DNA from: Methylocystis sp. Sn-Cys
Lineage (GTDB): Bacteria; Pseudomonadota; Alphaproteobacteria; Rhizobiales; Beijerinckiaceae
Direction: 5' to 3'
NCBI RefSeq assembly: GCF_016745395.1
Contig: NZ_JAERVJ010000010.1
Location: 1 to 64,000 of the forward strand
Length of the DNA stretch: 64,000 nt
This document shows positions 1-64,000 of this stretch, piece after piece. A model generated the notes under the pieces. The model ran no database searches and was not told the DNA's origin. It was given only the letters and a program-made list of their open reading frames with translations. The stretch's first letter is position 1. Each line of letters starts with the position of its first letter. Position numbers and translations under genes: made by a program.

Positions 1-225
1 CCCATCAGGATAGCATTCAACTGTCTATCGAATAGTCCAAACAACCCCAGTGGATAGGGAAAGCACTACCCTACTGTCCGGATTCGGGCGCATGGCGGAT
101 TTTTCTGAGACGGTGCAATATCCACATAAAACCAGAGCATTATGAGACATCATCGTCGCTTTTCGGGCGTCTTTCGGGGTCAGGATGCTGCGATGCGGCA
201 ATACCGACCATCGAGGGTAGGCCGT
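1..225. other. Intergenic stretch, no gene recognised
   Basis: The window opens with about 225 bases downstream of folK. Short reading frames here have no recognisable protein character and continue into antisense frames of folK. No convincing RNA gene, terminator or promoter is seen. Confidence 0.5.
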
Positions 226-705
226 TCAGCCTTCGCTCCAGGGCCTGACTCCGTCGCAATTGACCCTTTGCAACGCTTCCGCGATCGGCGCTCCATCGAG
301 CACGAGATCGGGCGCGATCTCGACAAGGGGCGTCAAAACGAAGCCGCGGCCGAATAACTCCTTGTGCGGCAACGTCAGTTCTGGATCGTCGAGCGTGTGG
401 TCGCCCAAAAACAGGATGTCGACGTCGATCAGCCGCGGCCCCCAACGTCGGCTCGGCTCGCGCCCCATGTCGGCCTCGATCGTCTTCACGGCGGCGAGAA
501 GCTCGTAAGGCGACAAATCTGTCTCGCCAATCGCGCAGGCGTTGGCGAAATCCCCCTGGTCGGTGACGCCCCATGGCGGCGTGCGGTAGATCCGCGATGC
601 CGCCGTCAATCGCGCAATCCCGCGCGTTTCCAGAAGATCCAACGCTTTGCGAATATTGGCCGGCTTGTCGCCGATATTGCTGCCGAGCCCAAACCCCACC
701 CTCAT
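226..705 (-). CDS. folK: 2-amino-4-hydroxy-6-hydroxymethyldihydropteridine pyrophosphokinase
   Basis: HPPK transfers pyrophosphate from ATP to 6-hydroxymethyl-dihydropterin, the step before dihydropteroate synthase, in the cytoplasm. The 159-residue length is normal for the family. Visible motifs are the N-terminal GLGSNIGD (residues 6-13), the TPPWG loop (42-46) and RRWGPRLIDVDIL (86-98), whose D94 and D96 are the usual Mg-binding aspartates. It is last in a folP-folK unit, starting 3 nt after the folP stop, and so is probably cotranscribed and translationally coupled. In a tetrahydromethanopterin-using organism the folate branch is still needed beside the methanopterin branch. Confidence 0.95.
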   Translation of the reverse strand: MRVGFGLGSNIGDKPANIRKALDLLETRGIARLTAASRIYRTPPWGVTDQGDFANACAIGETDLSPYELLAAVKTIEADMGREPSRRWGPRLIDVDILFLGDHTLDDPELTLPHKELFGRGFVLTPLVEIAPDLVLDGAPIAEALQRVNCDGVRPWSEG

Positions 706-708
706 GCG

Positions 709-1569
709 TCACCCCTTCGCCGCAGCGCCGCGCAATGTCGAAAAAACCTCGAAGGCCGCGCGGTGCTCGGCGACGTCGTGGACTCTGAAAATCTGCGCGC
801 CGCCGACCGCCGCCATCAGATTGGCGGCAATCGTGCCGACGAGGCGCCCCTCGACCCCGCCGTCCGGCAAGTCCTTGAAGATCGATTTGCGCGAGACGCC
901 GATCAGCAAGGGAAATCCGAGCGCCAGAAGCTCGGGCACAGCCCGCAGGGCTTCAAAGTTCTGCTGCCGGCTCTTGCCGAAGCCGATGCCGGGATCGAGC
1001 GCAATATGCCGCTCGGAGACGCCCGCGCGCCGCGCGATCTCGAGCGAACGCTCGAAGAAGCGCAGCATATCCGAAACGATGTCGATCTCGGGCTCGGTCG
1101 CGTCGCGGTTGTGCATGACCACCGCCCCAGCCCCAGCCTCGGCGATCGCCGGCGCCATGTCGGGATCGCGCTGCAATCCCCAAATGTCATTGACGATGGC
1201 GACGCCGACCGACAGCGCCCGGCGGGCGGTCGCGGCCTTATAGGTGTCGATCGAGACCGGCGCCCCCGCTTCCCGCACCAAGGCGGCGAGCAGCGGCTCC
1301 AGCCGGGCCCATTCATCTTCGGCGGCCACAGGCGTGTGGCCCGGACGCGTCGATTCGGCGCCGACGTCGACGATGTCCGCGCCCTCGGCCGCGAGCCTTC
1401 TCGCCTGGGCGAGGGCTGCGTCCCGCGAGGCGAATAGCCCGCCGTCGGAAAAGGAATCGGGCGTCACATTGACGATCCCCATGATGACCGGGCGCCGGCC
1501 AATGGGCGCGAAAAAGCGGTCCCGGGCGGCGGCGATCGCCTCCCGGTCGAAAGAAAGGGCCTCAGTCAT
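709..1569 (-). CDS. folP: Dihydropteroate synthase
   Basis: Condenses hydroxymethyl-dihydropterin pyrophosphate with p-aminobenzoate (TIM barrel, cytoplasm). The 286-residue protein has the full DHPS set: NVTPDSFSDGG (34-44), DVGAESTRPG (68-77), IDTYK (107-111), LDPGIGFGK (191-199), GVSRKS (224-229) and RVHDV (262-266). I chose the ATG at 1569 because the protein then begins just before the barrel. An upstream extension would run into the pterin dehydratase gene in another frame. The start overlaps that gene's end by 8 nt, which fits an operon of pterin dehydratase, folP and folK. No key residue is missing. Confidence 0.95.
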   Translation of the reverse strand: MTEALSFDREAIAAARDRFFAPIGRRPVIMGIVNVTPDSFSDGGLFASRDAALAQARRLAAEGADIVDVGAESTRPGHTPVAAEDEWARLEPLLAALVREAGAPVSIDTYKAATARRALSVGVAIVNDIWGLQRDPDMAPAIAEAGAGAVVMHNRDATEPEIDIVSDMLRFFERSLEIARRAGVSERHIALDPGIGFGKSRQQNFEALRAVPELLALGFPLLIGVSRKSIFKDLPDGGVEGRLVGTIAANLMAAVGGAQIFRVHDVAEHRAAFEVFSTLRGAAAKG

Positions 1570-1936
1570 ATTTGATATAGGCGAAGCGCTGGTCCGTCTC
1601 GGGCGTCCCTTCGAGGGGCCCGCCCTCCTGACCGGGGCGCCAGCCGACGACCTCCTCGATCTTTTTTGCCAGCGCAAAATCCTTGTCGGTCACGCCCTTC
1701 GCTGTATGGGTCATGAGCTTGACCTCGACCCAGGCGTAGGAGGCGGCGATGTCGGGGTGGTGCCAGGCGGCCTCGGCGAGATGGCCGATCGTATTGATCA
1801 CCATCAGCGTGCCCTTCCAGCTATGAGTCTTGTATTTGCGGCGAATCCAGCCGTTTTCGTAGCGCCAGTGCGGCAGTTCCTTGCCAAGACGCTCGACGAT
1901 CTCGTTCTCGGGCAGCGCCCGTTCTTCCTCGCTCAT
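1562..1936 (-). CDS. Pterin-4a-carbinolamine dehydratase family protein
   Basis: 124 residues with the PCD/DCoH signature: E55-x3-H59-H60-P61, then Y67, V70 and T76-H77-x3-G81. The two histidines are the catalytic pair of the family. Classical PCDs recycle oxidised pterin cofactor of aromatic hydroxylases. In methylotrophs PCD-like genes lie with tetrahydromethanopterin genes, and the position here next to folP/folK and opposite mptG suggests a pterin-biosynthesis role (inference). The ATG at 1936 is preceded by GGGGAGG at good spacing. A longer upstream frame exists but lacks family character and runs into mptG. Confidence 0.85.
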   Translation of the reverse strand: MSEEERALPENEIVERLGKELPHWRYENGWIRRKYKTHSWKGTLMVINTIGHLAEAAWHHPDIAASYAWVEVKLMTHTAKGVTDKDFALAKKIEEVVGWRPGQEGGPLEGTPETDQRFAYIKYD

Positions 1937-2046
1937 GCCGCCTCCCCTTGCCGCCGATCGCTTTTGCGGCGGCGCAACTTCTTTCGCCTGAGCCAGATAT
2001 AGCCTAAACGAGCGTGAAGTCTTGCTCGATCGACACAAGGAACGAC

Positions 2047-3021
2047 ATGGCGGCCACAGTGAGCGTCGCGGCCACCGCCCGGCTACATCTCGGTTTTCTC
2101 GACATGAACGGCGGGCTCGGGCGCAAATTCGGGGGGCTCGGCCTCTCCCTCGACGCGCCCGCCACGCGGCTGACCCTCGCCCGCGCCGAAGAGAATAGCG
2201 TCGAAGGGCCGGAGAGCGCGCGCGGCGCGCAGTTGCTGGCGCGGGCGCAGGCGGCGCTTGCGCCGGGCGCCGCCCATGCGCTGACGATCCACGAGGCCAT
2301 TCCCGCCCATTCCGGCTTCGGCTCGGGCACCCAGCTCGCGCTGGCGATCGCGGCCGCCTTGCGCCGTCTGGAGGATTTGCCGCATGATTCGGCGGCCGAC
2401 GCCGCGCTCATGTCGCGCGGCGCGCGCTCGGGGCTGGGCGCGGGCCTTTTCGTCACCGGCGGCGTCGTGGTCGACGGCGGGCGTGGGCCGGGGACGCTGA
2501 CGCCGCCGGTCATCGCCAGGAGCGCGTTTCCCGAAGCGTGGCGCGTGCTGCTCATTTGCGACCCGACTTGCGTGGGCCTGCATGGCGCGGACGAACGCGA
2601 GGCCTTTGTGGCGCTGCCGCCATCCAGCGCGGCGGAAAGCGGCGAGCTGTGCCGCCTCGTGCTGATGCAGGCGCTGCCGGCGCTCGCCGAGCGGGACTTG
2701 GCGGCCTTCGGGGCCGCTGTGGCGCGGATACAGGAGATCGTCGGCGATTACTTCGCCCCCAAACAGGGCGGCCGGCGCTTCACCAGCGCCAAGGTCGAAG
2801 CGGCGGTCGGGCGGTTGTCGCGTGAAGGCGCGACCGGCGGCGGCCAGACCTCATGGGGCCCGACGGGCTTCGCCTTCGTCGAGAGCGAGGCGGCGGCGCG
2901 GGAGATGGTCGCGCGGATCGAGGCGGAAGCGCGCGCCGAAGGGCTCGCGATCTCGATCCATAAGGGGCTCAACAGCGGGGCGAGGATCGACGCGGTTTAT
3001 GCGCAGGTGGCGTCGCGATAG
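2047..3021 (+). CDS. mptG: Beta-ribofuranosylaminobenzene 5'-phosphate synthase
   Basis: Catalyses the first committed step of tetrahydromethanopterin synthesis, joining p-hydroxybenzoate or p-aminobenzoate to PRPP with loss of carboxylate. The 324-residue GHMP-kinase-fold protein shows PAHSGFGSGTQ (86-96), the glycine-rich ATP-like loop, and a further glycine-rich stretch (RSGLGAGLF) about 40 residues later, as in bacterial RFAP synthases. The ATG at 2047 follows AAGGA at correct spacing. It is transcribed away from the pterin dehydratase across a roughly 110-bp divergent promoter region. The gene marks C1 metabolism through H4MPT, as in methylotrophic alphaproteobacteria. Confidence 0.9.
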   Translation: MAATVSVAATARLHLGFLDMNGGLGRKFGGLGLSLDAPATRLTLARAEENSVEGPESARGAQLLARAQAALAPGAAHALTIHEAIPAHSGFGSGTQLALAIAAALRRLEDLPHDSAADAALMSRGARSGLGAGLFVTGGVVVDGGRGPGTLTPPVIARSAFPEAWRVLLICDPTCVGLHGADEREAFVALPPSSAAESGELCRLVLMQALPALAERDLAAFGAAVARIQEIVGDYFAPKQGGRRFTSAKVEAAVGRLSREGATGGGQTSWGPTGFAFVESEAAAREMVARIEAEARAEGLAISIHKGLNSGARIDAVYAQVASR

Positions 3022-3089
3022 CAGCATAATCCAACGAAACCCTTGCCCGGATCGTTGACGCGCCGCGATCGAGGGAATTAATTGGATTC

Positions 3090-3491
3090 ATGGCTCTGCT
3101 CTCGCCACCGCGGCATCTTTCTCTCAGTGCAATTTGCGCCGTCGTGATCGCATGCCTGCTCGCGATCCAGAATCTGAGCTATGCGGCGCCCGCCGATTTC
3201 GGCGGGGACGCGATAAGCCATTTCGACAGGTGCTCGCAGACCCCGCTAGGCGACGACGGCCAGGCGCCATCGCGCCACCACCAGACGCATTGTTGGGCGC
3301 AATGTTGCCAGGGCGGCGGGCGCAATGGCGTTCTCGCCTTTATCGCCCGTTTGAGCGTCGCGGCGATTCTTGTCGCAGCTCCGGTCGAAAGCGCGCGCAG
3401 CGAAACGCCGCCCTTTCGCAACGATCCGCCGCGTCGACAAAGCGGCTGGGCGAGTTCCTGGTCGTCCCGCGCGCCCCCGGATTTTCTCTAA
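3090..3491 (+). CDS. DUF2946-like small Cys/His-rich exported protein
   Basis: 133 residues. The N-terminal hydrophobic segment (about 11-30) looks like a signal sequence or anchor. It is followed by a metal-binding-looking segment, C48 then RHHQTHCWAQCC at 62-73, a second hydrophobic stretch (80-97) and an arginine/proline-rich tail ending in RAPPDFL. This layout resembles DUF2946 proteins, which are frequent neighbours of TonB-dependent copper receptors, but I cannot run a profile, so the family call is tentative. It heads the sigma/anti-sigma/receptor cluster. TTGACG at 3055 with a poor -10-like TTAATT at 3078 may be its promoter. Binding of Cu or another soft metal is inference from composition and context. 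Confidence 0.55.
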   Translation: MALLSPPRHLSLSAICAVVIACLLAIQNLSYAAPADFGGDAISHFDRCSQTPLGDDGQAPSRHHQTHCWAQCCQGGGRNGVLAFIARLSVAAILVAAPVESARSETPPFRNDPPRRQSGWASSWSSRAPPDFL

Positions 3492-3624
3492 CAGGCGCAT
3501 ATCGTTTTCATCATCCGCGCGGACCTCGCCGGACCTTTCATTATTCTGCTCGATGGCTTCGAACGTCGCCGTTTGCGAGGGCATAGCGACCCAGTCATCG
3601 GTCTCTGAACCGTGGACATATCCA

Positions 3625-4119
3625 ATGTCCTTTTCTGATTCCCTTCGCGAACAGATCGCGCGCCAATCTCGGGACGTACTTCGATTCCTCACGCGCAGGG
3701 TGGGAGCGGAGGACGCCGCCGATCTCGCGCAGGAGGCGGTGCTCCGCGTTTTGCGCCATGCCGAAAGCGGAGCGGTCGCAAATCCGGCTTCGCTGCTGCA
3801 CATCACGGCCGCCAATTTGGCGAAAGACCTCGCCCGGCGACGACGAACCGAAAGCAAATATGTCGTGGCTGGCCTGACCGTCGATGATCTCGTGGGGCCG
3901 ACCGCCTCCCCGATCGCCCGACTCGAAGCCGAACAATCGACCTCGCGATTTTTCGAGGCTTTAGACGCCTTGCCGCCGCGGCGCCGCGAGGTTTTCATCA
4001 TGCGCAGGTTCGAGAATTTGCATCAGGAGGAAATTGCGCGGCGGCTTGGCATATCGCGCAATATGGTCGAGAAGCACTTGCGCGCGGCCTTCAAGGAGTT
4101 GAAGGAGGCGTTGAAATAG
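3625..4119 (+). CDS. FecI-type ECF sigma factor
   Basis: A 164-residue ECF sigma factor. The sigma-2 part includes DLAQEAVLRVLR (33-44). The sigma-4 helix-turn-helix lies at about 136-156 (EIARRLGISRNMVEKHLRAA). It is expected to direct RNA polymerase to the receptor gene downstream when released by the FecR-like partner, which starts 18 nt after its stop. I chose the ATG at 3625 because the protein then begins at the usual FecI length. Longer in-frame starts (for example 3553) add a tail without family character. The order sigma, FecR, TonB receptor with STN domain is the classical cell-surface signalling arrangement. The inducing ligand is probably copper, from the receptor's residues. Confidence 0.88.
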   Translation: MSFSDSLREQIARQSRDVLRFLTRRVGAEDAADLAQEAVLRVLRHAESGAVANPASLLHITAANLAKDLARRRRTESKYVVAGLTVDDLVGPTASPIARLEAEQSTSRFFEALDALPPRRREVFIMRRFENLHQEEIARRLGISRNMVEKHLRAAFKELKEALK

Positions 4120-4137
4120 AAATGCTAGAAACAGTTT

Positions 4138-5094
4138 ATGGCTGAGCGCAAGTCCGACGATCCCCAGGCCTCGGAACGCCTCGACGCGGCGATCGGCTGG
4201 TGGGTTCGCGTCGACGGGGGAGATTTGTCTGCCTCCGAGCTTACGGCATTCCGCGCATGGCTCGCCAGCGATCCGAGGAACGAAGCCGCCTTCGAGGAGG
4301 CCTGCGATTTCTGGGGCTCATGGCAGGCGTTGCCCCGGCACGCGGTAAGAAACTACCTTTCAACTCAGCCACCGCGCCGCCGGCGCAAGCGGCTTTGGCT
4401 GGCCGGCGCGATCGCGACGGCGGCGATCAGCCTCTTTTTCTCGTTCGACGAGCTTTGGATCTGGCGTCAGGCGGATTTCCGCACGGGCGTCGGAGAGCTA
4501 CGGGCCATCACTCTGCCGGACGGATCGCGCGCGCATTTGAACGCCGCCTCGGCCTTGGCGTTGAATTATGCCGGCGACCAGCGACGCGTGATATTGATGC
4601 GGGGCGAAGCCTGGTTTGAAGTCGAGAAAGACCCAAGCCGCCCCTTTACCGTCGAGGCCGCCGGCGGGGCGATCACGGCGCGGGGGACAGCCTTCGACGT
4701 CGCGATCAATAAGACGCGCATAGAAGTCACGGCCACGGAAAATAGCGTCGAGGTGACGGCAGAAGGCGCCTCGGTCCTCGTCAACCCTGGCCGACAGACC
4801 GCTTATGGCCCGAGCCTTCCGGCCATTCCGCCTTATGAGGTGGATTCGGAGAGCGTCACATCCTGGCGGCGTGGCAAGCTCATTTTCAAGGACAAGCCGC
4901 TGGGCGAGGTTATCGCCGCGCTGAGCCGCTTCCATCACGGCCTTATCGTCGTCGCCAATTCGGAAATCAGAGATCGACGCGTGACGGGCGTGTTCCGCTC
5001 AAATCAACCGCTCGACGCCGTGCGCGCCATCGAAACCTATCTCGGCATCAAATCCATCCATGTTTCGGATTATTTGATCCTTCTGCATTCGTGA
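4138..5094 (+). CDS. FecR-type anti-sigma/sigma regulator
   Basis: 318 residues with standard FecR layout. There is an N-terminal cytoplasmic helical domain (about 11-60, with WWVRVDGGDLSASELTAFRAW at its core), one membrane segment (86-103), a periplasmic FecR domain beginning near 114 (LPDGSRAHLNAASAL) and a C-terminal domain near 260-318 resembling the STN-like FecR tail. In the paradigm, the periplasmic part senses the STN domain of the ligand-loaded outer-membrane receptor and the N-terminus controls the sigma factor. It lies between its sigma factor (18-nt gap) and the receptor (109-nt gap). The start has only a weak ribosome-binding site, so coupling to the sigma gene is likely. Confidence 0.9.
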   Translation: MAERKSDDPQASERLDAAIGWWVRVDGGDLSASELTAFRAWLASDPRNEAAFEEACDFWGSWQALPRHAVRNYLSTQPPRRRRKRLWLAGAIATAAISLFFSFDELWIWRQADFRTGVGELRAITLPDGSRAHLNAASALALNYAGDQRRVILMRGEAWFEVEKDPSRPFTVEAAGGAITARGTAFDVAINKTRIEVTATENSVEVTAEGASVLVNPGRQTAYGPSLPAIPPYEVDSESVTSWRRGKLIFKDKPLGEVIAALSRFHHGLIVVANSEIRDRRVTGVFRSNQPLDAVRAIETYLGIKSIHVSDYLILLHS

Positions 5095-5203
5095 TAAAAA
5101 TATCACACCGAGCTTATTCTCTGCTTCTCGCTATCCTGTTTTTCGAACCTCCGCGTCTTGGGGACGGGCGAAACGCCCACACCGCTGAAACGAGGAGGCC
5201 AAA

Positions 5204-7903
5204 ATGGCGGGAAGAAAAAAATTCAGCATCTGGAGAGGAAACCCGACAAGGGCCGCGACGGCGATCGGCCTGTTCATCACCGCCTCTTCCGCCTTCGGCA
5301 TCGACAGTACGCCGGCGCGCGCGCATGTCTCGCCGCAAGCCTATGAAATTCCTGCCGGCTCCGTCGCCGATGCGCTCAATGTGCTGGCGGACGAGAGCGG
5401 CGCGCAGCTCCTTTATGACGCCGCCCTCACGCGTCACTTGAAGACCGCCGGCGTCTCCGGCCAGCACACGCTCGACGGCGCCTTGCGCAAGCTGCTGATC
5501 GGCACAGGGCTGACGTTCGAAATCGATCAGGGCGGCCGATCGGTTTCCATCGTGCTCGCCGAAGCAGACACAGGAAGGCGCAGCGACGCGAGCGGCGTGC
5601 ACGCACACCCGCTGCCGCCGATCGAGATCGGCGCCGCGCGCCGCGCGCGCACCACAGCCGCCCGTCCGACGACGGCGGTTGCGACGCCTCACCCGCCCGC
5701 GCCTGCAGGGCGCAACATCAGCCAGCCTGCCGGCGTCTCGACGGTCATCGACGATGTCGTAGCACAAAGCGCGACGACGAATGATACCGCGAGTCTTCTT
5801 CGTGATGTGCCGGGCGCTTTTGTCTACAACGCGGGCGGCGTCTCCAGCCTGCCGGTCCTCGACGGGCTCGCCGACGACCGCTTGCATGTCACCGTCGCCG
5901 GCATGCCCATTCTGGCGGCTTGCGCCAATCACATGAACCCGCCGCTTTCCTACATCGACCCGTCCAATGTCGGGAAAATCCAGGTCTATCCCGGCGTCGT
6001 CCCCGTCAGCGTCGGCGGTGACAGCATCGGCGGAACCATCCGCGTCGATCCACGGGCGCCGATATACGCGGCCCCCGGCCAGCAGGTGCTCGTCACGGGC
6101 GAGGCCGGCGCTTTCTATCGCAGCAACGGGAACGCCCTCGGCGGTCATCTCTCCGCGACTGTGGCGACCGATAATTTCAGCGTGACCTACAACGGCTCCT
6201 ACGCACAATCGCAGAATTATAAGGCCGCCGCGGATTTCCATCCCGCATGGTCGGCTTTTCTCACGCCTCCCTCGACCTTCCCGATCACCCGGCTCGGCGC
6301 CTACACGCCCTGGCTGACCGGCAATGAGGTTGGCGGAAGCGCTTACCAAACCCAGAATCACGACATCGGCTTTGCATGGCGGCACGAAAACCATCAGCTA
6401 CGACTCAATCTCGGTTTCCAGCATATTCCATATCAATGGTACCCCAACCAGCGCATGGATATGACGGAAAACCGCAGCATCCAGGGCAATCTTCGCTACG
6501 ACGGCCAATATGAGTGGGGCCTACTCGACGCGCAGGTTTATCATCAGACCGTCCGCCACATCATGGACTTCGGCGAGGATAAGCAGTTCTTCTACGGCAC
6601 CGTGAACACCATCGTCGCGCCAGGCATGCCGATGGACACCAAGGCGCAAAACACCGGCGCGAAAATCAACGCCAGCATCAATGTGACGGAGCGGGATATT
6701 TTGCGCGTTGGCGCAGAATATCAGCAGTACCGCTACAATGAATGGTGGCCGCCGTCCCCCGCCGTTCTCCCCCGGGGATTCACAATGGGCGGCATGGCCC
6801 CTGATACTTTCATAAACATCAATAACGGGCAGAGAGACCGTTTTGACGTGTATGCAGAGCTAGAGTCGCATTGGAATCGGGAGTGGACGACCCAATTCGG
6901 CTTTCGCAGCGACACCGTCCTGATGAACGCAGGGCCGGTGCACGGCTACAATACCGCCTACGACTCCAAGCCGATATTCCCCGCCACCCGTTTCAATCTT
7001 GCCGACCGCTCGCGCACCGATCAGAACTGGAACGCAACGGCGCAGGCCACCTACACGCCGAGCGCAACGCAGAGCTATTCGCTCGGTTACTCATTGAAGA
7101 GCCGCTCGCCCAATCTCTTCGAACGCTACACTTGGTCCAACGGCCTGATGGCGATGGAAATGATCGGGTGGTTCGGCGACGGAAACTTCTATATCGGCAA
7201 TCTGAACCTGAAGCCGGAAGTCGCCAACACGATCAGCGCGACGGCGGACTGGCATGACGCCAATGGGAGCATGAACCTGACGTTCACGCCCTATTTCACC
7301 TACATCTCGAATTACATCGACGTTCAAAGGTGCCCGTTCTCAGTGTGCGGAACGTCGCCAATGAACAATCCGTACAACACCTATGGGTTTACGTCGCTGC
7401 AATTCGTGAATCAAAACGCCCGCATCTTCGGCGCTGATCTTTCCGGCCGCGCGGTGTTGGCGAAAGACACGCCCCTCGGCGACTTCACGGCGAAAGGCAT
7501 CCTTGCTTACGTCAATGGCCAGAACATAACGACCGGCGGCAATCTCTATCAAATGATGCCAGTCAATGCGAAACTGTCACTCGAACAAAAAATGGGCGGC
7601 TGGACGAATGCGATCGAGGGGCAGTTCGTCGGCGCTAAGAAAAACATCGAGCAGGTCCGGAACGAATTGAAGACCGGGGCCTATGCCTTGTTCAATCTGC
7701 GCTCGAGCTATGAATGGGGCAAGCTCCGCGTCGATGTCGGCATCGATAACCTCTTCAACACGTTCTATTATTTGCCGCTCGGCGGCGCCTATATCGGCGC
7801 CGGCGCGACAATGTCGGGGCCTTTGCCGATCGCGCCGCCCTGGGGCATCGCCGTCCCGGGGATGGGGCGGTCGTTTTATGTGGCGACGAATTTGAAGTTC
7901 TGA
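5204..7903 (+). CDS. TonB-dependent outer-membrane receptor, OprC-like copper receptor with STN domain
   Basis: 899 residues: export signal (1 to about 40), STN signalling domain (about 47-107), low-complexity linker, plug domain (from about 175), and a 22-strand-type barrel ending in a C-terminal Phe. The plug carries C240-A-N-H-M244 and the barrel carries H452-I-M454. This is the CxxxM...HxM pattern known to bind copper in Pseudomonas OprC (C143, M147, H323, M325). I therefore infer a copper importer that also signals through the adjacent FecR/FecI pair. The ATG at 5204 follows a strong GAGGAGG. In a methanotroph, copper uptake would feed particulate methane monooxygenase. No methanobactin precursor or synthesis gene lies nearby. 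Confidence 0.88.
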   Translation: MAGRKKFSIWRGNPTRAATAIGLFITASSAFGIDSTPARAHVSPQAYEIPAGSVADALNVLADESGAQLLYDAALTRHLKTAGVSGQHTLDGALRKLLIGTGLTFEIDQGGRSVSIVLAEADTGRRSDASGVHAHPLPPIEIGAARRARTTAARPTTAVATPHPPAPAGRNISQPAGVSTVIDDVVAQSATTNDTASLLRDVPGAFVYNAGGVSSLPVLDGLADDRLHVTVAGMPILAACANHMNPPLSYIDPSNVGKIQVYPGVVPVSVGGDSIGGTIRVDPRAPIYAAPGQQVLVTGEAGAFYRSNGNALGGHLSATVATDNFSVTYNGSYAQSQNYKAAADFHPAWSAFLTPPSTFPITRLGAYTPWLTGNEVGGSAYQTQNHDIGFAWRHENHQLRLNLGFQHIPYQWYPNQRMDMTENRSIQGNLRYDGQYEWGLLDAQVYHQTVRHIMDFGEDKQFFYGTVNTIVAPGMPMDTKAQNTGAKINASINVTERDILRVGAEYQQYRYNEWWPPSPAVLPRGFTMGGMAPDTFININNGQRDRFDVYAELESHWNREWTTQFGFRSDTVLMNAGPVHGYNTAYDSKPIFPATRFNLADRSRTDQNWNATAQATYTPSATQSYSLGYSLKSRSPNLFERYTWSNGLMAMEMIGWFGDGNFYIGNLNLKPEVANTISATADWHDANGSMNLTFTPYFTYISNYIDVQRCPFSVCGTSPMNNPYNTYGFTSLQFVNQNARIFGADLSGRAVLAKDTPLGDFTAKGILAYVNGQNITTGGNLYQMMPVNAKLSLEQKMGGWTNAIEGQFVGAKKNIEQVRNELKTGAYALFNLRSSYEWGKLRVDVGIDNLFNTFYYLPLGGAYIGAGATMSGPLPIAPPWGIAVPGMGRSFYVATNLKF

Positions 7904-7928
7904 GTTCGCTGTGAATGTCGCATGAGAA

Positions 7929-7956
7929 AGAGCCCGGCGCCCAAGCGCCGGGCTCT
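7929..7956. terminator. Stem-loop terminator between convergent genes
   Basis: A perfect 12-bp GC-rich stem (7929-7940 with 7945-7956) closes a CCAA loop. It lies 26 nt after the receptor stop and 22 nt before the end of the convergent cytochrome gene. The T-rich tail is short on the + strand. It could serve both directions. Confidence 0.7.
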
Positions 7957-7977
7957 CTTCATTTCCTCGGGTGACCA

Positions 7978-8475
7978 CTAAGGAAGTGGCGTCGGTCGCG
8001 TGAAGACCCAGTCCTGATCTTTCACGGTTGAGTGGCAGGCCACGCATTCTTGGGCGAAACCGGCCTTGTCATAAGGCTTTTGCTGCAAACCAACCCATTC
8101 GCCCCAGCCCCAGCCGGCGGTGGCTGCGTATCTGGAGTCGTCCTTGATCATAAAGGCGGCGCTGCTGAAGGCGTCGGGGACTGTCGCCGCGGGAAATTGC
8201 CCGCTTTGCTTCTGTTTCCAGACGAGCTTGGCGAGAATGGCGCCGTTTGGCCAGGGGTTTATCTTTCCGGCGCGCGCCGCTTCGACAGCGATGTCATTGC
8301 CCAAAATGGCGCGCAGGCTTTGGTCATCCGAGCGCTGGGAAACGCCAATCATCCGGAAATTTTTATAAGCTGGGGGCAGCGCGATGCGCCCGCCGCCTGG
8401 CGCATTCGTCTCCTCGCCGTGCGATGAGGAAGCGAGCGCAAAAACCGGGACAAGCGGCAAAAGCCATTTTCTCAT
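7978..8475 (-). CDS. Cytochrome P460 family protein
   Basis: A 165-residue periplasmic mono-heme c-type cytochrome. It has a signal peptide (about 1-20), the P460-family core with NPWPNGAILAKLVWK (73-87), and a C-terminal heme-binding C144-V-A-C147-H148. P460 proteins oxidise hydroxylamine (to nitrite or N2O) using a heme cross-linked to a lysine. Related cytochrome c'-beta proteins lack the crosslink and bind NO. Which subgroup this is cannot be fixed by eye, although several lysines are available. In methanotrophs the role would be detoxifying hydroxylamine or NO made when methane monooxygenase oxidises ammonia. It is divergent from a MerR regulator across a 159-bp region holding a hairpin and a dyad. 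Confidence 0.85.
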   Translation of the reverse strand: MRKWLLPLVPVFALASSSHGEETNAPGGGRIALPPAYKNFRMIGVSQRSDDQSLRAILGNDIAVEAARAGKINPWPNGAILAKLVWKQKQSGQFPAATVPDAFSSAAFMIKDDSRYAATAGWGWGEWVGLQQKPYDKAGFAQECVACHSTVKDQDWVFTRPTPLP

Positions 8476-8513
8476 AGGGTTGGCTCCTCGATCGGAATCC
8501 GGGCAGAAAATAT

Positions 8514-8541
8514 GAAGCGAGGCCCTTTCGGCCTCGGCTTC
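8514..8541. promoter_or_regulatory. Hairpin in the P460-merR divergent region
   Basis: An 11-bp stem (8514-8524 with 8530-8541, one bulged G) closes a 5-nt loop, 39-66 nt upstream of the P460 start. It could be a leader hairpin or part of an operator. It has no T-run on the minus strand, so it is not a clear terminator. Confidence 0.4.
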
Positions 8542-8567
8542 GTGATTATCTATCTCAACGACACAAT

Positions 8568-8583
8568 CTAACGCTAACGTAAG
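8568..8583. promoter_or_regulatory. Imperfect dyad, possible MerR operator
   Basis: CTAACGCTAACGTAAG matches its own reverse complement at 12 of 16 positions and resembles the TACGT-based dyads bound by some MerR-family proteins. It sits between the divergent P460 and merR genes, 51 nt before the merR start. Binding is inferred from position and symmetry only. Confidence 0.35.
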
Positions 8584-8634
8584 AAAGTTGGCAATATGGC
8601 TATACGCCTCCCCCCTCGCGACCGGAGGGATGTC

Positions 8635-9096
8635 ATGAAAATCGGCGAGCTGGCCGAACGGCTCGACACGACGCCCAGAACGATCCGGCTTTACGAGGAG
8701 CTAGGGGTGATTGCGCCGGAGCGCACGCCCGGCGGCACCCGATTGTACCGCGAGAAGGATGCGAAGCGCCTCGAGGTCGCGTTGCGCCTGGCGCGGCTGG
8801 GAACAGAGCTCTGCGACATAGAGCGGCTTGCCCGAGTTCGCGAGGGCTGCGCGAGCGGCGCGGAGGCCGCAGTGAGCGTTTCCACGCTGCTCGGCGAGCT
8901 AAAGGAGTGGATAGATGAGACGTTGAACGATTTGAACGCTTTGAAGCTCGATCTTGAAACGGCGAACGCTCTCATCCGGCAATGTTCCAAGTGCCGGAAC
9001 AAACCTAACAGAAGCGCCTGTCCCGAGTGCCCCATGGATCGCAATGTCGAGTCGACCGATCTCGGCCGACTTATCTGGGACCCGGACTGCCCATAA
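8635..9096 (+). CDS. MerR-family regulator with Cys-rich C-terminus
   Basis: 153 residues. The N-terminal winged helix-turn-helix is typical of MerR (MKIGELAERLDTTPRTIRLY, 1-20, then YREKDAKRLE). A long dimerisation helix (about 85-115) follows. The effector end carries C117-x2-C120 and C129-x2-C132 plus C152, with C60 and C72 further upstream. Two CxxC pairs suggest a bound Zn or Fe-S site, or metal/redox sensing, though the ligand is unknown. The ATG at 8635 has GGAGG six bases upstream. Divergence from cytochrome P460 and the intervening dyad suggest it regulates that gene. Its stop is 4 nt from the end of the convergent YfhO-like gene. Confidence 0.85.
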   Translation: MKIGELAERLDTTPRTIRLYEELGVIAPERTPGGTRLYREKDAKRLEVALRLARLGTELCDIERLARVREGCASGAEAAVSVSTLLGELKEWIDETLNDLNALKLDLETANALIRQCSKCRNKPNRSACPECPMDRNVESTDLGRLIWDPDCP

Positions 9097-9100
9097 AGGC

Positions 9101-11416
9101 CTAAACGCCCGACCTTTGCCCTCGCCTGCGCGAAATCTCGCGCAACAGCCCCGGAACCGGCTGGAAGGTAAAGCGCACCTCGTGCCGCCCTTCCGGAATC
9201 GGCACCGCGCGGAATAGCACATTGGCGCGCAGAATCTCCGCCGCCTCGCCGTCGAGCGTCGCGAACCACCAGGGATGCCAGACGTCGTTGAGAATGAGCC
9301 AGCCGCCGCCGGGCGGGGCGTTGGTCTCGACCACGATCTCCGTATTGCCGTAAGAAACGAGCCGCGCCCGCGCGGCGTCGGGCGGCAGACCCTTACGCGT
9401 ATGGCAGAGCGGCGGCTCTTCGAGCAGCACCGTTTCGCGATAGTCGGCTTCCGGCCATTCGCCCGTCGCGACCATGCGCGCGAAATCGACATGCATGGCG
9501 CAGGTCGCGACCATCACGCGCGGATAGGCGCTTTTGTTCTCGTAGAGATGGACCTTGCCGATCTGCGTCAGCTCTTGCAGGTCGCCCGGCTTGTAATGCT
9601 TGTCGATCGCCTCGATCGGCACGCCCGTCGCGACATAACGCAGGCCCAACATGTCGGAGAGCGGCGAGCGATAGGCGGGAGAGAGCTTGGAGAACTCGCG
9701 CTGCTCCGGCAGCGCCACATGGTCGCCGGCGCCGGTCGCGTCCTCGAAGATCTTTAGACGGATCGGATTGTAGCCGAGATCGTGGTCGAGCCCATGGACG
9801 AGCGAGGCGTTGGGCCAGTGGAAGTCGATCGCCGCAAGCTCGACGCGGTCACGGCGATCCGGCGCTGCGTTCTCTTTCAGCTTCTCCTCGAGGAAAGCGA
9901 TCACCGGGTCTTTCGAATCTGTGCGAAGGACGTCGAATTGCTCCGGAGGCAAAGCGGTCGACTCATTGGGGCCGTTGCTGACCGCGAGATCGGCCGTCGC
10001 GAGCGCTGCGACGGCGGCCAGCAGCGCGAAGCCCCGCAGCCGCCCGGCGCCCACCGCGATGACCAACGCCGTCGCGCCCGCCACGAAAGCGGCGCTGATG
10101 GCGAGCGGCGCAAGGGCTTGCGCGAGATGCTCCCTTTTGGCGGCATAAGCGATGGCGAGCGCGAAAAGCCCCGCCAGGGCGCCGATGAGCAGAGGCGGAC
10201 GCGGCGCCGCCACACGACGCTCGATGAGCGTGAAGGCATAGCCGGCGAGGAGCGCGAAGGCGAAGCCGAAGAGGAAAGTGGCGTCGGCCGGCCGGCGCCA
10301 GAGATCGACGCCGGGGATATGGTAGAAAAAGGCGAAAGCGGGCGTGTAGCGGCCGAGCGCATAGAGCGAGAAGAAGAGAAGAGCGCCGGCGAAGAAGCGC
10401 GCTTCCCTTTCCGCAAAGAAGCCGCGCCCCAGCGCAGCGAGCGCGGCGACGAGGGGAATCGCCCCCGCATAGACGTTGGTCATATTGCGGGCGAGGAAAA
10501 GGTCCGGCTCGCCGACTGGCGGTCCCCAAAAGGCGGCAAGCGGCCCATCCGTCCCGAACATATTGGCCGAAAGAAGCGTGAAAAAGGACGCGGGCGGCAG
10601 CGAGCCTTTATAGGCGCCGTCGAGATCGATTTCGGGCCGATTGGAGTTAGCGGCGAGCTCCAGCGTGAAGGCGAGCGGCACAAAAATGATCGCCGCGCCG
10701 ACGACGGCGCCGGCGAGAAGCGGCGCAATGGCGGAAGCGACGGGGGCGTCGTCGGTTGCGATCCGGTAAAGCGCATAAGCCGCTAGCATCAGCACGCTCA
10801 AATACGCCACCTGATCGCGCCCGAGCACCATGAAGGCCGCGACCGCGCCGGCCGCCGCGCCATAGGCCGCCGAGCGGCGATCGAGCGCGCGCGCGAACAG
10901 CCATAATGTCACCGGCAGCCATGAGAAGCTCATGATCTGGCCCGTGTGCTGGATGCGCCAGGCCGCCGAGCCGCCGAAAGCGAAAGCGAGCGCCGCGATC
11001 AAAGCGCCCGCCGCACTCCAGCCGCGATCGCGGAAATAGGCCACCAGCGCGAGGCCGCCCATCGCCAGCATGCCGAAGACGATGGCGTCTTCCAGCACAA
11101 AGGACGGCTCTGGGACGAGCGCGGCGGCGAGAAGGAAAAACGGCGCGAAGATCAGCGACTGAGGATCGGCGATCTGCGGCATGCCGGCAAAGACATTGGG
11201 CGTCCAGAACGGCGACTGGCCCGAATGCAGCGCATGCGCCAGGAAGACGAATTGCGGCTGGAAATGCGCCTTCGCGTCCCATGGGATGGTGACGCGGCCG
11301 GAGAGCCAGGGGCAGGCGAGCGCCAACGCAGTGGCGAGAAAGAGAAGCGCGGCGAGGCCATAAGGCTCGCGGGTCTCGGCCTGTTCGATTTTCTTGTGCG
11401 GCGCAATCGTGCTCAT
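9101..11416 (-). CDS. YfhO-like polytopic membrane protein
   Basis: 771 residues with roughly a dozen hydrophobic segments through the first two-thirds and a large soluble C-terminal domain (about 560-771). A GT-C-like fold is suggested by the N-terminal loop holding WDAKAHFQPQ after the first membrane segment. This layout fits bacterial YfhO proteins, implicated in glycosylation of cell-wall or lipid-linked polymers in Gram-positives. The substrate here is unknown. I set the start at the ATG at 11416. The same frame stays open far upstream but reads there as Arg/Gly-rich sequence antisense to a TPR gene. It is convergent with merR and divergent from the TPR gene. Confidence 0.75.
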   Translation of the reverse strand: MSTIAPHKKIEQAETREPYGLAALLFLATALALACPWLSGRVTIPWDAKAHFQPQFVFLAHALHSGQSPFWTPNVFAGMPQIADPQSLIFAPFFLLAAALVPEPSFVLEDAIVFGMLAMGGLALVAYFRDRGWSAAGALIAALAFAFGGSAAWRIQHTGQIMSFSWLPVTLWLFARALDRRSAAYGAAAGAVAAFMVLGRDQVAYLSVLMLAAYALYRIATDDAPVASAIAPLLAGAVVGAAIIFVPLAFTLELAANSNRPEIDLDGAYKGSLPPASFFTLLSANMFGTDGPLAAFWGPPVGEPDLFLARNMTNVYAGAIPLVAALAALGRGFFAEREARFFAGALLFFSLYALGRYTPAFAFFYHIPGVDLWRRPADATFLFGFAFALLAGYAFTLIERRVAAPRPPLLIGALAGLFALAIAYAAKREHLAQALAPLAISAAFVAGATALVIAVGAGRLRGFALLAAVAALATADLAVSNGPNESTALPPEQFDVLRTDSKDPVIAFLEEKLKENAAPDRRDRVELAAIDFHWPNASLVHGLDHDLGYNPIRLKIFEDATGAGDHVALPEQREFSKLSPAYRSPLSDMLGLRYVATGVPIEAIDKHYKPGDLQELTQIGKVHLYENKSAYPRVMVATCAMHVDFARMVATGEWPEADYRETVLLEEPPLCHTRKGLPPDAARARLVSYGNTEIVVETNAPPGGGWLILNDVWHPWWFATLDGEAAEILRANVLFRAVPIPEGRHEVRFTFQPVPGLLREISRRRGQRSGV

Positions 11417-11506
11417 GCTCGGCTTCTTAACGCTTAAGCGCCACGACGCAAAATACCACAGCCTCTCTCCGCCCCCTCTTGCTGGCGCCATGTTTGCGAC
11501 GGCGCG

Positions 11507-12049
11507 ATGGGGGAAATTTACGGATGGATGGCCGCCGATATGGATATTTTTCGCGAGGTGGAGGGCGTCGATTTCGGGACCCTGCCGGGGCCGGTAGACA
11601 CATTGCTGCAGCAGGGCGTCGTCGCTTATCGCAGCGACAAAGCGCGCGCGGATCGCTTGTTTCGACAAGCGCTGGATCTCGCGCCAGAAGCGCTCGCCGC
11701 CTATTTCTGCCTGTATAAAATCCACACATACATGGGCAATCTCGAAACCGCCAAAGCCGCCGCGCTGGACGGCATGCGGGAGGCGGCGCGCCAGGCCGGC
11801 TGGCCGGACGATCCCAAGCTCTGGCCGGCGGGCCAATCCCATACGGACGGTCCGGCGCGATTTGCGCTCTTCACGCTGAAGGCCTTGACCTTCATCGAGC
11901 TGAAACGCGGCGATCGGAGCACGGCGGACGCGCAGCTCAGGATTCTCTCGATCGTCGATCCAGCGGGAAGCGTCGGCTGGCCGGTCATCGCAGCGCTCGC
12001 GGAAGGAGCTGCCAGCGCGAGCGGGATGCATTCTCCCCGATTGTCGTAA
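11507..12049 (+). CDS. TPR-like hypothetical protein
   Basis: 180 residues, mostly helical. A TPR-like unit is visible at about 34-75, where an ADRLFRQALDLAPEALAAYFCLYKIHTYMGNLETAKAA-type pattern has the expected small and large residue spacing. It has no signal peptide or membrane segment. Start alternatives at 11525 or 11540 would shorten the N-terminus slightly. Function is unknown. It lies between the divergent YfhO-like gene and an ABC export operon, 76 nt ahead of the latter with a strong hairpin between, so it may or may not share that transcript. Confidence 0.65.
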   Translation: MGEIYGWMAADMDIFREVEGVDFGTLPGPVDTLLQQGVVAYRSDKARADRLFRQALDLAPEALAAYFCLYKIHTYMGNLETAKAAALDGMREAARQAGWPDDPKLWPAGQSHTDGPARFALFTLKALTFIELKRGDRSTADAQLRILSIVDPAGSVGWPVIAALAEGAASASGMHSPRLS

Positions 12050-12078
12050 ATGCGACGGGCGCAGCGAGACGCTTTCGC

Positions 12079-12114
12079 CTATATGATGGTTGGGCTCCCG
12101 CAACCATCATATAG
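12079..12114. promoter_or_regulatory. Perfect 14-bp inverted repeat over the ABC operon leader
   Basis: Arms 12079-12092 and 12101-12114 pair perfectly around an 8-nt GC-rich loop. The 3' arm ends inside the only plausible ribosome-binding site (AGAGG, 12113-12117) of the ABC gene starting with TTG at 12126. No T-run follows, so this is more likely an operator or translation-control hairpin than a terminator. Confidence 0.55.
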
Positions 12115-12125
12115 AGGCCTTTCGC

Positions 12126-12842
12126 TTGCACGCTCCGTCGACCCGCGCTGAAACGGCCTCGCTGGACACGCTTTCAGCTCCGCTGCTGCGCGTCGTCAAT
12201 CTGCGCAAATCCTACGCGACGCCGCAAGGCGCGCTGCCCGTGCTGCGCGGCGTCGGCCTCTCGCTCGCAGCGGGCGAGACGCTCGCGCTGATGGGAGAGT
12301 CGGGTAGCGGAAAAAGCACGCTGCTGCATCTGATCGGCGCGCTCGATGACGCCGATGGCGGTGAAATCATCCTTGATGGCGTCAACATCACGGGGCTGCC
12401 GGAACAGGCGCGCGCCGCGCTGCGCCGCGAGACGATCGGCGTCGTCTTTCAGCAGTTCAATCTTATTGCGAGCCTCACGGTCGCCGAGAACCTCGCCTTT
12501 CAAGCCCGGCTTGCTGGGCGCCTCGATCCACACTGGCAGGCGCGGCTCACGCATCGCCTCGGCCTCGACGCTCTCGTCTCGCGCTATCCCGAGCAGCTTT
12601 CGGGCGGACAGCAGCAGCGCGTCGCCGTCGGACGGGCGCTGGCGGCGCGGCCGCAGCTTCTGCTGGCCGACGAGCCGACCGGCAATCTCGACGAAGCGGC
12701 CGGCGACGCCGTTCTGGCGTTGACGCTGGAGCTCGTCGCCGAGACGGGCTGCGCTTTTCTCATGGTCACCCATAGCGCTCGTCTCGCCGCGCTTTTGTCG
12801 CGCCGGGAGCGGCTCGTCGCCGGAGCGCTCGCGACATCATGA
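12126..12842 (+). CDS. ABC transporter ATP-binding protein, LolD/AttE-like
   Basis: A 238-residue ATPase with Walker A GESGSGKS (57-64), the LSGGQQQR signature, Walker B LLLADEPTG and the switch histidine in the VTHSAR segment. This is the class that pairs with FtsX/MacB-type permeases to move lipoproteins or other envelope molecules. I chose TTG at 12126, with AGAGG eight bases upstream, over an ATG at 12090 that falls inside the hairpin and has no ribosome-binding site. It overlaps the permease gene by ATGA. With the permease and the AttH-like protein it forms a three-gene operon resembling the Agrobacterium att ABC genes. Confidence 0.88.
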   Translation: MHAPSTRAETASLDTLSAPLLRVVNLRKSYATPQGALPVLRGVGLSLAAGETLALMGESGSGKSTLLHLIGALDDADGGEIILDGVNITGLPEQARAALRRETIGVVFQQFNLIASLTVAENLAFQARLAGRLDPHWQARLTHRLGLDALVSRYPEQLSGGQQQRVAVGRALAARPQLLLADEPTGNLDEAAGDAVLALTLELVAETGCAFLMVTHSARLAALLSRRERLVAGALATS

Positions 12843-15304
12843 GGCAGACGTTCTTCGCGCTGGCGGCTTTGCTCAGCCATTGGCGTCGCCACCCCACCAA
12901 TCTCGCCATGCTCGTGCTCGGTCTCGCCATCGCCACCGCGCTGTGGAGCGGCGTGCAGGCGCTCAACGCCCAGGCGCGCAGGAGCTATGACAACGCGGCG
13001 GCCGTGTTCACCGGCGGCGGCGCGCAGAATATCGTCTCGACGAGAGGCGGGCTTTTTCCGCAGTCGCTCTTCGTGACGTTGCGGCGCGCCGGGGTGAAGG
13101 TTTCGCCCGCGCTGGAAGGAACGGCTCGGGTCGGCGCGCGGAATATTCGACTGATCGGCATAGAGCCCGTCACGCTTCCCGCCGCGACGACGCTCGCGCC
13201 ATTGCGCGAGAGCAAGGAGGCGACGAATATTCTCACCGGCGAGGGCCGGAGTTTCGCCGCCCCGCAAACCTTGCGCGATCTGCACATCTCGGAGGGCGCG
13301 CGGATCGTGACGGAGCGCGGCTTTACGCTGCCGCCCGTCTACGCCATCGGCGCCGCCCCGCCCGGCGCCGTCATCGTGGACATCGGCGTCGCGCAAAAGG
13401 CGCTCGACAAGCCGTCCCGCCTCTCGCGATTGATCCTGCCGCCTCAAACCCGGCTCGACGCCACGCGGCTGACGGCGGTTGCGGGCGATGAGCTGCGGCT
13501 CGTCGAGCCGGACGAGGAGAGCGATCTCTCGCGCCTCACCGATAGTTTCCATCTCAATCTCACCGCCTTTGGCCTGCTGGCTTTTCTCGTCGGCTTCTTC
13601 ATCGTCAACGCCTCCTTCGGGCTGGCATTCGAGCAGCGCCTGCCGATGGTGCGCACCTTGCGCGCGCTCGGCGTCTCGATTCGCGCGCTCGTCGCCGCAT
13701 TGTTTTGCGAGCTTGCGGCCTTCACGCTTCTGGCGGGCGGGCTCGGCGTCGTCGGCGGCTATTTCATCGCGGCCGCGCTGCTGCCGGATGTCGCCGCGAG
13801 CCTCGAAGGGCTTTATGGCGCGCAGCTTCCGGGACAGTTGGCGCTCGACGCGCGCTGGTGGCTTTCGGGTCTCGGCATGGCCGGCGCCGGCGCGCTGCTC
13901 GCGGCGGGAAGCGGCTTATCGAAGACTCTTCGGCTGCCCGTGCTTTCAGTGGCGCGGCCGATGGCTTGGCGCGATGCGCACCACCGCTATCTGCGCCGAC
14001 AGGCTGCGCTTGCGGCGCTCGCGCTCGTCGGCGCGACGCTCGCCTATTCTTTCGCCGAAGGGCTGGCGATGGGCTTCGCCGTCATCGCGCTCGCGCTGCT
14101 CGCCGCAGCCCTCTTCCTGCCCGTGGCGCTCGCGGCGATCTTATGGGTCGGGGAAAGCCTTGCGCAGCGCCCGCTGGCGCGCTGGTTCTTTGCGGATGGC
14201 CGGCAGGAGATCCCCGGTCTCTCGCTCGCTTTGACGGCGCTGCTTCTTGCGCTCGCGACCAATATCGGCGTCGGCGGCATGGTCGAAGGCTTCCGCCAGA
14301 CCTTCACGGGCTGGCTGGATCAACGTCTGGTCGCCGAGGTCTATTTCGAAGCCGCAACGCCCTCTGACGCGCGCGAGATCGAAGCCTGGGCGAAGGAGCA
14401 GCCGGAGATCGCCGCCATTCTACCTGTCTGGCGCACGAAGACGCGCATTTCCGACTGGCCCGTCGAAATCATCGGCTTGGCGCCGCATCAGACCTATTCC
14501 GCGCATTTCACCCTGCTCGAAGGCGGCGAGGACGCCTGGCGCGCGCTGCACGACGAAGACGCCGCGCTCATCAGCGAACAGCTCGCGCGGCGCCTGAAAA
14601 TCGGCCTCGGCGCCATGCTCGACATTCCAACGCCGCAAAACTTATGGCGCGCGAAGGTCGTCGGCATTTTCCCCGACTACGGCAATCCGAAAGGGCAATT
14701 GCGGATCGACCATGCGAGGCTCGCCGAGCATTTCTCGGACGCTTCCGGCGTGCATTATTCACTGCGCGTGGCGCCGGCGAATGTCGCGCCCTTGATGGAG
14801 AAGATGCAAAGCCGCTTCGGACCAAAGCTCGCGCGCCTCATCGACAATGCCGGGATCAAGAAAATCTCGACCAATATTTTCGAGCGGACCTTCACCGTCA
14901 CCACGGCGCTCGACACGCTCACCCTTATCGTCGCGGCCATCGCGCTCTTTGCCAGCCTGCTGACGCTCAGCAATCTGCGACTCGCGCATATTGCGCCGGT
15001 GTGGGCGATTGGCGTCACGCGCCGTCGGCTCGCCGGGCTCGAGCTGTTGCGCATGCTGCTGTTTGCGTCGGGCGCGGCGCTGATCGCAATTCCCCTTGGC
15101 CTCTTCATGACCTGGAGCCTCGTCGCCATCGTCAATGTCGCCGCCTTCGGCTGGCGCCTGCCGATGCATGTCTTTCCGTTGCAATGGGGCGCGGTCTTTG
15201 TCGTCGCGCTCCTCACTGCGCTTTTTGCAGCGACGATCCCCGCCCTGCGTCTGGCGCGCTGCGCGCCGGTCGATCTGTTGAAGGTGTTCGCCAATGAACG
15301 GTAG
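12839..15304 (+). CDS. FtsX-type ABC transporter permease
   Basis: 821 residues. Membrane segments occur at about 18-38, around 245-270, 290-320, 345-365, 390-440 and 470-490, and a C-terminal block of three lies at about 690-815. Large extracytoplasmic loops lie at 40-240 and 500-680. This duplicated FtsX arrangement is that of large LolC/E-related permeases. The ATGA overlap with the ATPase gene indicates translational coupling, and its last 11 nt overlap the earliest possible start of the AttH-like gene. The system presumably extracts or exports an envelope substrate with energy from the ATPase. The cargo is unknown. Confidence 0.85.
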   Translation: MRQTFFALAALLSHWRRHPTNLAMLVLGLAIATALWSGVQALNAQARRSYDNAAAVFTGGGAQNIVSTRGGLFPQSLFVTLRRAGVKVSPALEGTARVGARNIRLIGIEPVTLPAATTLAPLRESKEATNILTGEGRSFAAPQTLRDLHISEGARIVTERGFTLPPVYAIGAAPPGAVIVDIGVAQKALDKPSRLSRLILPPQTRLDATRLTAVAGDELRLVEPDEESDLSRLTDSFHLNLTAFGLLAFLVGFFIVNASFGLAFEQRLPMVRTLRALGVSIRALVAALFCELAAFTLLAGGLGVVGGYFIAAALLPDVAASLEGLYGAQLPGQLALDARWWLSGLGMAGAGALLAAGSGLSKTLRLPVLSVARPMAWRDAHHRYLRRQAALAALALVGATLAYSFAEGLAMGFAVIALALLAAALFLPVALAAILWVGESLAQRPLARWFFADGRQEIPGLSLALTALLLALATNIGVGGMVEGFRQTFTGWLDQRLVAEVYFEAATPSDAREIEAWAKEQPEIAAILPVWRTKTRISDWPVEIIGLAPHQTYSAHFTLLEGGEDAWRALHDEDAALISEQLARRLKIGLGAMLDIPTPQNLWRAKVVGIFPDYGNPKGQLRIDHARLAEHFSDASGVHYSLRVAPANVAPLMEKMQSRFGPKLARLIDNAGIKKISTNIFERTFTVTTALDTLTLIVAAIALFASLLTLSNLRLAHIAPVWAIGVTRRRLAGLELLRMLLFASGAALIAIPLGLFMTWSLVAIVNVAAFGWRLPMHVFPLQWGAVFVVALLTALFAATIPALRLARCAPVDLLKVFANER

Positions 15305-16523
15305 GACTTCACCGACCAACAATGGCGACGGTTGGTTGCAAGCCACGGTGTCATTCCCGACGCTCGCGCAAGCGAGCGATCGGGAATCCAGAGCAAAGCC
15401 GCCAATGTGGCTCTGGATTCCCGATCGGGCCTCCGGCCCGTCGGGAATGACGCCCCCCGGTTTAGGCCGCTCGACCGCGACGCGTAAGATCCTGGCCCTC
15501 CTCTTCGCTTTCTTGCCCGCCTCCGCGATGGCGCAAAGCTATAGCGGGCTCGGCGACGCGGCGCCGGGCTTCGATATGCCCAAGCGCGGAACGCCGATTG
15601 TTTTCCCCAAAGACCATGGCGCGCATCCGCGCTTTCGCACCGAATGGTGGTATCTCACGGCCAATCTGCATGGCGCCGACGGGGCCGCCTATGGCATGCA
15701 GTGGACGCTCTTTCGCTTCGGACTCGAGCCGCCGCGCCAACAGAACGAAGGTTGGGACGACCGCAATGTCTGGATGGCCCATGCCGCCGTCACCAGCGCG
15801 AACGAGCACCTTTTCGCCGAGACCAGATCCCGCGGCGGCGTTGGAACGGCGGGCGTCGAGGCCGACCCGTTCAAGGCCTATATCGACGACTGGTCTTTCG
15901 AGGCCGAGGGCGTCGACTTCGGCAAGGCGCGCGCCTTTGCGCGGGGGCCCGAGTTTTCCTATTCGCTCGATCTCACACGCGGCGGGCCTTTCGTATTGCA
16001 AGGCGACGCCGGTTTCAGCCAAAAGGCTGAAACCGGCCAAGCCTCGCATTATTACAGCCAGCCCTTCTTCTCGGTCGGCGGAACGCTGAAACTACACGGA
16101 CGCGACATCGCAGTCACCGGGCGCGCCTGGATGGACCGCGAGTGGAGCAGCCAGACGCTCGCGCCGGATCAAAAAGGCTGGGACTGGTTCTCCTTGCATC
16201 TCACCAATGGCGACGCGCTCATGCTCTTCCGCTTCCGTGGCCCGCGCGACTATGTCTCTGGCAATTGGATCTCGGCAGACGGCGCCACGAAGCAGCTTGC
16301 AGCCGACGATATTTCGCTCACGCCGCTGGCGCAGACGGCGATCGGCGCCCACAGCCTGCCGACGCGCTGGCGCGTGCAAGTAAAGAGCCGCGGCCTCGAC
16401 ATAGAAACAACGCCGCTCAACCCCAAAAGCTGGATGGGAGGGAATTGGGCTTACTGGGAAGGGCCCATCTCATTCCAGGGCTCACAAGCCGGCGAGGGCT
16501 ATCTGGAGATGACGGGGTACTGA
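15294..16523 (+). CDS. AttH/CrtC-like secreted lipocalin-fold hydrolase
   Basis: The conserved body begins after a signal-like segment (KILALLFAFLPASAMAQS) and contains FRTEWWYLTANL, MQWTLFRFGL, WMAHAAV and later WMDREWSSQ, typical of AttH and related carotenoid 1,2-hydratase/lipocalin proteins. Two starts are possible. ATG 15294 overlaps the permease stop by 11 nt but then reads through a family B repeat (15350-15451). ATG 15447 lies within the end of that repeat and gives a normal signal peptide but a poor ribosome-binding site. The gene completes an ATPase-permease-AttH operon. Such proteins are exported and thought to act on or carry hydrophobic molecules. The substrate is unknown. Confidence 0.8.
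   Translation: MNGRTSPTNNGDGWLQATVSFPTLAQASDRESRAKPPMWLWIPDRASGPSGMTPPGLGRSTATRKILALLFAFLPASAMAQSYSGLGDAAPGFDMPKRGTPIVFPKDHGAHPRFRTEWWYLTANLHGADGAAYGMQWTLFRFGLEPPRQQNEGWDDRNVWMAHAAVTSANEHLFAETRSRGGVGTAGVEADPFKAYIDDWSFEAEGVDFGKARAFARGPEFSYSLDLTRGGPFVLQGDAGFSQKAETGQASHYYSQPFFSVGGTLKLHGRDIAVTGRAWMDREWSSQTLAPDQKGWDWFSLHLTNGDALMLFRFRGPRDYVSGNWISADGATKQLAADDISLTPLAQTAIGAHSLPTRWRVQVKSRGLDIETTPLNPKSWMGGNWAYWEGPISFQGSQAGEGYLEMTGY
15350..15451. repeat. Family B palindromic repeat (copy 1), inside the AttH reading frame
   Basis: A complete B element with outer ends GTCATTCCCGACGCTCGC and CGTCGGGAATGAC. Internal pairing regions include a CCAGAGC/GGCTCTGG pair and a GATCGGGC...GCCCGTC stem. It matches the copy at 24883-24986 closely. 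Here it is in frame and without stop codons at the beginning of the AttH-like gene. Confidence 0.85.
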
Positions 16524-16536
16524 GCCTTGCTGTCCC

Positions 16537-17868
16537 TCAATTCGCTCTCGGCGAAATCGTCGCGACAAATCGCTCGATCGTCTCGAAAAAAGTCGACGGA
16601 TCGTTTTTGATCGTGGAAGCTCCCATCCGCGCCAGAGTCGCTGCGCGGCGAGGAGAATCCGGGCCCCTATAATCGCGCACCGCTTGAAGCCACCCAAGGC
16701 CGTCGAGCGGATCAAGAAAATCGGGCGCATCGCCCCCCAGCTCTCGAAAGACGTCGAGATCGGAAGCGATGACCGGAACGCCCGCGGTCAGCGCTTCGGC
16801 CACCGGAAGGCCGAAGCCTTCGCCAAAGGAGGGCATGAGCAGCGCGCGGGCGCCCGCCATCAAACGACGCAGCCCCGGCGTCGAGAGGCCCCCTGCTTCG
16901 ATGACATTCGCGCGCAACGATGGGCAGCGGGTCATCATGTCGACGACATTCTCATTGAGCCAGCCCCGCTTGCCGACAATGATGAGCTTGGGCGCCGCGC
17001 CGCTCTTGGCGAGCTCGCGCCAGACATTGAGCAGCAAGAGGTGATTCTTGCGCGGCTCGATGGTGCCGCAGACGATGAAATAATCCCGCCCGCCCAGCGC
17101 CTCGGGCGGCGCCGAGGGCGTCTCGAAAACGGGTGAGACCGGCAAGGGCGCCACGCAGGCCGGAATATCGGCACGGCCATTCTCGGCTGCAAAAGCCGCG
17201 AATCTTTCGGCTACGGCGCAGGAGGCCGAAACCACGCCGGCCGCCAATCGCGCGATGTTGCGGTTGCGGCGCGGATGCAGCGTAGCCTCGACAGGACGAA
17301 AAAACTCCGGGTGATGGACAGGAAGCAAATCATGGATAAAGGCCACCGGCTTCACATCCGGGCGCGCCTGCAGCCATCGCACATACCACTGGCGGTCGAG
17401 CAAAAACTGCGTGGCGTTGAAATAGACGGCGCCGTCGGGCGCCTCGCTGATCGGCCGGCCGAGATGAAACGCCCAGTCGCGCAAGGCGCGCCAGTTGCGC
17501 GACACCCGCTCGACGCCCGGCTTGCGGTCGTGGCGAATCGCGCCCGGCCCAGCACCCTCTCCCGCCAAAGCCGCAACGACGGAATGGTAAACAGCGTCCT
17601 CGTCCGCGTCGGCCGCCTCGCGCCAATAGGCTTCAATCGCCTCAATGGTTGCGAGCGCTTTTTGCGTGCCGGAAAGGCGCGGCCCCAAGGCGGTGCAAAC
17701 CAGCGGCGTCGCGCCCTTTGCGAGAAAATGGCGGGCAAGCGCGAAATCGACGCGATCAATTCCATTGGGCGAGGGATTGAGCGCACGCGTCACGAGCCGG
17801 GTCACGTCATAGATGACTGGGGCCGCCGCCGCGTCTGTCAGCGGCACGTCAGAGCGCCCGTGCGGCAT
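16537..17868 (-). CDS. GT4-family glycosyltransferase
   Basis: 443 residues with a two-domain GT-B fold. The C-terminal domain shows GTIEPRKNHLLLLNVWREL, IVGKRGW and the E-x7-E nucleotide-sugar site in PSFGEGFGLPVAEALTAGVP, as in retaining GT4 enzymes. The N-terminal half has ATQFLLDRQWYVRW and FIHDLLPVHHPEFF, common in mannosyltransferase-like members. It has no membrane segment and is probably a cytoplasmic or peripheral enzyme building a surface polysaccharide. The ATG at 17868 has GGAAG seven bases upstream and overlaps the 3' end of the preceding small gene by 31 nt. It is the third gene of an hpnA-small protein-GT unit. Confidence 0.85.
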   Translation of the reverse strand: MPHGRSDVPLTDAAAAPVIYDVTRLVTRALNPSPNGIDRVDFALARHFLAKGATPLVCTALGPRLSGTQKALATIEAIEAYWREAADADEDAVYHSVVAALAGEGAGPGAIRHDRKPGVERVSRNWRALRDWAFHLGRPISEAPDGAVYFNATQFLLDRQWYVRWLQARPDVKPVAFIHDLLPVHHPEFFRPVEATLHPRRNRNIARLAAGVVSASCAVAERFAAFAAENGRADIPACVAPLPVSPVFETPSAPPEALGGRDYFIVCGTIEPRKNHLLLLNVWRELAKSGAAPKLIIVGKRGWLNENVVDMMTRCPSLRANVIEAGGLSTPGLRRLMAGARALLMPSFGEGFGLPVAEALTAGVPVIASDLDVFRELGGDAPDFLDPLDGLGWLQAVRDYRGPDSPRRAATLARMGASTIKNDPSTFFETIERFVATISPRAN

Positions 17869-18134
17869 TTCCAAGCTTCCAGCACGTCGTTGGCTTCGCG
17901 AACCGCTCGCTGCGTCTCTTTGTCCAGACATTCGCGATAGCGGAAGACCGTCTTGATGAAGGCCTGCACCTGCGCGTCGCAGGCGTCCTCGGCGACAGGC
18001 GCGTCGATGCAGAGGGGCCGCGAAGGCGGCGCGCAAAAATCGAAGCCGCTCGGCTTCTCCCCTGCGACGCAAGCGCCCGTAAGGACAAGAAAAATGAGGA
18101 AAATCTGCGCGGCGGTCGCGAGCGACCGCCTCAT
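17838..18134 (-). CDS. Small secreted Cys-rich hypothetical protein
   Basis: 98 residues with a clear signal peptide (about 1-25), then Cys at 34, 42, 52, 69, 90 and 97. Six cysteines in the mature part suggest disulfides in the periplasm. Cys22 sits at the end of the hydrophobic core but the local sequence (TGAC) is not a good lipobox. No family recognised. Its ATG overlaps the hpnA stop (ATGA) and its 3' end overlaps the glycosyltransferase start, so it is embedded in that operon, which supports it as a real gene. Confidence 0.65.
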   Translation of the reverse strand: MRRSLATAAQIFLIFLVLTGACVAGEKPSGFDFCAPPSRPLCIDAPVAEDACDAQVQAFIKTVFRYRECLDKETQRAVREANDVLEAWKCRTGALTCR

Positions 18135-19141
18135 GCGCTCTTGCGACCGGAACGGCGCGGGGCGGCGCGAAACCAGGCGACGGCGTCCTCCACGGCGCAT
18201 TGCACCGGCCGGGTCGTATAACCGAGCTCACGGCGGGCTTTTCGATCGTCGAAAAACATGCGCGTTCGGGACATCTTCAGGCTATCGCAATGGAGAAAAG
18301 GCTCGTACCCCAAGAGGCGCGCGCCCCATTCATTGGCATAGGCCAGCGGCATCAGAGGGGTCGCCGGCAGTTTGAACTGTGGGCCACGCCGGCCCGTGAC
18401 ACGGGAAATTTCAGTCAACAAGTCGCACAAAGTCAAGTTTTCACCGCCCAGGATATAACGCTCGCCGATTTCGCCTCGCTCCATGGCGGCGAGGTGGCCC
18501 GCCGCGACGTCATCCACATGCGCGATATTGAGCCCGGTCTCGACATAGGCGGGCATCGCCCCGCGCATGGCCTCGGACACAATTCGGCCGGTCGGCGTGG
18601 GCTTGACGTCGCCCGGCCCCAGAGGCGCCGAGGGGCAGACGATAACGGCCGGCAGCCCCTCTTTCTCGACCATCCGTTCGACGAGATGTTCCGAGAGAAT
18701 TTTACTTTGTTTATAAGCGCCGATCGCCTTTTCCGGGGAGAGCCGGTCGTTCTCGGTGCAGACGCAGCCATTGGCGGCGGCGAGCGTTGCGACGCTGCTC
18801 GTGTGGACGACGCGCTCGACGCCTGCGCGCATCGCTTCGCGCATCACGATCTCGGCGCCCTGGACATTGACCCGGAACACCGATGTCGGATCCGGGGCCC
18901 AAATGCGATAATCGGCCGCCAGGTGAAAAACGCGGCCGACGCCGCGCATCGCCGCGCGGACGCTCTCCTCGTCGGTGACGTCGCCCTCGAAAACCTCACA
19001 TGCGTCGGGGATGTTTTCGCGAATGCTCGAGGTCCGAGCCAGGGCTCTCACCGGAAGGCCCTTTGAAATCAAGAGCCGGACGACCGCGCCCCCAATGAAG
19101 CCGCTCGCGCCCGTGACCAGCACAAGACTATTATTAGACAT
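18131..19141 (-). CDS. hpnA: Hopanoid-associated sugar epimerase
   Basis: A 336-residue extended SDR with the NAD-binding VTGASGFIGGAVV near the N-terminus and an active-site YKQSK. The segments RALARTSS and HLAADYRIWAPDP match HpnA proteins of hopanoid clusters, NAD-dependent epimerases linked to modification of bacteriohopanepolyol side chains. The ATG at 19141 is just before the Rossmann strand. It leads an operon with a Cys-rich secreted protein (ATGA overlap) and a glycosyltransferase. Squalene-hopene cyclase and other hpn genes are not in the window, so the hopanoid role rests on similarity. Confidence 0.85.
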   Translation of the reverse strand: MSNNSLVLVTGASGFIGGAVVRLLISKGLPVRALARTSSIRENIPDACEVFEGDVTDEESVRAAMRGVGRVFHLAADYRIWAPDPTSVFRVNVQGAEIVMREAMRAGVERVVHTSSVATLAAANGCVCTENDRLSPEKAIGAYKQSKILSEHLVERMVEKEGLPAVIVCPSAPLGPGDVKPTPTGRIVSEAMRGAMPAYVETGLNIAHVDDVAAGHLAAMERGEIGERYILGGENLTLCDLLTEISRVTGRRGPQFKLPATPLMPLAYANEWGARLLGYEPFLHCDSLKMSRTRMFFDDRKARRELGYTTRPVQCAVEDAVAWFRAAPRRSGRKSA

Positions 19142-19476
19142 GTTTCCCCAGCGCCAAAGCATTATCGCAGCCCAATGGCGCTATTAAAACACCACCAAAG
19201 TCTCTGCGCTTCGGCATTCTATAAATAGGGCGTGTGGTTTTCGAGCGTTGCAGTGAAAAAAAGAGGATTTGCTAAAAAGCAGAGCATTGATCGAAAGGTC
19301 AATGACCGCCGCTGCTCGATCTCGAATTCCCAATTATTCGAGGCCCGACCGGTTCGGCGTCGTTCCCCATGCTCGCGCATCGAGCGGTCGGGCAAAACCA
19401 GCGCATTTGTGGCTCTGGATTTTCTTTGCCCGAGGGAATGACAGGGCCCCAATGCGCTTCTCGAACGGAATTGGCG
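19142..19476. other. 335-bp intergenic region with a degenerate repeat
   Basis: Lies between the hpnA start and the end of the phosphatidyltransferase gene. It holds the upstream region of hpnA and a degenerate family B repeat (19359-19442). No gene recognised. Confidence 0.6.
19359..19442. repeat. Degenerate family B repeat (copy 3)
   Basis: Retains GCTCGCGCATCGAGCGGTCGGG at the left, the CAAAACCAGCGC core, the GGCTCTGGAT arm and a GGGAATGAC end, but the first stem is eroded and part of the third is missing compared with 15350-15451. Confidence 0.7.
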
Positions 19477-20223
19477 TTACTGGGCTGTCTGTTCCGCCAA
19501 ATCGACTTCGGGAATATCGAACAAGGGCTCCTGCAGAACAGCGGCGGGGGATGACGCTTTCTGAGCAGCGCGCTCCTCCTTCTGCAGGCGATTCAAGTCG
19601 CTGCGCACGATCCAGACGAAACCGCAGAAAGTGCAGGCCGAGAGAAAGCCGATGACGACGTCTAGGCCGACGAAGGAATAGATCCGGCCGGTGGAAACAA
19701 CAGGTCCGACCCAGGCGGCGATGAGCGCCCATGCGGCGACAAGAATACGGAATTCCGTCGCGCCCATCCCGCCATAGGACAAGCGGTGGACGCTCTCGGT
19801 AACCACGCGCAGATAGGTGTAGGAGCTCATCAGAAGATAGAGCGACAGGACCAGAAGCGCGGATGGAATCGTGAAGAAGGGAGAGAAGCCGAGGCCGATG
19901 ACAATCAGCGTCTGCGCGATGAGATCTGCGGAATGATCGATAAAATACCCGTAATGATGGCGCTCGATCTGCCGATAGCGGGCAAGCGTCCCATCGAGCG
20001 AATCACCGAACCAGTTGAGCGCCAGCCCCGCAACCACGGCGACGAGAAACCATTTCGTCCACCAGCAAGCGATAAAGCCCGCCGAGGTCAAAACCGCCCC
20101 GACCAATCCCAGCGCCGTCAAATGGTCCGGCGTCGTCCAGCCGGGCAAGCGACGAACCAGCGCCGCAAGCGCCGCGCGTTCGGCCCGAGCTAGCAAACTA
20201 TCATTTATCCTAACGTTGGCCAC
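19477..20223 (-). CDS. CDP-alcohol phosphatidyltransferase
   Basis: 248 residues, about six membrane helices. The full catalytic motif is present: D74-x2-D77-G78-x2-A81-R82, then G92-x3-D96-x3-D100. These enzymes transfer a phosphatidyl or other substituted phosphate group from a CDP-alcohol in the inner membrane. The alcohol substrate cannot be read from sequence. I chose GTG at 20223 because GGAGG lies five bases upstream and RINDSLLA then begins near the N-terminus. The ATG at 20280 would add 19 residues without a ribosome-binding site. It is 201 nt downstream of wza and paralogous to the gene at 21873. Confidence 0.85.
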   Translation of the reverse strand: MANVRINDSLLARAERAALAALVRRLPGWTTPDHLTALGLVGAVLTSAGFIACWWTKWFLVAVVAGLALNWFGDSLDGTLARYRQIERHHYGYFIDHSADLIAQTLIVIGLGFSPFFTIPSALLVLSLYLLMSSYTYLRVVTESVHRLSYGGMGATEFRILVAAWALIAAWVGPVVSTGRIYSFVGLDVVIGFLSACTFCGFVWIVRSDLNRLQKEERAAQKASSPAAVLQEPLFDIPEVDLAEQTAQ

Positions 20224-20424
20224 GGCTCCCTCCTGGAACAACGTGTCGCAATGAGCCGCCGTTACGTCCATGTCGCTCATTGAAAAGTTGTACGATCCGA
20301 AATGTGAGACGCCGCCAAGGAGCGTCATATAAGGCGTCGCCCATGATATTGGCCCTCACAACTGTTCAAGGTCAAGAATAGATTCGCCTCATCTCGACCC
20401 TTATCCTACAAAACCTCTAGCTTA

Positions 20425-21612
20425 TCAATGGCCGATACGGCTGACCGCCATCCCCTGGACTGCCGGTTGCGCGACCATCTGGACGAGCTGCACCACCTTG
20501 CCGATCTCGGCCAAAGGCGCGTTGGAGATGTAGATGATGTCCTTGTCGCGGACTGCGAATCGGCGCGCCGCGAAGAGCGCGGTCGGGTCCTTCATGTTCA
20601 AATGATAGGCGACCGGGATTTGCGGCTGCTGCAAAAGCTGCGGAGAAACATTCGGGAACTCGCGGACGAGCGTCGTCGGCTCGTAGCGCAGAACAAACAG
20701 GCCGTCTGGATCCGCGCGGTTGTCGTTCAGGCCGCCCGACTTGCCGATCGCCTCCTCCAGCGTAATGCCGCGCGCGTCGAAGGGGATTACGGCGTTCGCG
20801 CCAGCGGCGCCCGCGACAGTAAATGTCTGCGGCCGGCTTTCAACTGTCAGTATATCTCCCGGACGCACATAGATATTCTCGCTCGGGTTCGCCAAAAGCG
20901 CCTGGAGCGGCGCGCGCGCGGTCCGGCTGCCGCGCGTGACGCTGATGAAGGTTTCGTGGACAGGCGACCGGTAACCGCCGGCCTGGGCGACAACGTCGAG
21001 AATTCGATCGCCGCGCAGATTGAGCGGGACGCGGGCGCCATTCGCCACTTCTCCCGTCACAGTCACCGTGTTGGTGACGTTCCGCGTAACATTCACGAGC
21101 GCCTGCGGCTCGATCGCCTTTCCGCGCAGACGCTCGACAATGGCGGTCTCGACCTGCTGCTGCGTGCGCCCGGCGACCTGGATGCGTCCCGCATAAGGCA
21201 CTGTCACGGAGCCGTCGTGCCCAACGATTTGCTCGGGAATGAGGGAGGAGCGGGAGCCCGGGCTGACGCCGCCGGCCGACTCGCCGGCTGAGAACAGCCC
21301 GCCGGAAGCCGCCTCCCATACGGTGATCTGCAGAGCGTCGCCCATGCCGATGACCTGCGACGCGGAGGGGCGATAATCGCCGAAGAAGCCGCGCAGAGTG
21401 GGCGGCGCCCGACGCGCGAGAATATCCAGTGTGTGCCGGTCGACTTCCACCCAGGCAAAAGGCGCTTCGCCATCCTGCGCCATCGCCGAAACGCCCTTCA
21501 CCATCTCGTCGCGCGACGGCCCGCTCGCCGGCGTGATTCCGCATGCGGCGAGCGCGCCGCACATGGCGAGAAGAGAAATGTGCTTGAGTAGATCGAGACG
21601 AAAAGTTGTCAA
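20425..21612 (-). CDS. Wza-type polysaccharide export lipoprotein
   Basis: 395 residues. A lipoprotein signal peptide ends in LAAC (C24), followed by a polysaccharide-export (Poly_export) domain at about 85-170 (GDALQITVWEA) and two SLBB-type domains (NVTRNVTNTVTVTGEVANG and VRPGDILTVESRPQTFTVAGA). It is an outer-membrane channel component for exopolysaccharide. I chose TTG at 21612, with GGAG five bases upstream, because it gives a normal 24-residue lipoprotein signal. A start at 21678 would make an overlong leader. No Wzc kinase or polymerase is adjacent. Its neighbours are two CDP-alcohol phosphatidyltransferase paralogs, which is unusual. Confidence 0.85.
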   Translation of the reverse strand: MTTFRLDLLKHISLLAMCGALAACGITPASGPSRDEMVKGVSAMAQDGEAPFAWVEVDRHTLDILARRAPPTLRGFFGDYRPSASQVIGMGDALQITVWEAASGGLFSAGESAGGVSPGSRSSLIPEQIVGHDGSVTVPYAGRIQVAGRTQQQVETAIVERLRGKAIEPQALVNVTRNVTNTVTVTGEVANGARVPLNLRGDRILDVVAQAGGYRSPVHETFISVTRGSRTARAPLQALLANPSENIYVRPGDILTVESRPQTFTVAGAAGANAVIPFDARGITLEEAIGKSGGLNDNRADPDGLFVLRYEPTTLVREFPNVSPQLLQQPQIPVAYHLNMKDPTALFAARRFAVRDKDIIYISNAPLAEIGKVVQLVQMVAQPAVQGMAVSRIGH

Positions 21613-21795
21613 AGCCACTCCAACCGCGTCGAGGCTCTCCAAAGGAGGGGAGCCCAAAACTAACAGAAAGCGTACCACCGAACCAAGAACCGGACAGGTT
21701 TATTAAACTCCGCCCATCGCGATTCCCTTGTGATGTGGCGCTTATGTCACAGCTAATTATTAAGGTTTACTGACACCACGCCAAGGATCGTCTGG

Positions 21796-21814
21796 TAAGG
21801 TTGCGGCAACCTTA
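21796..21814. promoter_or_regulatory. TAAGGTTGC palindrome upstream of wza
   Basis: TAAGGTTGC-G-GCAACCTTA is a perfect 9-bp dyad with a 1-nt centre, too tight for a hairpin and so more like a protein-binding site. Another TTAAGGTT half-site lies about 40 nt nearer wza. It sits between the 3' end of the gene at 21873 and wza. Confidence 0.45.
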
Positions 21815-21872
21815 ATACTGTCCAGCCGCGCCTATTCTTTGGCCGAACATGCGAGGACTTTGTGGCGAAACA

Positions 21873-22556
21873 TTAGTCGTCGCGCCCGGATGCCGCCGTG
21901 ATTTTCCGGCCATCGAAGAAAAGCTTCGCGAGCAAGCCGATAATTGCAAATCCGGCAAGCGACAAGACCGCGACGTCGATGGCGGGCTGCTTATCCCCAA
22001 GGCTCTGCGGCACGCCCAGGAGGACGGCGGCGAAGGGCCAAAAAGCCAGTAAAATCCGAAATTCCGTCACGCCGATCCCGATATAGGCCATTTGCTCGAC
22101 ATGGCGGGTCGCCGCGCGAATATAGGCGTAGGCCGCGAAGAGCAGGTAGCAGATCACCACGACGGTCGCCGCGCGCACAGTGAAAAAAGGCGAAAAGCCA
22201 TAAGCGATCAAAACCGAGAGATGGGAAAATATCTCGCCGAGATGATGCGCCATGCCCTCCGCGGCAGCTTCCTGCTGGCGTTTGCGCGCGAGCGGCAGAT
22301 CGACAGAGAGGCCGAACCAATTAATCGCCATAGCAATGGGGACGATCCATATGGCGTGCGGGAAATGATTGCACGCAATCAGGGCGATCGACGCGACCAG
22401 GGCGCCGCACGCGCCCACGCCCGAAAGCTGAATCGCTTCGACACGCGCCGGCAATGATTCGACGATATTGTCGATCAGGCGGAGCTCCGCGCCTCGAAGG
22501 AAGCTTTGCGTGCGCTGCGCGGGATTTCCAAAAATCGATGTGAAGAAGTCGCCCAT
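21873..22556 (-). CDS. CDP-alcohol phosphatidyltransferase-like pseudoenzyme
   Basis: 227 residues with the same membrane layout as the protein at 19477-20223 and shared segments (NWFG, AYGFSPFFT versus GLGFSPFFT, TEFRIL). The catalytic motif is destroyed. Aligned to D74/D77/G78/D96/D100 of the paralog, it has L83, D86, L87, H105 and I109, while A90-R91 and G101 remain. Three of four metal-binding aspartates are lost, so it is unlikely to catalyse transfer. It may be a regulatory or scaffolding partner, or bind lipid. ATG 22556 follows GGTGGGGA. It is the first gene of a codirectional set with wza and the active paralog. Confidence 0.8.
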   Translation of the reverse strand: MGDFFTSIFGNPAQRTQSFLRGAELRLIDNIVESLPARVEAIQLSGVGACGALVASIALIACNHFPHAIWIVPIAMAINWFGLSVDLPLARKRQQEAAAEGMAHHLGEIFSHLSVLIAYGFSPFFTVRAATVVVICYLLFAAYAYIRAATRHVEQMAYIGIGVTEFRILLAFWPFAAVLLGVPQSLGDKQPAIDVAVLSLAGFAIIGLLAKLFFDGRKITAASGRDD

Positions 22557-22771
22557 TCCCCACCGCCTGGGCCGCACCTTTGCGCCATTATCCCCCATAA
22601 ATTATACTTTTCGAATTGGCAACGAGCCACAATCTTGGCGGGAGGCGGTTCGCGGCGTTCGACGTCTCGGCGAGGCCGTCGCGGCGGATCACCGGCGCGA
22701 GCGACGAGGGGCTGCGCTCGATGGACGAATTCTGACAAGCCCCTCTGAAATTGGACAAAACGGGTTCCGAA

Positions 22772-23518
22772 ATGTCCGAGAAGGTTTTGATTTCGCGCAG
22801 CGAGGGCGCCCTTTGGCTCGCCTTCAACAGGCCGGAAAAAAAGAATGCGCTCGACCGCGAAAGCTACCTGGCGCTCATCGGAGCGCTCGACGAGGCGCGC
22901 TGCGACGCGGCCGTCCGCGCGGTCGTTTTCTCAGGGATAGGGGCGGACTTCACTGCCGGGAACGATCTCGGGGACTTCCGCGACTTTATGGAAAAACCGG
23001 AAGATTTCCCGGCGCTTGCATTCGTGCGAACGCTCGCGGTCTTTGAAAAGCCCATGGTCGCGGCCGTTGCGGGCGACGCCGTCGGCGTCGGCGCGACCAT
23101 GCTTTTCCATTGCGACCTGGTCTATGCGACCCCGCAGGCGCGGCTTCGCATGCCTTTCATCGATCTTGGCCTCGTGCCGGAGGCCGGGGCGAGCCTCCTG
23201 GTTCCCCGGCGATTCGGCATGGCGCGGGCGTCTCAATATCTCTTGGCTGGAGAGGCATTCTCAGGCGAGGACGCCTTCCGGCTCGGCTTGGTCAACGCCT
23301 TGGCCGAACCGGAGGCGGTGCTCGAAACGGCGATGGCCGCGGCGAAGAAGCTTGCGCAAAAGCCGCCCGCAGCCCTCCTCGCGGCGCGGCGGCTGATGCG
23401 CGGCGATCCGGCGGAAATTTTGGCCCGAATCGACGAAGAAGCCGCCCTTTTCGCGCAGGCGCTCGCCTCCCCCACGACGCGCGAGAGACTCTCGGCCTTC
23501 TTTGCGCGCGGCAGATAG
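22772..23518 (+). CDS. Enoyl-CoA hydratase/isomerase family protein
   Basis: A 248-residue crotonase-fold protein. Oxyanion-hole segments are DFTAGNDLGDF (about 62-72) and VAGDAVGVGATMLFHCD. The Glu in LGLVPEAGAS corresponds to the second catalytic Glu of hydratases. The first Glu position is non-acidic (GVGAT), as in many isomerases, so the reaction could be isomerisation or another crotonase chemistry rather than hydration. ATG at 22772, cytoplasmic, standalone and divergent from the phosphatidyltransferase-like gene. The substrate is not deducible. Confidence 0.8.
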   Translation: MSEKVLISRSEGALWLAFNRPEKKNALDRESYLALIGALDEARCDAAVRAVVFSGIGADFTAGNDLGDFRDFMEKPEDFPALAFVRTLAVFEKPMVAAVAGDAVGVGATMLFHCDLVYATPQARLRMPFIDLGLVPEAGASLLVPRRFGMARASQYLLAGEAFSGEDAFRLGLVNALAEPEAVLETAMAAAKKLAQKPPAALLAARRLMRGDPAEILARIDEEAALFAQALASPTTRERLSAFFARGR

Positions 23519-23524
23519 CGTCCT

Positions 23525-24010
23525 TCAGCTTTCGATATTGGCGTAATTGACCAGGCGGGAGGCGCGCAGAAGGATGACACGCATCTTTTCGCCGCCGCGC
23601 GCGCAGGTCGTCTGGAGGCGCTCCATATCTTGCGGCCCTCCGTCGCGGAGCTGCCGCCGGACAGCGGCGACGCTCGCCAGCGCGATGACGTCGAGCTCAG
23701 CCACAAAGGTCTCGAAACGACGCCGAAAATTCGGGCTCAGCTCCTCATAGGCCGCCAGCGCCGAATGCCGGCCGGGAAGCGGCGAGCGGCGGAAATATTC
23801 CTGATAGCTGACCGGACGCCAGGCGCAGAGATCCTCGAATAGTTCCGGCATGATCGGAATCTGCTCGAGAATCATGACGAGTTCGTTGAACAGGTTGAGG
23901 TAGTCGTTGGCGAGCCCGGAGATGGGGTTGACCAGCGTCTTCGACTGCAACTGCTCGACCGCCCTCGGGCGCGCTTCGCTCGGCTCGATAAGTTGCACGT
24001 CCAAGTTCAT
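23525..24010 (-). CDS. Conserved-looking hypothetical protein
   Basis: 161 residues, predicted mostly helical, with no signal or membrane segment. It has the look of a soluble alphaproteobacterial conserved protein (NPISGLANDYLNLFNELVM near 28-46, WRPVSYQEYF near 64-73), but I cannot name a domain. Its stop is 6 nt from the end of the convergent crotonase gene. A helical regulatory or adaptor protein is possible. Confidence 0.55.
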   Translation of the reverse strand: MNLDVQLIEPSEARPRAVEQLQSKTLVNPISGLANDYLNLFNELVMILEQIPIMPELFEDLCAWRPVSYQEYFRRSPLPGRHSALAAYEELSPNFRRRFETFVAELDVIALASVAAVRRQLRDGGPQDMERLQTTCARGGEKMRVILLRASRLVNYANIES

Positions 24011-24148
24011 CTGGTTCTCGCCAATGCACTCGCTATGAGCTTGAACTGAATATGATAAAAATTCCTTGCCCAGTCCTGCCCATTTGTGGCCAAGGCCTCT
24101 CGGCGCCCCCGTGGCGGCTTGGGCCGCGAAGATGTGAGTAGAAGGAAG

Positions 24149-24853
24149 ATGTGCGGACGCTATGCGCTCACCTCCGCGCCCGAGGCGATCAGGAAGCTGT
24201 TCGGCTATCCCGAAACGCCCAATTTCCCGCCACGTTACAACATCGCGCCGACCCAGCCGATCGCGATCGTCGCGAGCGCGCGCCAGGATGGGCGTCCGGC
24301 GCCGCGCTTCATGCTGGCGCGCTGGGGCTTCCTGCCGGGATTTGTCAAAGACCCCCGTGATTTTCCGTTAATTTTCAACGCGAGATCCGAGACGGTTCTT
24401 GAAAAAGCGAGTTTTCGCGCCGCCATGAAGCGGCGGCGCTGCCTTGTCCCCGCCGACGCTTATTATGAATGGCTGAAGCTCGGCGCGGGGCGAAAAATTG
24501 TGCGCAAGCCCTATCTCTTCCGTCGCGCCGACGGGGCTCCAATGGGCATGGCCGGCTTGTGGGAGACCTACGCCGGCGCGGATGGCTCCGAGATCGACAC
24601 GGCCTGTATTCTCACCACAGCGGCCAATGCGGCGACAATCGCCGTGCATGAGCGGATGCCCGCGGTTCTCGAGCCGAAGGACTTCGCCGCCTGGCTGGAT
24701 TGCGACGACGTCAGCGACGAAAGGGCCGCTGCGCTGCTGAGGCCGGCGGCGGATAGCGCGCTCGAATTTTTCGAGATCGCCCCCGCGATCAATAAGGCGA
24801 CGGAAGACGGGCCACATTTGCAGGAGCCGCTCAGCCGCACGCTTTTTGGCTGA
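24149..24853 (+). CDS. SOS response-associated peptidase (SRAP/YedK)
   Basis: A 234-residue SRAP/HMCES-family protein, which crosslinks to abasic sites in single-stranded DNA through Cys2. Visible residues are MCGRYALTS with C2, N31 in PPRYNIAPTQ, the FNARSE segment, ADAYYEW with its active-site Glu, and the catalytic His in HERMPAVL. The start is fixed because Cys2 must follow Met. No clear LexA box (GTTC-N7-GTTC) was found in the 138 bp upstream. Monocistronic, followed by a B repeat. Confidence 0.92.
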   Translation: MCGRYALTSAPEAIRKLFGYPETPNFPPRYNIAPTQPIAIVASARQDGRPAPRFMLARWGFLPGFVKDPRDFPLIFNARSETVLEKASFRAAMKRRRCLVPADAYYEWLKLGAGRKIVRKPYLFRRADGAPMGMAGLWETYAGADGSEIDTACILTTAANAATIAVHERMPAVLEPKDFAAWLDCDDVSDERAAALLRPAADSALEFFEIAPAINKATEDGPHLQEPLSRTLFG

Positions 24854-24882
24854 TCATACGCGATCTGCTCGATTGGTTCGTT

Positions 24883-24986
24883 GTCATTCCCGACGCTCGC
24901 AACGCGAGCGATCGGGAATCCAGAGCAAAACCAGCGCTTTTGTGGCTCTGGATTCCCGGTCGGGCTTTCAGCCCGCCGGGAATGAC
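24883..24986. repeat. Family B palindromic repeat (copy 2)
   Basis: Complete copy with three nested stems, outer ends GTCATTCCCG and CGGGAATGAC, lying 30 nt after the SRAP stop and before the end of the convergent FAD oxidase gene. Flanking CTCGATTGGTTCG on the left recurs near other B copies, so the repeat unit may be longer. Confidence 0.85.
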
Positions 24987-25021
24987 ACGTCCCCATGCGC
25001 GCTATCCAAACGGAAAAGGTA

Positions 25022-26377
25022 TCAGATCAGCTTGCCGGGATTGAGCACGCCCCTTGGATCAAGCGTCTTCTTCAAGGCGCGCATCAGGTCGAGCGCGACG
25101 GGGTCTTTCACGCGCGCGAGAAGATTGCGCTTCAATCGCCCGATTCCGTGCTCGGCCGATATGGACCCGCCATAGTCATGCACGAGCCCATGGACGATCT
25201 CGTTCATTTCGTCCCAGCGCGCGAGAAAAGCCGCCTTGTCGGCTCCGACCGGCTGCGAGACATTATAGTGAAGATTGCCGTCGCCCATATGGCCGAAGGG
25301 AACCGGTCGCGCCTGCGGGAAAGCGGCGGCGATTCGCGCGCCGGCTTCGGCGACGAAGGTGGGGATGCGCTCGATGGGCACGGAAATGTCGTGCTTGATC
25401 GAGCCGCCCTCGCGCTTTTGCGCTTCGGAGAGACTCTCCCGCAGCCGCCAGAGGCTTTCAGCCTGGTCGAGCGACTGCGCGATGGTGGCGTCGTGGGCGA
25501 GGCCCGCCTCCAGCGCCTGCGCAAGCGACAGCGCCGCTGTCCGTTCGGCCTCTCCCTCGGCAAAGCCGGCGATTTCCAGAAGCGCATACCAGGGATGGGG
25601 CGATAGAAGCGGATCGCGCGTGCCGGGGATATGCCGCAAGACAAGCTCGAGCCCCACGCGGGGAATCAGCTCGAAGGCATGCAGGCCTGGCCCGGCGTGG
25701 CCCTTCAAGAAGTTGAGCAGCGCCAGCGCCTTGGCCGGGTCGTCGAGGCCGAGAAAAGCGACGGCGCGCGAGCGCGGGCGCGGGAAGAGCTTCAGCGTCG
25801 CGGCGGTGATGACGCCGAGCGTGCCTTCGGACCCCACGAAAAGCTGGGTGAGATTATAGCCGGTGTTATCCTTGCGCAGCTTGCCGAGCGTCGAGAGAAT
25901 CCGCCCGTCGGCGAGCGCGACCTCCAGCCCGAACACAAGGTCCCGCGCCGCGCCATAGGCGAGCACATGCACGCCGCCGGCGTTTGTCGAAAGATTGCCG
26001 CCGATCGTGCAGCTTCCCTCGGACGCCAGCGACAAGGGAAAATAACGGTCGACGGACTGAGCGATTTCCTGCGCCCGCGCGAGCGTCACGCCGGCTTCGA
26101 GCGTCATGGCGTCGGAGGATGGATCGACCTCGCGCACGCGATCCAGTCTTTGCAAGGAAAGGACGATCTGCCGGCCGCTCAAGTCCGGCGTCTGCCCGCC
26201 GACAAGGCCCGTATTGCCGCCTTGGGGAACAATCCCCAAGCCAAGCTCATTGCAGAGCGCCAGGACACGGGCGACTTCGCCAGCATCTTTCGGTCTGATG
26301 ACGCAAAGAGCATCGCCGTGATAAAGGTCACGAGGTTCGGACAGATAGGCGTCCATATCCGCCGCATCCGTCATCAC
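25022..26377 (-). CDS. FAD-linked oxidase of the GlcD/D-lactate dehydrogenase type
   Basis: At least 451 residues. The FAD-binding type 4 (PCMH) domain has PQGGNTGLVGGQTP, SEGSCTIGGNLSTNAGG and GSEGTLGVITAATLKL. The C-terminal FAD-oxidase domain has GHMGDGNLHYN and SAEHGIGRLKR. It probably oxidises a 2-hydroxy acid (D-lactate, D-2-hydroxyglutarate or glycolate) and passes electrons to the respiratory chain. The first ordinary start is GTG at 26377, but family-like sequence (DLCDRLKAIVG) continues upstream in frame with no ATG, GTG or TTG before a stop. CTG at 26449, with GAGGG seven bases upstream, would give 475 residues and may be the real start. Confidence 0.85.
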   Translation of the reverse strand: MMTDAADMDAYLSEPRDLYHGDALCVIRPKDAGEVARVLALCNELGLGIVPQGGNTGLVGGQTPDLSGRQIVLSLQRLDRVREVDPSSDAMTLEAGVTLARAQEIAQSVDRYFPLSLASEGSCTIGGNLSTNAGGVHVLAYGAARDLVFGLEVALADGRILSTLGKLRKDNTGYNLTQLFVGSEGTLGVITAATLKLFPRPRSRAVAFLGLDDPAKALALLNFLKGHAGPGLHAFELIPRVGLELVLRHIPGTRDPLLSPHPWYALLEIAGFAEGEAERTAALSLAQALEAGLAHDATIAQSLDQAESLWRLRESLSEAQKREGGSIKHDISVPIERIPTFVAEAGARIAAAFPQARPVPFGHMGDGNLHYNVSQPVGADKAAFLARWDEMNEIVHGLVHDYGGSISAEHGIGRLKRNLLARVKDPVALDLMRALKKTLDPRGVLNPGKLI

Positions 26378-26476
26378 GGCGGAAGCTCCGACGATCGCCT
26401 TCAGGCGATCGCAGAGATCGGGCGCGTCGAACGAATCACTCTGAGACAGAGAAGCGCCCTCGGGTTGAGCCGGGCC

Positions 26477-26605
26477 TTAGTAGTAATTGCGGCGCCGGCG
26501 GGCCATGGCGTCTTTCTTGCGGGCGTAGACGTAAGCGCGCGCCGCAGCGGGCGCACTCGCGAGGACGACACTGCATAATGCTGCGGCGATCAGCGCATTC
26601 ATCAT
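26477..26605 (-). CDS. 42-residue secreted basic peptide
   Basis: A small ORF beginning ATGATG with GGAG six bases upstream. Residues 1-22 form a signal peptide (ALIAAALCSVVLASAPAAARA) and the mature remainder is about 20 basic residues ending RRRRNYY. Good translation signals and the signal peptide support it, but no family is recognised. It lies 28 nt upstream of the possible CTG start of the FAD oxidase in the same direction. Confidence 0.5.
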   Translation of the reverse strand: MMNALIAAALCSVVLASAPAAARAYVYARKKDAMARRRRNYY

Positions 26606-26789
26606 GATTATCTCCTTCCAGTTCCCGGAAATCACTCGATTTCCGCCTACACCCAGGAACACCAGCAAATCCTATGCCTGATTCTTTTCCTCGGCAACCG
26701 GCTCCGCTTCTGATCCTATCCGATGAGTCGTTTTTCCCGTCCCCTCGAGACATTCTCGTCACAGGAATGTTACGTAAAAATTAAGGCTT

Positions 26790-28052
26790 TCACCCTAGAA
26801 GAGCCCGTTTTGCCCGCTTTTGCCCGTCCCGCCGCGAGAAAACCGCGACAATTTCGACATGGGGGGCGTGGCGGAACTGATCAATGGGCGTGACGGGGGA
26901 CAGTGAGTACCCGCCGTTGAGCAAAATTGCGGCGTCCCGCGCGAAACTTTGGGCGCCGCAGGAGACGGCGACCACCGTTTTCACCGCCGATTTGGCAATT
27001 TCGCGCGCCTGCGCCTGTGCGCCCGCGCGGGGCGGATCGAAAACCACGACATCGAAGGGCGTAAGCTCCTGCACGGAAAGCGGGCGCTCGAAGAGATCCC
27101 GCGCCGCGCCGTCGAGCGGCTTGAGCCCCTCCGAGTTGCGGGCGCTCGCAAACATGGCCTCGACGGCGTCAGCGGCGGAATCAAAGGCAGAGACCCGCGC
27201 GCTTTGCGCCAGACGCAACGCAAAGGCGCCGACGCCGCAGAAGAGATCGGCGACGCGCTTGGCGCCCTTGGCCGCTGCTAACACGCGCGTGGCGATTGCT
27301 TCTTCGCCCGCTGCCGTCGCCTGAAGAAAGCATCCCGGCGGAATGGGAACGCGCGCGGGGCCGATTTGCACGACGGGCGAACGACGTAAAGCCACCAGCC
27401 TGCCGTGGTTGGAAAGCCGCGCGAGATCATGCGCCTCGGCCGCCTTGATGAGCGCGCTCGTCTCATGTTCCTCCAGCGGGCCGGCGCCACGCAAATCGAC
27501 ATCCATGCCGTCGAGCGTCGCAGTGAAGGAAAGATCGAGCGGCTTGCCGCGCGCGGCGAGGATTTGCGCGATCGCCCGCGCCGCCGGCAGCGCGCCCGCA
27601 AGCTCGGGAACGAGCAGCGGGCAGCCTTCGATCTCGACGGTCTCGTGAGAACGCGCCGCCATGAAGCCGACGCGCGCATGGCCTTTCTCCATGCGCGCAT
27701 GGAAAGTGACGCGCCGGCGTCCGGCGCCATGCGCATCGACCAGCGGCGCAACCTCGCAAGAAAGACCGGCGTTGCGCAGCGCCGTCACAACAAGGCCGCG
27801 CTTCCATTCGGCGTAGGCGGCGGGCGCCAAGGCCTGCACCGCGCAACCGCCACAATGGGCGTAATGCGGACAGAAGGGCGCGATGCGATCGGGCGAAGGA
27901 TCGATGACTTCGATGAGCCGCGCGTGATCGCCCTCGACCTCGGCGACCACTGTTTCGCCGGGCAGCGCATAGGGCACGAAAACGCGCGCGTCGCCATCGC
28001 GGGCGACGCCCTCGCCGCGAAGGCCGAGACGTTCGATGTAAAGGTTTTTCAT
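26790..28052 (-). CDS. 23S rRNA (uracil-5-)-methyltransferase-like protein (RlmD/TrmA family)
   Basis: 420 residues. The N-terminal TRAM-like domain (1-55) is followed by a 4Fe-4S cysteine cluster (CPHYAHCGGC). The SAM-binding domain has DLFCGVGAFAL, and VFDPPRAGA and VAVSCGAQS bear the usual motifs of U5 methyltransferases. It methylates a specific uridine in 23S rRNA or tRNA; RlmD versus RlmC/TrmA cannot be separated by eye. The ATG overlaps the tlyA stop (ATGA), so the two RNA methyltransferases form a coupled pair. Confidence 0.88.
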   Translation of the reverse strand: MKNLYIERLGLRGEGVARDGDARVFVPYALPGETVVAEVEGDHARLIEVIDPSPDRIAPFCPHYAHCGGCAVQALAPAAYAEWKRGLVVTALRNAGLSCEVAPLVDAHGAGRRRVTFHARMEKGHARVGFMAARSHETVEIEGCPLLVPELAGALPAARAIAQILAARGKPLDLSFTATLDGMDVDLRGAGPLEEHETSALIKAAEAHDLARLSNHGRLVALRRSPVVQIGPARVPIPPGCFLQATAAGEEAIATRVLAAAKGAKRVADLFCGVGAFALRLAQSARVSAFDSAADAVEAMFASARNSEGLKPLDGAARDLFERPLSVQELTPFDVVVFDPPRAGAQAQAREIAKSAVKTVVAVSCGAQSFARDAAILLNGGYSLSPVTPIDQFRHAPHVEIVAVFSRRDGQKRAKRALLG

Positions 28053-28777
28053 GGTGTGGCCGCGTGGATGAGGAATTCGCGATTGCCGTCGGCGCCTTCG
28101 ATGGGCGAAGCGACGATGCCGAGGACGCGCCATCCGAGCGACTCGATCTCGCGCCTCGCCTTGTCGCAGACATCGGCGTGAATCTTCTCGTCGCGCACGA
28201 CGCCCTTCTTCACCGCTGCGCGTCCCGCCTCGAACTGCGGCTTGATGAGCGCGACAAGATCGCATTGGCTTGCGGCGAGAGTAAGCACATTGGGCAGCAG
28301 CGCCGAAAGCGAAATGAAGCTGGCGTCCATGACGATCATGGACGGCGCTTCGTGAAGCTGCGACAACGTCAATGTGCGCGCGTCCTGCCCTTCCATCGAG
28401 GTGACGCGTGCGTCGCTGCGCAGCTTCTCATGCAGTTGGTCATGCCCGACATCGACCGCCGCGACATGCCGCGCGCCGCGTGACAGCAGGACATCCGTAA
28501 AGCCGCCGGTCGAGGCGCCGACATCGAGGCAGTAGCGGCCTTGTGGATCGACGCCGAAAGCGTCGAGCGCATGGGCGAGCTTCACGCCGCCGCGCGACAC
28601 CCAAGGGTAAGGCGCAGCGGCGCTGATCTTCGCGCCCTCCGCAATCGGCGCCGAGGGCTTGGCGACGACGCGCCCATCGACGGTTACGAGCCCGGCTTCG
28701 ATCGCCTCGCGCGCTTTGGCGCGGCTTTCGAAGTAGCCCCATTCGTGAAGCGCCGCATCGGCGCGTTTCGTCGCCAT
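28049..28777 (-). CDS. tlyA: TlyA-family rRNA 2'-O-methyltransferase
   Basis: 242 residues. The N-terminal S4 RNA-binding domain (about 3-60) precedes an FtsJ-like methyltransferase domain with LDVGASTGGFTDVLL and LIKPQFE. TlyA methylates the 2'-OH of cytidines in ribosomal RNA. Older annotations call it hemolysin A, which is misleading. ATG 28777 is preferred to GTG 28780. It overlaps the RlmD-like gene by 4 nt. A family A repeat lies 24 nt upstream of its start. Confidence 0.9.
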   Translation of the reverse strand: MATKRADAALHEWGYFESRAKAREAIEAGLVTVDGRVVAKPSAPIAEGAKISAAAPYPWVSRGGVKLAHALDAFGVDPQGRYCLDVGASTGGFTDVLLSRGARHVAAVDVGHDQLHEKLRSDARVTSMEGQDARTLTLSQLHEAPSMIVMDASFISLSALLPNVLTLAASQCDLVALIKPQFEAGRAAVKKGVVRDEKIHADVCDKARREIESLGWRVLGIVASPIEGADGNREFLIHAATP

Positions 28778-28800
28778 CACAAAAATCCGTTAGTTGCTTC

Positions 28801-28880
28801 GTCATTGCGAGCGGAGCGAAGCAATCCAGAGTCGCTGTAGCTGCCCTGGATTGCTTCGTCGCTGCGCTCCTAGCAATGAC
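28801..28880. repeat. Family A palindromic repeat (copy 1)
   Basis: About 80 bp with ends GTCATTGCGAGC and AGCAATGAC and inner complementary arms GCAATCCAG and CTGGATTGC. It lies between the ends of two transcription units and matches copies near 30527, 42864, 50729, 55442 and 61913. Confidence 0.85.
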
Positions 28881-28890
28881 TGCAAGTGGC

Positions 28891-29709
28891 TCACTCCCCG
28901 GTCTGCAACAGCGTGCCGGCGCGGCGCGCGCTTTTCAGCAAGCGGCCGAAGGCGACGGCGGCGAGTGAGAACATCACGACGTCGATCGCAAAGCCCTGCG
29001 CCAGCAAATCCCAGCGAATGACATGCTCGATCAGCACGGCGCGCAGCCCCTCGAAGACATAAGTCGGCGGCAGCATCCATGAGACCGGCTGCAGCCAGAA
29101 GGGCAAGGTCGAGACCGGGTAATAGACCGCCCCGAGCGGCTGCACGAAAAACATCAGCGACCATACGAGATTTTCCGCGCCCAATCCGTAGCGCAGCAAA
29201 ATCCCCGACACCAAAAGTCCGATGCTCCAGGCGAAGAACATCAGCACCACGAAGAATGCGCCGAAAGCGACGCCGAGCGCCCAAAGATTGAAGCCAAAGA
29301 ACAGGATCGCCATCAGCGTCACCGGCACAACGCCGACGAAGAGACGCAGGATGCTCATGATGATGAGCGAGACGATGAACTCCGGCGGCCGCAGCGGGCT
29401 CATGAGAATATTGGGGAGATTGCGCGACCACATCTCCTCGATGAAGGAGAAGGAAAAGCCCTGCTGGCCGCGCAGCAGAATGTCCCACAGCAGGATCGCG
29501 CCGATGAGCGTGCCCGCAGCCTGCGCCGCCCCGCCCGGCGCCTGAAGCGCGCCCGCCTTCACGAGATAGGTTTGCAGAAAGCCCCAGGTGAGCATCTGCA
29601 CCAGTGGCCAATAGATGATGTCGAGAATGCGCGTATAGGAGGCGCGCAGCAGATAGCTGTAGCGCAGGAGCATGGCGCCGACGCGCTTGATCGAGAAAGC
29701 GTCGCGCAT
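28891..29709 (-). CDS. ABC-2 type transporter permease
   Basis: 272 residues with six membrane helices in the ABC-2 pattern: an amphipathic N-terminal part, then helices near 33-55, 65-80, 110-135, 140-170, 180-200 and 240-258. It pairs with the ATPase gene immediately upstream, whose stop shares one base with this start (TGATG). Such exporters move drugs, polysaccharides or lipids. The substrate is unknown. It ends just before a family A repeat. Confidence 0.88.
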   Translation of the reverse strand: MRDAFSIKRVGAMLLRYSYLLRASYTRILDIIYWPLVQMLTWGFLQTYLVKAGALQAPGGAAQAAGTLIGAILLWDILLRGQQGFSFSFIEEMWSRNLPNILMSPLRPPEFIVSLIIMSILRLFVGVVPVTLMAILFFGFNLWALGVAFGAFFVVLMFFAWSIGLLVSGILLRYGLGAENLVWSLMFFVQPLGAVYYPVSTLPFWLQPVSWMLPPTYVFEGLRAVLIEHVIRWDLLAQGFAIDVVMFSLAAVAFGRLLKSARRAGTLLQTGE

Positions 29710-30461
29710 CACGCCGCCCCCGCGCGCCCACGCGCGACGTCGAGAAACACCTCTTCGAGATTGTCGCGTCCATAGCGCGCCAAAAGATCTGCGGGAGAGC
29801 CGTCATCGAAAATGACGCCCTCCTTCAGCATCAGCACGCGATCGCAGAGTCGCTCCACCTCGCTCATATTGTGCGAGGCGAGCAGGATCGCGCAATTATG
29901 CGTGGCGCGATGCGCCTCGAGCCGCGCGCGCACCCAATCGGCCGTATCGGGATCGAGCGAAGCGGTGGGCTCGTCGAGCAGCAGCAATTGCGGATCGTTG
30001 ATCAGCGCCTTGGCGATGGCGACGCGGGTCTTTTGGCCGGCCGAGAGGCGCCCGGTCTGGCGGTCGAGGAATTCGCCCAGCGCCAGGGCCTCGGCAAGCT
30101 CCTCGATCTTCGCGTCGACATCGGCCACGTCATAAAGCAGGCCGAAGACGCGCAAATTCTGCCGCACGGTGAGACGATGCGGCAGATCGACGTAGGGGCT
30201 CTCGAAATTCATGCGGCCGAGCACTTGGTAGCGCTCGCGCAGCAGATCATGGCCGAAGATGCGGATCGCGCCGGCGGTGGGCTCGATCAGCCCCATGACC
30301 ATGCCGATCGTCGTCGTCTTGCCGGCGCCATTGCCGCCAAGCAGCGCCGTGACCGAGCCCGGCGGCAGCGAAAATTCGAGCGGCCCGACGACGCTACGCT
30401 TGCCATAGGTCTTGCAGAGGCCGTGAACCGAAAGCGCCGGCTCGAGCGATGAGGGGGACAT
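29709..30461 (-). CDS. ABC-2 transporter ATP-binding protein
   Basis: A 250-residue ATPase with Walker A GGNGAGKTT, the LSAGQKTR signature, Walker B LLLLDEPTASLDP and an SHNMSEVERL switch region. The sequence groups with NatA/CcmA-like export ATPases. ATG at 30461 gives a normal N-terminus (SLEPALSVHGLCKTYG). Translation of the permease is coupled through a TGATG junction. A family A repeat (30527-30587) separates it from mutM. Confidence 0.88.
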   Translation of the reverse strand: MSPSSLEPALSVHGLCKTYGKRSVVGPLEFSLPPGSVTALLGGNGAGKTTTIGMVMGLIEPTAGAIRIFGHDLLRERYQVLGRMNFESPYVDLPHRLTVRQNLRVFGLLYDVADVDAKIEELAEALALGEFLDRQTGRLSAGQKTRVAIAKALINDPQLLLLDEPTASLDPDTADWVRARLEAHRATHNCAILLASHNMSEVERLCDRVLMLKEGVIFDDGSPADLLARYGRDNLEEVFLDVARGRAGAA

Positions 30462-30526
30462 GGGAGAGGTTATGGCCCGCCAGCGCGGCCCGGGCAAGGC
30501 CGCCGGGGTGCCGCTTGGAGGCCGGC

Positions 30527-30587
30527 GTCATTGCGAGGAGCGTAGCGCCATTGCGGCTCTGGATTGCTTCGCTTCGCTCGCAATGAC
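30527..30587. repeat. Family A palindromic repeat (copy 2, short)
   Basis: A 61-bp version keeping both outer ends (GTCATTGCGAGG and CGCAATGAC) and the CTCTGGATTGCTTCG arm but with the middle shortened. It lies between mutM and the ABC ATPase gene. Confidence 0.8.
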
Positions 30588-30593
30588 GGCGCG

Positions 30594-31463
30594 TCACTTC
30601 TGGCAGACAGGGCAGTAGAAGCTCGACCGGCCCGACTGCACGACCCGCTCGATCGTCCCCTTACAACCCTGCGTCGGGCAGGCGGCGCCTTCGCGGTCGT
30701 AGACCCGGAAGGAATGCTGGAAATAGCCAAGCGACCCATCCGCCTGCCGATGGTCGCGCAATGACGAGCCGCCCGCGGCCAGCGCCGCTTCGAGCACGCT
30801 TTTGATGGTCCGCGGCAGGCGCGCGAGCGCGGCCGTGGGCTTGCCGGCGGCCGTCACCAGCTTGCCCCCCTCGCGCAAGGGCGAAATCCCTGCCCCATGC
30901 AACGCTTCGCAAACGTAAATATTGCCGAGCCCGGCGATGAGCCGCTGATCCAGCAACAAGGCCTTGGCCGGCGCCGCGCGGCCGCGGAAGACGCGCGCCA
31001 GAAAGGCCGCGTCGAGCGCTTCCCCCAGCGGCTCGACGCCCAGGTCCTTGAAGAGCTTATGAGCGCCAAGCTCACCAGTCGGAACGAGCAGCATGAAGCC
31101 GAAACGGCGCGGATCGTTGTAGGTCACGCGCGCGCCGGTCTCCATGTGGAAGACGACGTGGTCATGCACGGCGCTCTTGTCGCGCGGATGGTGGAAGAAC
31201 CCTGGAATATCCCCATCGACGCGGAAGGAGCCGCTCATGCCCAGATGCATGACGAGCGTCTCGGCCCCTTCGAGATCGGCGAGAAGATATTTGGCGCGGC
31301 GCCGAAGATCGAGAATGCGCCTGCCCGTGAGGCGCGCGGCGAAATCGGGCGGAAAAGGAAAGCGCAAATCCTTGCGCCGCTGCTCGACGCGCGAGATGCG
31401 CGCGCCGGCGAGCGCGGGCGAAAGTCCGCGCCGGACAGTTTCGACTTCGGGCAGTTCGGGCAT
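30594..31463 (-). CDS. mutM: Formamidopyrimidine-DNA glycosylase (Fpg/MutM)
   Basis: A 289-residue bifunctional DNA glycosylase/AP lyase for 8-oxoguanine and other oxidised purines. It begins [14 protein letters not shown], giving the catalytic P1 and E2 after Met removal. [14 protein letters not shown] is the helix-two-turn-helix region, and it ends in the zinc finger C-x4-C...C-x2-C (CPTQGC...YCPVCQK). The first Cys pair is spaced by four rather than the usual two residues. Start fixed by the N-terminal proline. Confidence 0.95.
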
Positions 31464-31535
31464 TCTATCTACGATCGCGCTTCGGGGCGGCGCCCTTGGA
31501 AACGCAATAGCAAATCGCCCGCCACGCGCGCCAGC

Positions 31536-32246
31536 CTAAGTCGGCAGCACCGTCACCGGCGTTCCGATCGCCGCGCGCGTATAAAGATGCACGATGTCCT
31601 GGTTGATCATACGGACGCAGCCGGACGAGACATTCGAGCCGACCGTCTCCGGCTCCAGCGTGCCATGGATGCGATAACCGAGATCCCGCCCCTCGCCGAA
31701 GAGATACATGGCGCGCGCCCCCAAGGGGCTCAGCGGCCCGCCGCGCACGCCGAGGCCGCGCGACGTGGGCTCCAGACGCGCCCTGATCTCGGGGTCGCGG
31801 GCGATCATCTCGCGCGGCGGCACCCAGTCGGGCCAGTCTCTTTTCATATTGATCCGCGCAGGACCGGCCCATCCGAACCCTTCGCGGCCGACGCCGACGC
31901 CGTAGCGGGTGGCGCGGCCGGGCGCCTCGACGAAATAGAGGTGATAGGCGCCCGGATCGACGACGACCGAGCCGACCGGCTCCTCCCAGGGATAGTCCAC
32001 CGTCTGGCGCAGGAACCGCGGGTCAATGTTCTGGTAGTTCACGGCCGGCACGGCGAAGCGCTCGCCGGGGTAAGGCCCATAGGTTGCGGCGTAATTGGGC
32101 CGCGAGAGGGTGCGGGTCAGCTCCCGGCCGGGGGCGGAGGCGCCGCCCTCGGCAAAGGGGCGCGGCGCAAAGCAGCCGGCGAGGCCGGAGGCGCCGAGCG
32201 ATAGAATCGAGAAAGAAAAAATACGCCGGGAGAACATGGGACGCAT
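31536..32246 (-). CDS. L,D-transpeptidase lipoprotein (ErfK/YbiS family)
   Basis: 236 residues. A lipoprotein signal (GLAGC, C25) precedes a YkuD domain with the catalytic motif HGTLEPETVGSNVSSGCVRM near 200-220. These enzymes form 3-3 peptidoglycan crosslinks or attach lipoproteins to peptidoglycan in the periplasm. The PYPGERFAVPAVNYQNIDP segment is common in alphaproteobacterial members. It is divergent from ubiE across a region holding a family C repeat. Confidence 0.9.
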   Translation of the reverse strand: MRPMFSRRIFSFSILSLGASGLAGCFAPRPFAEGGASAPGRELTRTLSRPNYAATYGPYPGERFAVPAVNYQNIDPRFLRQTVDYPWEEPVGSVVVDPGAYHLYFVEAPGRATRYGVGVGREGFGWAGPARINMKRDWPDWVPPREMIARDPEIRARLEPTSRGLGVRGGPLSPLGARAMYLFGEGRDLGYRIHGTLEPETVGSNVSSGCVRMINQDIVHLYTRAAIGTPVTVLPT

Positions 32247-32343
32247 TACGACAGCCTCGACGCGCGGGCGCTTGGTTACCGAGGGCCCGATCGCGATTCA
32301 CCATAAACGAAGCTGGTAAATAAAATGGGTTGCAGCGGGAGAG

Positions 32344-32400
32344 GGACCGCGAGCCTTCAGGCTCGCTTCAGGAAGATGCGCGCCGGAAGGCGCGCGGTCC
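32344..32400. repeat. Family C palindromic repeat (copy 1)
   Basis: Two small stem-loops (GCGAGCC...GGCTCGC and GCGCGCC...GGCGCGC) inside outer ends GGACCGC and GCGGTCC. It lies between divergent L,D-transpeptidase and ubiE, so this copy is not a terminator. Confidence 0.8.
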
Positions 32401-32480
32401 GGCTCCGCCGCCGCCCATAGCCATCCCGCCCGCAAGCGGCTATACCCACCCCCGATCTTCCAATGTCAGGCGAGCGTTAA

Positions 32481-33251
32481 ATGACCGATTCCCATTCCGA
32501 CCGAGACGGTTCGACCCATTTCGGCTATTCCGAGGTGCCGCTGTCCGAGAAGCAGGGCCTCGTGGACGACGTCTTTCATAAGGTCGCCCGCCGCTACGAC
32601 GTGATGAACGATCTGATGTCCGGCGGCCTGCACCGGCTCTGGAAGGATACCTTCGCCGGCAAGATCAACGCGCGCAACCGCAAGGGCTTCAAGCATCTGG
32701 ACGTCGCCGGCGGCACCGGCGACATCGCCTTCCGCATCGCCCGCCAGGCGGCCCCCGACGCCGAGATCACCGTGCTCGACATCAATGGCGACATGCTCGA
32801 AGTCGGCCGCGACCGCGCCCGCGAGAAGGGCATCGACGCAAACCTGGAATTCGTCCAGGCCAACGCCGAATCCCTCCCCTTCCCGGACGCGCATTTCGAC
32901 GCCTATACGATCGCCTTCGGCATCCGCAACGTGCCGCGCATCCAGGTCGCGCTGGAAGAGGCCTATCGCGTGCTCAAGCCCGGCGGCCGCTTCCTGTGCC
33001 TGGAATTCTCGCAGGTGAATGTGCCGGGGCTCGACAAAATCTACGAGGCCTATTCGTTCAACGTCATCCCTATGGTGGGCAAGCTCGTCGCCGGCGAGAG
33101 CGAACCCTATCGCTACCTCGTCGAGTCGATCCGTCAGTTCCCCGCCGCCGACGAATTCGAGCGCATGATCCGCAAGGCGGGTTTCCGGCGCACGGGCTAT
33201 GAGCGACTGACCGGCGGCGTGGTCGCGATCCATTCCGGCTGGAAGTATTAA
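32481..33251 (+). CDS. ubiE: Ubiquinone/menaquinone C-methyltransferase
   Basis: A 256-residue SAM-dependent methyltransferase for the C-methylation step of ubiquinone (and menaquinone) synthesis. The UbiE signature [17 protein letters not shown] lies at 39-55, SAM motif I DVAGGTGD at 74-81, and the later signature [15 protein letters not shown] and [12 protein letters not shown] are intact. It is followed 8 nt later by ubiB, the usual alphaproteobacterial order. Confidence 0.95.
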
Positions 33252-33259
33252 GGCGGCGG

Positions 33260-34822
33260 ATGCTCCTTCAAACAGGCAATTTTCTGCGACTGGCGCGCGC
33301 CGGCTATATTCTGGCGCGCGAAGGGGTCTTCACGTCGCTCGACCTCAATCTTCTGCCGCCCGCCGCCGCGCCGCTCGTGCGCATCGCCAATCTCTTCGCC
33401 GTGGGCAAGGGCGAGAACGCCGGGGCCGCGCTGGTGCGCGCGCTCTCCCAGATCGGCCCATCCTATGTGAAGCTCGGCCAATTCCTCGCGACCCGCCCGG
33501 ATGTCGTCGGCGGGGAGATCGCCGACGCGCTCACGGCGCTGCAGGATCGCATGGCGCCCTTCGGCCGCGCGAAGGCGATCGACATCGTCGAAAGATCGCT
33601 CGGCAGGAAGGTCGACGAAATTTTTCTAAGCTTCGGCGAGCCGGTCGCCGCGGCTTCCGTGGCGCAGGTGCATATGGCCACCGCGCTCTACGACGGAAAG
33701 CCGCGCAAGGTCGCCGTCAAAGTGCTGCGTCCGGGCGTCGAGGGCCAGTTCGCCCGCGACCTGCGCGACATGTATATGGTCGCGCGCGTCGCCGAACGCT
33801 GGTCGTCGGAAGGCCGCCGGCTGCGCATGATCGAAGTCGTCGATACGCTCGCGCGCACGGTGAAGCTGGAAACGGACTTCCGGCTGGAGGCCGCCGCCGC
33901 TTCCGAATTCGCTGAAAATGTCGCGAATGATCCCGACATCAAAGTGCCGCATGTCGATTGGGATCGCACGGCGCGCGAAGTGCTGACGCTCGAATGGATC
34001 GACGGCGCGCCGCTCTCCGATCTCGAGCGCGTCGCCGCCGAAGGCCACGACCTCAAGGCGCTCGGCGCCCATGTGCTGCAGTCCTTCCTGCGCCACGCCA
34101 TGCGCGACGGCTTCTTCCACGCCGACATGCATCAGGGCAATCTCTTCGTCGACAAGCAGGGCCGCCTCGTCGCCATCGATTTCGGCATCATGGGCCGGCT
34201 CGGCGAGAAGGAGCGGCGCTTCCTCGCGGAAATTCTCTACGGCTTCATCACGCGCGACTATCGGCGCGTCGCCGAGGTGCATTTCGAGGCTGGCTATGTG
34301 CCGGCGAAACATTCGATCGAGGAGTTCTCGCAGGCGCTGCGCGCCATCGGCGAGCCGCTGCATACGGTCAACGCCTCGGATATTTCCATGGCGCGGCTCT
34401 TGACCCTGCTCTTCGAGGTCACGGCGCTCTTCGACATGCGCACGCGCACGGAGCTGGTGCTCTTGCAGAAGACCATGGTCGTCGCGGAAGGCGTCGCGCG
34501 CACGCTCGATCCCAAGCTCGATATTTGGAAGACCTGCGACCCCGTCGTGCGCGGCTGGATCGAGGAAAATCTCGGGCCGAAGGCGAAGATCGAAGACGCC
34601 GGCAAAAGCATCGCGGAACTGGCGCGTCTCGCGACGCATCTGCCGAAGACCCTCGCCGACGCCGAAATGGCGATCGAGCGCATCTCACGCATGGCCGACC
34701 AGGGCGTCGACCTCTCGGCGCATTCCATAGAAGCGATGGCCGAGACCCGGCGGCATGCGAGCAACAGGCTGCTCCTCGGCCTCACGGCGCTGACGCTGCT
34801 GGCCGCCTGGCTGTTCGGCTAG
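33260..34822 (+). CDS. ubiB: Ubiquinone biosynthesis atypical kinase/ATPase
   Basis: A 520-residue UbiB/ADCK-family protein. The KxGQ motif is at K71-Q74, followed by the alanine-rich nucleotide loop (AAASVAQVHMA), the FHADMHQGNL catalytic loop and the AIDFGIMGRLG metal loop. A C-terminal hydrophobic segment (about 500-518) anchors it to the membrane. Family members extract or organise ubiquinone precursors for the Coq/Ubi complex. It is the second gene of ubiE-ubiB. Confidence 0.93.
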   Translation: MLLQTGNFLRLARAGYILAREGVFTSLDLNLLPPAAAPLVRIANLFAVGKGENAGAALVRALSQIGPSYVKLGQFLATRPDVVGGEIADALTALQDRMAPFGRAKAIDIVERSLGRKVDEIFLSFGEPVAAASVAQVHMATALYDGKPRKVAVKVLRPGVEGQFARDLRDMYMVARVAERWSSEGRRLRMIEVVDTLARTVKLETDFRLEAAAASEFAENVANDPDIKVPHVDWDRTAREVLTLEWIDGAPLSDLERVAAEGHDLKALGAHVLQSFLRHAMRDGFFHADMHQGNLFVDKQGRLVAIDFGIMGRLGEKERRFLAEILYGFITRDYRRVAEVHFEAGYVPAKHSIEEFSQALRAIGEPLHTVNASDISMARLLTLLFEVTALFDMRTRTELVLLQKTMVVAEGVARTLDPKLDIWKTCDPVVRGWIEENLGPKAKIEDAGKSIAELARLATHLPKTLADAEMAIERISRMADQGVDLSAHSIEAMAETRRHASNRLLLGLTALTLLAAWLFG

Positions 34823-34884
34823 ATGGACGGCGAGCCCCTTCAGGCTCGCATTTTTTAAGCGAGCCTGAAAGGCTCGCGGTCCAT
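34823..34884. repeat. Family C palindromic repeat (copy 2), likely terminator
   Basis: Outer ends ATGGAC and GTCCAT flank two stem-loops built on GCGAGCC/GGCTCGC with a T-rich spacer. It lies immediately after the ubiB stop and ahead of a convergent gene end, so it probably acts as a two-way terminator. Confidence 0.75.
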
Positions 34885-34889
34885 TGTTT

Positions 34890-35390
34890 TCAATGCCGCC
34901 GCCCGTTGGTCCAGGCGTCGACGAGCCGCGACGCCACCATCAGCCCGAGACCGGCGCCGACAAGCAGCGGCAGGTTTCGCGGCGCCGCGCGCAAAGCCGA
35001 GACGGCCGCCGTCTTGGCCGCAGTCGGCGCCACGTTTCGCGCCATATCATAGAGCGCCTGCGAGACATTGGATGACTGCAGCGCGCGCTGGATTGCGGTG
35101 ATCGGCGAGGCTTCGGTGAGCGCCGCGAGCTCCGCGCTCGCGCGCGCCTGCTGAACCGCCTCCCGCCGCCGCGCGTAACCGTAGACGACGAGGGCGATCA
35201 CCAAAAACGCCCCTGCAATTGCAAGATTGCCGAAAAGCGGCCCAAGCGCCTCATTCGCCCAATAGGCGACGGCCGCCAGGGCGAAGCCGAAAGCGATGAG
35301 CAGCGGAACCGCCGCCATCGCATTTCCGGAGAGGCGCGTGATCGTGGCGCCGACGGCGTTCTCGGCCCGTTTTATCATCGGCTCGAACAT
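34890..35390 (-). CDS. Hypothetical membrane protein with two N-terminal helices
   Basis: 166 residues. Membrane helices at about 24-46 and 51-71 are followed by a helical, Ala-rich cytoplasmic or periplasmic part and a third weak hydrophobic stretch near 140-158 (LPLLVGAGLGLMVASRL), reminiscent of the glycine-zipper anchors in ElaB/YqjD proteins. The next gene upstream in the same direction is ElaB/YqjD-like and has an EcfG-type promoter, so co-expression under stress is plausible. No family firmly recognised. Confidence 0.6.
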   Translation of the reverse strand: MFEPMIKRAENAVGATITRLSGNAMAAVPLLIAFGFALAAVAYWANEALGPLFGNLAIAGAFLVIALVVYGYARRREAVQQARASAELAALTEASPITAIQRALQSSNVSQALYDMARNVAPTAAKTAAVSALRAAPRNLPLLVGAGLGLMVASRLVDAWTNGRRH

Positions 35391-35434
35391 GACACGTCAC
35401 CGCGATTGGATGAAAGATTACGCGCCGGGCCGGC

Positions 35435-35746
35435 TTATTTGCCCAATCTCCAGAAGGCGCCGAAGATGAAGCCGGCGAAGGCGGCGAGCATCACGGTCGT
35501 CGTCGGCTGCGAACGCGCAGACGTCTCGATCGCGGAGCGGAAATTGCCGAGCACCTCGCCCGTGCGCTGCGCCGCCTGTCCGCTGCGCTCGGTGACGGCG
35601 TTGAGCGCCGCATTGGCTCGGCCCATGCCCTGCTGAACGGCGCGCCCCATCTGCTCGGCGGCGGTCGACGCCTGTTCGGCGATTGCGCCTGTCATTTCGC
35701 CGTGCCCATTGTGTTGGCGCTGTTGCACATTGCGTTCCTCGGCCAT
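35435..35746 (-). CDS. ElaB/YqjD (DUF883)-like stress protein
   Basis: 103 residues: a hydrophilic amphipathic helix region (MTGAIAEQASTAAEQMGRAVQQ) followed by the C-terminal membrane anchor SQPTTTVMLAAFAGFIFGAFW. This matches the layout of ElaB/YqjD proteins, which sit in the inner membrane and bind ribosomes in stationary phase in E. coli. The start at 35746 is supported by a GGAAC-N16-CGTT promoter ending 35 nt upstream. A longer frame up to 35881 would cross that promoter and folE. Confidence 0.7.
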   Translation of the reverse strand: MAEERNVQQRQHNGHGEMTGAIAEQASTAAEQMGRAVQQGMGRANAALNAVTERSGQAAQRTGEVLGNFRSAIETSARSQPTTTVMLAAFAGFIFGAFWRLGK

Positions 35747-35780
35747 TGCCGCCTCCGACAGTTCGAGCAAGTGGCGAGAT

Positions 35781-35805
35781 AACGCGAGCCCGCGAGAGAT
35801 GTTCC
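35781..35805 (-). promoter_or_regulatory. EcfG-type general stress promoter
   Basis: Read on the minus strand: GGAAC, 16 nt, CGTT. This equals the consensus used by EcfG sigma factors in alphaproteobacteria (GGAAC-N16/17-CGTT). It faces the ElaB/YqjD-like gene, 35 nt from its ATG, and lies within the promoter-distal side of folE. Confidence 0.7.
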
Positions 35806-35846
35806 GGACAGCGGCAGGCGCGGGAGCGCCTTTGACCGCAGCGGCT

Positions 35847-36419
35847 TCAGGCGCCCCGAACCAGCGCCAAAAACTCCTCACGCGTGCGCGGATCGTCGCG
35901 AATGACGCCGAGCAGCTTGCTCGTCGTGAGCTGAGAGCCCGGCGTGTTCACGCCGCGCAGCGTCATGCAATTATGTTCGGCCTCGATCACGACGCCGACG
36001 CCCGCAGGTTTGAGAATGTCCTGGATGGCGGATGCGATCTCGGCCGTGAGCTTTTCCTGAATCTGCAGGCGGCGCGCGAAGCCGTGCACAACGCGCGCGA
36101 GCTTCGAAATGCCGACCACGCGGTTCGTCGGCAGATAGCCGACATGCGCGCGGCCCAGAACCGGCAGCATATGATGCTCGCAGAAGCTCACGACGCGTAT
36201 ATTTTTGAGAACCACGAGCTCGTCGTAGCCGCCGACCTCCTCGAAGGTGCGCTGCAGATAGTCGCGCGGGTCGATGTCATAGCCGGAGAACAGCTCCTTA
36301 TAGGAGCGCGCAACCCGCGCCGGCGTCTCGATCAGCCCCTCGCGATCGGGATCGTCGCCCGCCCATTCGATGAGAACGCGCACGGCCGCTTCTGCATCCG
36401 CCTGGGTCGGCTTGGCCAT
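35847..36419 (-). CDS. folE: GTP cyclohydrolase I
   Basis: A 190-residue type IA enzyme that opens GTP to dihydroneopterin triphosphate, the entry to both folate and methanopterin pterins. Zn ligands are visible as C80, H83 (FCEHHMLP) and C151 (EHNCMTLRG). [16 protein letters not shown] and QERLT-like QEKLTAEIA segments are typical. ATG 36419 gives the normal length. It supplies pterin for the folK-folP and mptG steps at the other end of the window. Confidence 0.95.
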
Positions 36420-36465
36420 TGGTTCAACTCTCCGGACCGCTTGCCGGGGGCGCGCTTTCCCAAAG

Positions 36466-36503
36466 AAAAACCGCCCCGTCGCCTTCACCTTGCGACGGAG
36501 CGG
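36466..36503 (-). terminator. Rho-independent terminator of the Pro/Ala-rich protein gene
   Basis: A 12-bp stem (36471-36482 with 36492-36503, one mismatch) and 9-nt loop are followed on the minus strand by TTTTT (36466-36470), 29 nt after the stop of the 36532 gene. Confidence 0.75.
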
Positions 36504-36531
36504 CTGATTTAGCAACCGGATACGGGGTTAC

Positions 36532-37671
36532 TTATGGAATCACGCTGCGCGTGACGCCGCTGATCGTGGAGCCCACGGAGTTGAGCGTGCGCTTCATAAA
36601 GCCGAGGGGGCCGCCCTCGCTCTGAGGCGGCGCCGGCGGCGGCGGAGCGGGTTCCGGCGCAGCGGCGGCGACCGGCGCGGCCGACGCCACGGGCGCGCGC
36701 TCGGCCGGCGCCGGGCGCGGCTTTGCGTGCTTGGCTGCGGCGGCGGCCGAAGCAGGCTTTGGCTTTGCGATCTTGGCGGGCGCGGGCGGCTTGGGCGCCG
36801 GTTGAGCCGCTGGCGCCGCCGGCTCCGGCGGGGTGAACCGATTTGCGGGCGGCAGCGCGGCTGTTCTGGGCGCGGAAGGCGGCGTCAATCTCGCGGCGCC
36901 GGCGCCAGTCGACGAAAGCGCAGCCCCTGCCGCAGCGGCGGCGACGGGCGCGACAGCCTCGGGCGCCGCCGAAACCGCCTCTACCCGCCTCGGGGCGGGC
37001 GCTGGCGGCGGAGCCGCGGGCTCAGGAAGCGCCGCAGCGGCCGCTTCGGGCGCAGGGGCCGTTGCAGGCTGGAGCTGTCCGTGAGCCGGCGCCTCCACCG
37101 CCTGCGGCGGCGTCAATTCCGCCTTGTCGGTCGTTGGCGTTTCGATGACGGGAGTGAGGTCCTTCGCCGGTTCGGCGGCAGGCGGCTCGAGCGCCGCCTC
37201 ACTGGCGCCGGGCGCCAGGGCCTCGGGTTCAGCCGGCAAGCTCAGATCGGCGACCGGGTCTTCCGCCGGGCGCCACTTGGTCAGCGTCCAGCCGAGGCTC
37301 GCCACGCCGATCGCGATAACCGCCAAGGAAACATAGACAAGCTTTCGGCGGCCGCCGCTCCCCGCATTTTCTGCGACCGTCGCCTCGCCTTCTCCAGAGG
37401 ACGCAACGGACCAGCCCTCTGGCCCGCTGAGCGCAGGCGCGATCGGCGGCGGCGCAAAATGATTGGCGAGCGGGCGCGCGATCGGGGCGTCGGCGGCAAA
37501 AAGGCGCGGCGCCTCCAATGCGGCGCCCTCCGGCGTCGCGGCGTTTGCTTCGGGCGCAAGGCTGACGGCAGGCGCCGCGGAAGCGCCGACCGGCTCGCTC
37601 TCGCGCTGCAAGAGTTGCTTGAACTCGGCGAAAGCCGCCATGAGTTCCTTGTCGTCGGCCTGTTGGGTCAT
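36532..37671 (-). CDS. Pro/Ala-rich single-pass membrane protein
   Basis: 379 residues. A short N-terminal part starts MTQQADDKELMAAFAEFKQLL. One membrane segment lies near 135-152 (KLVYVSLAVIAIGVASLGW). A long Pro/Ala/Glu-rich, probably extended periplasmic part then follows, ending in GPLGFMKRTLNSVGSTISGVTRS. The composition suggests a periplasm-spanning linker, as in TonB- or FimV-like proteins, but there is no recognisable C-terminal binding domain. Function unknown. The gene has its own terminator. Confidence 0.65.
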   Translation of the reverse strand: MTQQADDKELMAAFAEFKQLLQRESEPVGASAAPAVSLAPEANAATPEGAALEAPRLFAADAPIARPLANHFAPPPIAPALSGPEGWSVASSGEGEATVAENAGSGGRRKLVYVSLAVIAIGVASLGWTLTKWRPAEDPVADLSLPAEPEALAPGASEAALEPPAAEPAKDLTPVIETPTTDKAELTPPQAVEAPAHGQLQPATAPAPEAAAAALPEPAAPPPAPAPRRVEAVSAAPEAVAPVAAAAAGAALSSTGAGAARLTPPSAPRTAALPPANRFTPPEPAAPAAQPAPKPPAPAKIAKPKPASAAAAAKHAKPRPAPAERAPVASAAPVAAAAPEPAPPPPAPPQSEGGPLGFMKRTLNSVGSTISGVTRSVIP

Positions 37672-37837
37672 GGCTACTCACTTAGCTGACGTCGAGCGCC
37701 GCCCCGTTCGCGGCGCGATTCCAAAAGCCGATCTCGGCGCTGACCAAATCCTGGCGCGGGCCAATCCGGCTCATTCGTTTTCCGAATCGAAACCATAAAT
37801 TGTGGCGGTTATTCGCCTGTTAAGCCGAGCTGCCGCC

Positions 37838-37862
37838 GGAACGTCGCCGCGGCGCATGCGTT
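37838..37862 (+). promoter_or_regulatory. EcfG-type general stress promoter of csbD
   Basis: GGAAC at 37838-37842, 16 nt spacer, CGTT at 37859-37862, 54 nt upstream of the csbD start. It matches the alphaproteobacterial EcfG consensus exactly, and CsbD proteins are typical general-stress genes. Confidence 0.75.
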
Positions 37863-37915
37863 TTGGGCGCATCGGCGGCGTCCCAAGAGCCCGCCAAGCG
37901 ATCAGGAGACCCGAC

Positions 37916-38116
37916 ATGGATTGGAACCGCATTGAAGGCAACTGGAAGCAATTCAAGGGCAAGATCAAGGAACAATGGGGGCAGCTCACCGACGACGAAA
38001 TCGATAAGATGGAAGGCAGCCGCGAAGTGTTCGAAGGCAAGATCCAGGAAAAATATGGCATTGGCAAGGATCAGGCGAAGCGCAACGTCGACGATTGGCT
38101 GAAGACCTTGCACTGA
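37916..38116 (+). CDS. CsbD-family general stress protein
   Basis: A 66-residue protein beginning MDWNRIEGNWKQFKGKIKEQWG, the diagnostic CsbD start, and ending in a K/D-rich helical stretch. CsbD-like proteins are strongly induced by general stress sigma factors, but their molecular function is unknown. ATG 37916 has AGGAGAC upstream. It has an EcfG-type promoter and a strong terminator, making a clean monocistronic unit. Confidence 0.93.
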   Translation: MDWNRIEGNWKQFKGKIKEQWGQLTDDEIDKMEGSREVFEGKIQEKYGIGKDQAKRNVDDWLKTLH

Positions 38117-38120
38117 AGCA

Positions 38121-38156
38121 AAAGGCGGCCGAACAACCGGCCGCCTTTCTTTTTTC
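38121..38156. terminator. Strong rho-independent terminator after csbD
   Basis: Ten-bp stem AAAGGCGGCC / GGCCGCCTTT (38121-38130, 38139-38148), 8-nt loop, then CTTTTTT. It ends at the stop codon of the opposing LprI-like gene and may serve both strands. Confidence 0.85.
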
Positions 38157-38538
38157 TTATTTCGTTCCGTATTTCTTCCAGTAATCATGCGCCGTCTCGG
38201 CCGCGCAAACCGCTTCCAACGAGCGATACATCGTGCCGGACTGGTTGCGATATTTTTTTGCGCAGGCGTCTTTTTTCCGGCTGTAGCTTTTCTGCTGGGC
38301 GGGTTTCAGGCTCGATAGAAAAGGCTTTTTCGCACGTCTGCGTCACCATTGCGCTCCGCTGAATGTCAGCGGTCGACCCCCAAAGACAGGCCTCAAAAAG
38401 CTTGTGAGCCTCACCGCAATTCTTCGCTGCGGCGACCTTGGCCTCCTGCGCCTCGAGATCGGAACAGTCATCCGCGACGGCAGGGAGGGCCCAGAACACC
38501 GCCAGGAGACAAATCGACATGAGGTTCGTTTTGCGCAT
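38157..38538 (-). pseudogene. LprI-like secreted Cys protein, frameshifted
   Basis: The reading frame from 38538 encodes a signal peptide (about 1-22), then DDCSDLEAQEAKVAAAKNCGEA and Cys-containing helices to CEKAF. It then changes abruptly into unrelated Arg-rich sequence ending at 38185. Removing one base from the AAAA run at 38319-38322 restores a coherent ending (LSSLKPAQQKSYSRKKDAC, then MYRSLEAVC and a stop at 38157) of about 126 residues. The C-spacing and layout resemble LprI/DUF1311 lysozyme-inhibitor-like proteins, tentatively. It is either a true single-base insertion or a sequencing error in the homopolymer. Confidence 0.65.
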
Positions 38539-38633
38539 TCAAGTCTTCCTAATTGGCTGTTCGCGTCTGACCCAGGGCGCGAGGCGCGACGACAAAGCGC
38601 AGTCCTATCTGGAACGAATGTAAGCTATCCAAA

Positions 38634-38663
38634 TTGACGCGCCCGACGCGCTCTTCCTACTAT
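38634..38663 (+). promoter_or_regulatory. Sigma-70-like promoter of the di-heme peroxidase gene
   Basis: TTGACG (38634-38639), 18-nt spacer, TACTAT (38658-38663), 31 nt upstream of the ATG at 38694. Confidence 0.5.
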
Positions 38664-38693
38664 CGAGCTAGGCAGTTTACGACGCGAGCGGCG

Positions 38694-39920
38694 ATGCTTC
38701 CCCATTATTCCAAAGGCCGGACCCTGATTTTTGCGCTTGCCGCGCTCGCTTGGCTCGCCCCTAGCGGCGCCATGGCGCTCGATTCCGACGAGGCGGGCCT
38801 GACGCCTGTCGAGCGCTTGGGAAAACGCGTTTTCGAGGATAAGACCCTCTCCCGCCCCGCGGGCGTCTCCTGCGCCTCCTGCCATGATGCGGCGACGGCC
38901 TTCCAGGGCTCGAACGGCTCGCCGGTCCCAGCTGTCGCGCGCGGCTCGCAGCCCAATTCGCTGGGCAAACGCAACACCCCGACGATCCTCTACGCCTCTC
39001 TCACGCCGCCCTTCGGCTTCATCGATGACAAGGACGACGAGACCGGCAAAATCGAGAAAGTCCCTGCGGGGGGCCAATTCCTCGACGGGCGCGCCAACGA
39101 CCTGCTGGCGCAGTTCGAAGGCCCCCTGCTCGATCCGCTGGAGATGAACGCGCCCTCCAAGCGTTTCGCCGTGGAGACGATCCGTGACGGAGCTTACGCA
39201 TCCCTCGTCAGGGAAGTCTACGGCGAGAAGATCTTCGACAATCCCGACGCGGCGTTCGAGAAGCTGGCGCAGGCCGTCGTCGCCTATGAGTCGAGCGCGC
39301 GTTTCCATCCCTTCGCCTCGAAGTTCGATGACTATCTGCGCGGCAAGGCCGAACTGACGCCGATCGAGAAGAAAGGCTTCGCGCTTTTCAAAGACCCCAA
39401 GAAAGGCAATTGCCTCGCCTGTCACGTGGGCAAGGAAGACTCGCGCGACCCGAAAGATTGGCTTTTCACCGACTTCACTTACGACGCGCTGGGCGCGCCG
39501 AAGAACCCGGCGATCGCGGCCACGGCGAATGCGCCCGATCTCGGCCTGTGCAAGCGCCCGGGCCTCGAGAAGCTGGCGCCTGCGGGCTTCGATGTCGACA
39601 GCGTCTGCGGGGCCTTCAAAGTGCCGACCCTGCGAAACGTCGCCGTGACCGGGCCCTATTTGCACAATGGCGCATTCACGAAGCTGCGCGACGTCGTCGC
39701 CTTCTATGCGACGCGCGACACCGATCCGGCGCGCTGGTACGCCAAGGCGGAGAAGTTCAACGATCTGCCGGCCGACTATCGCGCCAATGTGAATACGAAG
39801 GAAGCGCCTTACGACCGTAAGGAAGGGCAGAAGCCGCGTCTCTCCGAGAAAGATATCGACGCGATCGTCGCTTTCCTTGAAACGCTGACCGACAAGCCTC
39901 AGGCGGCGACCAAGCCATAG
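38694..39920 (+). CDS. Di-heme cytochrome c peroxidase (CcpA/MauG superfamily)
   Basis: 408 residues with a signal peptide (about 1-28, ending AMA) and two heme c sites, C60-A-S-C63-H64 and C240-L-A-C243-H244. FLDGRA (129-134), PLLDPLEMN and VPTLRNVAVTGPYLHNGAF are typical of bacterial di-heme peroxidases and MauG-like proteins. It acts in the periplasm, reducing H2O2 with electrons from cytochrome c, or oxidising a protein partner. A MauG/MbnH-type protein-modifying role cannot be excluded, but no obvious substrate-protein gene is adjacent. It overlaps the end of the convergent murI by 22 nt. Confidence 0.88.
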   Translation: MLPHYSKGRTLIFALAALAWLAPSGAMALDSDEAGLTPVERLGKRVFEDKTLSRPAGVSCASCHDAATAFQGSNGSPVPAVARGSQPNSLGKRNTPTILYASLTPPFGFIDDKDDETGKIEKVPAGGQFLDGRANDLLAQFEGPLLDPLEMNAPSKRFAVETIRDGAYASLVREVYGEKIFDNPDAAFEKLAQAVVAYESSARFHPFASKFDDYLRGKAELTPIEKKGFALFKDPKKGNCLACHVGKEDSRDPKDWLFTDFTYDALGAPKNPAIAATANAPDLGLCKRPGLEKLAPAGFDVDSVCGAFKVPTLRNVAVTGPYLHNGAFTKLRDVVAFYATRDTDPARWYAKAEKFNDLPADYRANVNTKEAPYDRKEGQKPRLSEKDIDAIVAFLETLTDKPQAATKP

Positions 39921-40699
39921 CGCGCAAGCGCGGCGCGCAATTGCGCGTCGGGCTTCGCCCCGCTGGTGAAAACCGCGCTTGCTTGCCCGGTCGCGGCGAA
40001 GGTCTCCTCATAGCCCTCGGCGCGCAGCAATTGATCCACGCGCCGCGCAATGGCCGGCGCAGGGTCGATCCAGTCGACGGGCCAGGGCGCGAGGCGGCGA
40101 AAATCTTCGATCAGTAGCGGATAATGGGTGCAGGCGAGCACGACGGCGTCGGTGCGCGCGCCGCCCTCCTCCTTGAAGCAGGGGGCAATTTCAGCGCCGA
40201 TATCCTCGTCGCAGACGCCCTGCCCTTGCATCCTTGCTTCGGCAAGCCGCGCCAGCATGGCCGAGCCGACGAGCGTCACGCGGCAATGCCCGGCAAATTG
40301 CGCGATGAGATTTTGCGTGTAATCCCGCGCCACCGTGCCGGGCGTGCCGAGCACTGAAATCAGATGCGAGCGCGAGCGCTCCGCCGCCGGCTTGATGGCC
40401 GGGACCGTGCCGACGAAGGCGATGTCCGGCCAGTGGTCCCGCAGAGCCGGCAGCACGATGGTCGAGGCCGTATTGCAGGCGATGACGACCATATCCGGCG
40501 CGTGTTTGGAGATCAGCTCCTGCATCACCTGCGCGACGCGTTTTACGAGGTCGGGCTCTTTCCAACCGCCATAGGGGAAACCCGCATCGTCAGCACAATA
40601 GACGTAATCCGCGCCGGGCCGCAGCTTGATGATCTCGGAGAAGACGGTGAGGCCGCCGAGGCCGGAGTCGAAGACGAGGATTTTTGGACGTCGGGTCAT
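39899..40699 (-). CDS. murI: Glutamate racemase
   Basis: A 266-residue enzyme making D-glutamate for peptidoglycan. The catalytic cysteines are in VIACNTAST and VVLACTHYPLL, and the N-terminal FDSGLGGLTVF is diagnostic. The ATG at 40699 matches family length. The upstream in-frame extension to 40846 lacks family character. It is convergent with the peroxidase gene, overlapping by 22 nt, and divergent from the toxin-antitoxin pair. Confidence 0.92.
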   Translation of the reverse strand: MTRRPKILVFDSGLGGLTVFSEIIKLRPGADYVYCADDAGFPYGGWKEPDLVKRVAQVMQELISKHAPDMVVIACNTASTIVLPALRDHWPDIAFVGTVPAIKPAAERSRSHLISVLGTPGTVARDYTQNLIAQFAGHCRVTLVGSAMLARLAEARMQGQGVCDEDIGAEIAPCFKEEGGARTDAVVLACTHYPLLIEDFRRLAPWPVDWIDPAPAIARRVDQLLRAEGYEETFAATGQASAVFTSGAKPDAQLRAALARYGLVAA

Positions 40700-40800
40700 G
40701 AGCGGGCTTCGAGCGGATAAGGAAAGGCGCGATCTGATCCTTAGTTTACCAATGCATTCGCGGCTATTGCGCCCTTCTGCGAAAAGATCGATATTTTGAC

Positions 40801-40819
40801 CAACCAGATTGACCGGTTG
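40801..40819. promoter_or_regulatory. CAACC/GGTTG inverted repeat, possible TA operator
   Basis: CAACC (40801-40805) and GGTTG (40815-40819) form a 5-bp dyad with a 9-nt spacer, 13 nt before the antitoxin start. Antitoxins of this kind usually repress their own promoter. Short arms keep this tentative. Confidence 0.3.
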
Positions 40820-40831
40820 AAAGCCTGCGAG

Positions 40832-41080
40832 ATGCGTGAAATCCAAGCCTCCGAGGCCAAAGCGCGGCTAGGGGAACTTCTTACAGCCGTCGAGCGCGGC
40901 GAAACAATCCTGATCACGCGGCATGGACGAAGCATCGCGCGGCTTGTGCCGGAGGCGGACGTTCGCAGCGGCGAAATCGAGCGCGCGGTGGACGACCTCT
41001 TGAACTTCCACGCCCGCCTCTCAAAGAAAGCGCCCCTTACGGAATTGCTCGGAGCACGACACGCGGGTCATAAATATTGA
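40832..41080 (+). CDS. Type II antitoxin, Phd/YefM family
   Basis: 82 residues beginning MREIQASEAKARLGELLTAVERGETILITRHGRSIARLVP, the Phd/YefM DNA-binding domain. The C-terminal tail (about 55-82) would wrap the toxin. A TTG start at 40796 would add 12 residues. I prefer ATG 40832, the family start. Its stop overlaps the toxin start (TTGA), the tight coupling typical of TA modules. Confidence 0.88.
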   Translation: MREIQASEAKARLGELLTAVERGETILITRHGRSIARLVPEADVRSGEIERAVDDLLNFHARLSKKAPLTELLGARHAGHKY

Positions 41081-41490
41081 CCCGTTTCGTTATCGACGCA
41101 TCAATCCTTGCGGCCGCGGGCCTCGCGGATGAACGGCATCCGCGCGCCGACCATGCAATTGAGCGACTGCGCAAGTCGGCCGCGCTGGCGCCGAGCCTAC
41201 TCTTCTTTGAAATCCGCAACGTCCTGCTCGTCAACGAGCGTCGCAAAAGGCTAAGCGAAGAAGATAGCGCCGCTTTTCTACAGGTCATTCGGCGCCTCCC
41301 GATCGACGTAGACGGGGCTTGCGACGAGACGCGGCTCCTGTTGCTCGCCCGCAAGCACAGGCTCACGGCCTATGACGCCGCCTATCTCGAACTTGCGATA
41401 AGGGAGGGCTTGCCGCTCGCCACACTCGACGCCGACCTCGAACGCGCTGCGCGCGCCGAGGGCGTCCAAATCGTGGGGCCGGAGGCCTGA
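41077..41490 (+). CDS. VapC-like PIN-domain toxin
   Basis: A 137-residue PIN-domain ribonuclease with the acidic site D7, E45, D100 and D118 (with D120). It begins with TTG inside the antitoxin stop (TTGA). VapC toxins cleave tRNA or rRNA when the antitoxin is degraded. All catalytic acids are present, so it looks active. It is convergent with truB (2-nt gap). Confidence 0.9.
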   Translation: MTRFVIDASILAAAGLADERHPRADHAIERLRKSAALAPSLLFFEIRNVLLVNERRKRLSEEDSAAFLQVIRRLPIDVDGACDETRLLLLARKHRLTAYDAAYLELAIREGLPLATLDADLERAARAEGVQIVGPEA

Positions 41491-41492
41491 AT

Positions 41493-42395
41493 TCAAAACG
41501 GCAGGTTGAACACGCGCGCGGGCTCCAACGCGCCCTCGATAACCTCGCCGAAAGCCACCGGCACGCCGCCGCAGGCCGCATAGACGACGCCTTCCGCCGG
41601 CGCGTCGCGGCCGCGCAGGATCACCGAGCCGCCGCGCCGCAGCCGCGCCGCCGTGTCGCGATCGACGACAACGCAGGGAAGCTCCGAAAGGCCGGCCTCG
41701 ACGGAGAGCATCGCATCCGCGGCCATGCCTTGCGCTTCGATCTCGTCCAGCGTGTAGGAATCCTCTTCGATGAAGGGCCCGACGCGCGTGCGACGCAGCG
41801 CCGTGACATGGCCGTAGCAGCCCATCAGCCGCCCGAGGTCGCGGGCGATGGCGCGCACATAGGCGCCCTTGCCGCATTCCATGAAGAAGACGGTCTCCTC
41901 CGGGGAGAAGGCCTCGATCGTCAGCGAATGGATGGTGACGGCGCGGGCCTTGAGGTCCACCTGCGCGCCCTCGCGCGCGAGATCGTATGCGCGCGCGCCG
42001 GCGATCTTGATGGCCGAAAACTGCGGCGGCGTCTGGAGAATGTCGCCCAGAAACTGCGGCATGAGCCCCTCGATCTCGGCGCGCTCAGGCCGCTTCTCGC
42101 TGGTGCGCGTCACCTCGCCGTCGGAATCGTCGGTGTTGCTCTCGGCGCCCCAGCGCACGGTAAAGCGATAGGCTTTCTCGCCGTCCTGCACGAAAGGGAC
42201 GGTCTTGGTAGCCTCGCCGAAGGCGACGGGGAGGATGCCCGACGCCAGCGGATCGAGCGTGCCGGCGTGGCCGGCTTTCTGGGCGTTGTAAATCCGCTTC
42301 AGGCGCGAGACCGCCTGCGTGGAAGTGAGGCCCACGGGTTTGTCGAGCACCACCCAGCCGTCGACGACGGCGCGATTGGATCTTTTCTGACTCAT
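41493..42395 (-). CDS. truB: tRNA pseudouridine(55) synthase
   Basis: 300 residues with the catalytic Asp in GHAGTLDPLASGIL (D48) and the N-terminal GWVVLDKPVGLTS. It makes pseudouridine 55 in the T-loop of tRNA. It is the last gene seen in the rimP-nusA-ylxR-infB-rbfA-truB operon. The rpsO gene, which commonly follows in alphaproteobacteria, is absent and a TA pair lies there instead. Confidence 0.95.
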   Translation of the reverse strand: MSQKRSNRAVVDGWVVLDKPVGLTSTQAVSRLKRIYNAQKAGHAGTLDPLASGILPVAFGEATKTVPFVQDGEKAYRFTVRWGAESNTDDSDGEVTRTSEKRPERAEIEGLMPQFLGDILQTPPQFSAIKIAGARAYDLAREGAQVDLKARAVTIHSLTIEAFSPEETVFFMECGKGAYVRAIARDLGRLMGCYGHVTALRRTRVGPFIEEDSYTLDEIEAQGMAADAMLSVEAGLSELPCVVVDRDTAARLRRGGSVILRGRDAPAEGVVYAACGGVPVAFGEVIEGALEPARVFNLPF

Positions 42396-42403
42396 AATCT
42401 TCT

Positions 42404-42826
42404 TCAGGCGTTGTCCTGAGCGTCGTCGTCAGACGCTTCGAGGTCGCGCTTGACGCGCTCGGAATTGAGGATCGCGTCGATGCGCGACACAGTGTCGAAG
42501 CTGTCGTCGATGCGGAAACGGATGTCCGGCGCAAATTTCAGGTTGAGCTCATGCGCGATCTCGCCGCGCAGGAATTTCTTGTGGCGGTCGAGCGCGGCGA
42601 TGACCTCCGGCTCGTCCTTGCCGCCGAGCGGCATGACGAAGATCGTCGCGAGCTTGAGGTCGGGGCTCATCTTCACGCGCGCGACCGTGACCACATGCTT
42701 TTCGAGCACAGGATCGTTGATATCGCCGCGCGCGAGCATCCGCGCCATGGAATGGCGCACGAGCTCTCCCACGCGCAGCATGCGCTGCGACGGCGCGGAG
42801 CCGGCTGAATGATGGGATCGGGACAT
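42404..42826 (-). CDS. rbfA: Ribosome-binding factor A
   Basis: A 140-residue KH-like protein for 30S maturation. It has [22 protein letters not shown] and [17 protein letters not shown]-type segments and [15 protein letters not shown], typical of RbfA. It starts upstream of truB with an 8-nt gap. A family A repeat (42864-42940) lies between it and infB, splitting the otherwise tight operon. Confidence 0.93.
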
Positions 42827-42863
42827 GGCTATGTTTCTGATCTCAATGTCGCTTGGCGAACGC

Positions 42864-42940
42864 CGTTACGAGCGAAGCGAAGCAATCCAGAATGCGCCAT
42901 TGGCTCTGGATTGCTTCGTCGCTTTGCTCCCCGCAATGAC
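42864..42940. repeat. Family A palindromic repeat (copy 3) within the infB-rbfA gap
   Basis: Left end degenerate (GTTACGAGC instead of GTCATTGCGAGC), right end CCGCAATGAC, inner GCAATCCAG and CTGGATTGC arms intact. It lies inside the infB-rbfA intergenic region, where a stable hairpin could attenuate transcription or shield mRNA. Confidence 0.8.
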
Positions 42941-42972
42941 GCGAAGGCGCGGGCGTTCTCGGAGCGGCCCTG

Positions 42973-45619
<2,647 letters not shown>

Positions 45620-45627
<8 letters not shown>

Positions 45628-46369
45628 CCAGCTTCCGATCCTCGGCCGCTTCCGACCCGCTTTTTTCCACAGTCTCGTCCGGCCGCTCGCCAGCGTCCGG
45701 TTGTTCATCCCGCATCATCTGCGCCGCGAGGGGCGCGCCGTCCAGCGTCATGCCCCTATAAGCCGCCAGCCGACGGCACCGCGAAAGAAAACTCGTGCCC
45801 GGTCCGCCAGAGGCGACCGCTGCATGTATCACATTTGTGCGACCTAAAGCCAAATCCAATTGGCTCGACGTAAATAAGCCTATGATCGGTGGAACGCCAT
45901 CGTTTTCCCGATTCGTCGCGACCTCGCCCCGGCGCGCGCTTTGACGCAGCTTGCGCTTGCCGTCGGCGCCGCCGTCGCGCGCCTCGAGGAGCGCGCCGAC
46001 CGCGCCCTTCTCGAGCAAATCCGCGACCTTGTTGAAACCCGCCGTCACCGCGCCCGCCTTGTTGGCGAGCGCCAGCATCTGCAGGCAATCAGCTTCGAGC
46101 AGGCGATCGACGTCCTCCGCGAGTTGCGGCGGGGTTTCCACCTGCTCCTTGAGGCTGCGCGCGAACATGCGCTTCTTCGCCGCCTCGGCGACCAGCGCGG
46201 CGCACGCGCCGACCCACACCCCCCGGCCTGGCAGGCGCGCGCGAATGTCCGGCGCAATGACCCCATCGGGCCCGCGCACGAAGCGGATCATCGCCTCCGG
46301 CGGCTCGCGCCGCCGCGTGACGATGCAGGTCCGCTCGGACTCGCGCTCTTCTTTCGCCAAGGCCGTCAC
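45620..46369 (-). CDS. YlxR/L7Ae-like fused RNA-binding protein
   Basis: 249 residues. The YlxR (DUF448) domain lies at about 12-75 with [19 protein letters not shown] and GRGVWVGA. A second domain (about 92-195) looks like an L7Ae/YlxQ-type RNA-binding fold ([17 protein letters not shown]...[14 protein letters not shown]). The tail is acidic. In Firmicutes the two are separate genes in the nusA-infB operon. The fusion is found in alphaproteobacteria. Probably a ribosome or nucleoid RNA-binding factor. Confidence 0.85.
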
Positions 46370-46374
46370 CGTGC

Positions 46375-47979
46375 TTATTCGCCCTCCGCCTCAGCCGCCT
46401 CGGTCGCCTCGACGGCGTCGACGGCTTCCTGTGGCTGCTCGATCCAGCCGGCGCGCACGCGCGCGGTCATGATCATCGCCTCCGCCTCTTCGCGCGACAG
46501 ATCGATGCCCGTGAAGAAGCCGTCGTGCTTCTTGGTCTCGCCGTCCTTCTTCTCGGTCCAGCCGACAAGATCGTCGGGCACGCAACCCGCGAAATCTTCC
46601 ATCGTCTTCACGTCGTTCTCGCCGAGCCTGACCAGCATCGCGGTGGTCATGCCGTCGATCTCGCGCAATTCGTCGGAGACGCCCATTTCCTTGCGGCGGT
46701 TCTCGTTCTCCTGCTCGACGCGCTCGAGATAATTGCGCGCGCGCATCTGAATCTCACCCGCCGTCTCCTCGTCGAAACCCTCGATCGAGGCGAGTTCAGG
46801 AAGCTCGACGAAAGCCAGCTCCTCGACCGAGCGGAAGCCTTCCGACGCCAGCAGCCGGCCGACAACCTCGTCGACGTCGATCGCCGACATGAAGACCCGC
46901 GTGCGCTCCTCGAATTCTCTCTGGCGGCGCTCCGACTCTTCGGCCTCGGTCATGATGTCGATGTCCCAGCCCGTGAGCTGCGAGGCGAGACGCACATTCT
47001 GGCCGCGGCGGCCAATGGCCAGAGACAATTGGTCATCCGGCACGACGACTTCAATGCGCGACGAATCTTCGTCGAGAACCACCTTCACCACTTCCGCCGG
47101 CTGCAGCGCATTGACGATGAAAGTGGCGGCGTCCGCCGACCAAGGGATAATGTCGATGCGCTCGCCCTGCAGCTCCTGCACCACCGCCTGCACGCGCGAG
47201 CCGCGCATGCCGACGCAGGCGCCGACCGGATCGATCGACGAATCGCGCGACACCACGGCGATCTTGGCGCGCGAGCCCGGATCGCGGGCGACCGACTTCA
47301 CCTCGATCACGCCGTCGTAGATTTCCGGCACTTCCTGCTTGAAGAGCTTCGCCATGAATTGCGGATGGGTGCGCGACAGGAAAATCTGCGGGCCGCGCTG
47401 CTCGCGCCGCACGTCATAGACATAGGCGCGCACGCGGTCGCCGGGGCGGAACATTTCGCGCGGGATCATCTCATCACGGCGGATAATGCCCTCGCCGCGG
47501 CCGAGATCGATAATCACATTGCCATATTCGACGCGCTTGACGACGCCGCTCACGATCTCGCCGATACGGTCCTTATATTCCTCGTATTGGCGATCGCGCT
47601 CGGCCTCGCGCACCTTCTGCACGATGATCTGCTTGGCCGACTGCGCCGCGATGCGGCCGAAGTCGAAGGGGGGCAGCGTTTCGGAAATCCAGTCGCCGGT
47701 CTGCGCCGCCGGATTGCGCTTGCGGGCGTCCTCGATCGAAATCTGCGTGGCGTCGTTCTCGACCTTGTCGACGACGAGCAGCAGGCGCGAGAAGCGCACT
47801 TCGCCAGTGCGCGGATTGATCTCCGCGCGCACCTCGGTCTCCTGGCCATAGCGCGAACGCGCCGCCTTTTGCAGCGCATCCTCCATCGAGGCGATGACGA
47901 TCGTGCGATCGATCGACTTCTCGCGCGCGACGGCGTCGGCAATCTGCAAAATCTCGAGTCGGTTGGCGCTGACGGCCAT
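46375..47979 (-). CDS. nusA: Transcription termination/antitermination protein NusA
   Basis: 534 residues: N-terminal domain ([25 protein letters not shown]), S1 domain, two KH domains with [28 protein letters not shown], and C-terminal helix-hairpin repeats ending in an acidic tail rich in Glu and Ala. ATG 47979 has GGGAG upstream. A TTG two codons earlier is less likely. It is second in the operon, 5 nt before ylxR and 2 nt after rimP. Confidence 0.95.
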
Positions 47980-47981
47980 TA

Positions 47982-49447
<1,466 letters not shown>

Positions 49448-49477
49448 ACGCTACCCCTTCCCTGCAGGAGACACTCA

Positions 49478-50650
49478 ATGGGATCGTTCCTCGGCGACAC
49501 GATGAAAAAGGCTATGCGGTTGGTCCGTGACCAGTCGCCCGCGGAAGCGACTCGCATGCTGTTGCACGGTCTCACGGGGGAGCCCCCGCTCCCCGCCACT
49601 CAGCCTGCGCCGCAAGAGCCGGCCGCTCGAACCGCGCCGAGGATCGACCCGCCGGTCGACGCCGCGCCAGGCGGCGCGACTTTCGCGCGGGGCTTGCGAA
49701 TGCCGCTCGGGGAGACTTTGGAGCGCCTGAGCAGCGGCGACCTTCCAAACCTCGGCCTCGGGGCGGAGGCCCTCGCGAAGCTCGGCAAACGGCCGCGTGT
49801 GCATGTGCCGGACGGCGCATCCTATCTGTCGCGCACATTCGCCTGTCAGGCGGGGACCCGACCTTACAAGGTCTACGTTCCGAGCAAGATGCGCGGCGGA
49901 GCGCCATTGGTCGTGATGCTGCACGGGTGCACGCAGAACTCGGACGATTTCGCGGCCGGAACGCGGATGAACAGTCTCGCCGAAGAGCACGGTTTTATCG
50001 TCGCCTATCCCGAGCAGCCCATGACCGCCAATCAGCTCGGCTGCTGGAACTGGTTCAACCAGCAACATCAGATCCGTGGTTCGGGGGAGCCGAGCATTAT
50101 CGCCGGACTCACCCGCGCCTTGATCTTAGAAATGGGCGTCGACCAGGAACGCGTCTTCGTTGCGGGCCTCTCCGCCGGCGGCGCGATGGCCGAGGTCATG
50201 AGCGTGACCTATCCCGACCTCTATGCCGGGGCAGGCATCCACTCCGGGCTGGCCTATGGCGTTGCGACCGATCAAGCCTCCGCCTTCGTCGCGATGAGCG
50301 GCAAATTTGCCCAGCACGGCGGGCGGCAAGCAAGGGACCGCGCGCGCACCATCATTTTCCATGGCGCTTCTGACCGTAAGGTGCATCCGACGAATGCAGA
50401 ACGCATTCTCGCGGAAGCGCAAGCCGGCGTTTCACATGGCCATCAGGAAACACTGCGGCGGGGAGTGGCGAACGGACTTGAATTTAATCACACGGTTGTC
50501 GCGGACGTGAACGGCCTTCCGCAGCTTGAGTATTGGGCCATCGAGGGGTTGGGCCATGCGTGGTCAGGGGGCGCGCCCGAAGGCTCGCATACTGAGCAAC
50601 GCGGGCCTAATGCGTCGCGCGAGATGGTTCGGTTCTTTCTGGAGCGGTGA
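49478..50650 (+). CDS. PHB depolymerase family esterase (LpqC-like)
   Basis: A 390-residue alpha/beta-hydrolase. The oxyanion segment LVVMLHGCTQNSDDFAAGTRMN precedes the nucleophile Ser in AGLSAGGAMAEVM and the catalytic His in GLGHAWSGG. It has no classical signal peptide. The N-terminus is amphipathic (MGSFLGDTMKKAMRLVRDQ). Family members hydrolyse polyhydroxyalkanoate or aromatic esters, and type II methanotrophs store PHB, so intracellular polymer turnover is plausible but unproven. ATG has GGAG upstream. It probably shares a transcript with the RHH gene. Confidence 0.88.
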   Translation: MGSFLGDTMKKAMRLVRDQSPAEATRMLLHGLTGEPPLPATQPAPQEPAARTAPRIDPPVDAAPGGATFARGLRMPLGETLERLSSGDLPNLGLGAEALAKLGKRPRVHVPDGASYLSRTFACQAGTRPYKVYVPSKMRGGAPLVVMLHGCTQNSDDFAAGTRMNSLAEEHGFIVAYPEQPMTANQLGCWNWFNQQHQIRGSGEPSIIAGLTRALILEMGVDQERVFVAGLSAGGAMAEVMSVTYPDLYAGAGIHSGLAYGVATDQASAFVAMSGKFAQHGGRQARDRARTIIFHGASDRKVHPTNAERILAEAQAGVSHGHQETLRRGVANGLEFNHTVVADVNGLPQLEYWAIEGLGHAWSGGAPEGSHTEQRGPNASREMVRFFLER

Positions 50651-50706
50651 GCAGCGCTCTCGAAACCGATGAGGCGCTCGACAGGTTATCCACTCGATTG
50701 GTCCGC

Positions 50707-50880
50707 GTCACTCCCGACGCTTGCACCCGTCATTGCGAGGAGGCGGAGCCGACGAAGCAATCCAGGGCCGCATCGCTGCCCTGGATTGCTTCGCTTTGCT
50801 CGCAATGACGGGCTCTGAACAAAACCAGCGCTATTGCGGCTCTGGATTCCCGGTCGGGCCTTCGGCCCGCCGGGAATGAC
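50707..50880. repeat. Composite repeat: family A nested in family B
   Basis: A truncated B left end (50707-50728) is followed by a complete A copy (50729-50809) and then a B right part (50816-50880, from the AACAAAACCAGCGC core to CGGGAATGAC). The A copy replaces the inner arm of the B stem. A matching arrangement occurs at 55409-55545. Confidence 0.8.
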
Positions 50881-50888
50881 AGCGCCCC

Positions 50889-51929
50889 TCACTTCGCCAA
50901 AAACTTGAACGCCTCCGCCTCCGCAAACTTCCCCGAGACCTCCCCCGATAAAATCGGCTTGCCGCTCAAGTCGAGCTTCATGTGCTTTGCGCCCGGCTCC
51001 AATTTCAGCCTGTCGAGGTCCACCCAGAAGATCGAGGGGCTGTAGGCGCTTTCGAAATAATAGCGCTTGGCCGCCGTGTCGGAGACCGTGCGCCAGATGG
51101 TCGAGGCGATGTTCGGATGCTCCTTATCCGAAATGCCCAGCGGCACCGAGATCGCGCGGATCAGCGAGAAGGTTGTGGCGGTGGCGAGCCGCGGGTCCTT
51201 CTCCTTGGCGGCGGCGTTCAGATTCCAGCTCATACGCGCGAAACGATCGGCGGAGCGGGCCGTGCCGGGCAGGAATTTCTCGCCGTCGACGTCCTTCCAA
51301 TAAGACTCGATCGCGAGCTGCTGGTCGAAACTCGGCGAATTGGTCATCACGCGATATTGCGCGCCATGGTGGATGACGAGCTTGCCGCCGAGATATTCGA
51401 AGATCGCGCTGTCGCCCGAGGCGTCGGCGAGGGAGAGATGGGCGCCCGCCTTATTGCCGTCCGGCAGGTCCGGCGCGACGAGGACGAAGGGCTCCTTTTG
51501 CAGCGCCGCCACGGCCTCCGCGACCGAGCCGAAATTGTCGAGCGCATATTGCCCCCAGGCGCCGATGGAGAGCTTCGGCTTCTTCGACTTGGCGGCGTCG
51601 CCATAATCGGCCTCGACGAGATAGAGCACATTGGCGACGAGGCCCGCGTCGTTCATGCCGTCGACTGTCGCAAGATTATAGAAGGAGCTGATGACCGAGC
51701 CGTGCTTGGCGATCCATTTGATCGACCCCTGCCCCACCCCGCCGTCGCGCGCCATGCCCTTGGGGAAGGACCAGAGATCGGTTCCGGGGTCGACCATCCA
51801 ATCCATGGAGCGGCCGATTTGGTAGGACTTGGTCCCCGTCTCATAGAGGATGCGCGTGCAGGCGTTGGCGGGAAGTCCAGAAAAAGTGAACACGGCGCCA
51901 AGGCACAGGCTGAAAAGGGCTTTCTTCAT
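50889..51929 (-). CDS. Secreted linear amide C-N hydrolase (choloylglycine hydrolase family)
   Basis: 346 residues. The signal peptide ends in ANA, exposing Cys24 (ACTRILYETG) as the N-terminal nucleophile of this Ntn-hydrolase family. The conserved SMDW (about 45-48), NDAGLVANVLYL and YRVMTNSPSF segments are present. Members hydrolyse bile salts, penicillin V or acyl-homoserine lactones. The substrate here is unknown and bile salts are unlikely ecologically. ATG 51929 has GAGGATCA upstream. It stands alone beside a composite repeat. Confidence 0.87.
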   Translation of the reverse strand: MKKALFSLCLGAVFTFSGLPANACTRILYETGTKSYQIGRSMDWMVDPGTDLWSFPKGMARDGGVGQGSIKWIAKHGSVISSFYNLATVDGMNDAGLVANVLYLVEADYGDAAKSKKPKLSIGAWGQYALDNFGSVAEAVAALQKEPFVLVAPDLPDGNKAGAHLSLADASGDSAIFEYLGGKLVIHHGAQYRVMTNSPSFDQQLAIESYWKDVDGEKFLPGTARSADRFARMSWNLNAAAKEKDPRLATATTFSLIRAISVPLGISDKEHPNIASTIWRTVSDTAAKRYYFESAYSPSIFWVDLDRLKLEPGAKHMKLDLSGKPILSGEVSGKFAEAEAFKFLAK

Positions 51930-51965
51930 CGCGTGATCCTCCATGAGGCAGGCACGCGCGCGAGC

Positions 51966-52640
51966 CTATGGCGAGAAGGTTAAGCCAACATCCACCAAGC
52001 TGAAATCGGCGTTGATGGCGCCTTGCGCCGCTAACGCGAAATGAAACGAGCCAAGCCGCCAATGATCGGCGCTCCATACTTCGTCGCGCATTGTCACGCG
52101 CGGCGGAACGGGCGAGACGGCAAAACTGTCGAGCGCGCGGGAGAGCCCCTGGCCCGTGGCTTTCACCACCGCCTCTTTCAACGTCCATATGGCGAAAAAC
52201 ATTTCGCGCCGCGCGTCGCCTTCGACAGCGCGCAGCAGCGCGACTTCCTGCGGCGCGAAGAAACGCTCCGCGAGCTTCATGCTTTCCGCGCGCCGGTCCT
52301 CAGATTCGACGTCGACCCCGATCTCGAGGCCTTCCGTGACGGCGACCGCCACCATGCCGCGCGTGTGGGTGAGGCTGAAACGCAAGTCGCGGGGCGAATC
52401 GAGAAGGAAAGGCTTGCCGAGCGCCGTCGCCGCAAAGCGCCACTCCTGCGGCGCAGGGCCGGCGCGCCGGGAAAGCTCCGCCCGCAACAGCGCATGGGCA
52501 GCGATGTAAGAATGGCGGTCTTCTTCGAAAGCAAAGCGCGCGGCGCGCGCGCGCTCCGCCTCATCGAGCAGTGCGGCGAGCGCTGGCCATTGCCCGGGCG
52601 CAACGCCCGAAATGTCCAGCGCCCGGACCGCGACGTCCAC
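51966..52640 (-). CDS. 4'-phosphopantetheinyl transferase (Sfp type)
   Basis: A 224-residue enzyme starting GTG. It has FSLTHTRGMVAVAV, GVDVESEDR (Mg site), FFAPQEVALL and WTLKEAVVKATGQGL, the last with the catalytic Lys and Glu. It attaches phosphopantetheine to acyl or peptidyl carrier proteins. No polyketide or peptide synthase gene is in the window, so its carrier protein lies elsewhere. It begins one base after the ferredoxin reductase stop on the same strand. Confidence 0.88.
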   Translation of the reverse strand: MDVAVRALDISGVAPGQWPALAALLDEAERARAARFAFEEDRHSYIAAHALLRAELSRRAGPAPQEWRFAATALGKPFLLDSPRDLRFSLTHTRGMVAVAVTEGLEIGVDVESEDRRAESMKLAERFFAPQEVALLRAVEGDARREMFFAIWTLKEAVVKATGQGLSRALDSFAVSPVPPRVTMRDEVWSADHWRLGSFHFALAAQGAINADFSLVDVGLTFSP

Positions 52641-53693
<1,053 letters not shown>

Positions 53694-53913
53694 TCAAATC
53701 CTCACATCAATGGCGGCGCGCATCGCCGCAGGCATTGGACGGCGAATGGGCGAATGCCCGCTCTCGGGTCGGAAACGGCCTGACGAAGAAATCGGGGAGG
53801 ATTTTCGAACGCGGCCAGCCGACCGGCGGATGAGCCATCCGCCGCCGCTCGCGTTCGTCTATAGCATTCGCCGCAAGATGCAACGCTAAACCGCGGCGCG
53901 GGGGGGCACCGCA

Positions 53914-53971
53914 ATGGACCGCGCGCCCTCAGGCGCGCATTTTTAAGCGAGCCTGAAGGCTCGCGGTCCAT
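53914..53971. repeat. Family C palindromic repeat (copy 3), likely terminator
   Basis: Outer ends ATGGACC and GGTCCAT with two inner stem-loops and a TTTTT spacer. It lies 18 nt after the ferredoxin stop on the minus strand, ahead of the reductase gene. Its 58 bp match 34823-34884 in structure. Confidence 0.8.
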
Positions 53972-53989
53972 TCCGGCGGTCCTTTTTTA

Positions 53990-54379
53990 TCAGCCCTGCT
54001 GGGCGGGGGTCGTCACCACCAGCCCGTCGAGCTCAGGGCGAACGGTGATCTGGCAGCACAGGCGGGAATTCGGCTTCACGTCGAAGGCGAAGTCGAGCAT
54101 GTCCTCTTCCATCTGCGAGGGCTTGCCGGCCTTTTCGACCCATTTCTCGTCGACATAGACATGGCAGGTGGCGCAGGCGCAGGCGCCGCCGCATTCTGCT
54201 GCGATCTCCGGGATGTCGTTGCGGCGGGCCGTCTCCATCACGGTGGAGCCGACCTCGCCCTCGACCGTGCGGGGCTGGCCGTTGGAGTCGACGAAGGTGA
54301 TCTTGACCTTGGTCGGCGCGCCGCCGCCCGGTTCGGCGCCGTAGCGTGTCGCTGTGTCGTCGAAGCTCATCTTCACCAT
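53990..54379 (-). CDS. 2Fe-2S ferredoxin (adrenodoxin type)
   Basis: 129 residues: a short N-terminal extension, then a beta-grasp ferredoxin with Cys ligands C63-x5-C69-x2-C72 and C108 or C109 (ECGGACACATCHVYV, RLCCQITV). The CxxxxxCxxC plus distal Cys pattern and the EEDMLDFA segment place it with adrenodoxin/ISC-type ferredoxins. Electron transfer in Fe-S assembly or to a monooxygenase is likely. A ferredoxin-NADP reductase lies downstream on the same strand, past a C repeat. Confidence 0.92.
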   Translation of the reverse strand: MVKMSFDDTATRYGAEPGGGAPTKVKITFVDSNGQPRTVEGEVGSTVMETARRNDIPEIAAECGGACACATCHVYVDEKWVEKAGKPSQMEEDMLDFAFDVKPNSRLCCQITVRPELDGLVVTTPAQQG

Positions 54380-54627
54380 GACGCCCGTCTTCCCTGTGCG
54401 CAGTCAACGCCGAGGTTTCGCCAAACACCGCGCCCCCGAACGCATTCCGCCGTTCGGCCGCGCCGAACGCTCGATTTTTGCTGCGTTCGATTAGCATCGG
54501 CCCGTTTGTCGCGCTAGCCCCCAACAAGACTTCCGCGCATTTCCCAGGCGCCCCGCCGCGCGCCTTTTGGCCGATAGAGTCCAACTCCCGTCGCGGCCTC
54601 TCCCGAGAGCGCATTCCGCAAAGCGCG

Positions 54628-55209
54628 CTAGCGCCCGCGCGCCCAATCGGCCGTCTGGGCGAAGACCTGCGCCGCCGCCTGGGCAAGCGCGCGAACGGCG
54701 TCCGGCCCGATCGTTTCCGAGGTCGGCGCCTCGGCGGCGAAGCTGCGCCCCGCGCGCGTCGCGCCGCTGCTTTCGTCGACGATATAGGCGGCGATCTCCA
54801 CGACAGCGACGTTGCGCGCCGCGTCGATCTCGAATCGCCGAATATCGGTCGCGAGCGTCCGGTTGCTTCCGTAGCCGATCCACGAAGCGGCGACGCCGCG
54901 GCGCTGCAGGGCCTCGATCATGCGCGCGCGCAGGAGACGCGGCAGAGGCTCCGACCATTGCGCGTCGGGCAGGAGAGCGACGCTGCCATCGGGAGCGCGC
55001 ACGACCACGCGCGGGGAGCTCGTCGGCGGCGTCGCGGTCGGCTCTCGGACCGCGAGAACAGGGCCGGCGGTCGCCACCGACACGGGGGGCGGCGCCACGG
55101 CGAGATCGAATGTTTCGCGCGGGGCCTGGACGCAGCCGGCGACAAGAAAGGCAAGGCCGGCGATAAACCCGCGCAATCTCGGCCTCGTGAAAATGCTCTC
55201 TCCCCCCAT
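54628..55209 (-). CDS. PqiC-like lipoprotein, ABC-type transport auxiliary
   Basis: 193 residues with a lipoprotein signal (FLVAGC, C26) and a C-terminal ABC_trans_aux domain (WSEPLPRLLRARMIEAL, FEIDAARNVAVVEIAAYIVDE, AEAPTSETIGPDAVRALAQ). Such proteins are outer-membrane-side partners of MCE lipid transporters. It follows the mlaE-mlaF-mlaD genes on the same strand, separated by 340 nt holding a composite repeat, so it may have its own promoter or be the last gene of the operon. Confidence 0.85.
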   Translation of the reverse strand: MGGESIFTRPRLRGFIAGLAFLVAGCVQAPRETFDLAVAPPPVSVATAGPVLAVREPTATPPTSSPRVVVRAPDGSVALLPDAQWSEPLPRLLRARMIEALQRRGVAASWIGYGSNRTLATDIRRFEIDAARNVAVVEIAAYIVDESSGATRAGRSFAAEAPTSETIGPDAVRALAQAAAQVFAQTADWARGR

Positions 55210-55548
55210 GCCTGGACGCCGCCCCTTCGCCTACCCGCCCGAGCCCGCGCGGCTTTGGCTTATCTAGCGCCGCCGAGCGAAGAAGACAAAGCCGCGCTTG
55301 GAGCGCATTCCGCGAAAGTTGGTAGAGTTTTGCGGAAAGAAGCGTTCCGTTTGAACAGCCCGCATGGGGGCTCGGTCAACGAGATCCGCTCGATTGGTTC
55401 AGCCCCATCCCCGACGCTCGCGCGGTTCGGAAATTACCGCCGTCATTGCGAGGAGGCGGAGCCGACGAAGCGATCGAGGGCCACATCGCTGCCCTGGATC
55501 GCTTCGCTTTGCTCGCAATGACGGGCCCTGGGCGAAACCGATTCAGCT
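55210..55548. other. 339-bp gap within the MCE locus
   Basis: Contains the upstream region of the PqiC-like gene and a composite A-in-B repeat (55409-55545). No gene recognised. Confidence 0.6.
55409..55545. repeat. Composite repeat: family A nested in family B (second case)
   Basis: Left B remnant (CCATCCCCGACGCTCGCG, from 55409), full family A copy (55442-55522), then a short B-like remnant with GGGCGAAACCG. The left flank CTCGATTGGTTC is the same as beside the B copy at 24883. Confidence 0.75.
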
Positions 55549-56436
55549 TCAGCGGGCGCGATAGTCAGGCGTCGTCTGCGACGGACCCCAGATGAATTGC
55601 GAGGGGTCGCGCTCGATGGATTTGATCGCCTGGTCGAGCGTGTCGATCGCTTTACGGGCGTCGACCGCGAGCTGCTCATATTGCTTGAGGCCATTCGTCG
55701 AGAAATTTTTGATATTGGTCGAAGCGCTGGCGACGTTACCCGTAATCGCCTTGAGCTGCTTGGGGTCGAGCGCCTTCAGCGTCTGCTCGCCCGCCGCCAG
55801 GAAGCGGTCGAGCCGCGCCGCGACGGGCTTCAACGAATGAGCGGCGTCGGCGGCGTCCTTGACGAAGGCCGAGATTTGGTCGGAGTTGTCCGAGAGGGTC
55901 TTGGTGAAAGCCTCCGCATTTTTCAGCGTGCCCCGGATCGTGTCCTTGTTGTCGTCGAGAAGCGCGTCGAGCTTCACGATCAGCGCGGCGGCCTTGGTCG
56001 ATAGCGACTGCACGTTTTCGGAGCGCTCGGCCTGAATCTGCGGGTAGCGACGCCCCTCCTCCGCGACGAGATCGGGCGCGCCGGGCGTGCCGCCGACCAG
56101 CAGCACGTCGGCGACGCCTGTGAAGCCGCGCGTCTCCAGCCGGGCGCGCGTATTGGCTTTCACCGGCGTGTGCTCGTCGATCTTCACCAGAACGTCGACC
56201 TTGCTGGGATCGTTGTCGGAAATGGCGATGTGGGTGACCTCGCCGACCTTCACGCCGTTGAACAGCACGGAAGACCCGCGCGAGAGGCCGGAAACGGACC
56301 CCTCGAAGACGATCTGATAAGCGTCCTGCTTTCCGACCTGGCTCGGCCCGGAAAACCAGAAGACGAAACAGAAGGCCGCAAAAATCGTCGCCAGCGTGAA
56401 GGCGCCGATCAGGGCGTAATTGGCGCGGGTTTCCAT
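55549..56436 (-). CDS. mlaD: MCE-domain lipid-transport substrate-binding protein
   Basis: 295 residues. One N-terminal membrane anchor (about 8-28) is followed by an MCE domain (about 38-120, with VSGLSRGSSVLFNGVKVGEVTHI and LVGGTPGAPDLVAEEG) and a long helical C-terminal part to 290, longer than E. coli MlaD and like alphaproteobacterial MCE proteins. It binds phospholipid for the MlaE/F transporter in the periplasm. The second of two ATGs (56436) has better spacing to GAGGA. It starts 11 nt after the mlaF stop. Confidence 0.88.
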   Translation of the reverse strand: METRANYALIGAFTLATIFAAFCFVFWFSGPSQVGKQDAYQIVFEGSVSGLSRGSSVLFNGVKVGEVTHIAISDNDPSKVDVLVKIDEHTPVKANTRARLETRGFTGVADVLLVGGTPGAPDLVAEEGRRYPQIQAERSENVQSLSTKAAALIVKLDALLDDNKDTIRGTLKNAEAFTKTLSDNSDQISAFVKDAADAAHSLKPVAARLDRFLAAGEQTLKALDPKQLKAITGNVASASTNIKNFSTNGLKQYEQLAVDARKAIDTLDQAIKSIERDPSQFIWGPSQTTPDYRAR

Positions 56437-56447
56437 CATCGTCCTCT

Positions 56448-57254
56448 TCAGTCGGGACCCTTCGCGGCGAATCGACCGCCGCGCGCCCCGTGAAAATAAG
56501 CCCTGAGCCAGGGATGATCCGATTCCAGCAGGGTGTCGAGCGGCCCCGCCGCAATCACTTTGCCATCGGCGAGCGCCGCGACCCGGTCGCAAATCGCGTA
56601 AAGACTGTCGAGATCATGGGTGACCATGAACACTGTCAGCCCGAGCGTTTTCTGCAGCGTCCCAATTAGTTCGTCAAATTCCGCCGCGCCGATCGGATCG
56701 AGGCCGGATGTCGGCTCATCGAGGAAAACGAGTTCGGGGTCGAGCGCCAATGCGCGGGCCAGCGCCGCGCGCTTGACCATGCCGCCCGATAATTCCGACG
56801 GAAATTTGTCGGCCGCGTCTGGCTTCAGCCCCACAAGGTCGAGCTTGAGCATGGCGAGCTCATCCATCAGCCGGGGCGAGAGATCGCGGGTCTCGCGCAT
56901 CGGCATCTGGATGTTCTGCTTCACGGTGAGGCCGGAAAACAGCGCGCCGTTCTGGAACAGGACGCCCCAGCGCTGCTCGAGCGCCCGCCTTTCAGCCGGC
57001 GCCAGCGCGTCGCGATCCCTGCCGAAAATGCGGATGGAGCCGCCACGGGTCGGAACGAGGCCCAAAATCGCGCGGGTCAGCACGGATTTGCCCTGCCCCG
57101 AACCGCCGACGAAGCCGAGCACCTCGCCGCGATAGACGTCGAGATCGAGCCCCTTCATCACCACCTTGTCGCCGAAGCCGACGATGAGGTCGCGCACGCT
57201 GATGATGACGTCGGCTGTCGCTCCGCCCGGGCCATTGTTGTCGAAAAAGCTCAT
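56448..57254 (-). CDS. mlaF: MCE/Mla lipid ABC transporter ATP-binding protein
   Basis: A 268-residue ATPase with Walker A GGSGQGKSV, the LSGGMVKRAALARAL signature (the GGM-K form seen in MlaF), Walker B LVFLDEPTSGLDP and VMVTHDLDSLYAICDRVAAL-like VFMVTHDLDSLYAI. ATG 57254 gives the usual start. It is the energy subunit of the inner-membrane complex with MlaE (10-nt gap) and MlaD. Confidence 0.92.
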   Translation of the reverse strand: MSFFDNNGPGGATADVIISVRDLIVGFGDKVVMKGLDLDVYRGEVLGFVGGSGQGKSVLTRAILGLVPTRGGSIRIFGRDRDALAPAERRALEQRWGVLFQNGALFSGLTVKQNIQMPMRETRDLSPRLMDELAMLKLDLVGLKPDAADKFPSELSGGMVKRAALARALALDPELVFLDEPTSGLDPIGAAEFDELIGTLQKTLGLTVFMVTHDLDSLYAICDRVAALADGKVIAAGPLDTLLESDHPWLRAYFHGARGGRFAAKGPD

Positions 57255-57264
57255 AGAGGCCCGG

Positions 57265-58407
57265 CTAATAATGAATCGAGGCGAAAAAGATAGCGAAGAG
57301 GCCATCGAGCACGATGACCATGAAAATCGATTTCACCACGGAGGAGGTCACCTGCCGGCCAAGCGATTCGGCGGAGCCCTGCGTCGCCAGCCCGTCGATC
57401 ATCGCGATCAGCCCGATGACCAGCGCCATGAACGGCGCTTTGATGATTCCGACCATGAAGGTGTTGAACCCGATCGCTTCCTTGAGCAGTGAGGCAAAAG
57501 CTGCGGGGCTGATGCCGCCATAGCCCCAGGAAACCAGCATGCCGCCGAAGAGCGCCGACATATCGGCGATGAAGGTCAGGATCGGCAGCGACAGGATGAG
57601 CGCCAGCACGCGCGGCGCGACGAGCACTTCGATGACGGAGAGGCCCATGACCCGCAGCGCGTCGATCTCCTCGCGCATCTTCATGGAGCCGATCTCGGCG
57701 GTGATGGCCGAGCCCGAGCGGCCCGCGATCATGATGGAGGTGAGCAGGACGCCGAGCTCGCGCAGCACCAATATGCCGATCAGGTCGACGGCGTAGGTTG
57801 TCGCGCCAAACCGGATGAGCTGGTAAATGCCCTGCTGCGCGACAATGGCGCCCACGAGAAGATTGATGAGGATAACGATCGGCGCGCTACGCAGACCGAT
57901 CAGCTCCATATGCGCGACGAGCGACGTCCCACGGAAACGGCGCAGATGCGTCGCGAGATAACCCAGCACCGCGACGAACTCGCCCAGGAAGGCGACGCCC
58001 CGGTAGAACTCCTTCAGGCTGTAGACGATGGCGCGGCCGACATCCGACAGAAGCTCCAGCGCGAGCGGGCAAGGCTTGCGCCCCGGCGCTTCGAAATCGC
58101 GGTAGGCGGCTTCCTCGAGCAATATGCCGTGCTCGGGGCGCACATGTTCGAGCGCGACGCCGACATTCGATGTTGCGAGCGTGCGACGGGCGCGATTGAT
58201 CAGCCAGGCGCCGGCGGTGTCGAGCCGAGAGACGCCGGAAAGGTCGATCGTCACGAAGTCGCTGCGGCGGCCGAAATCGACGACCTCCTGCGCTTTGTTC
58301 TCGAGCCGCCGGGAGGCTGCGAGGGTCCAATCGCCCGCGAGCGCCAGCCGCGCGCCGCCCTCGCGGGGCGAGACGTCCGGTGGAATCTGGGCGGCGTCGA
58401 CTGCCAT
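57265..58407 (-). CDS. mlaE: STAS-MlaE fusion, lipid ABC transporter permease
   Basis: 380 residues. An N-terminal STAS domain (about 20-115; FVTIDLSGVSRLDTAGAWLINRA) is fused to the MlaE permease (about 135-380) with its five or six membrane helices and the conserved GRSGSAITAEIGSMKMREEIDALRVMG. In E. coli the STAS role is played by a separate MlaB, so this protein carries both. ATG 58407 has GAGG upstream. It leads the mlaE-mlaF-mlaD operon for trafficking lipids between the membranes. Confidence 0.92.
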   Translation of the reverse strand: MAVDAAQIPPDVSPREGGARLALAGDWTLAASRRLENKAQEVVDFGRRSDFVTIDLSGVSRLDTAGAWLINRARRTLATSNVGVALEHVRPEHGILLEEAAYRDFEAPGRKPCPLALELLSDVGRAIVYSLKEFYRGVAFLGEFVAVLGYLATHLRRFRGTSLVAHMELIGLRSAPIVILINLLVGAIVAQQGIYQLIRFGATTYAVDLIGILVLRELGVLLTSIMIAGRSGSAITAEIGSMKMREEIDALRVMGLSVIEVLVAPRVLALILSLPILTFIADMSALFGGMLVSWGYGGISPAAFASLLKEAIGFNTFMVGIIKAPFMALVIGLIAMIDGLATQGSAESLGRQVTSSVVKSIFMVIVLDGLFAIFFASIHY

Positions 58408-58527
58408 GTGGCCTCGTTCGGAAGGCGATTCAGCCTGAGCTTGCAAATGGTCTTAACTTCGTGACATGCGGTCGACAAGCGCGCAAGCGCACAGCATGAG
58501 CCGACCTATGAGCCCCCGGAGACGCCT

Positions 58528-59511
58528 TTGCGCATCGAGATGACTCTCGCCGTCGAAGCCTATCCCATCGCCGGGCGCTTCGTCATCTCGCGCGGCGCCA
58601 AGACGCAGGCGCAGGTGGTCACGGCGACGCTGCGCGCCGGCGACGCCATCGGGCGCGGCGAATGCGTCCCCTACGCCCGCTACGGCGAGAGCGTCGAGAG
58701 CGTCGTCGCCGCGATCGAACGCGTGCGCGGCGAGATCGAAGCAGGCGCCGACCGCGCCGTCTTGCAACGGCTGCTGCCAGCGGGCGCGGCGCGCAACGCC
58801 GTCGATTGCGCCATGTGGGATCTGGAGGCCAAGCAATCTGGCCGGCCTGCCTCCGCCATCGCGGGCTTCGAGCGCCTCTCGCCGCTCGTCACCGCCTTTA
58901 CGCTATCGGTCGGAACGCCGCAGGAGATGCGCATGGCCGCGCTCAAAGCCGCCGACCGGCCGCTTCTGAAGATTAAGCTCGCCGGCGAGGGGGACGACGC
59001 GCGGCTCGCCGCCGTCCGCGAGGGGGCGCCGCATGCGCAGTTGATCGTCGACGCCAATGAGGCGTGGCGCGAAGAGACGCTGGTCGCGCAGCTCGACGCC
59101 TGCGCGCGCCATGGCGTCGCGCTGATCGAACAGCCCTTGCCGGCCGGACAGGACGGCATGTTGGCGGAAATCCCCCGGCCGATTCCCATCTGCGCGGATG
59201 AAAGCGCCCATGAGACGGCGTCCCTCGAGGCGCTCCGGGGCCGCTACGACGCGGTCAATATCAAGCTCGACAAGACCGGCGGCCTCACCGAGGCCCTGGC
59301 CATGGCGCAAGCGGCCCGCCAAATGGGTTTCGAGATCATGGCGGGCTGCATGGTGGGGACGTCGCTCGCCATGGCCCCGGCGATGCTGATCGGCCAGATG
59401 GCGGCTTTCGTCGATCTCGACGGGCCATTGCTTCTGGCCAGAGACCGGCAGCCGGGCCTCGTCTACGAGGGCTCGACCATGACGCCGCCGCCCGCCGCGC
59501 TGTGGGGATGA
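58528..59511 (+). CDS. Enolase-superfamily dipeptide epimerase (L-Ala-D/L-Glu epimerase-like)
   Basis: 327 residues, short for the superfamily as usual for L-Ala-D/L-Glu epimerases. The catalytic KxK is in LLKIKLAGEGDD. The metal ligands are in IVDANEAW, LIEQPLP and ICADESAH, and the second Lys is in NIKLDKTGGLTEA. Peptidoglycan peptide recycling is the expected role, though other dipeptides or N-succinyl amino acids are possible. TTG at 58528 has GGAG six bases upstream and is preferred to ATG 58540. Confidence 0.87.
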   Translation: MRIEMTLAVEAYPIAGRFVISRGAKTQAQVVTATLRAGDAIGRGECVPYARYGESVESVVAAIERVRGEIEAGADRAVLQRLLPAGAARNAVDCAMWDLEAKQSGRPASAIAGFERLSPLVTAFTLSVGTPQEMRMAALKAADRPLLKIKLAGEGDDARLAAVREGAPHAQLIVDANEAWREETLVAQLDACARHGVALIEQPLPAGQDGMLAEIPRPIPICADESAHETASLEALRGRYDAVNIKLDKTGGLTEALAMAQAARQMGFEIMAGCMVGTSLAMAPAMLIGQMAAFVDLDGPLLLARDRQPGLVYEGSTMTPPPAALWG

Positions 59512-59847
59512 TTACATTCCCTGCTCGACCGGCTGGCCGGCGTTGAGCCAGGCGAGGATGCCGCCGCCGAAATGGGTGTTGCAGTCCCGCCGGCCGACGA
59601 GCCGGGCCTGCTCCATGGCCGAAACCGAACGCCGGCCAGAACGGCAGTAAATGACGACCTTCTGACCCGCGCCCGCGACAGGGAGCTTCGTCGGGTCGAA
59701 GCGCGACAGCGGGTTGAACAGCGCCCCCTTGATATGGCCGGCGGTATATTCGTCGGCCTCCCGGACGTCGACGAGAAGGATCGAGCCGTCGGCGAGACCC
59801 GCCTTGAGCGCGTCGAGGCCGATGTCGTTGAAGGGAGAGGCGTTCAT
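59512..59847 (-). CDS. Rhodanese-like sulfurtransferase
   Basis: A 111-residue single rhodanese domain with the catalytic loop YCRSGRRS (C68) and the conserved LVDVREADEYTAGHIKGALFNPL. It is probably a small cytoplasmic sulfurtransferase (GlpE/PspE-like). It adjoins the convergent dipeptide epimerase with no gap. Confidence 0.9.
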   Translation of the reverse strand: MNASPFNDIGLDALKAGLADGSILLVDVREADEYTAGHIKGALFNPLSRFDPTKLPVAGAGQKVVIYCRSGRRSVSAMEQARLVGRRDCNTHFGGGILAWLNAGQPVEQGM

Positions 59848-60066
59848 GAGCTTCGACTCCAGAGAATTTCAGATCTACGGGACCAATCGCATGCGGGCGG
59901 CCCTTCCGTCCAGAGAGGCTGGGCGGCTGGATTTCTTAAGCACAAACCGGGCTATGAGAGCCGGCTGAGGGAATCCGCCTCAAAATTCAGCACAAGCCGC
60001 AACGTGGCATTTACGTTTCGAGGCCACAGTGGAGGACCCGAAAACAGCGCCGAAGGTCCGCCAAAA

Positions 60067-61881
60067 ATGCAATTGCGCCATATCGCAAACCGCGGCCTGG
60101 AGGCGCCTGCTGCGAACGCCCTTCATTCATCCATTCTCAAACCGCCGCTCGTGACGCGGGAGCTTCCCGCCCCCCCGGTCGCCCCCGCGCCTGTCGCCGG
60201 TCCCGACCCGAGGGAGATTTTGTCGTCGATCGGCGAAGTCGTCTATGACTGGGAGATCGGCACGGATCGCCTGACCTGGGGCCCGAATCTCGGCGAAACC
60301 CTCGGGCCCATCGCCAGCGAAGCCCTCGACACCGGATTAGGCTATGGCGAGCGCGTCGCGCGTGAAAGCGGCGCCTCCCGCTACGACGCGATCATCCAGT
60401 CGGGCAAAACGGACACAGGAGAAGGCGTTCCCTATCAGGTGGTCTACGCCCTCGCCCAACCGCGTGAGCTCGGGCAAGGGCCGCTCGTTTGGGTGGAGGA
60501 CACCGGCCGCTGGTTCGCCGGCCCCACCGGCAAGCCGGCGCGCGCTTACGGCGTCGTGCGGGTCGTCACCGAACGTCACGAGATGGAGCGCAAGCTCGCG
60601 CTCGGCGCGCAGATCGACCCGTTGACGGGCGTTTTGAACCGCGCCCAGCTCGGCGAGCATATCGCCCGCTTCCTCCAGCAGGCGGAACGCTCGCGCAAGC
60701 CGTTCGCCGTGCTGCTGGTCGCGTTGGAAAATCTCTTCGCTCTGAACCGCACCTATGGATATGACGCGGGGGATGAGGTCATCGCGAGCCTCGCGCGGCG
60801 CCTGCGCGAGAATGTGCGCGCCTGCGACGTGGTGGCCCGGCACGCCGGCAATAAATTCGCTCTCGTGCTCGACAACTGCGACGCCGACGAAACGCTTTTC
60901 GCCGCCCAGCGCTTGCTCGATCTCGTCAAAAGCGCGCCCTTCGAGACATCCGCGGGGCCGATTCCCGCCTCGATCCGGATCGGCGGCGTCATCGGGCCAC
61001 GCGAGGGGCGAGTCCCCCATGTGCTCTTGCAGCGCGCCGAGGAGGCGCTCGACGTGGCGCGCCAGAACAATGGCAAGCGCTTCGTCGCCTATACGGCGTC
61101 GCTCGCGCGTGAGGACGCGCGGCTACGCTCGCTGCAGGTCGCCGACAGTATTGTCTCCGCGCTCAACGAGCGCCGCGTCGACCTCGCATTCCAGCCGATC
61201 GTCCACGCCGCGACGGGCGAAGTCGCCTTCCACGAGGCGTTGCTGCGGATACGCCTGCCGGATGGGACCGTGGCGTCCCCCGCGGCGCTGCTGCCTGTCG
61301 CGGAAAAGGCCGGGCTCGTGCGTCTGCTCGATCAGCGCGTCATGGAGCTTGCTCTGGAGCGGCTCGCCGCCGACCCTCAACTGCGCGTCTCGGTGAACTG
61401 CTCCGTGCTCACCGTGCTCGATCCGGAATGGCCGGAGCGCCTCAAAGCGGCGATCGCGATGAACCCGTCCGTCTCTGACAGGCTGATCGTCGAAATCACC
61501 GAAACGAGCCTGATCGAGGATTTCGAGACGACGCGGAACCTCATCGCCGTTTGCAAGGAACTGAACGTCAAAGTCGCGATGGACGATTTCGGCGCGGGGC
61601 ATACCTCCTTCCGCAATCTGCGGGACCTCGACTTCGACATCGTCAAGATCGACGGCGCCTTCATCCAGAATATCACCAACTCACAGGACGACCGTTTCTT
61701 CGTCCGCACGCTGATCGACCTCGCGCGCCATCTCTCTCTCGAGGTTGTGGCGGAATGGGTGGAGGACGAGTCGACCGCGCGCATCCTGCGCGATTGGGGC
61801 GTCGAATATTTTCAAGGCGCGCTTTACGGCCGGGCGGCAGAGCGTCCCACGCTCGACGACAAGCGGACCGTGGCCAAATAG
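60067..61881 (+). CDS. GGDEF/EAL protein with degenerate GGDEF
   Basis: 604 residues: Pro-rich N-terminus, PAS-like segment (about 50-165, EVVYDWEIGTDRLTWGPN), GGDEF domain (about 183-345) and EAL domain (about 360-600). The GGDEF site is replaced by A260-G261-N262-K263-F264, so cyclase activity is unlikely. The EAL motif is intact (E390-A391-L392) with ITETSLIED, MDDFGAGHTS, VKIDGAFI and AEWVEDES, so phosphodiesterase activity on cyclic di-GMP is likely. The degenerate domain may bind GTP as a regulator. ATG 60067. No membrane segment. Confidence 0.88.
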   Translation: MQLRHIANRGLEAPAANALHSSILKPPLVTRELPAPPVAPAPVAGPDPREILSSIGEVVYDWEIGTDRLTWGPNLGETLGPIASEALDTGLGYGERVARESGASRYDAIIQSGKTDTGEGVPYQVVYALAQPRELGQGPLVWVEDTGRWFAGPTGKPARAYGVVRVVTERHEMERKLALGAQIDPLTGVLNRAQLGEHIARFLQQAERSRKPFAVLLVALENLFALNRTYGYDAGDEVIASLARRLRENVRACDVVARHAGNKFALVLDNCDADETLFAAQRLLDLVKSAPFETSAGPIPASIRIGGVIGPREGRVPHVLLQRAEEALDVARQNNGKRFVAYTASLAREDARLRSLQVADSIVSALNERRVDLAFQPIVHAATGEVAFHEALLRIRLPDGTVASPAALLPVAEKAGLVRLLDQRVMELALERLAADPQLRVSVNCSVLTVLDPEWPERLKAAIAMNPSVSDRLIVEITETSLIEDFETTRNLIAVCKELNVKVAMDDFGAGHTSFRNLRDLDFDIVKIDGAFIQNITNSQDDRFFVRTLIDLARHLSLEVVAEWVEDESTARILRDWGVEYFQGALYGRAAERPTLDDKRTVAK

Positions 61882-61912
61882 TACGATTCCCGTTTGAATG
61901 ACGAAGCCGCCC

Positions 61913-61993
61913 GTCATTGCGAGCGAAGCGAAGCACTCCAGGGCCGCTATAGCTGCCCTGGAGTGCTTCGTCGCTTACGCTCCTCGCAATGAC
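61913..61993. repeat. Family A palindromic repeat (copy 6)
   Basis: Full 81-bp copy with ends GTCATTGCGAGC and TCGCAATGAC and inner arms GCACTCCAG and CTGGAGTGC, where compensatory changes keep the pairing. It lies between the convergent EAL and ppc genes. Confidence 0.85.
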
Positions 61994-62032
61994 GGCGGGC
62001 GATAGGATTTCAAGCGATAGCCCGCGGAGGCG

Positions 62033-64000
62033 TCAGCCCGTGTTGCGCAGGCCGGCCGAAATGCCGTTGATCGACATCAGAATGCCCTCGCGAATCTCGT
62101 CGTCGATCATCCCGGCGCGGTGGCGGCGGATCAGCTCGACCTGGATGTAATTGAGCGGCGCGATATAGGGGAAGCGTTGGCGGATGGAGCGCGCCAGCGC
62201 CGGGTTGTCGGCAAGCCGCTCCGTCGTGCCCAATATCTGCGTCAGCGCGTCGATCGACCGCGCATGCTCGGCCTCGATCATCGCGAAAATGCGCTGCGCC
62301 AGAGCGCGATCCTCGACCAGCTCGGCATAGTGCCGCGCGATCTGGAGATCGGTCTTCGACAGGATCATGTCGATATTGGACAGCAGCGAGCGGAAGAAGG
62401 GCCATTCCGCCGCCATGCGCTGCAACAGCTCGAGGCGCGTCTTGTGATCCTGCTCCAGATAAGTCGCGATCGCCGAGCCGAAACCATACCAGCCCGGCAA
62501 GGCCACGCGCGCCTGCGCCCAGGAGAAGCTCCAGGGGATCGCGCGCAAATCCTCGATCTTGCGCGACGGCTTTCGCGACGCCGGGCGCGAGCCGATGTTG
62601 AGCGAAGCGATTTCGGTGATCGGCGTCGAGGCGAAGAAATAATCCACGAAGCCGTCGGTCTCATATACGAGGCCGCGATAGGCGGCCATGCCGGATCGCG
62701 ACAATTCTTCCGCGATCTCCAGAAACTCCGGAGCGGGCGCCTTGTGCTGCGAGAGCAACGTCGCCTCCAATGTCGCGGCGACGAGCAGCTCCAGATTGAC
62801 ATGGCCGATCTGCGGATTGGCGTATTTCGCCGCGATCACCTCGCCCTGTTCGGTGAGGCGGATCTGGCCGTTCACCGTGCCCGGCGGCTGCGCCAGAATG
62901 GCGTCGTAGCTCGGGCCGCCGCCGCGCCCAACCGTTCCGCCGCGCCCATGGAAGAGCCGCATGGCGACATTGGGAATGGAGGCGAAAACGTCAGCGAGCG
63001 CGGTCGAGGCGCGATAGAGTTCCCAAATGCTCGTGAGAATGCCGCCGTCTTTATTGGAGTCCGAATAGCCCAGCATGATGTCCTGCTGCGCCCCGGAATT
63101 GACGACGAGCCGGTGGATGCCCGGCAGCGCGTAGAATTCGCGCATGATCGGCGCGGCATTGCGCAGATCGCCGATGGTCTCGAACAGCGGCGTGATGATG
63201 AGATCGGCCGCCACCGCCTCCGCGTCGCGCGGATCGAGCGTCCCGCGCATCAGGCCGCAGTCCTTCTGCAGAAGCAGCACTTCCAGAAGGTCGCTCACGG
63301 TTTCGGTGTGGCTGACGATGTAATGGCGGATCGCTTCATCGCCATAAAGGCGGCGCATCTCGACCGCGCGCTCGAAAATCTCAAGTTCGCTCATCGTGCG
63401 GTCGCTATAGACCCGATCCGGCAAACGCACAGGACGCGGGTCGGAGAGGAGCCGCATGAGAAGCTGCTGCTTTTCGGCCTCGGGCAGCGCGGCGTAGTCC
63501 TCGGCGACGCGCGCCGCCGCGAGAAGCTCCGAGAGCGTTTCTTCGTGACGGTCTGAGCTTTGGCGAAGGTCCAGCGTCGCGAGATGGAAGCCGAAGACTT
63601 CCACGGCGCGGATCAACGGCTCCAGGCGCTGCGAGGCGATCACTTCGCTGTGATGGACGCGCAAGGATTCGTCGATCGTCACAAGATCGGCGAGGAGGGC
63701 CCAGCTATTGGCGTAGGGCTCGCCCGGCGCCAGAGCATGACGCATGGCCTGCTGGCCCGTGAGCTTCTCCAGCGTGCCGGCGAGACGCGAATAGACGCCG
63801 ATCAGCGCACGGCGATAGGGCTCGTTGTCGCGGTGCGGATTATCGTCGCCCGAACGCGCCGCAAGATCCTCGAGCGCCTTGGTCGCGCCGCCATAGCGCC
63901 GCGAGATCGACAGCTCGGCGCCGAGCGCATGCACCTCGGCAAGATAGAAGCGCAAGGCCGTCTCGCATTGCATGCGCAGCGCCGTCGAGAGCGAATCTGC
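62033..64000 (-). CDS. ppc: Phosphoenolpyruvate carboxylase, 3' part (start beyond window)
   Basis: About 655 residues of the C-terminal two-thirds are present, and the frame stays open to the window edge. It has the catalytic glycine loop [52 protein letters not shown] and the extreme C-terminal RNTG essential for activity. It carboxylates PEP to oxaloacetate. In serine-cycle methylotrophs it is the CO2-fixing step of the cycle. Partial only because the window ends. Confidence 0.95.

Follow-up and report, generated by a model that had tools for sequence, protein, structure and literature searches.

A putative copper-sensing leader ORF ahead of a FecI/FecR operon with an OprC-like receptor in Methylocystis

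How might a TonB-dependent receptor that carries copper ligands be coupled to a FecI/FecR surface-signalling pair, and what would tell such a system how much copper the cell already holds? A locus of Methylocystis sp. Sn-Cys raises these questions. We analysed a stretch of 64,000 nucleotides of contig NZ_JAERVJ010000010.1 (the window) and compared its operon with related loci.

Layout of the operon

The genes for an ECF sigma factor, a FecR-type anti-sigma factor and an STN-bearing TonB receptor form one row, all on the plus strand. The original prediction had placed this row at 3625-7903, and its coordinates, gene order and residues held. The adjacency of the three genes on one strand, with all domains above the Pfam cut-offs, also bears out its claim of a dedicated FecI/FecR pair, and the sigma start at 3625 was backed by its ortholog. 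The predicted range was incomplete: its three genes are real, and the first gene of the operon, a leader ORF at 3090-3491, had been left out. The features are as follows.

3055-3083, plus strand: putative RpoD-like promoter, TTGACG (3055-3060), 17 nt spacer, TTAATT (3078-3083)
3090-3491, plus strand: leader ORF of the CruR/CutF type, 133 aa, with a hydrophobic N terminus, HHQTHCWAQCC and the end SSWSSRAPPDFL
3492-3624, plus strand: gap between leader and sigma gene, 133 nt
3614-3630, plus strand: hairpin GGACAT-ATCCA-ATGTCC over the sigma start codon, the same hairpin occurring in genome G089
3625-4119, plus strand: FecI-type ECF sigma factor (Pfam sigma-70 r2/r4 and NCBIfam sigma70-ECF above cut-off)
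4138-5094, plus strand: FecR-type anti-sigma factor (PF04773, FecR; PF16220, DUF4880; PF16344, FecR_C; all above cut-off)
5095-5203, plus strand: gap between fecR and receptor, with TGTTTTTCGAACCTCC, which may be a candidate sigma-dependent promoter
5204-7903, plus strand: TonB-dependent receptor with STN (5405-5536), plug and barrel (STN, Plug and barrel above Pfam cut-off)
5921-5923, 5933-5935, 6557-6559 and 6563-6565, plus strand: codons of the receptor ligands C240, M244, H452 and M454
7929-7956, plus strand: putative terminator-like stem downstream of the receptor, strong, with 12 pairs, from a pattern scan in which terminator-pattern matches were no commoner than in shuffles

The leader ATG lies 6 nt past the promoter TTAATT, and we observed TTGAC 34-38 nt upstream of the leader ATG in 9/9 operons compared. 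The conserved spacing and the position of the ATG suggest a housekeeping promoter and a leader mRNA that is probably leaderless. We considered and rejected the idea that every leader operon has a hairpin at the start codon; the hairpin occurs in the window and G089 and is not general. Overall, the RNA of the leader-sigma gap folded no better than its shuffles. Between fecR and the receptor, related operons share a T-run, mostly followed by ACCTCC; a search for a sigma-dependent promoter motif ahead of their receptors returned this recurrent element and identified no promoter. A dyad, GTGATAAAAATATCAC, spans the fecR stop codon at 5091-5106 and is largely retained in G089 (GTGACAAAAATACCAC).

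Copper ligands and fold of the receptor

OprC was the first PDB match of the receptor, with ACANHMNPPLSYIDP aligned to ACPNRMDAPTSYISP (phmmer). Profile-profile alignment with four plasmid OprC homologs (probability 99.9, E 4.6e-32) set C240/M244 over the C/M of the OprC plug and H452/M454 over the HxM of the OprC barrel. OprC binds ionic copper at this CxxxM-HxM site (PMC8610252). All four residues were invariant in 19 receptors (that of the window and 18 homologs collected by overall similarity). They were likewise invariant in a second alignment of 80 family receptors, a set for which the search patterns drew in part on the C/N/M and MDM positions and left out H452, M454 and M477. The OprC-type motif that had been predicted from the receptor sequence was thus recovered, and by these alignments it exceeds chance.

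On the OprC equivalog model TIGR01778, the receptor scored 83 bits against a cut-off of 472. It failed the equivalog test, and we therefore treat it as a distant relative of OprC and do not file it as an ortholog. The siderophore receptor profile TIGR01783 gave no match in the receptor. A structural model predicted from the alignment of the family (mean pLDDT 69.9, pTM 0.72) had OprC at Foldseek ranks 1-28, with E down to 7.5e-40, and heme receptors and ZnuD behind; VIA of model and OprC gave Z 40.9 and rmsd 2.4 over 596 residues. Judged on this predicted model, the OprC fold is the best match by a clear margin. The receptor is like the OprC/NosA copper receptors of P. aeruginosa and P. stutzeri in its plug CxxxM, barrel HxM and fold. 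Unlike the window receptor, which scores far under the TIGR01778 cut-off, OprC has no STN and no FecI/FecR.

A receptor tree, of the kind that the original prediction had proposed, grouped the receptor family with OprC and split it from MbnT and siderophore receptors by a 100/100 branch. Within the family, STN occurred in two separate subclades, one with the window, G089 and FeB_33 and the other with G078 and G146, and it was missing from the G128 receptor, which is 69% identical to that of the window. The signalling module has therefore been gained or lost more than once. We know of no earlier case in which a receptor whose ionic copper site is of the OprC type could signal through FecI/FecR.

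The leader ORF and its link to one FecI/FecR subfamily

The leader carries a signal peptide, CxxxC, and RAPP three residues ahead of the stop; its C terminus is GWASSWSSRAPPDFL, with RAPPDFL at the very end. The DUF2946 profile covers leader residues 11-130 (E 0.011, 16.9 bits, under the 23.7 cut-off) and matches 8/9 related leaders. RAPP was invariant in 9 leaders and was their most conserved part, the operon leaders being otherwise 21-53% identical to that of the window. R[AG]PP at most 6 residues from the stop was found in 2/324 window ORFs of at least 100 codons. Compared with its G089 ortholog, the leader differs at the three codon positions by.33/.25/.55, with 45 synonymous changes, a pattern that indicates a real gene under coding selection.

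CruR of Bordetella is a DUF2946 protein with RAPP three residues ahead of its stop, and its nascent chain together with copper turns the copper receptor operon off (PMC9426467). RAPP arrest has been demonstrated in vitro for CruR (PMC12992588). Like the DUF2946 uORF of Bordetella pertussis (bp2923-bfrG-bp2921), the window leader is the first gene ahead of a copper receptor, and the two share a signal peptide, a Cys motif, the RAPP three residues ahead of the stop and a long gap after the ORF. They differ in that the leader has CxxxC(C) rather than CxxC, 53 rather than 45 residues to RAPP, FecI/FecR as the next genes and a probably leaderless mRNA. Identification as CruR proper (CxxC ~45 residues ahead of RAPP) was rejected, and because its spacing differs we do not give the leader that name. 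CutF of Rhodobacter capsulatus has CxxxC as well (PMC9973294) and resembles the leader in its C-terminal proline motif and as an exported nascent sensor; unlike the leader, CutF acts on a multicopper oxidase, and its response to copper is a rise in expression. The leader provides a separate line of evidence for copper, and with it the regulatory logic of the operon changes.

DUF2946-like leader ORFs show an unusual expansion in the Sn-Cys genome, which has no fewer than twelve of them, almost all with R[AG]PP at the end. They lie (contig:position) at C20:119324, C14:484979, C14:481659, C8:608833, C8:697307, C8:608247, C8:340646, C8:410063, C17:261165, C17:63331, C13:41898 and window position 3090.

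We gathered FecR genes with PF16220 from 11 Methylocystis/Methylosinus genomes and 20 other genomes of the family. Operons were split by sigma score, a resemblance to the window sigma of at least 95 bits defining the leader-type subfamily; a split by FecR score was set aside because its low group took in truncated genes, and the sigma-score counts are used here. A leader was present in 30 of the 31 operons with a window-like sigma, the sole exception being locus L266. Among these upstream ORFs, 28 end in RAPP and one in QAPP; in the remaining one, RAPP stands 16 residues ahead of the stop. Where operons had other sigma factors, the leader was missing in 12/13. At locus L260, which has a fragmented fecR, the ORF that fits the mechanical pattern ends in TAPPI; it has no leader similarity and was therefore not counted. 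FecIR operons of other Alphaproteobacteria had no leader (0/27). In the FecR tree, leader-linked genes formed one clade (99/99) with a single loss within it, and all three canonical FecR genes of the Sn-Cys genome fell in this clade. FeB_33 (twice), G089, G078 and G146 share the order leader, sigma, FecR, STN receptor, the second FeB_33 copy having a different receptor type.

Leaders are also found apart from FecI/FecR. CxxxM-HxM receptors without FecIR frequently stand right behind a RAPP or RGPP leader. Plasmid OprC genes, too, have a leader immediately ahead of them, of the DUF2946 kind, and in having a leader they resemble the window operon. Leaders ahead of OprC-type receptors are already known (PMC9426467); in the open-licence PMC literature searched we found none ahead of FecI/FecR operons. 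Each part of the operon has a known relative; the combination, and the near-exclusive tie to one FecIR subfamily, are absent from the open-licence literature searched.

Several further loci show how these parts are arranged. On contig C13 of the Sn-Cys genome, a second CxxxM-HxM receptor, with no STN or FecIR, stands right behind its own RAPP leader (L118, 6429-9306, minus strand). On C14 (L210, C14:9001-29000, at 2912-14117), leader and sigma lie ~2.5 kb from their FecR, with an MbnT-like STN receptor on the opposite strand; this locus is a rearranged leader-FecIR operon. The FecR nearest to that of the window outside its genus (L259, Methylosinus trichosporium OB3b C1:1073501-1079000) lies beside a siderophore-type receptor, which suggests that the leader-FecIR base stays fixed while its receptors are exchanged. 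On plasmid pMpar-2 of Methylocystis parvus OBBP (L300, 3811-10930), genes for a TonB receptor and for a copper-binding protein of the MbnP family come after leader, sigma and FecR, and the latter neighbour is a further copper link for leader operons.

Methanobactin operons carry the leader as well. Genome G146 is that of M. trichosporium OB3b, and a locus on its second contig is letter-identical with part of plasmid NZ_CP023738.1. The mbn locus of G146 encodes MTVKIAQKKVLPVIGRAAALCGSCYPCSCM, which we take to be the OB3b methanobactin precursor. The OB3b mbnI-R-T-A-B operon is headed by such a leader (L167, 15430-15867, minus strand, end ESSWSRAPPAALC), and so is the mbn operon (mbnI-R-T) of G078. 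On the OB3b chromosome contig this mbn leader spans about 1,510,430-1,510,867; another OB3b leader, at L116 7222-7611, belongs to the OprC-like operon of that strain. In the Sn-Cys genome, a sigma factor is fused to a methanobactin precursor, above both NCBI cut-offs, and this sigma-MbnA gene also has a leader upstream. PLSDB lists no gene for the leader on the OB3b plasmid, whereas for Methylosinus sp. C49 the leader is entered as a hypothetical protein, GYH34_RS18480. OB3b MbnI/MbnR/MbnT resembles the window in its ECF sigma, its FecR of the same clade, its STN receptor for copper and the leader in front; OB3b MbnT, unlike the window receptor, is of the siderophore type, has a copper chelate as its substrate and lacks the CxxxM-HxM site. 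OB3b has 19 FecR N-terminal matches, and the majority belong to leader-linked FecIR operons whose STN receptors are of the siderophore or MbnT type; this set may serve the strain as a repertoire for copper chelates of foreign origin.

A proposed copper circuit and its alternatives

The data lead us to think it somewhat probable that the operon serves copper acquisition with two copper inputs, in a Fec-like arrangement in which a copper-sensing leader takes the place of Fur. The window shares with the ferric citrate system FecI/FecR/FecA the order sigma, FecR, STN receptor and the same proposed signal path; it differs in that copper ligands replace citrate binding and the leader replaces Fur control. 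As the conserved TTGAC suggests, a housekeeping promoter would transcribe leader, fecI, fecR and receptor. Going by the aligned ligands, the receptor would bind copper at its OprC-like CxxxM-HxM site and import it with TonB. The STN of the loaded receptor would then touch FecR and free the sigma factor for transcription of the receptor and perhaps other genes, by analogy with Fec and with OB3b MbnI2/R2/T2, where a copper-chelate ligand signals through STN, FecR and sigma via MbnT2 (PMC9601215). In a copper-replete cell, copper on the CxxxC of the nascent leader would, as in CruR, relieve the RAPP stall, and transcription would end before fecI. The operon would thereby respond to copper as an AND gate, with uptake high only when copper is outside and lacking inside.

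The sign of the leader response is the weakest step of this scheme because CutF acts in the opposite direction. Were the leader CutF-like, copper would strengthen the stall, open the hairpin at the sigma start and raise expression. The CxxxC, as in CutF, is consistent with this, and so is the hairpin that covers the start codon of the sigma gene in the window and in G089. CutF, however, serves a detoxification gene, whereas uptake is the business of CruR and of the leaders of OprC type. The hairpin, moreover, is not general, and the 133 nt that part leader and sigma gene make a long gap, like the 162 nt of CruR, so that we consider a CutF-like response unlikely. The small ORF could also be an ordinary periplasmic copper-binding protein from the operon rather than a regulatory leader, given its signal peptide, its Cys/His cluster and the coding selection on it. 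This is very unlikely in our estimate: the terminal RAPP is the most conserved part across operons whose leaders are otherwise 21-53% identical to it, and the ORF is always the first gene, with a long gap after it.

The nature of the substrate admits other readings. The receptor might import a copper chelate, methanobactin or another chalkophore, with FecIR sensing the chelate and not ionic copper; most other receptors with leader-FecIR are of the siderophore/MbnT type, and MbnT2 signals a copper chelate (PMC9601215). This is doubtful for the window receptor, which falls outside the MbnT type and carries the ligands of OprC for ionic copper. Grouping with heme/hemoglobin receptors, and uptake of heme or another metal, would agree with the heme models TIGR01786 and TIGR01785, which outscore TIGR01778 on the receptor. 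The four ligands are nonetheless invariant and aligned with OprC, and the first 28 Foldseek ranks all go to OprC, with heme receptors and ZnuD further down, which makes a heme receptor extremely improbable.

Copper sensing by the leader would bear on a wider question. Kenney and Rosenzweig (2013) proposed that MbnIRT would require a negative regulator that binds copper, a possible trigger of the copper switch (PMC3621798), and we found none named in the open-licence PMC literature searched. The RAPP arrest-peptide leader, in a proposal that we hold to be about evenly balanced between right and wrong, would be the copper sensor that has been missing on the cell side of copper-uptake signalling in methanotrophs. 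This leader would gate the expanded FecI/FecR subfamily, including OB3b mbnI-R-T-A-B and the OprC-like receptor, as Fur gates ferric systems. If this reading is true, the leader is a candidate for the regulator role that those authors had none for (PMC3621798). Because it is a small gene in exactly the right place, and OB3b is a model methanotroph with working genetics, the question of the missing regulator is directly testable. The leader also flags which FecIR systems of Methylocystis/Methylosinus genomes likely serve copper.

The original prediction had further linked the locus to methane monooxygenase. Sn-Cys has the genome of a methanotroph, with pmoB and the sigma-MbnA fusion present. 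A control link to pmo was not supported: we found no sigma target gene, and the only pmoB of the genome lies on another contig. Directly downstream of the receptor are a cytochrome P460 gene (7981-8475, minus strand) and a MerR-type regulator (8596-9096, plus strand).
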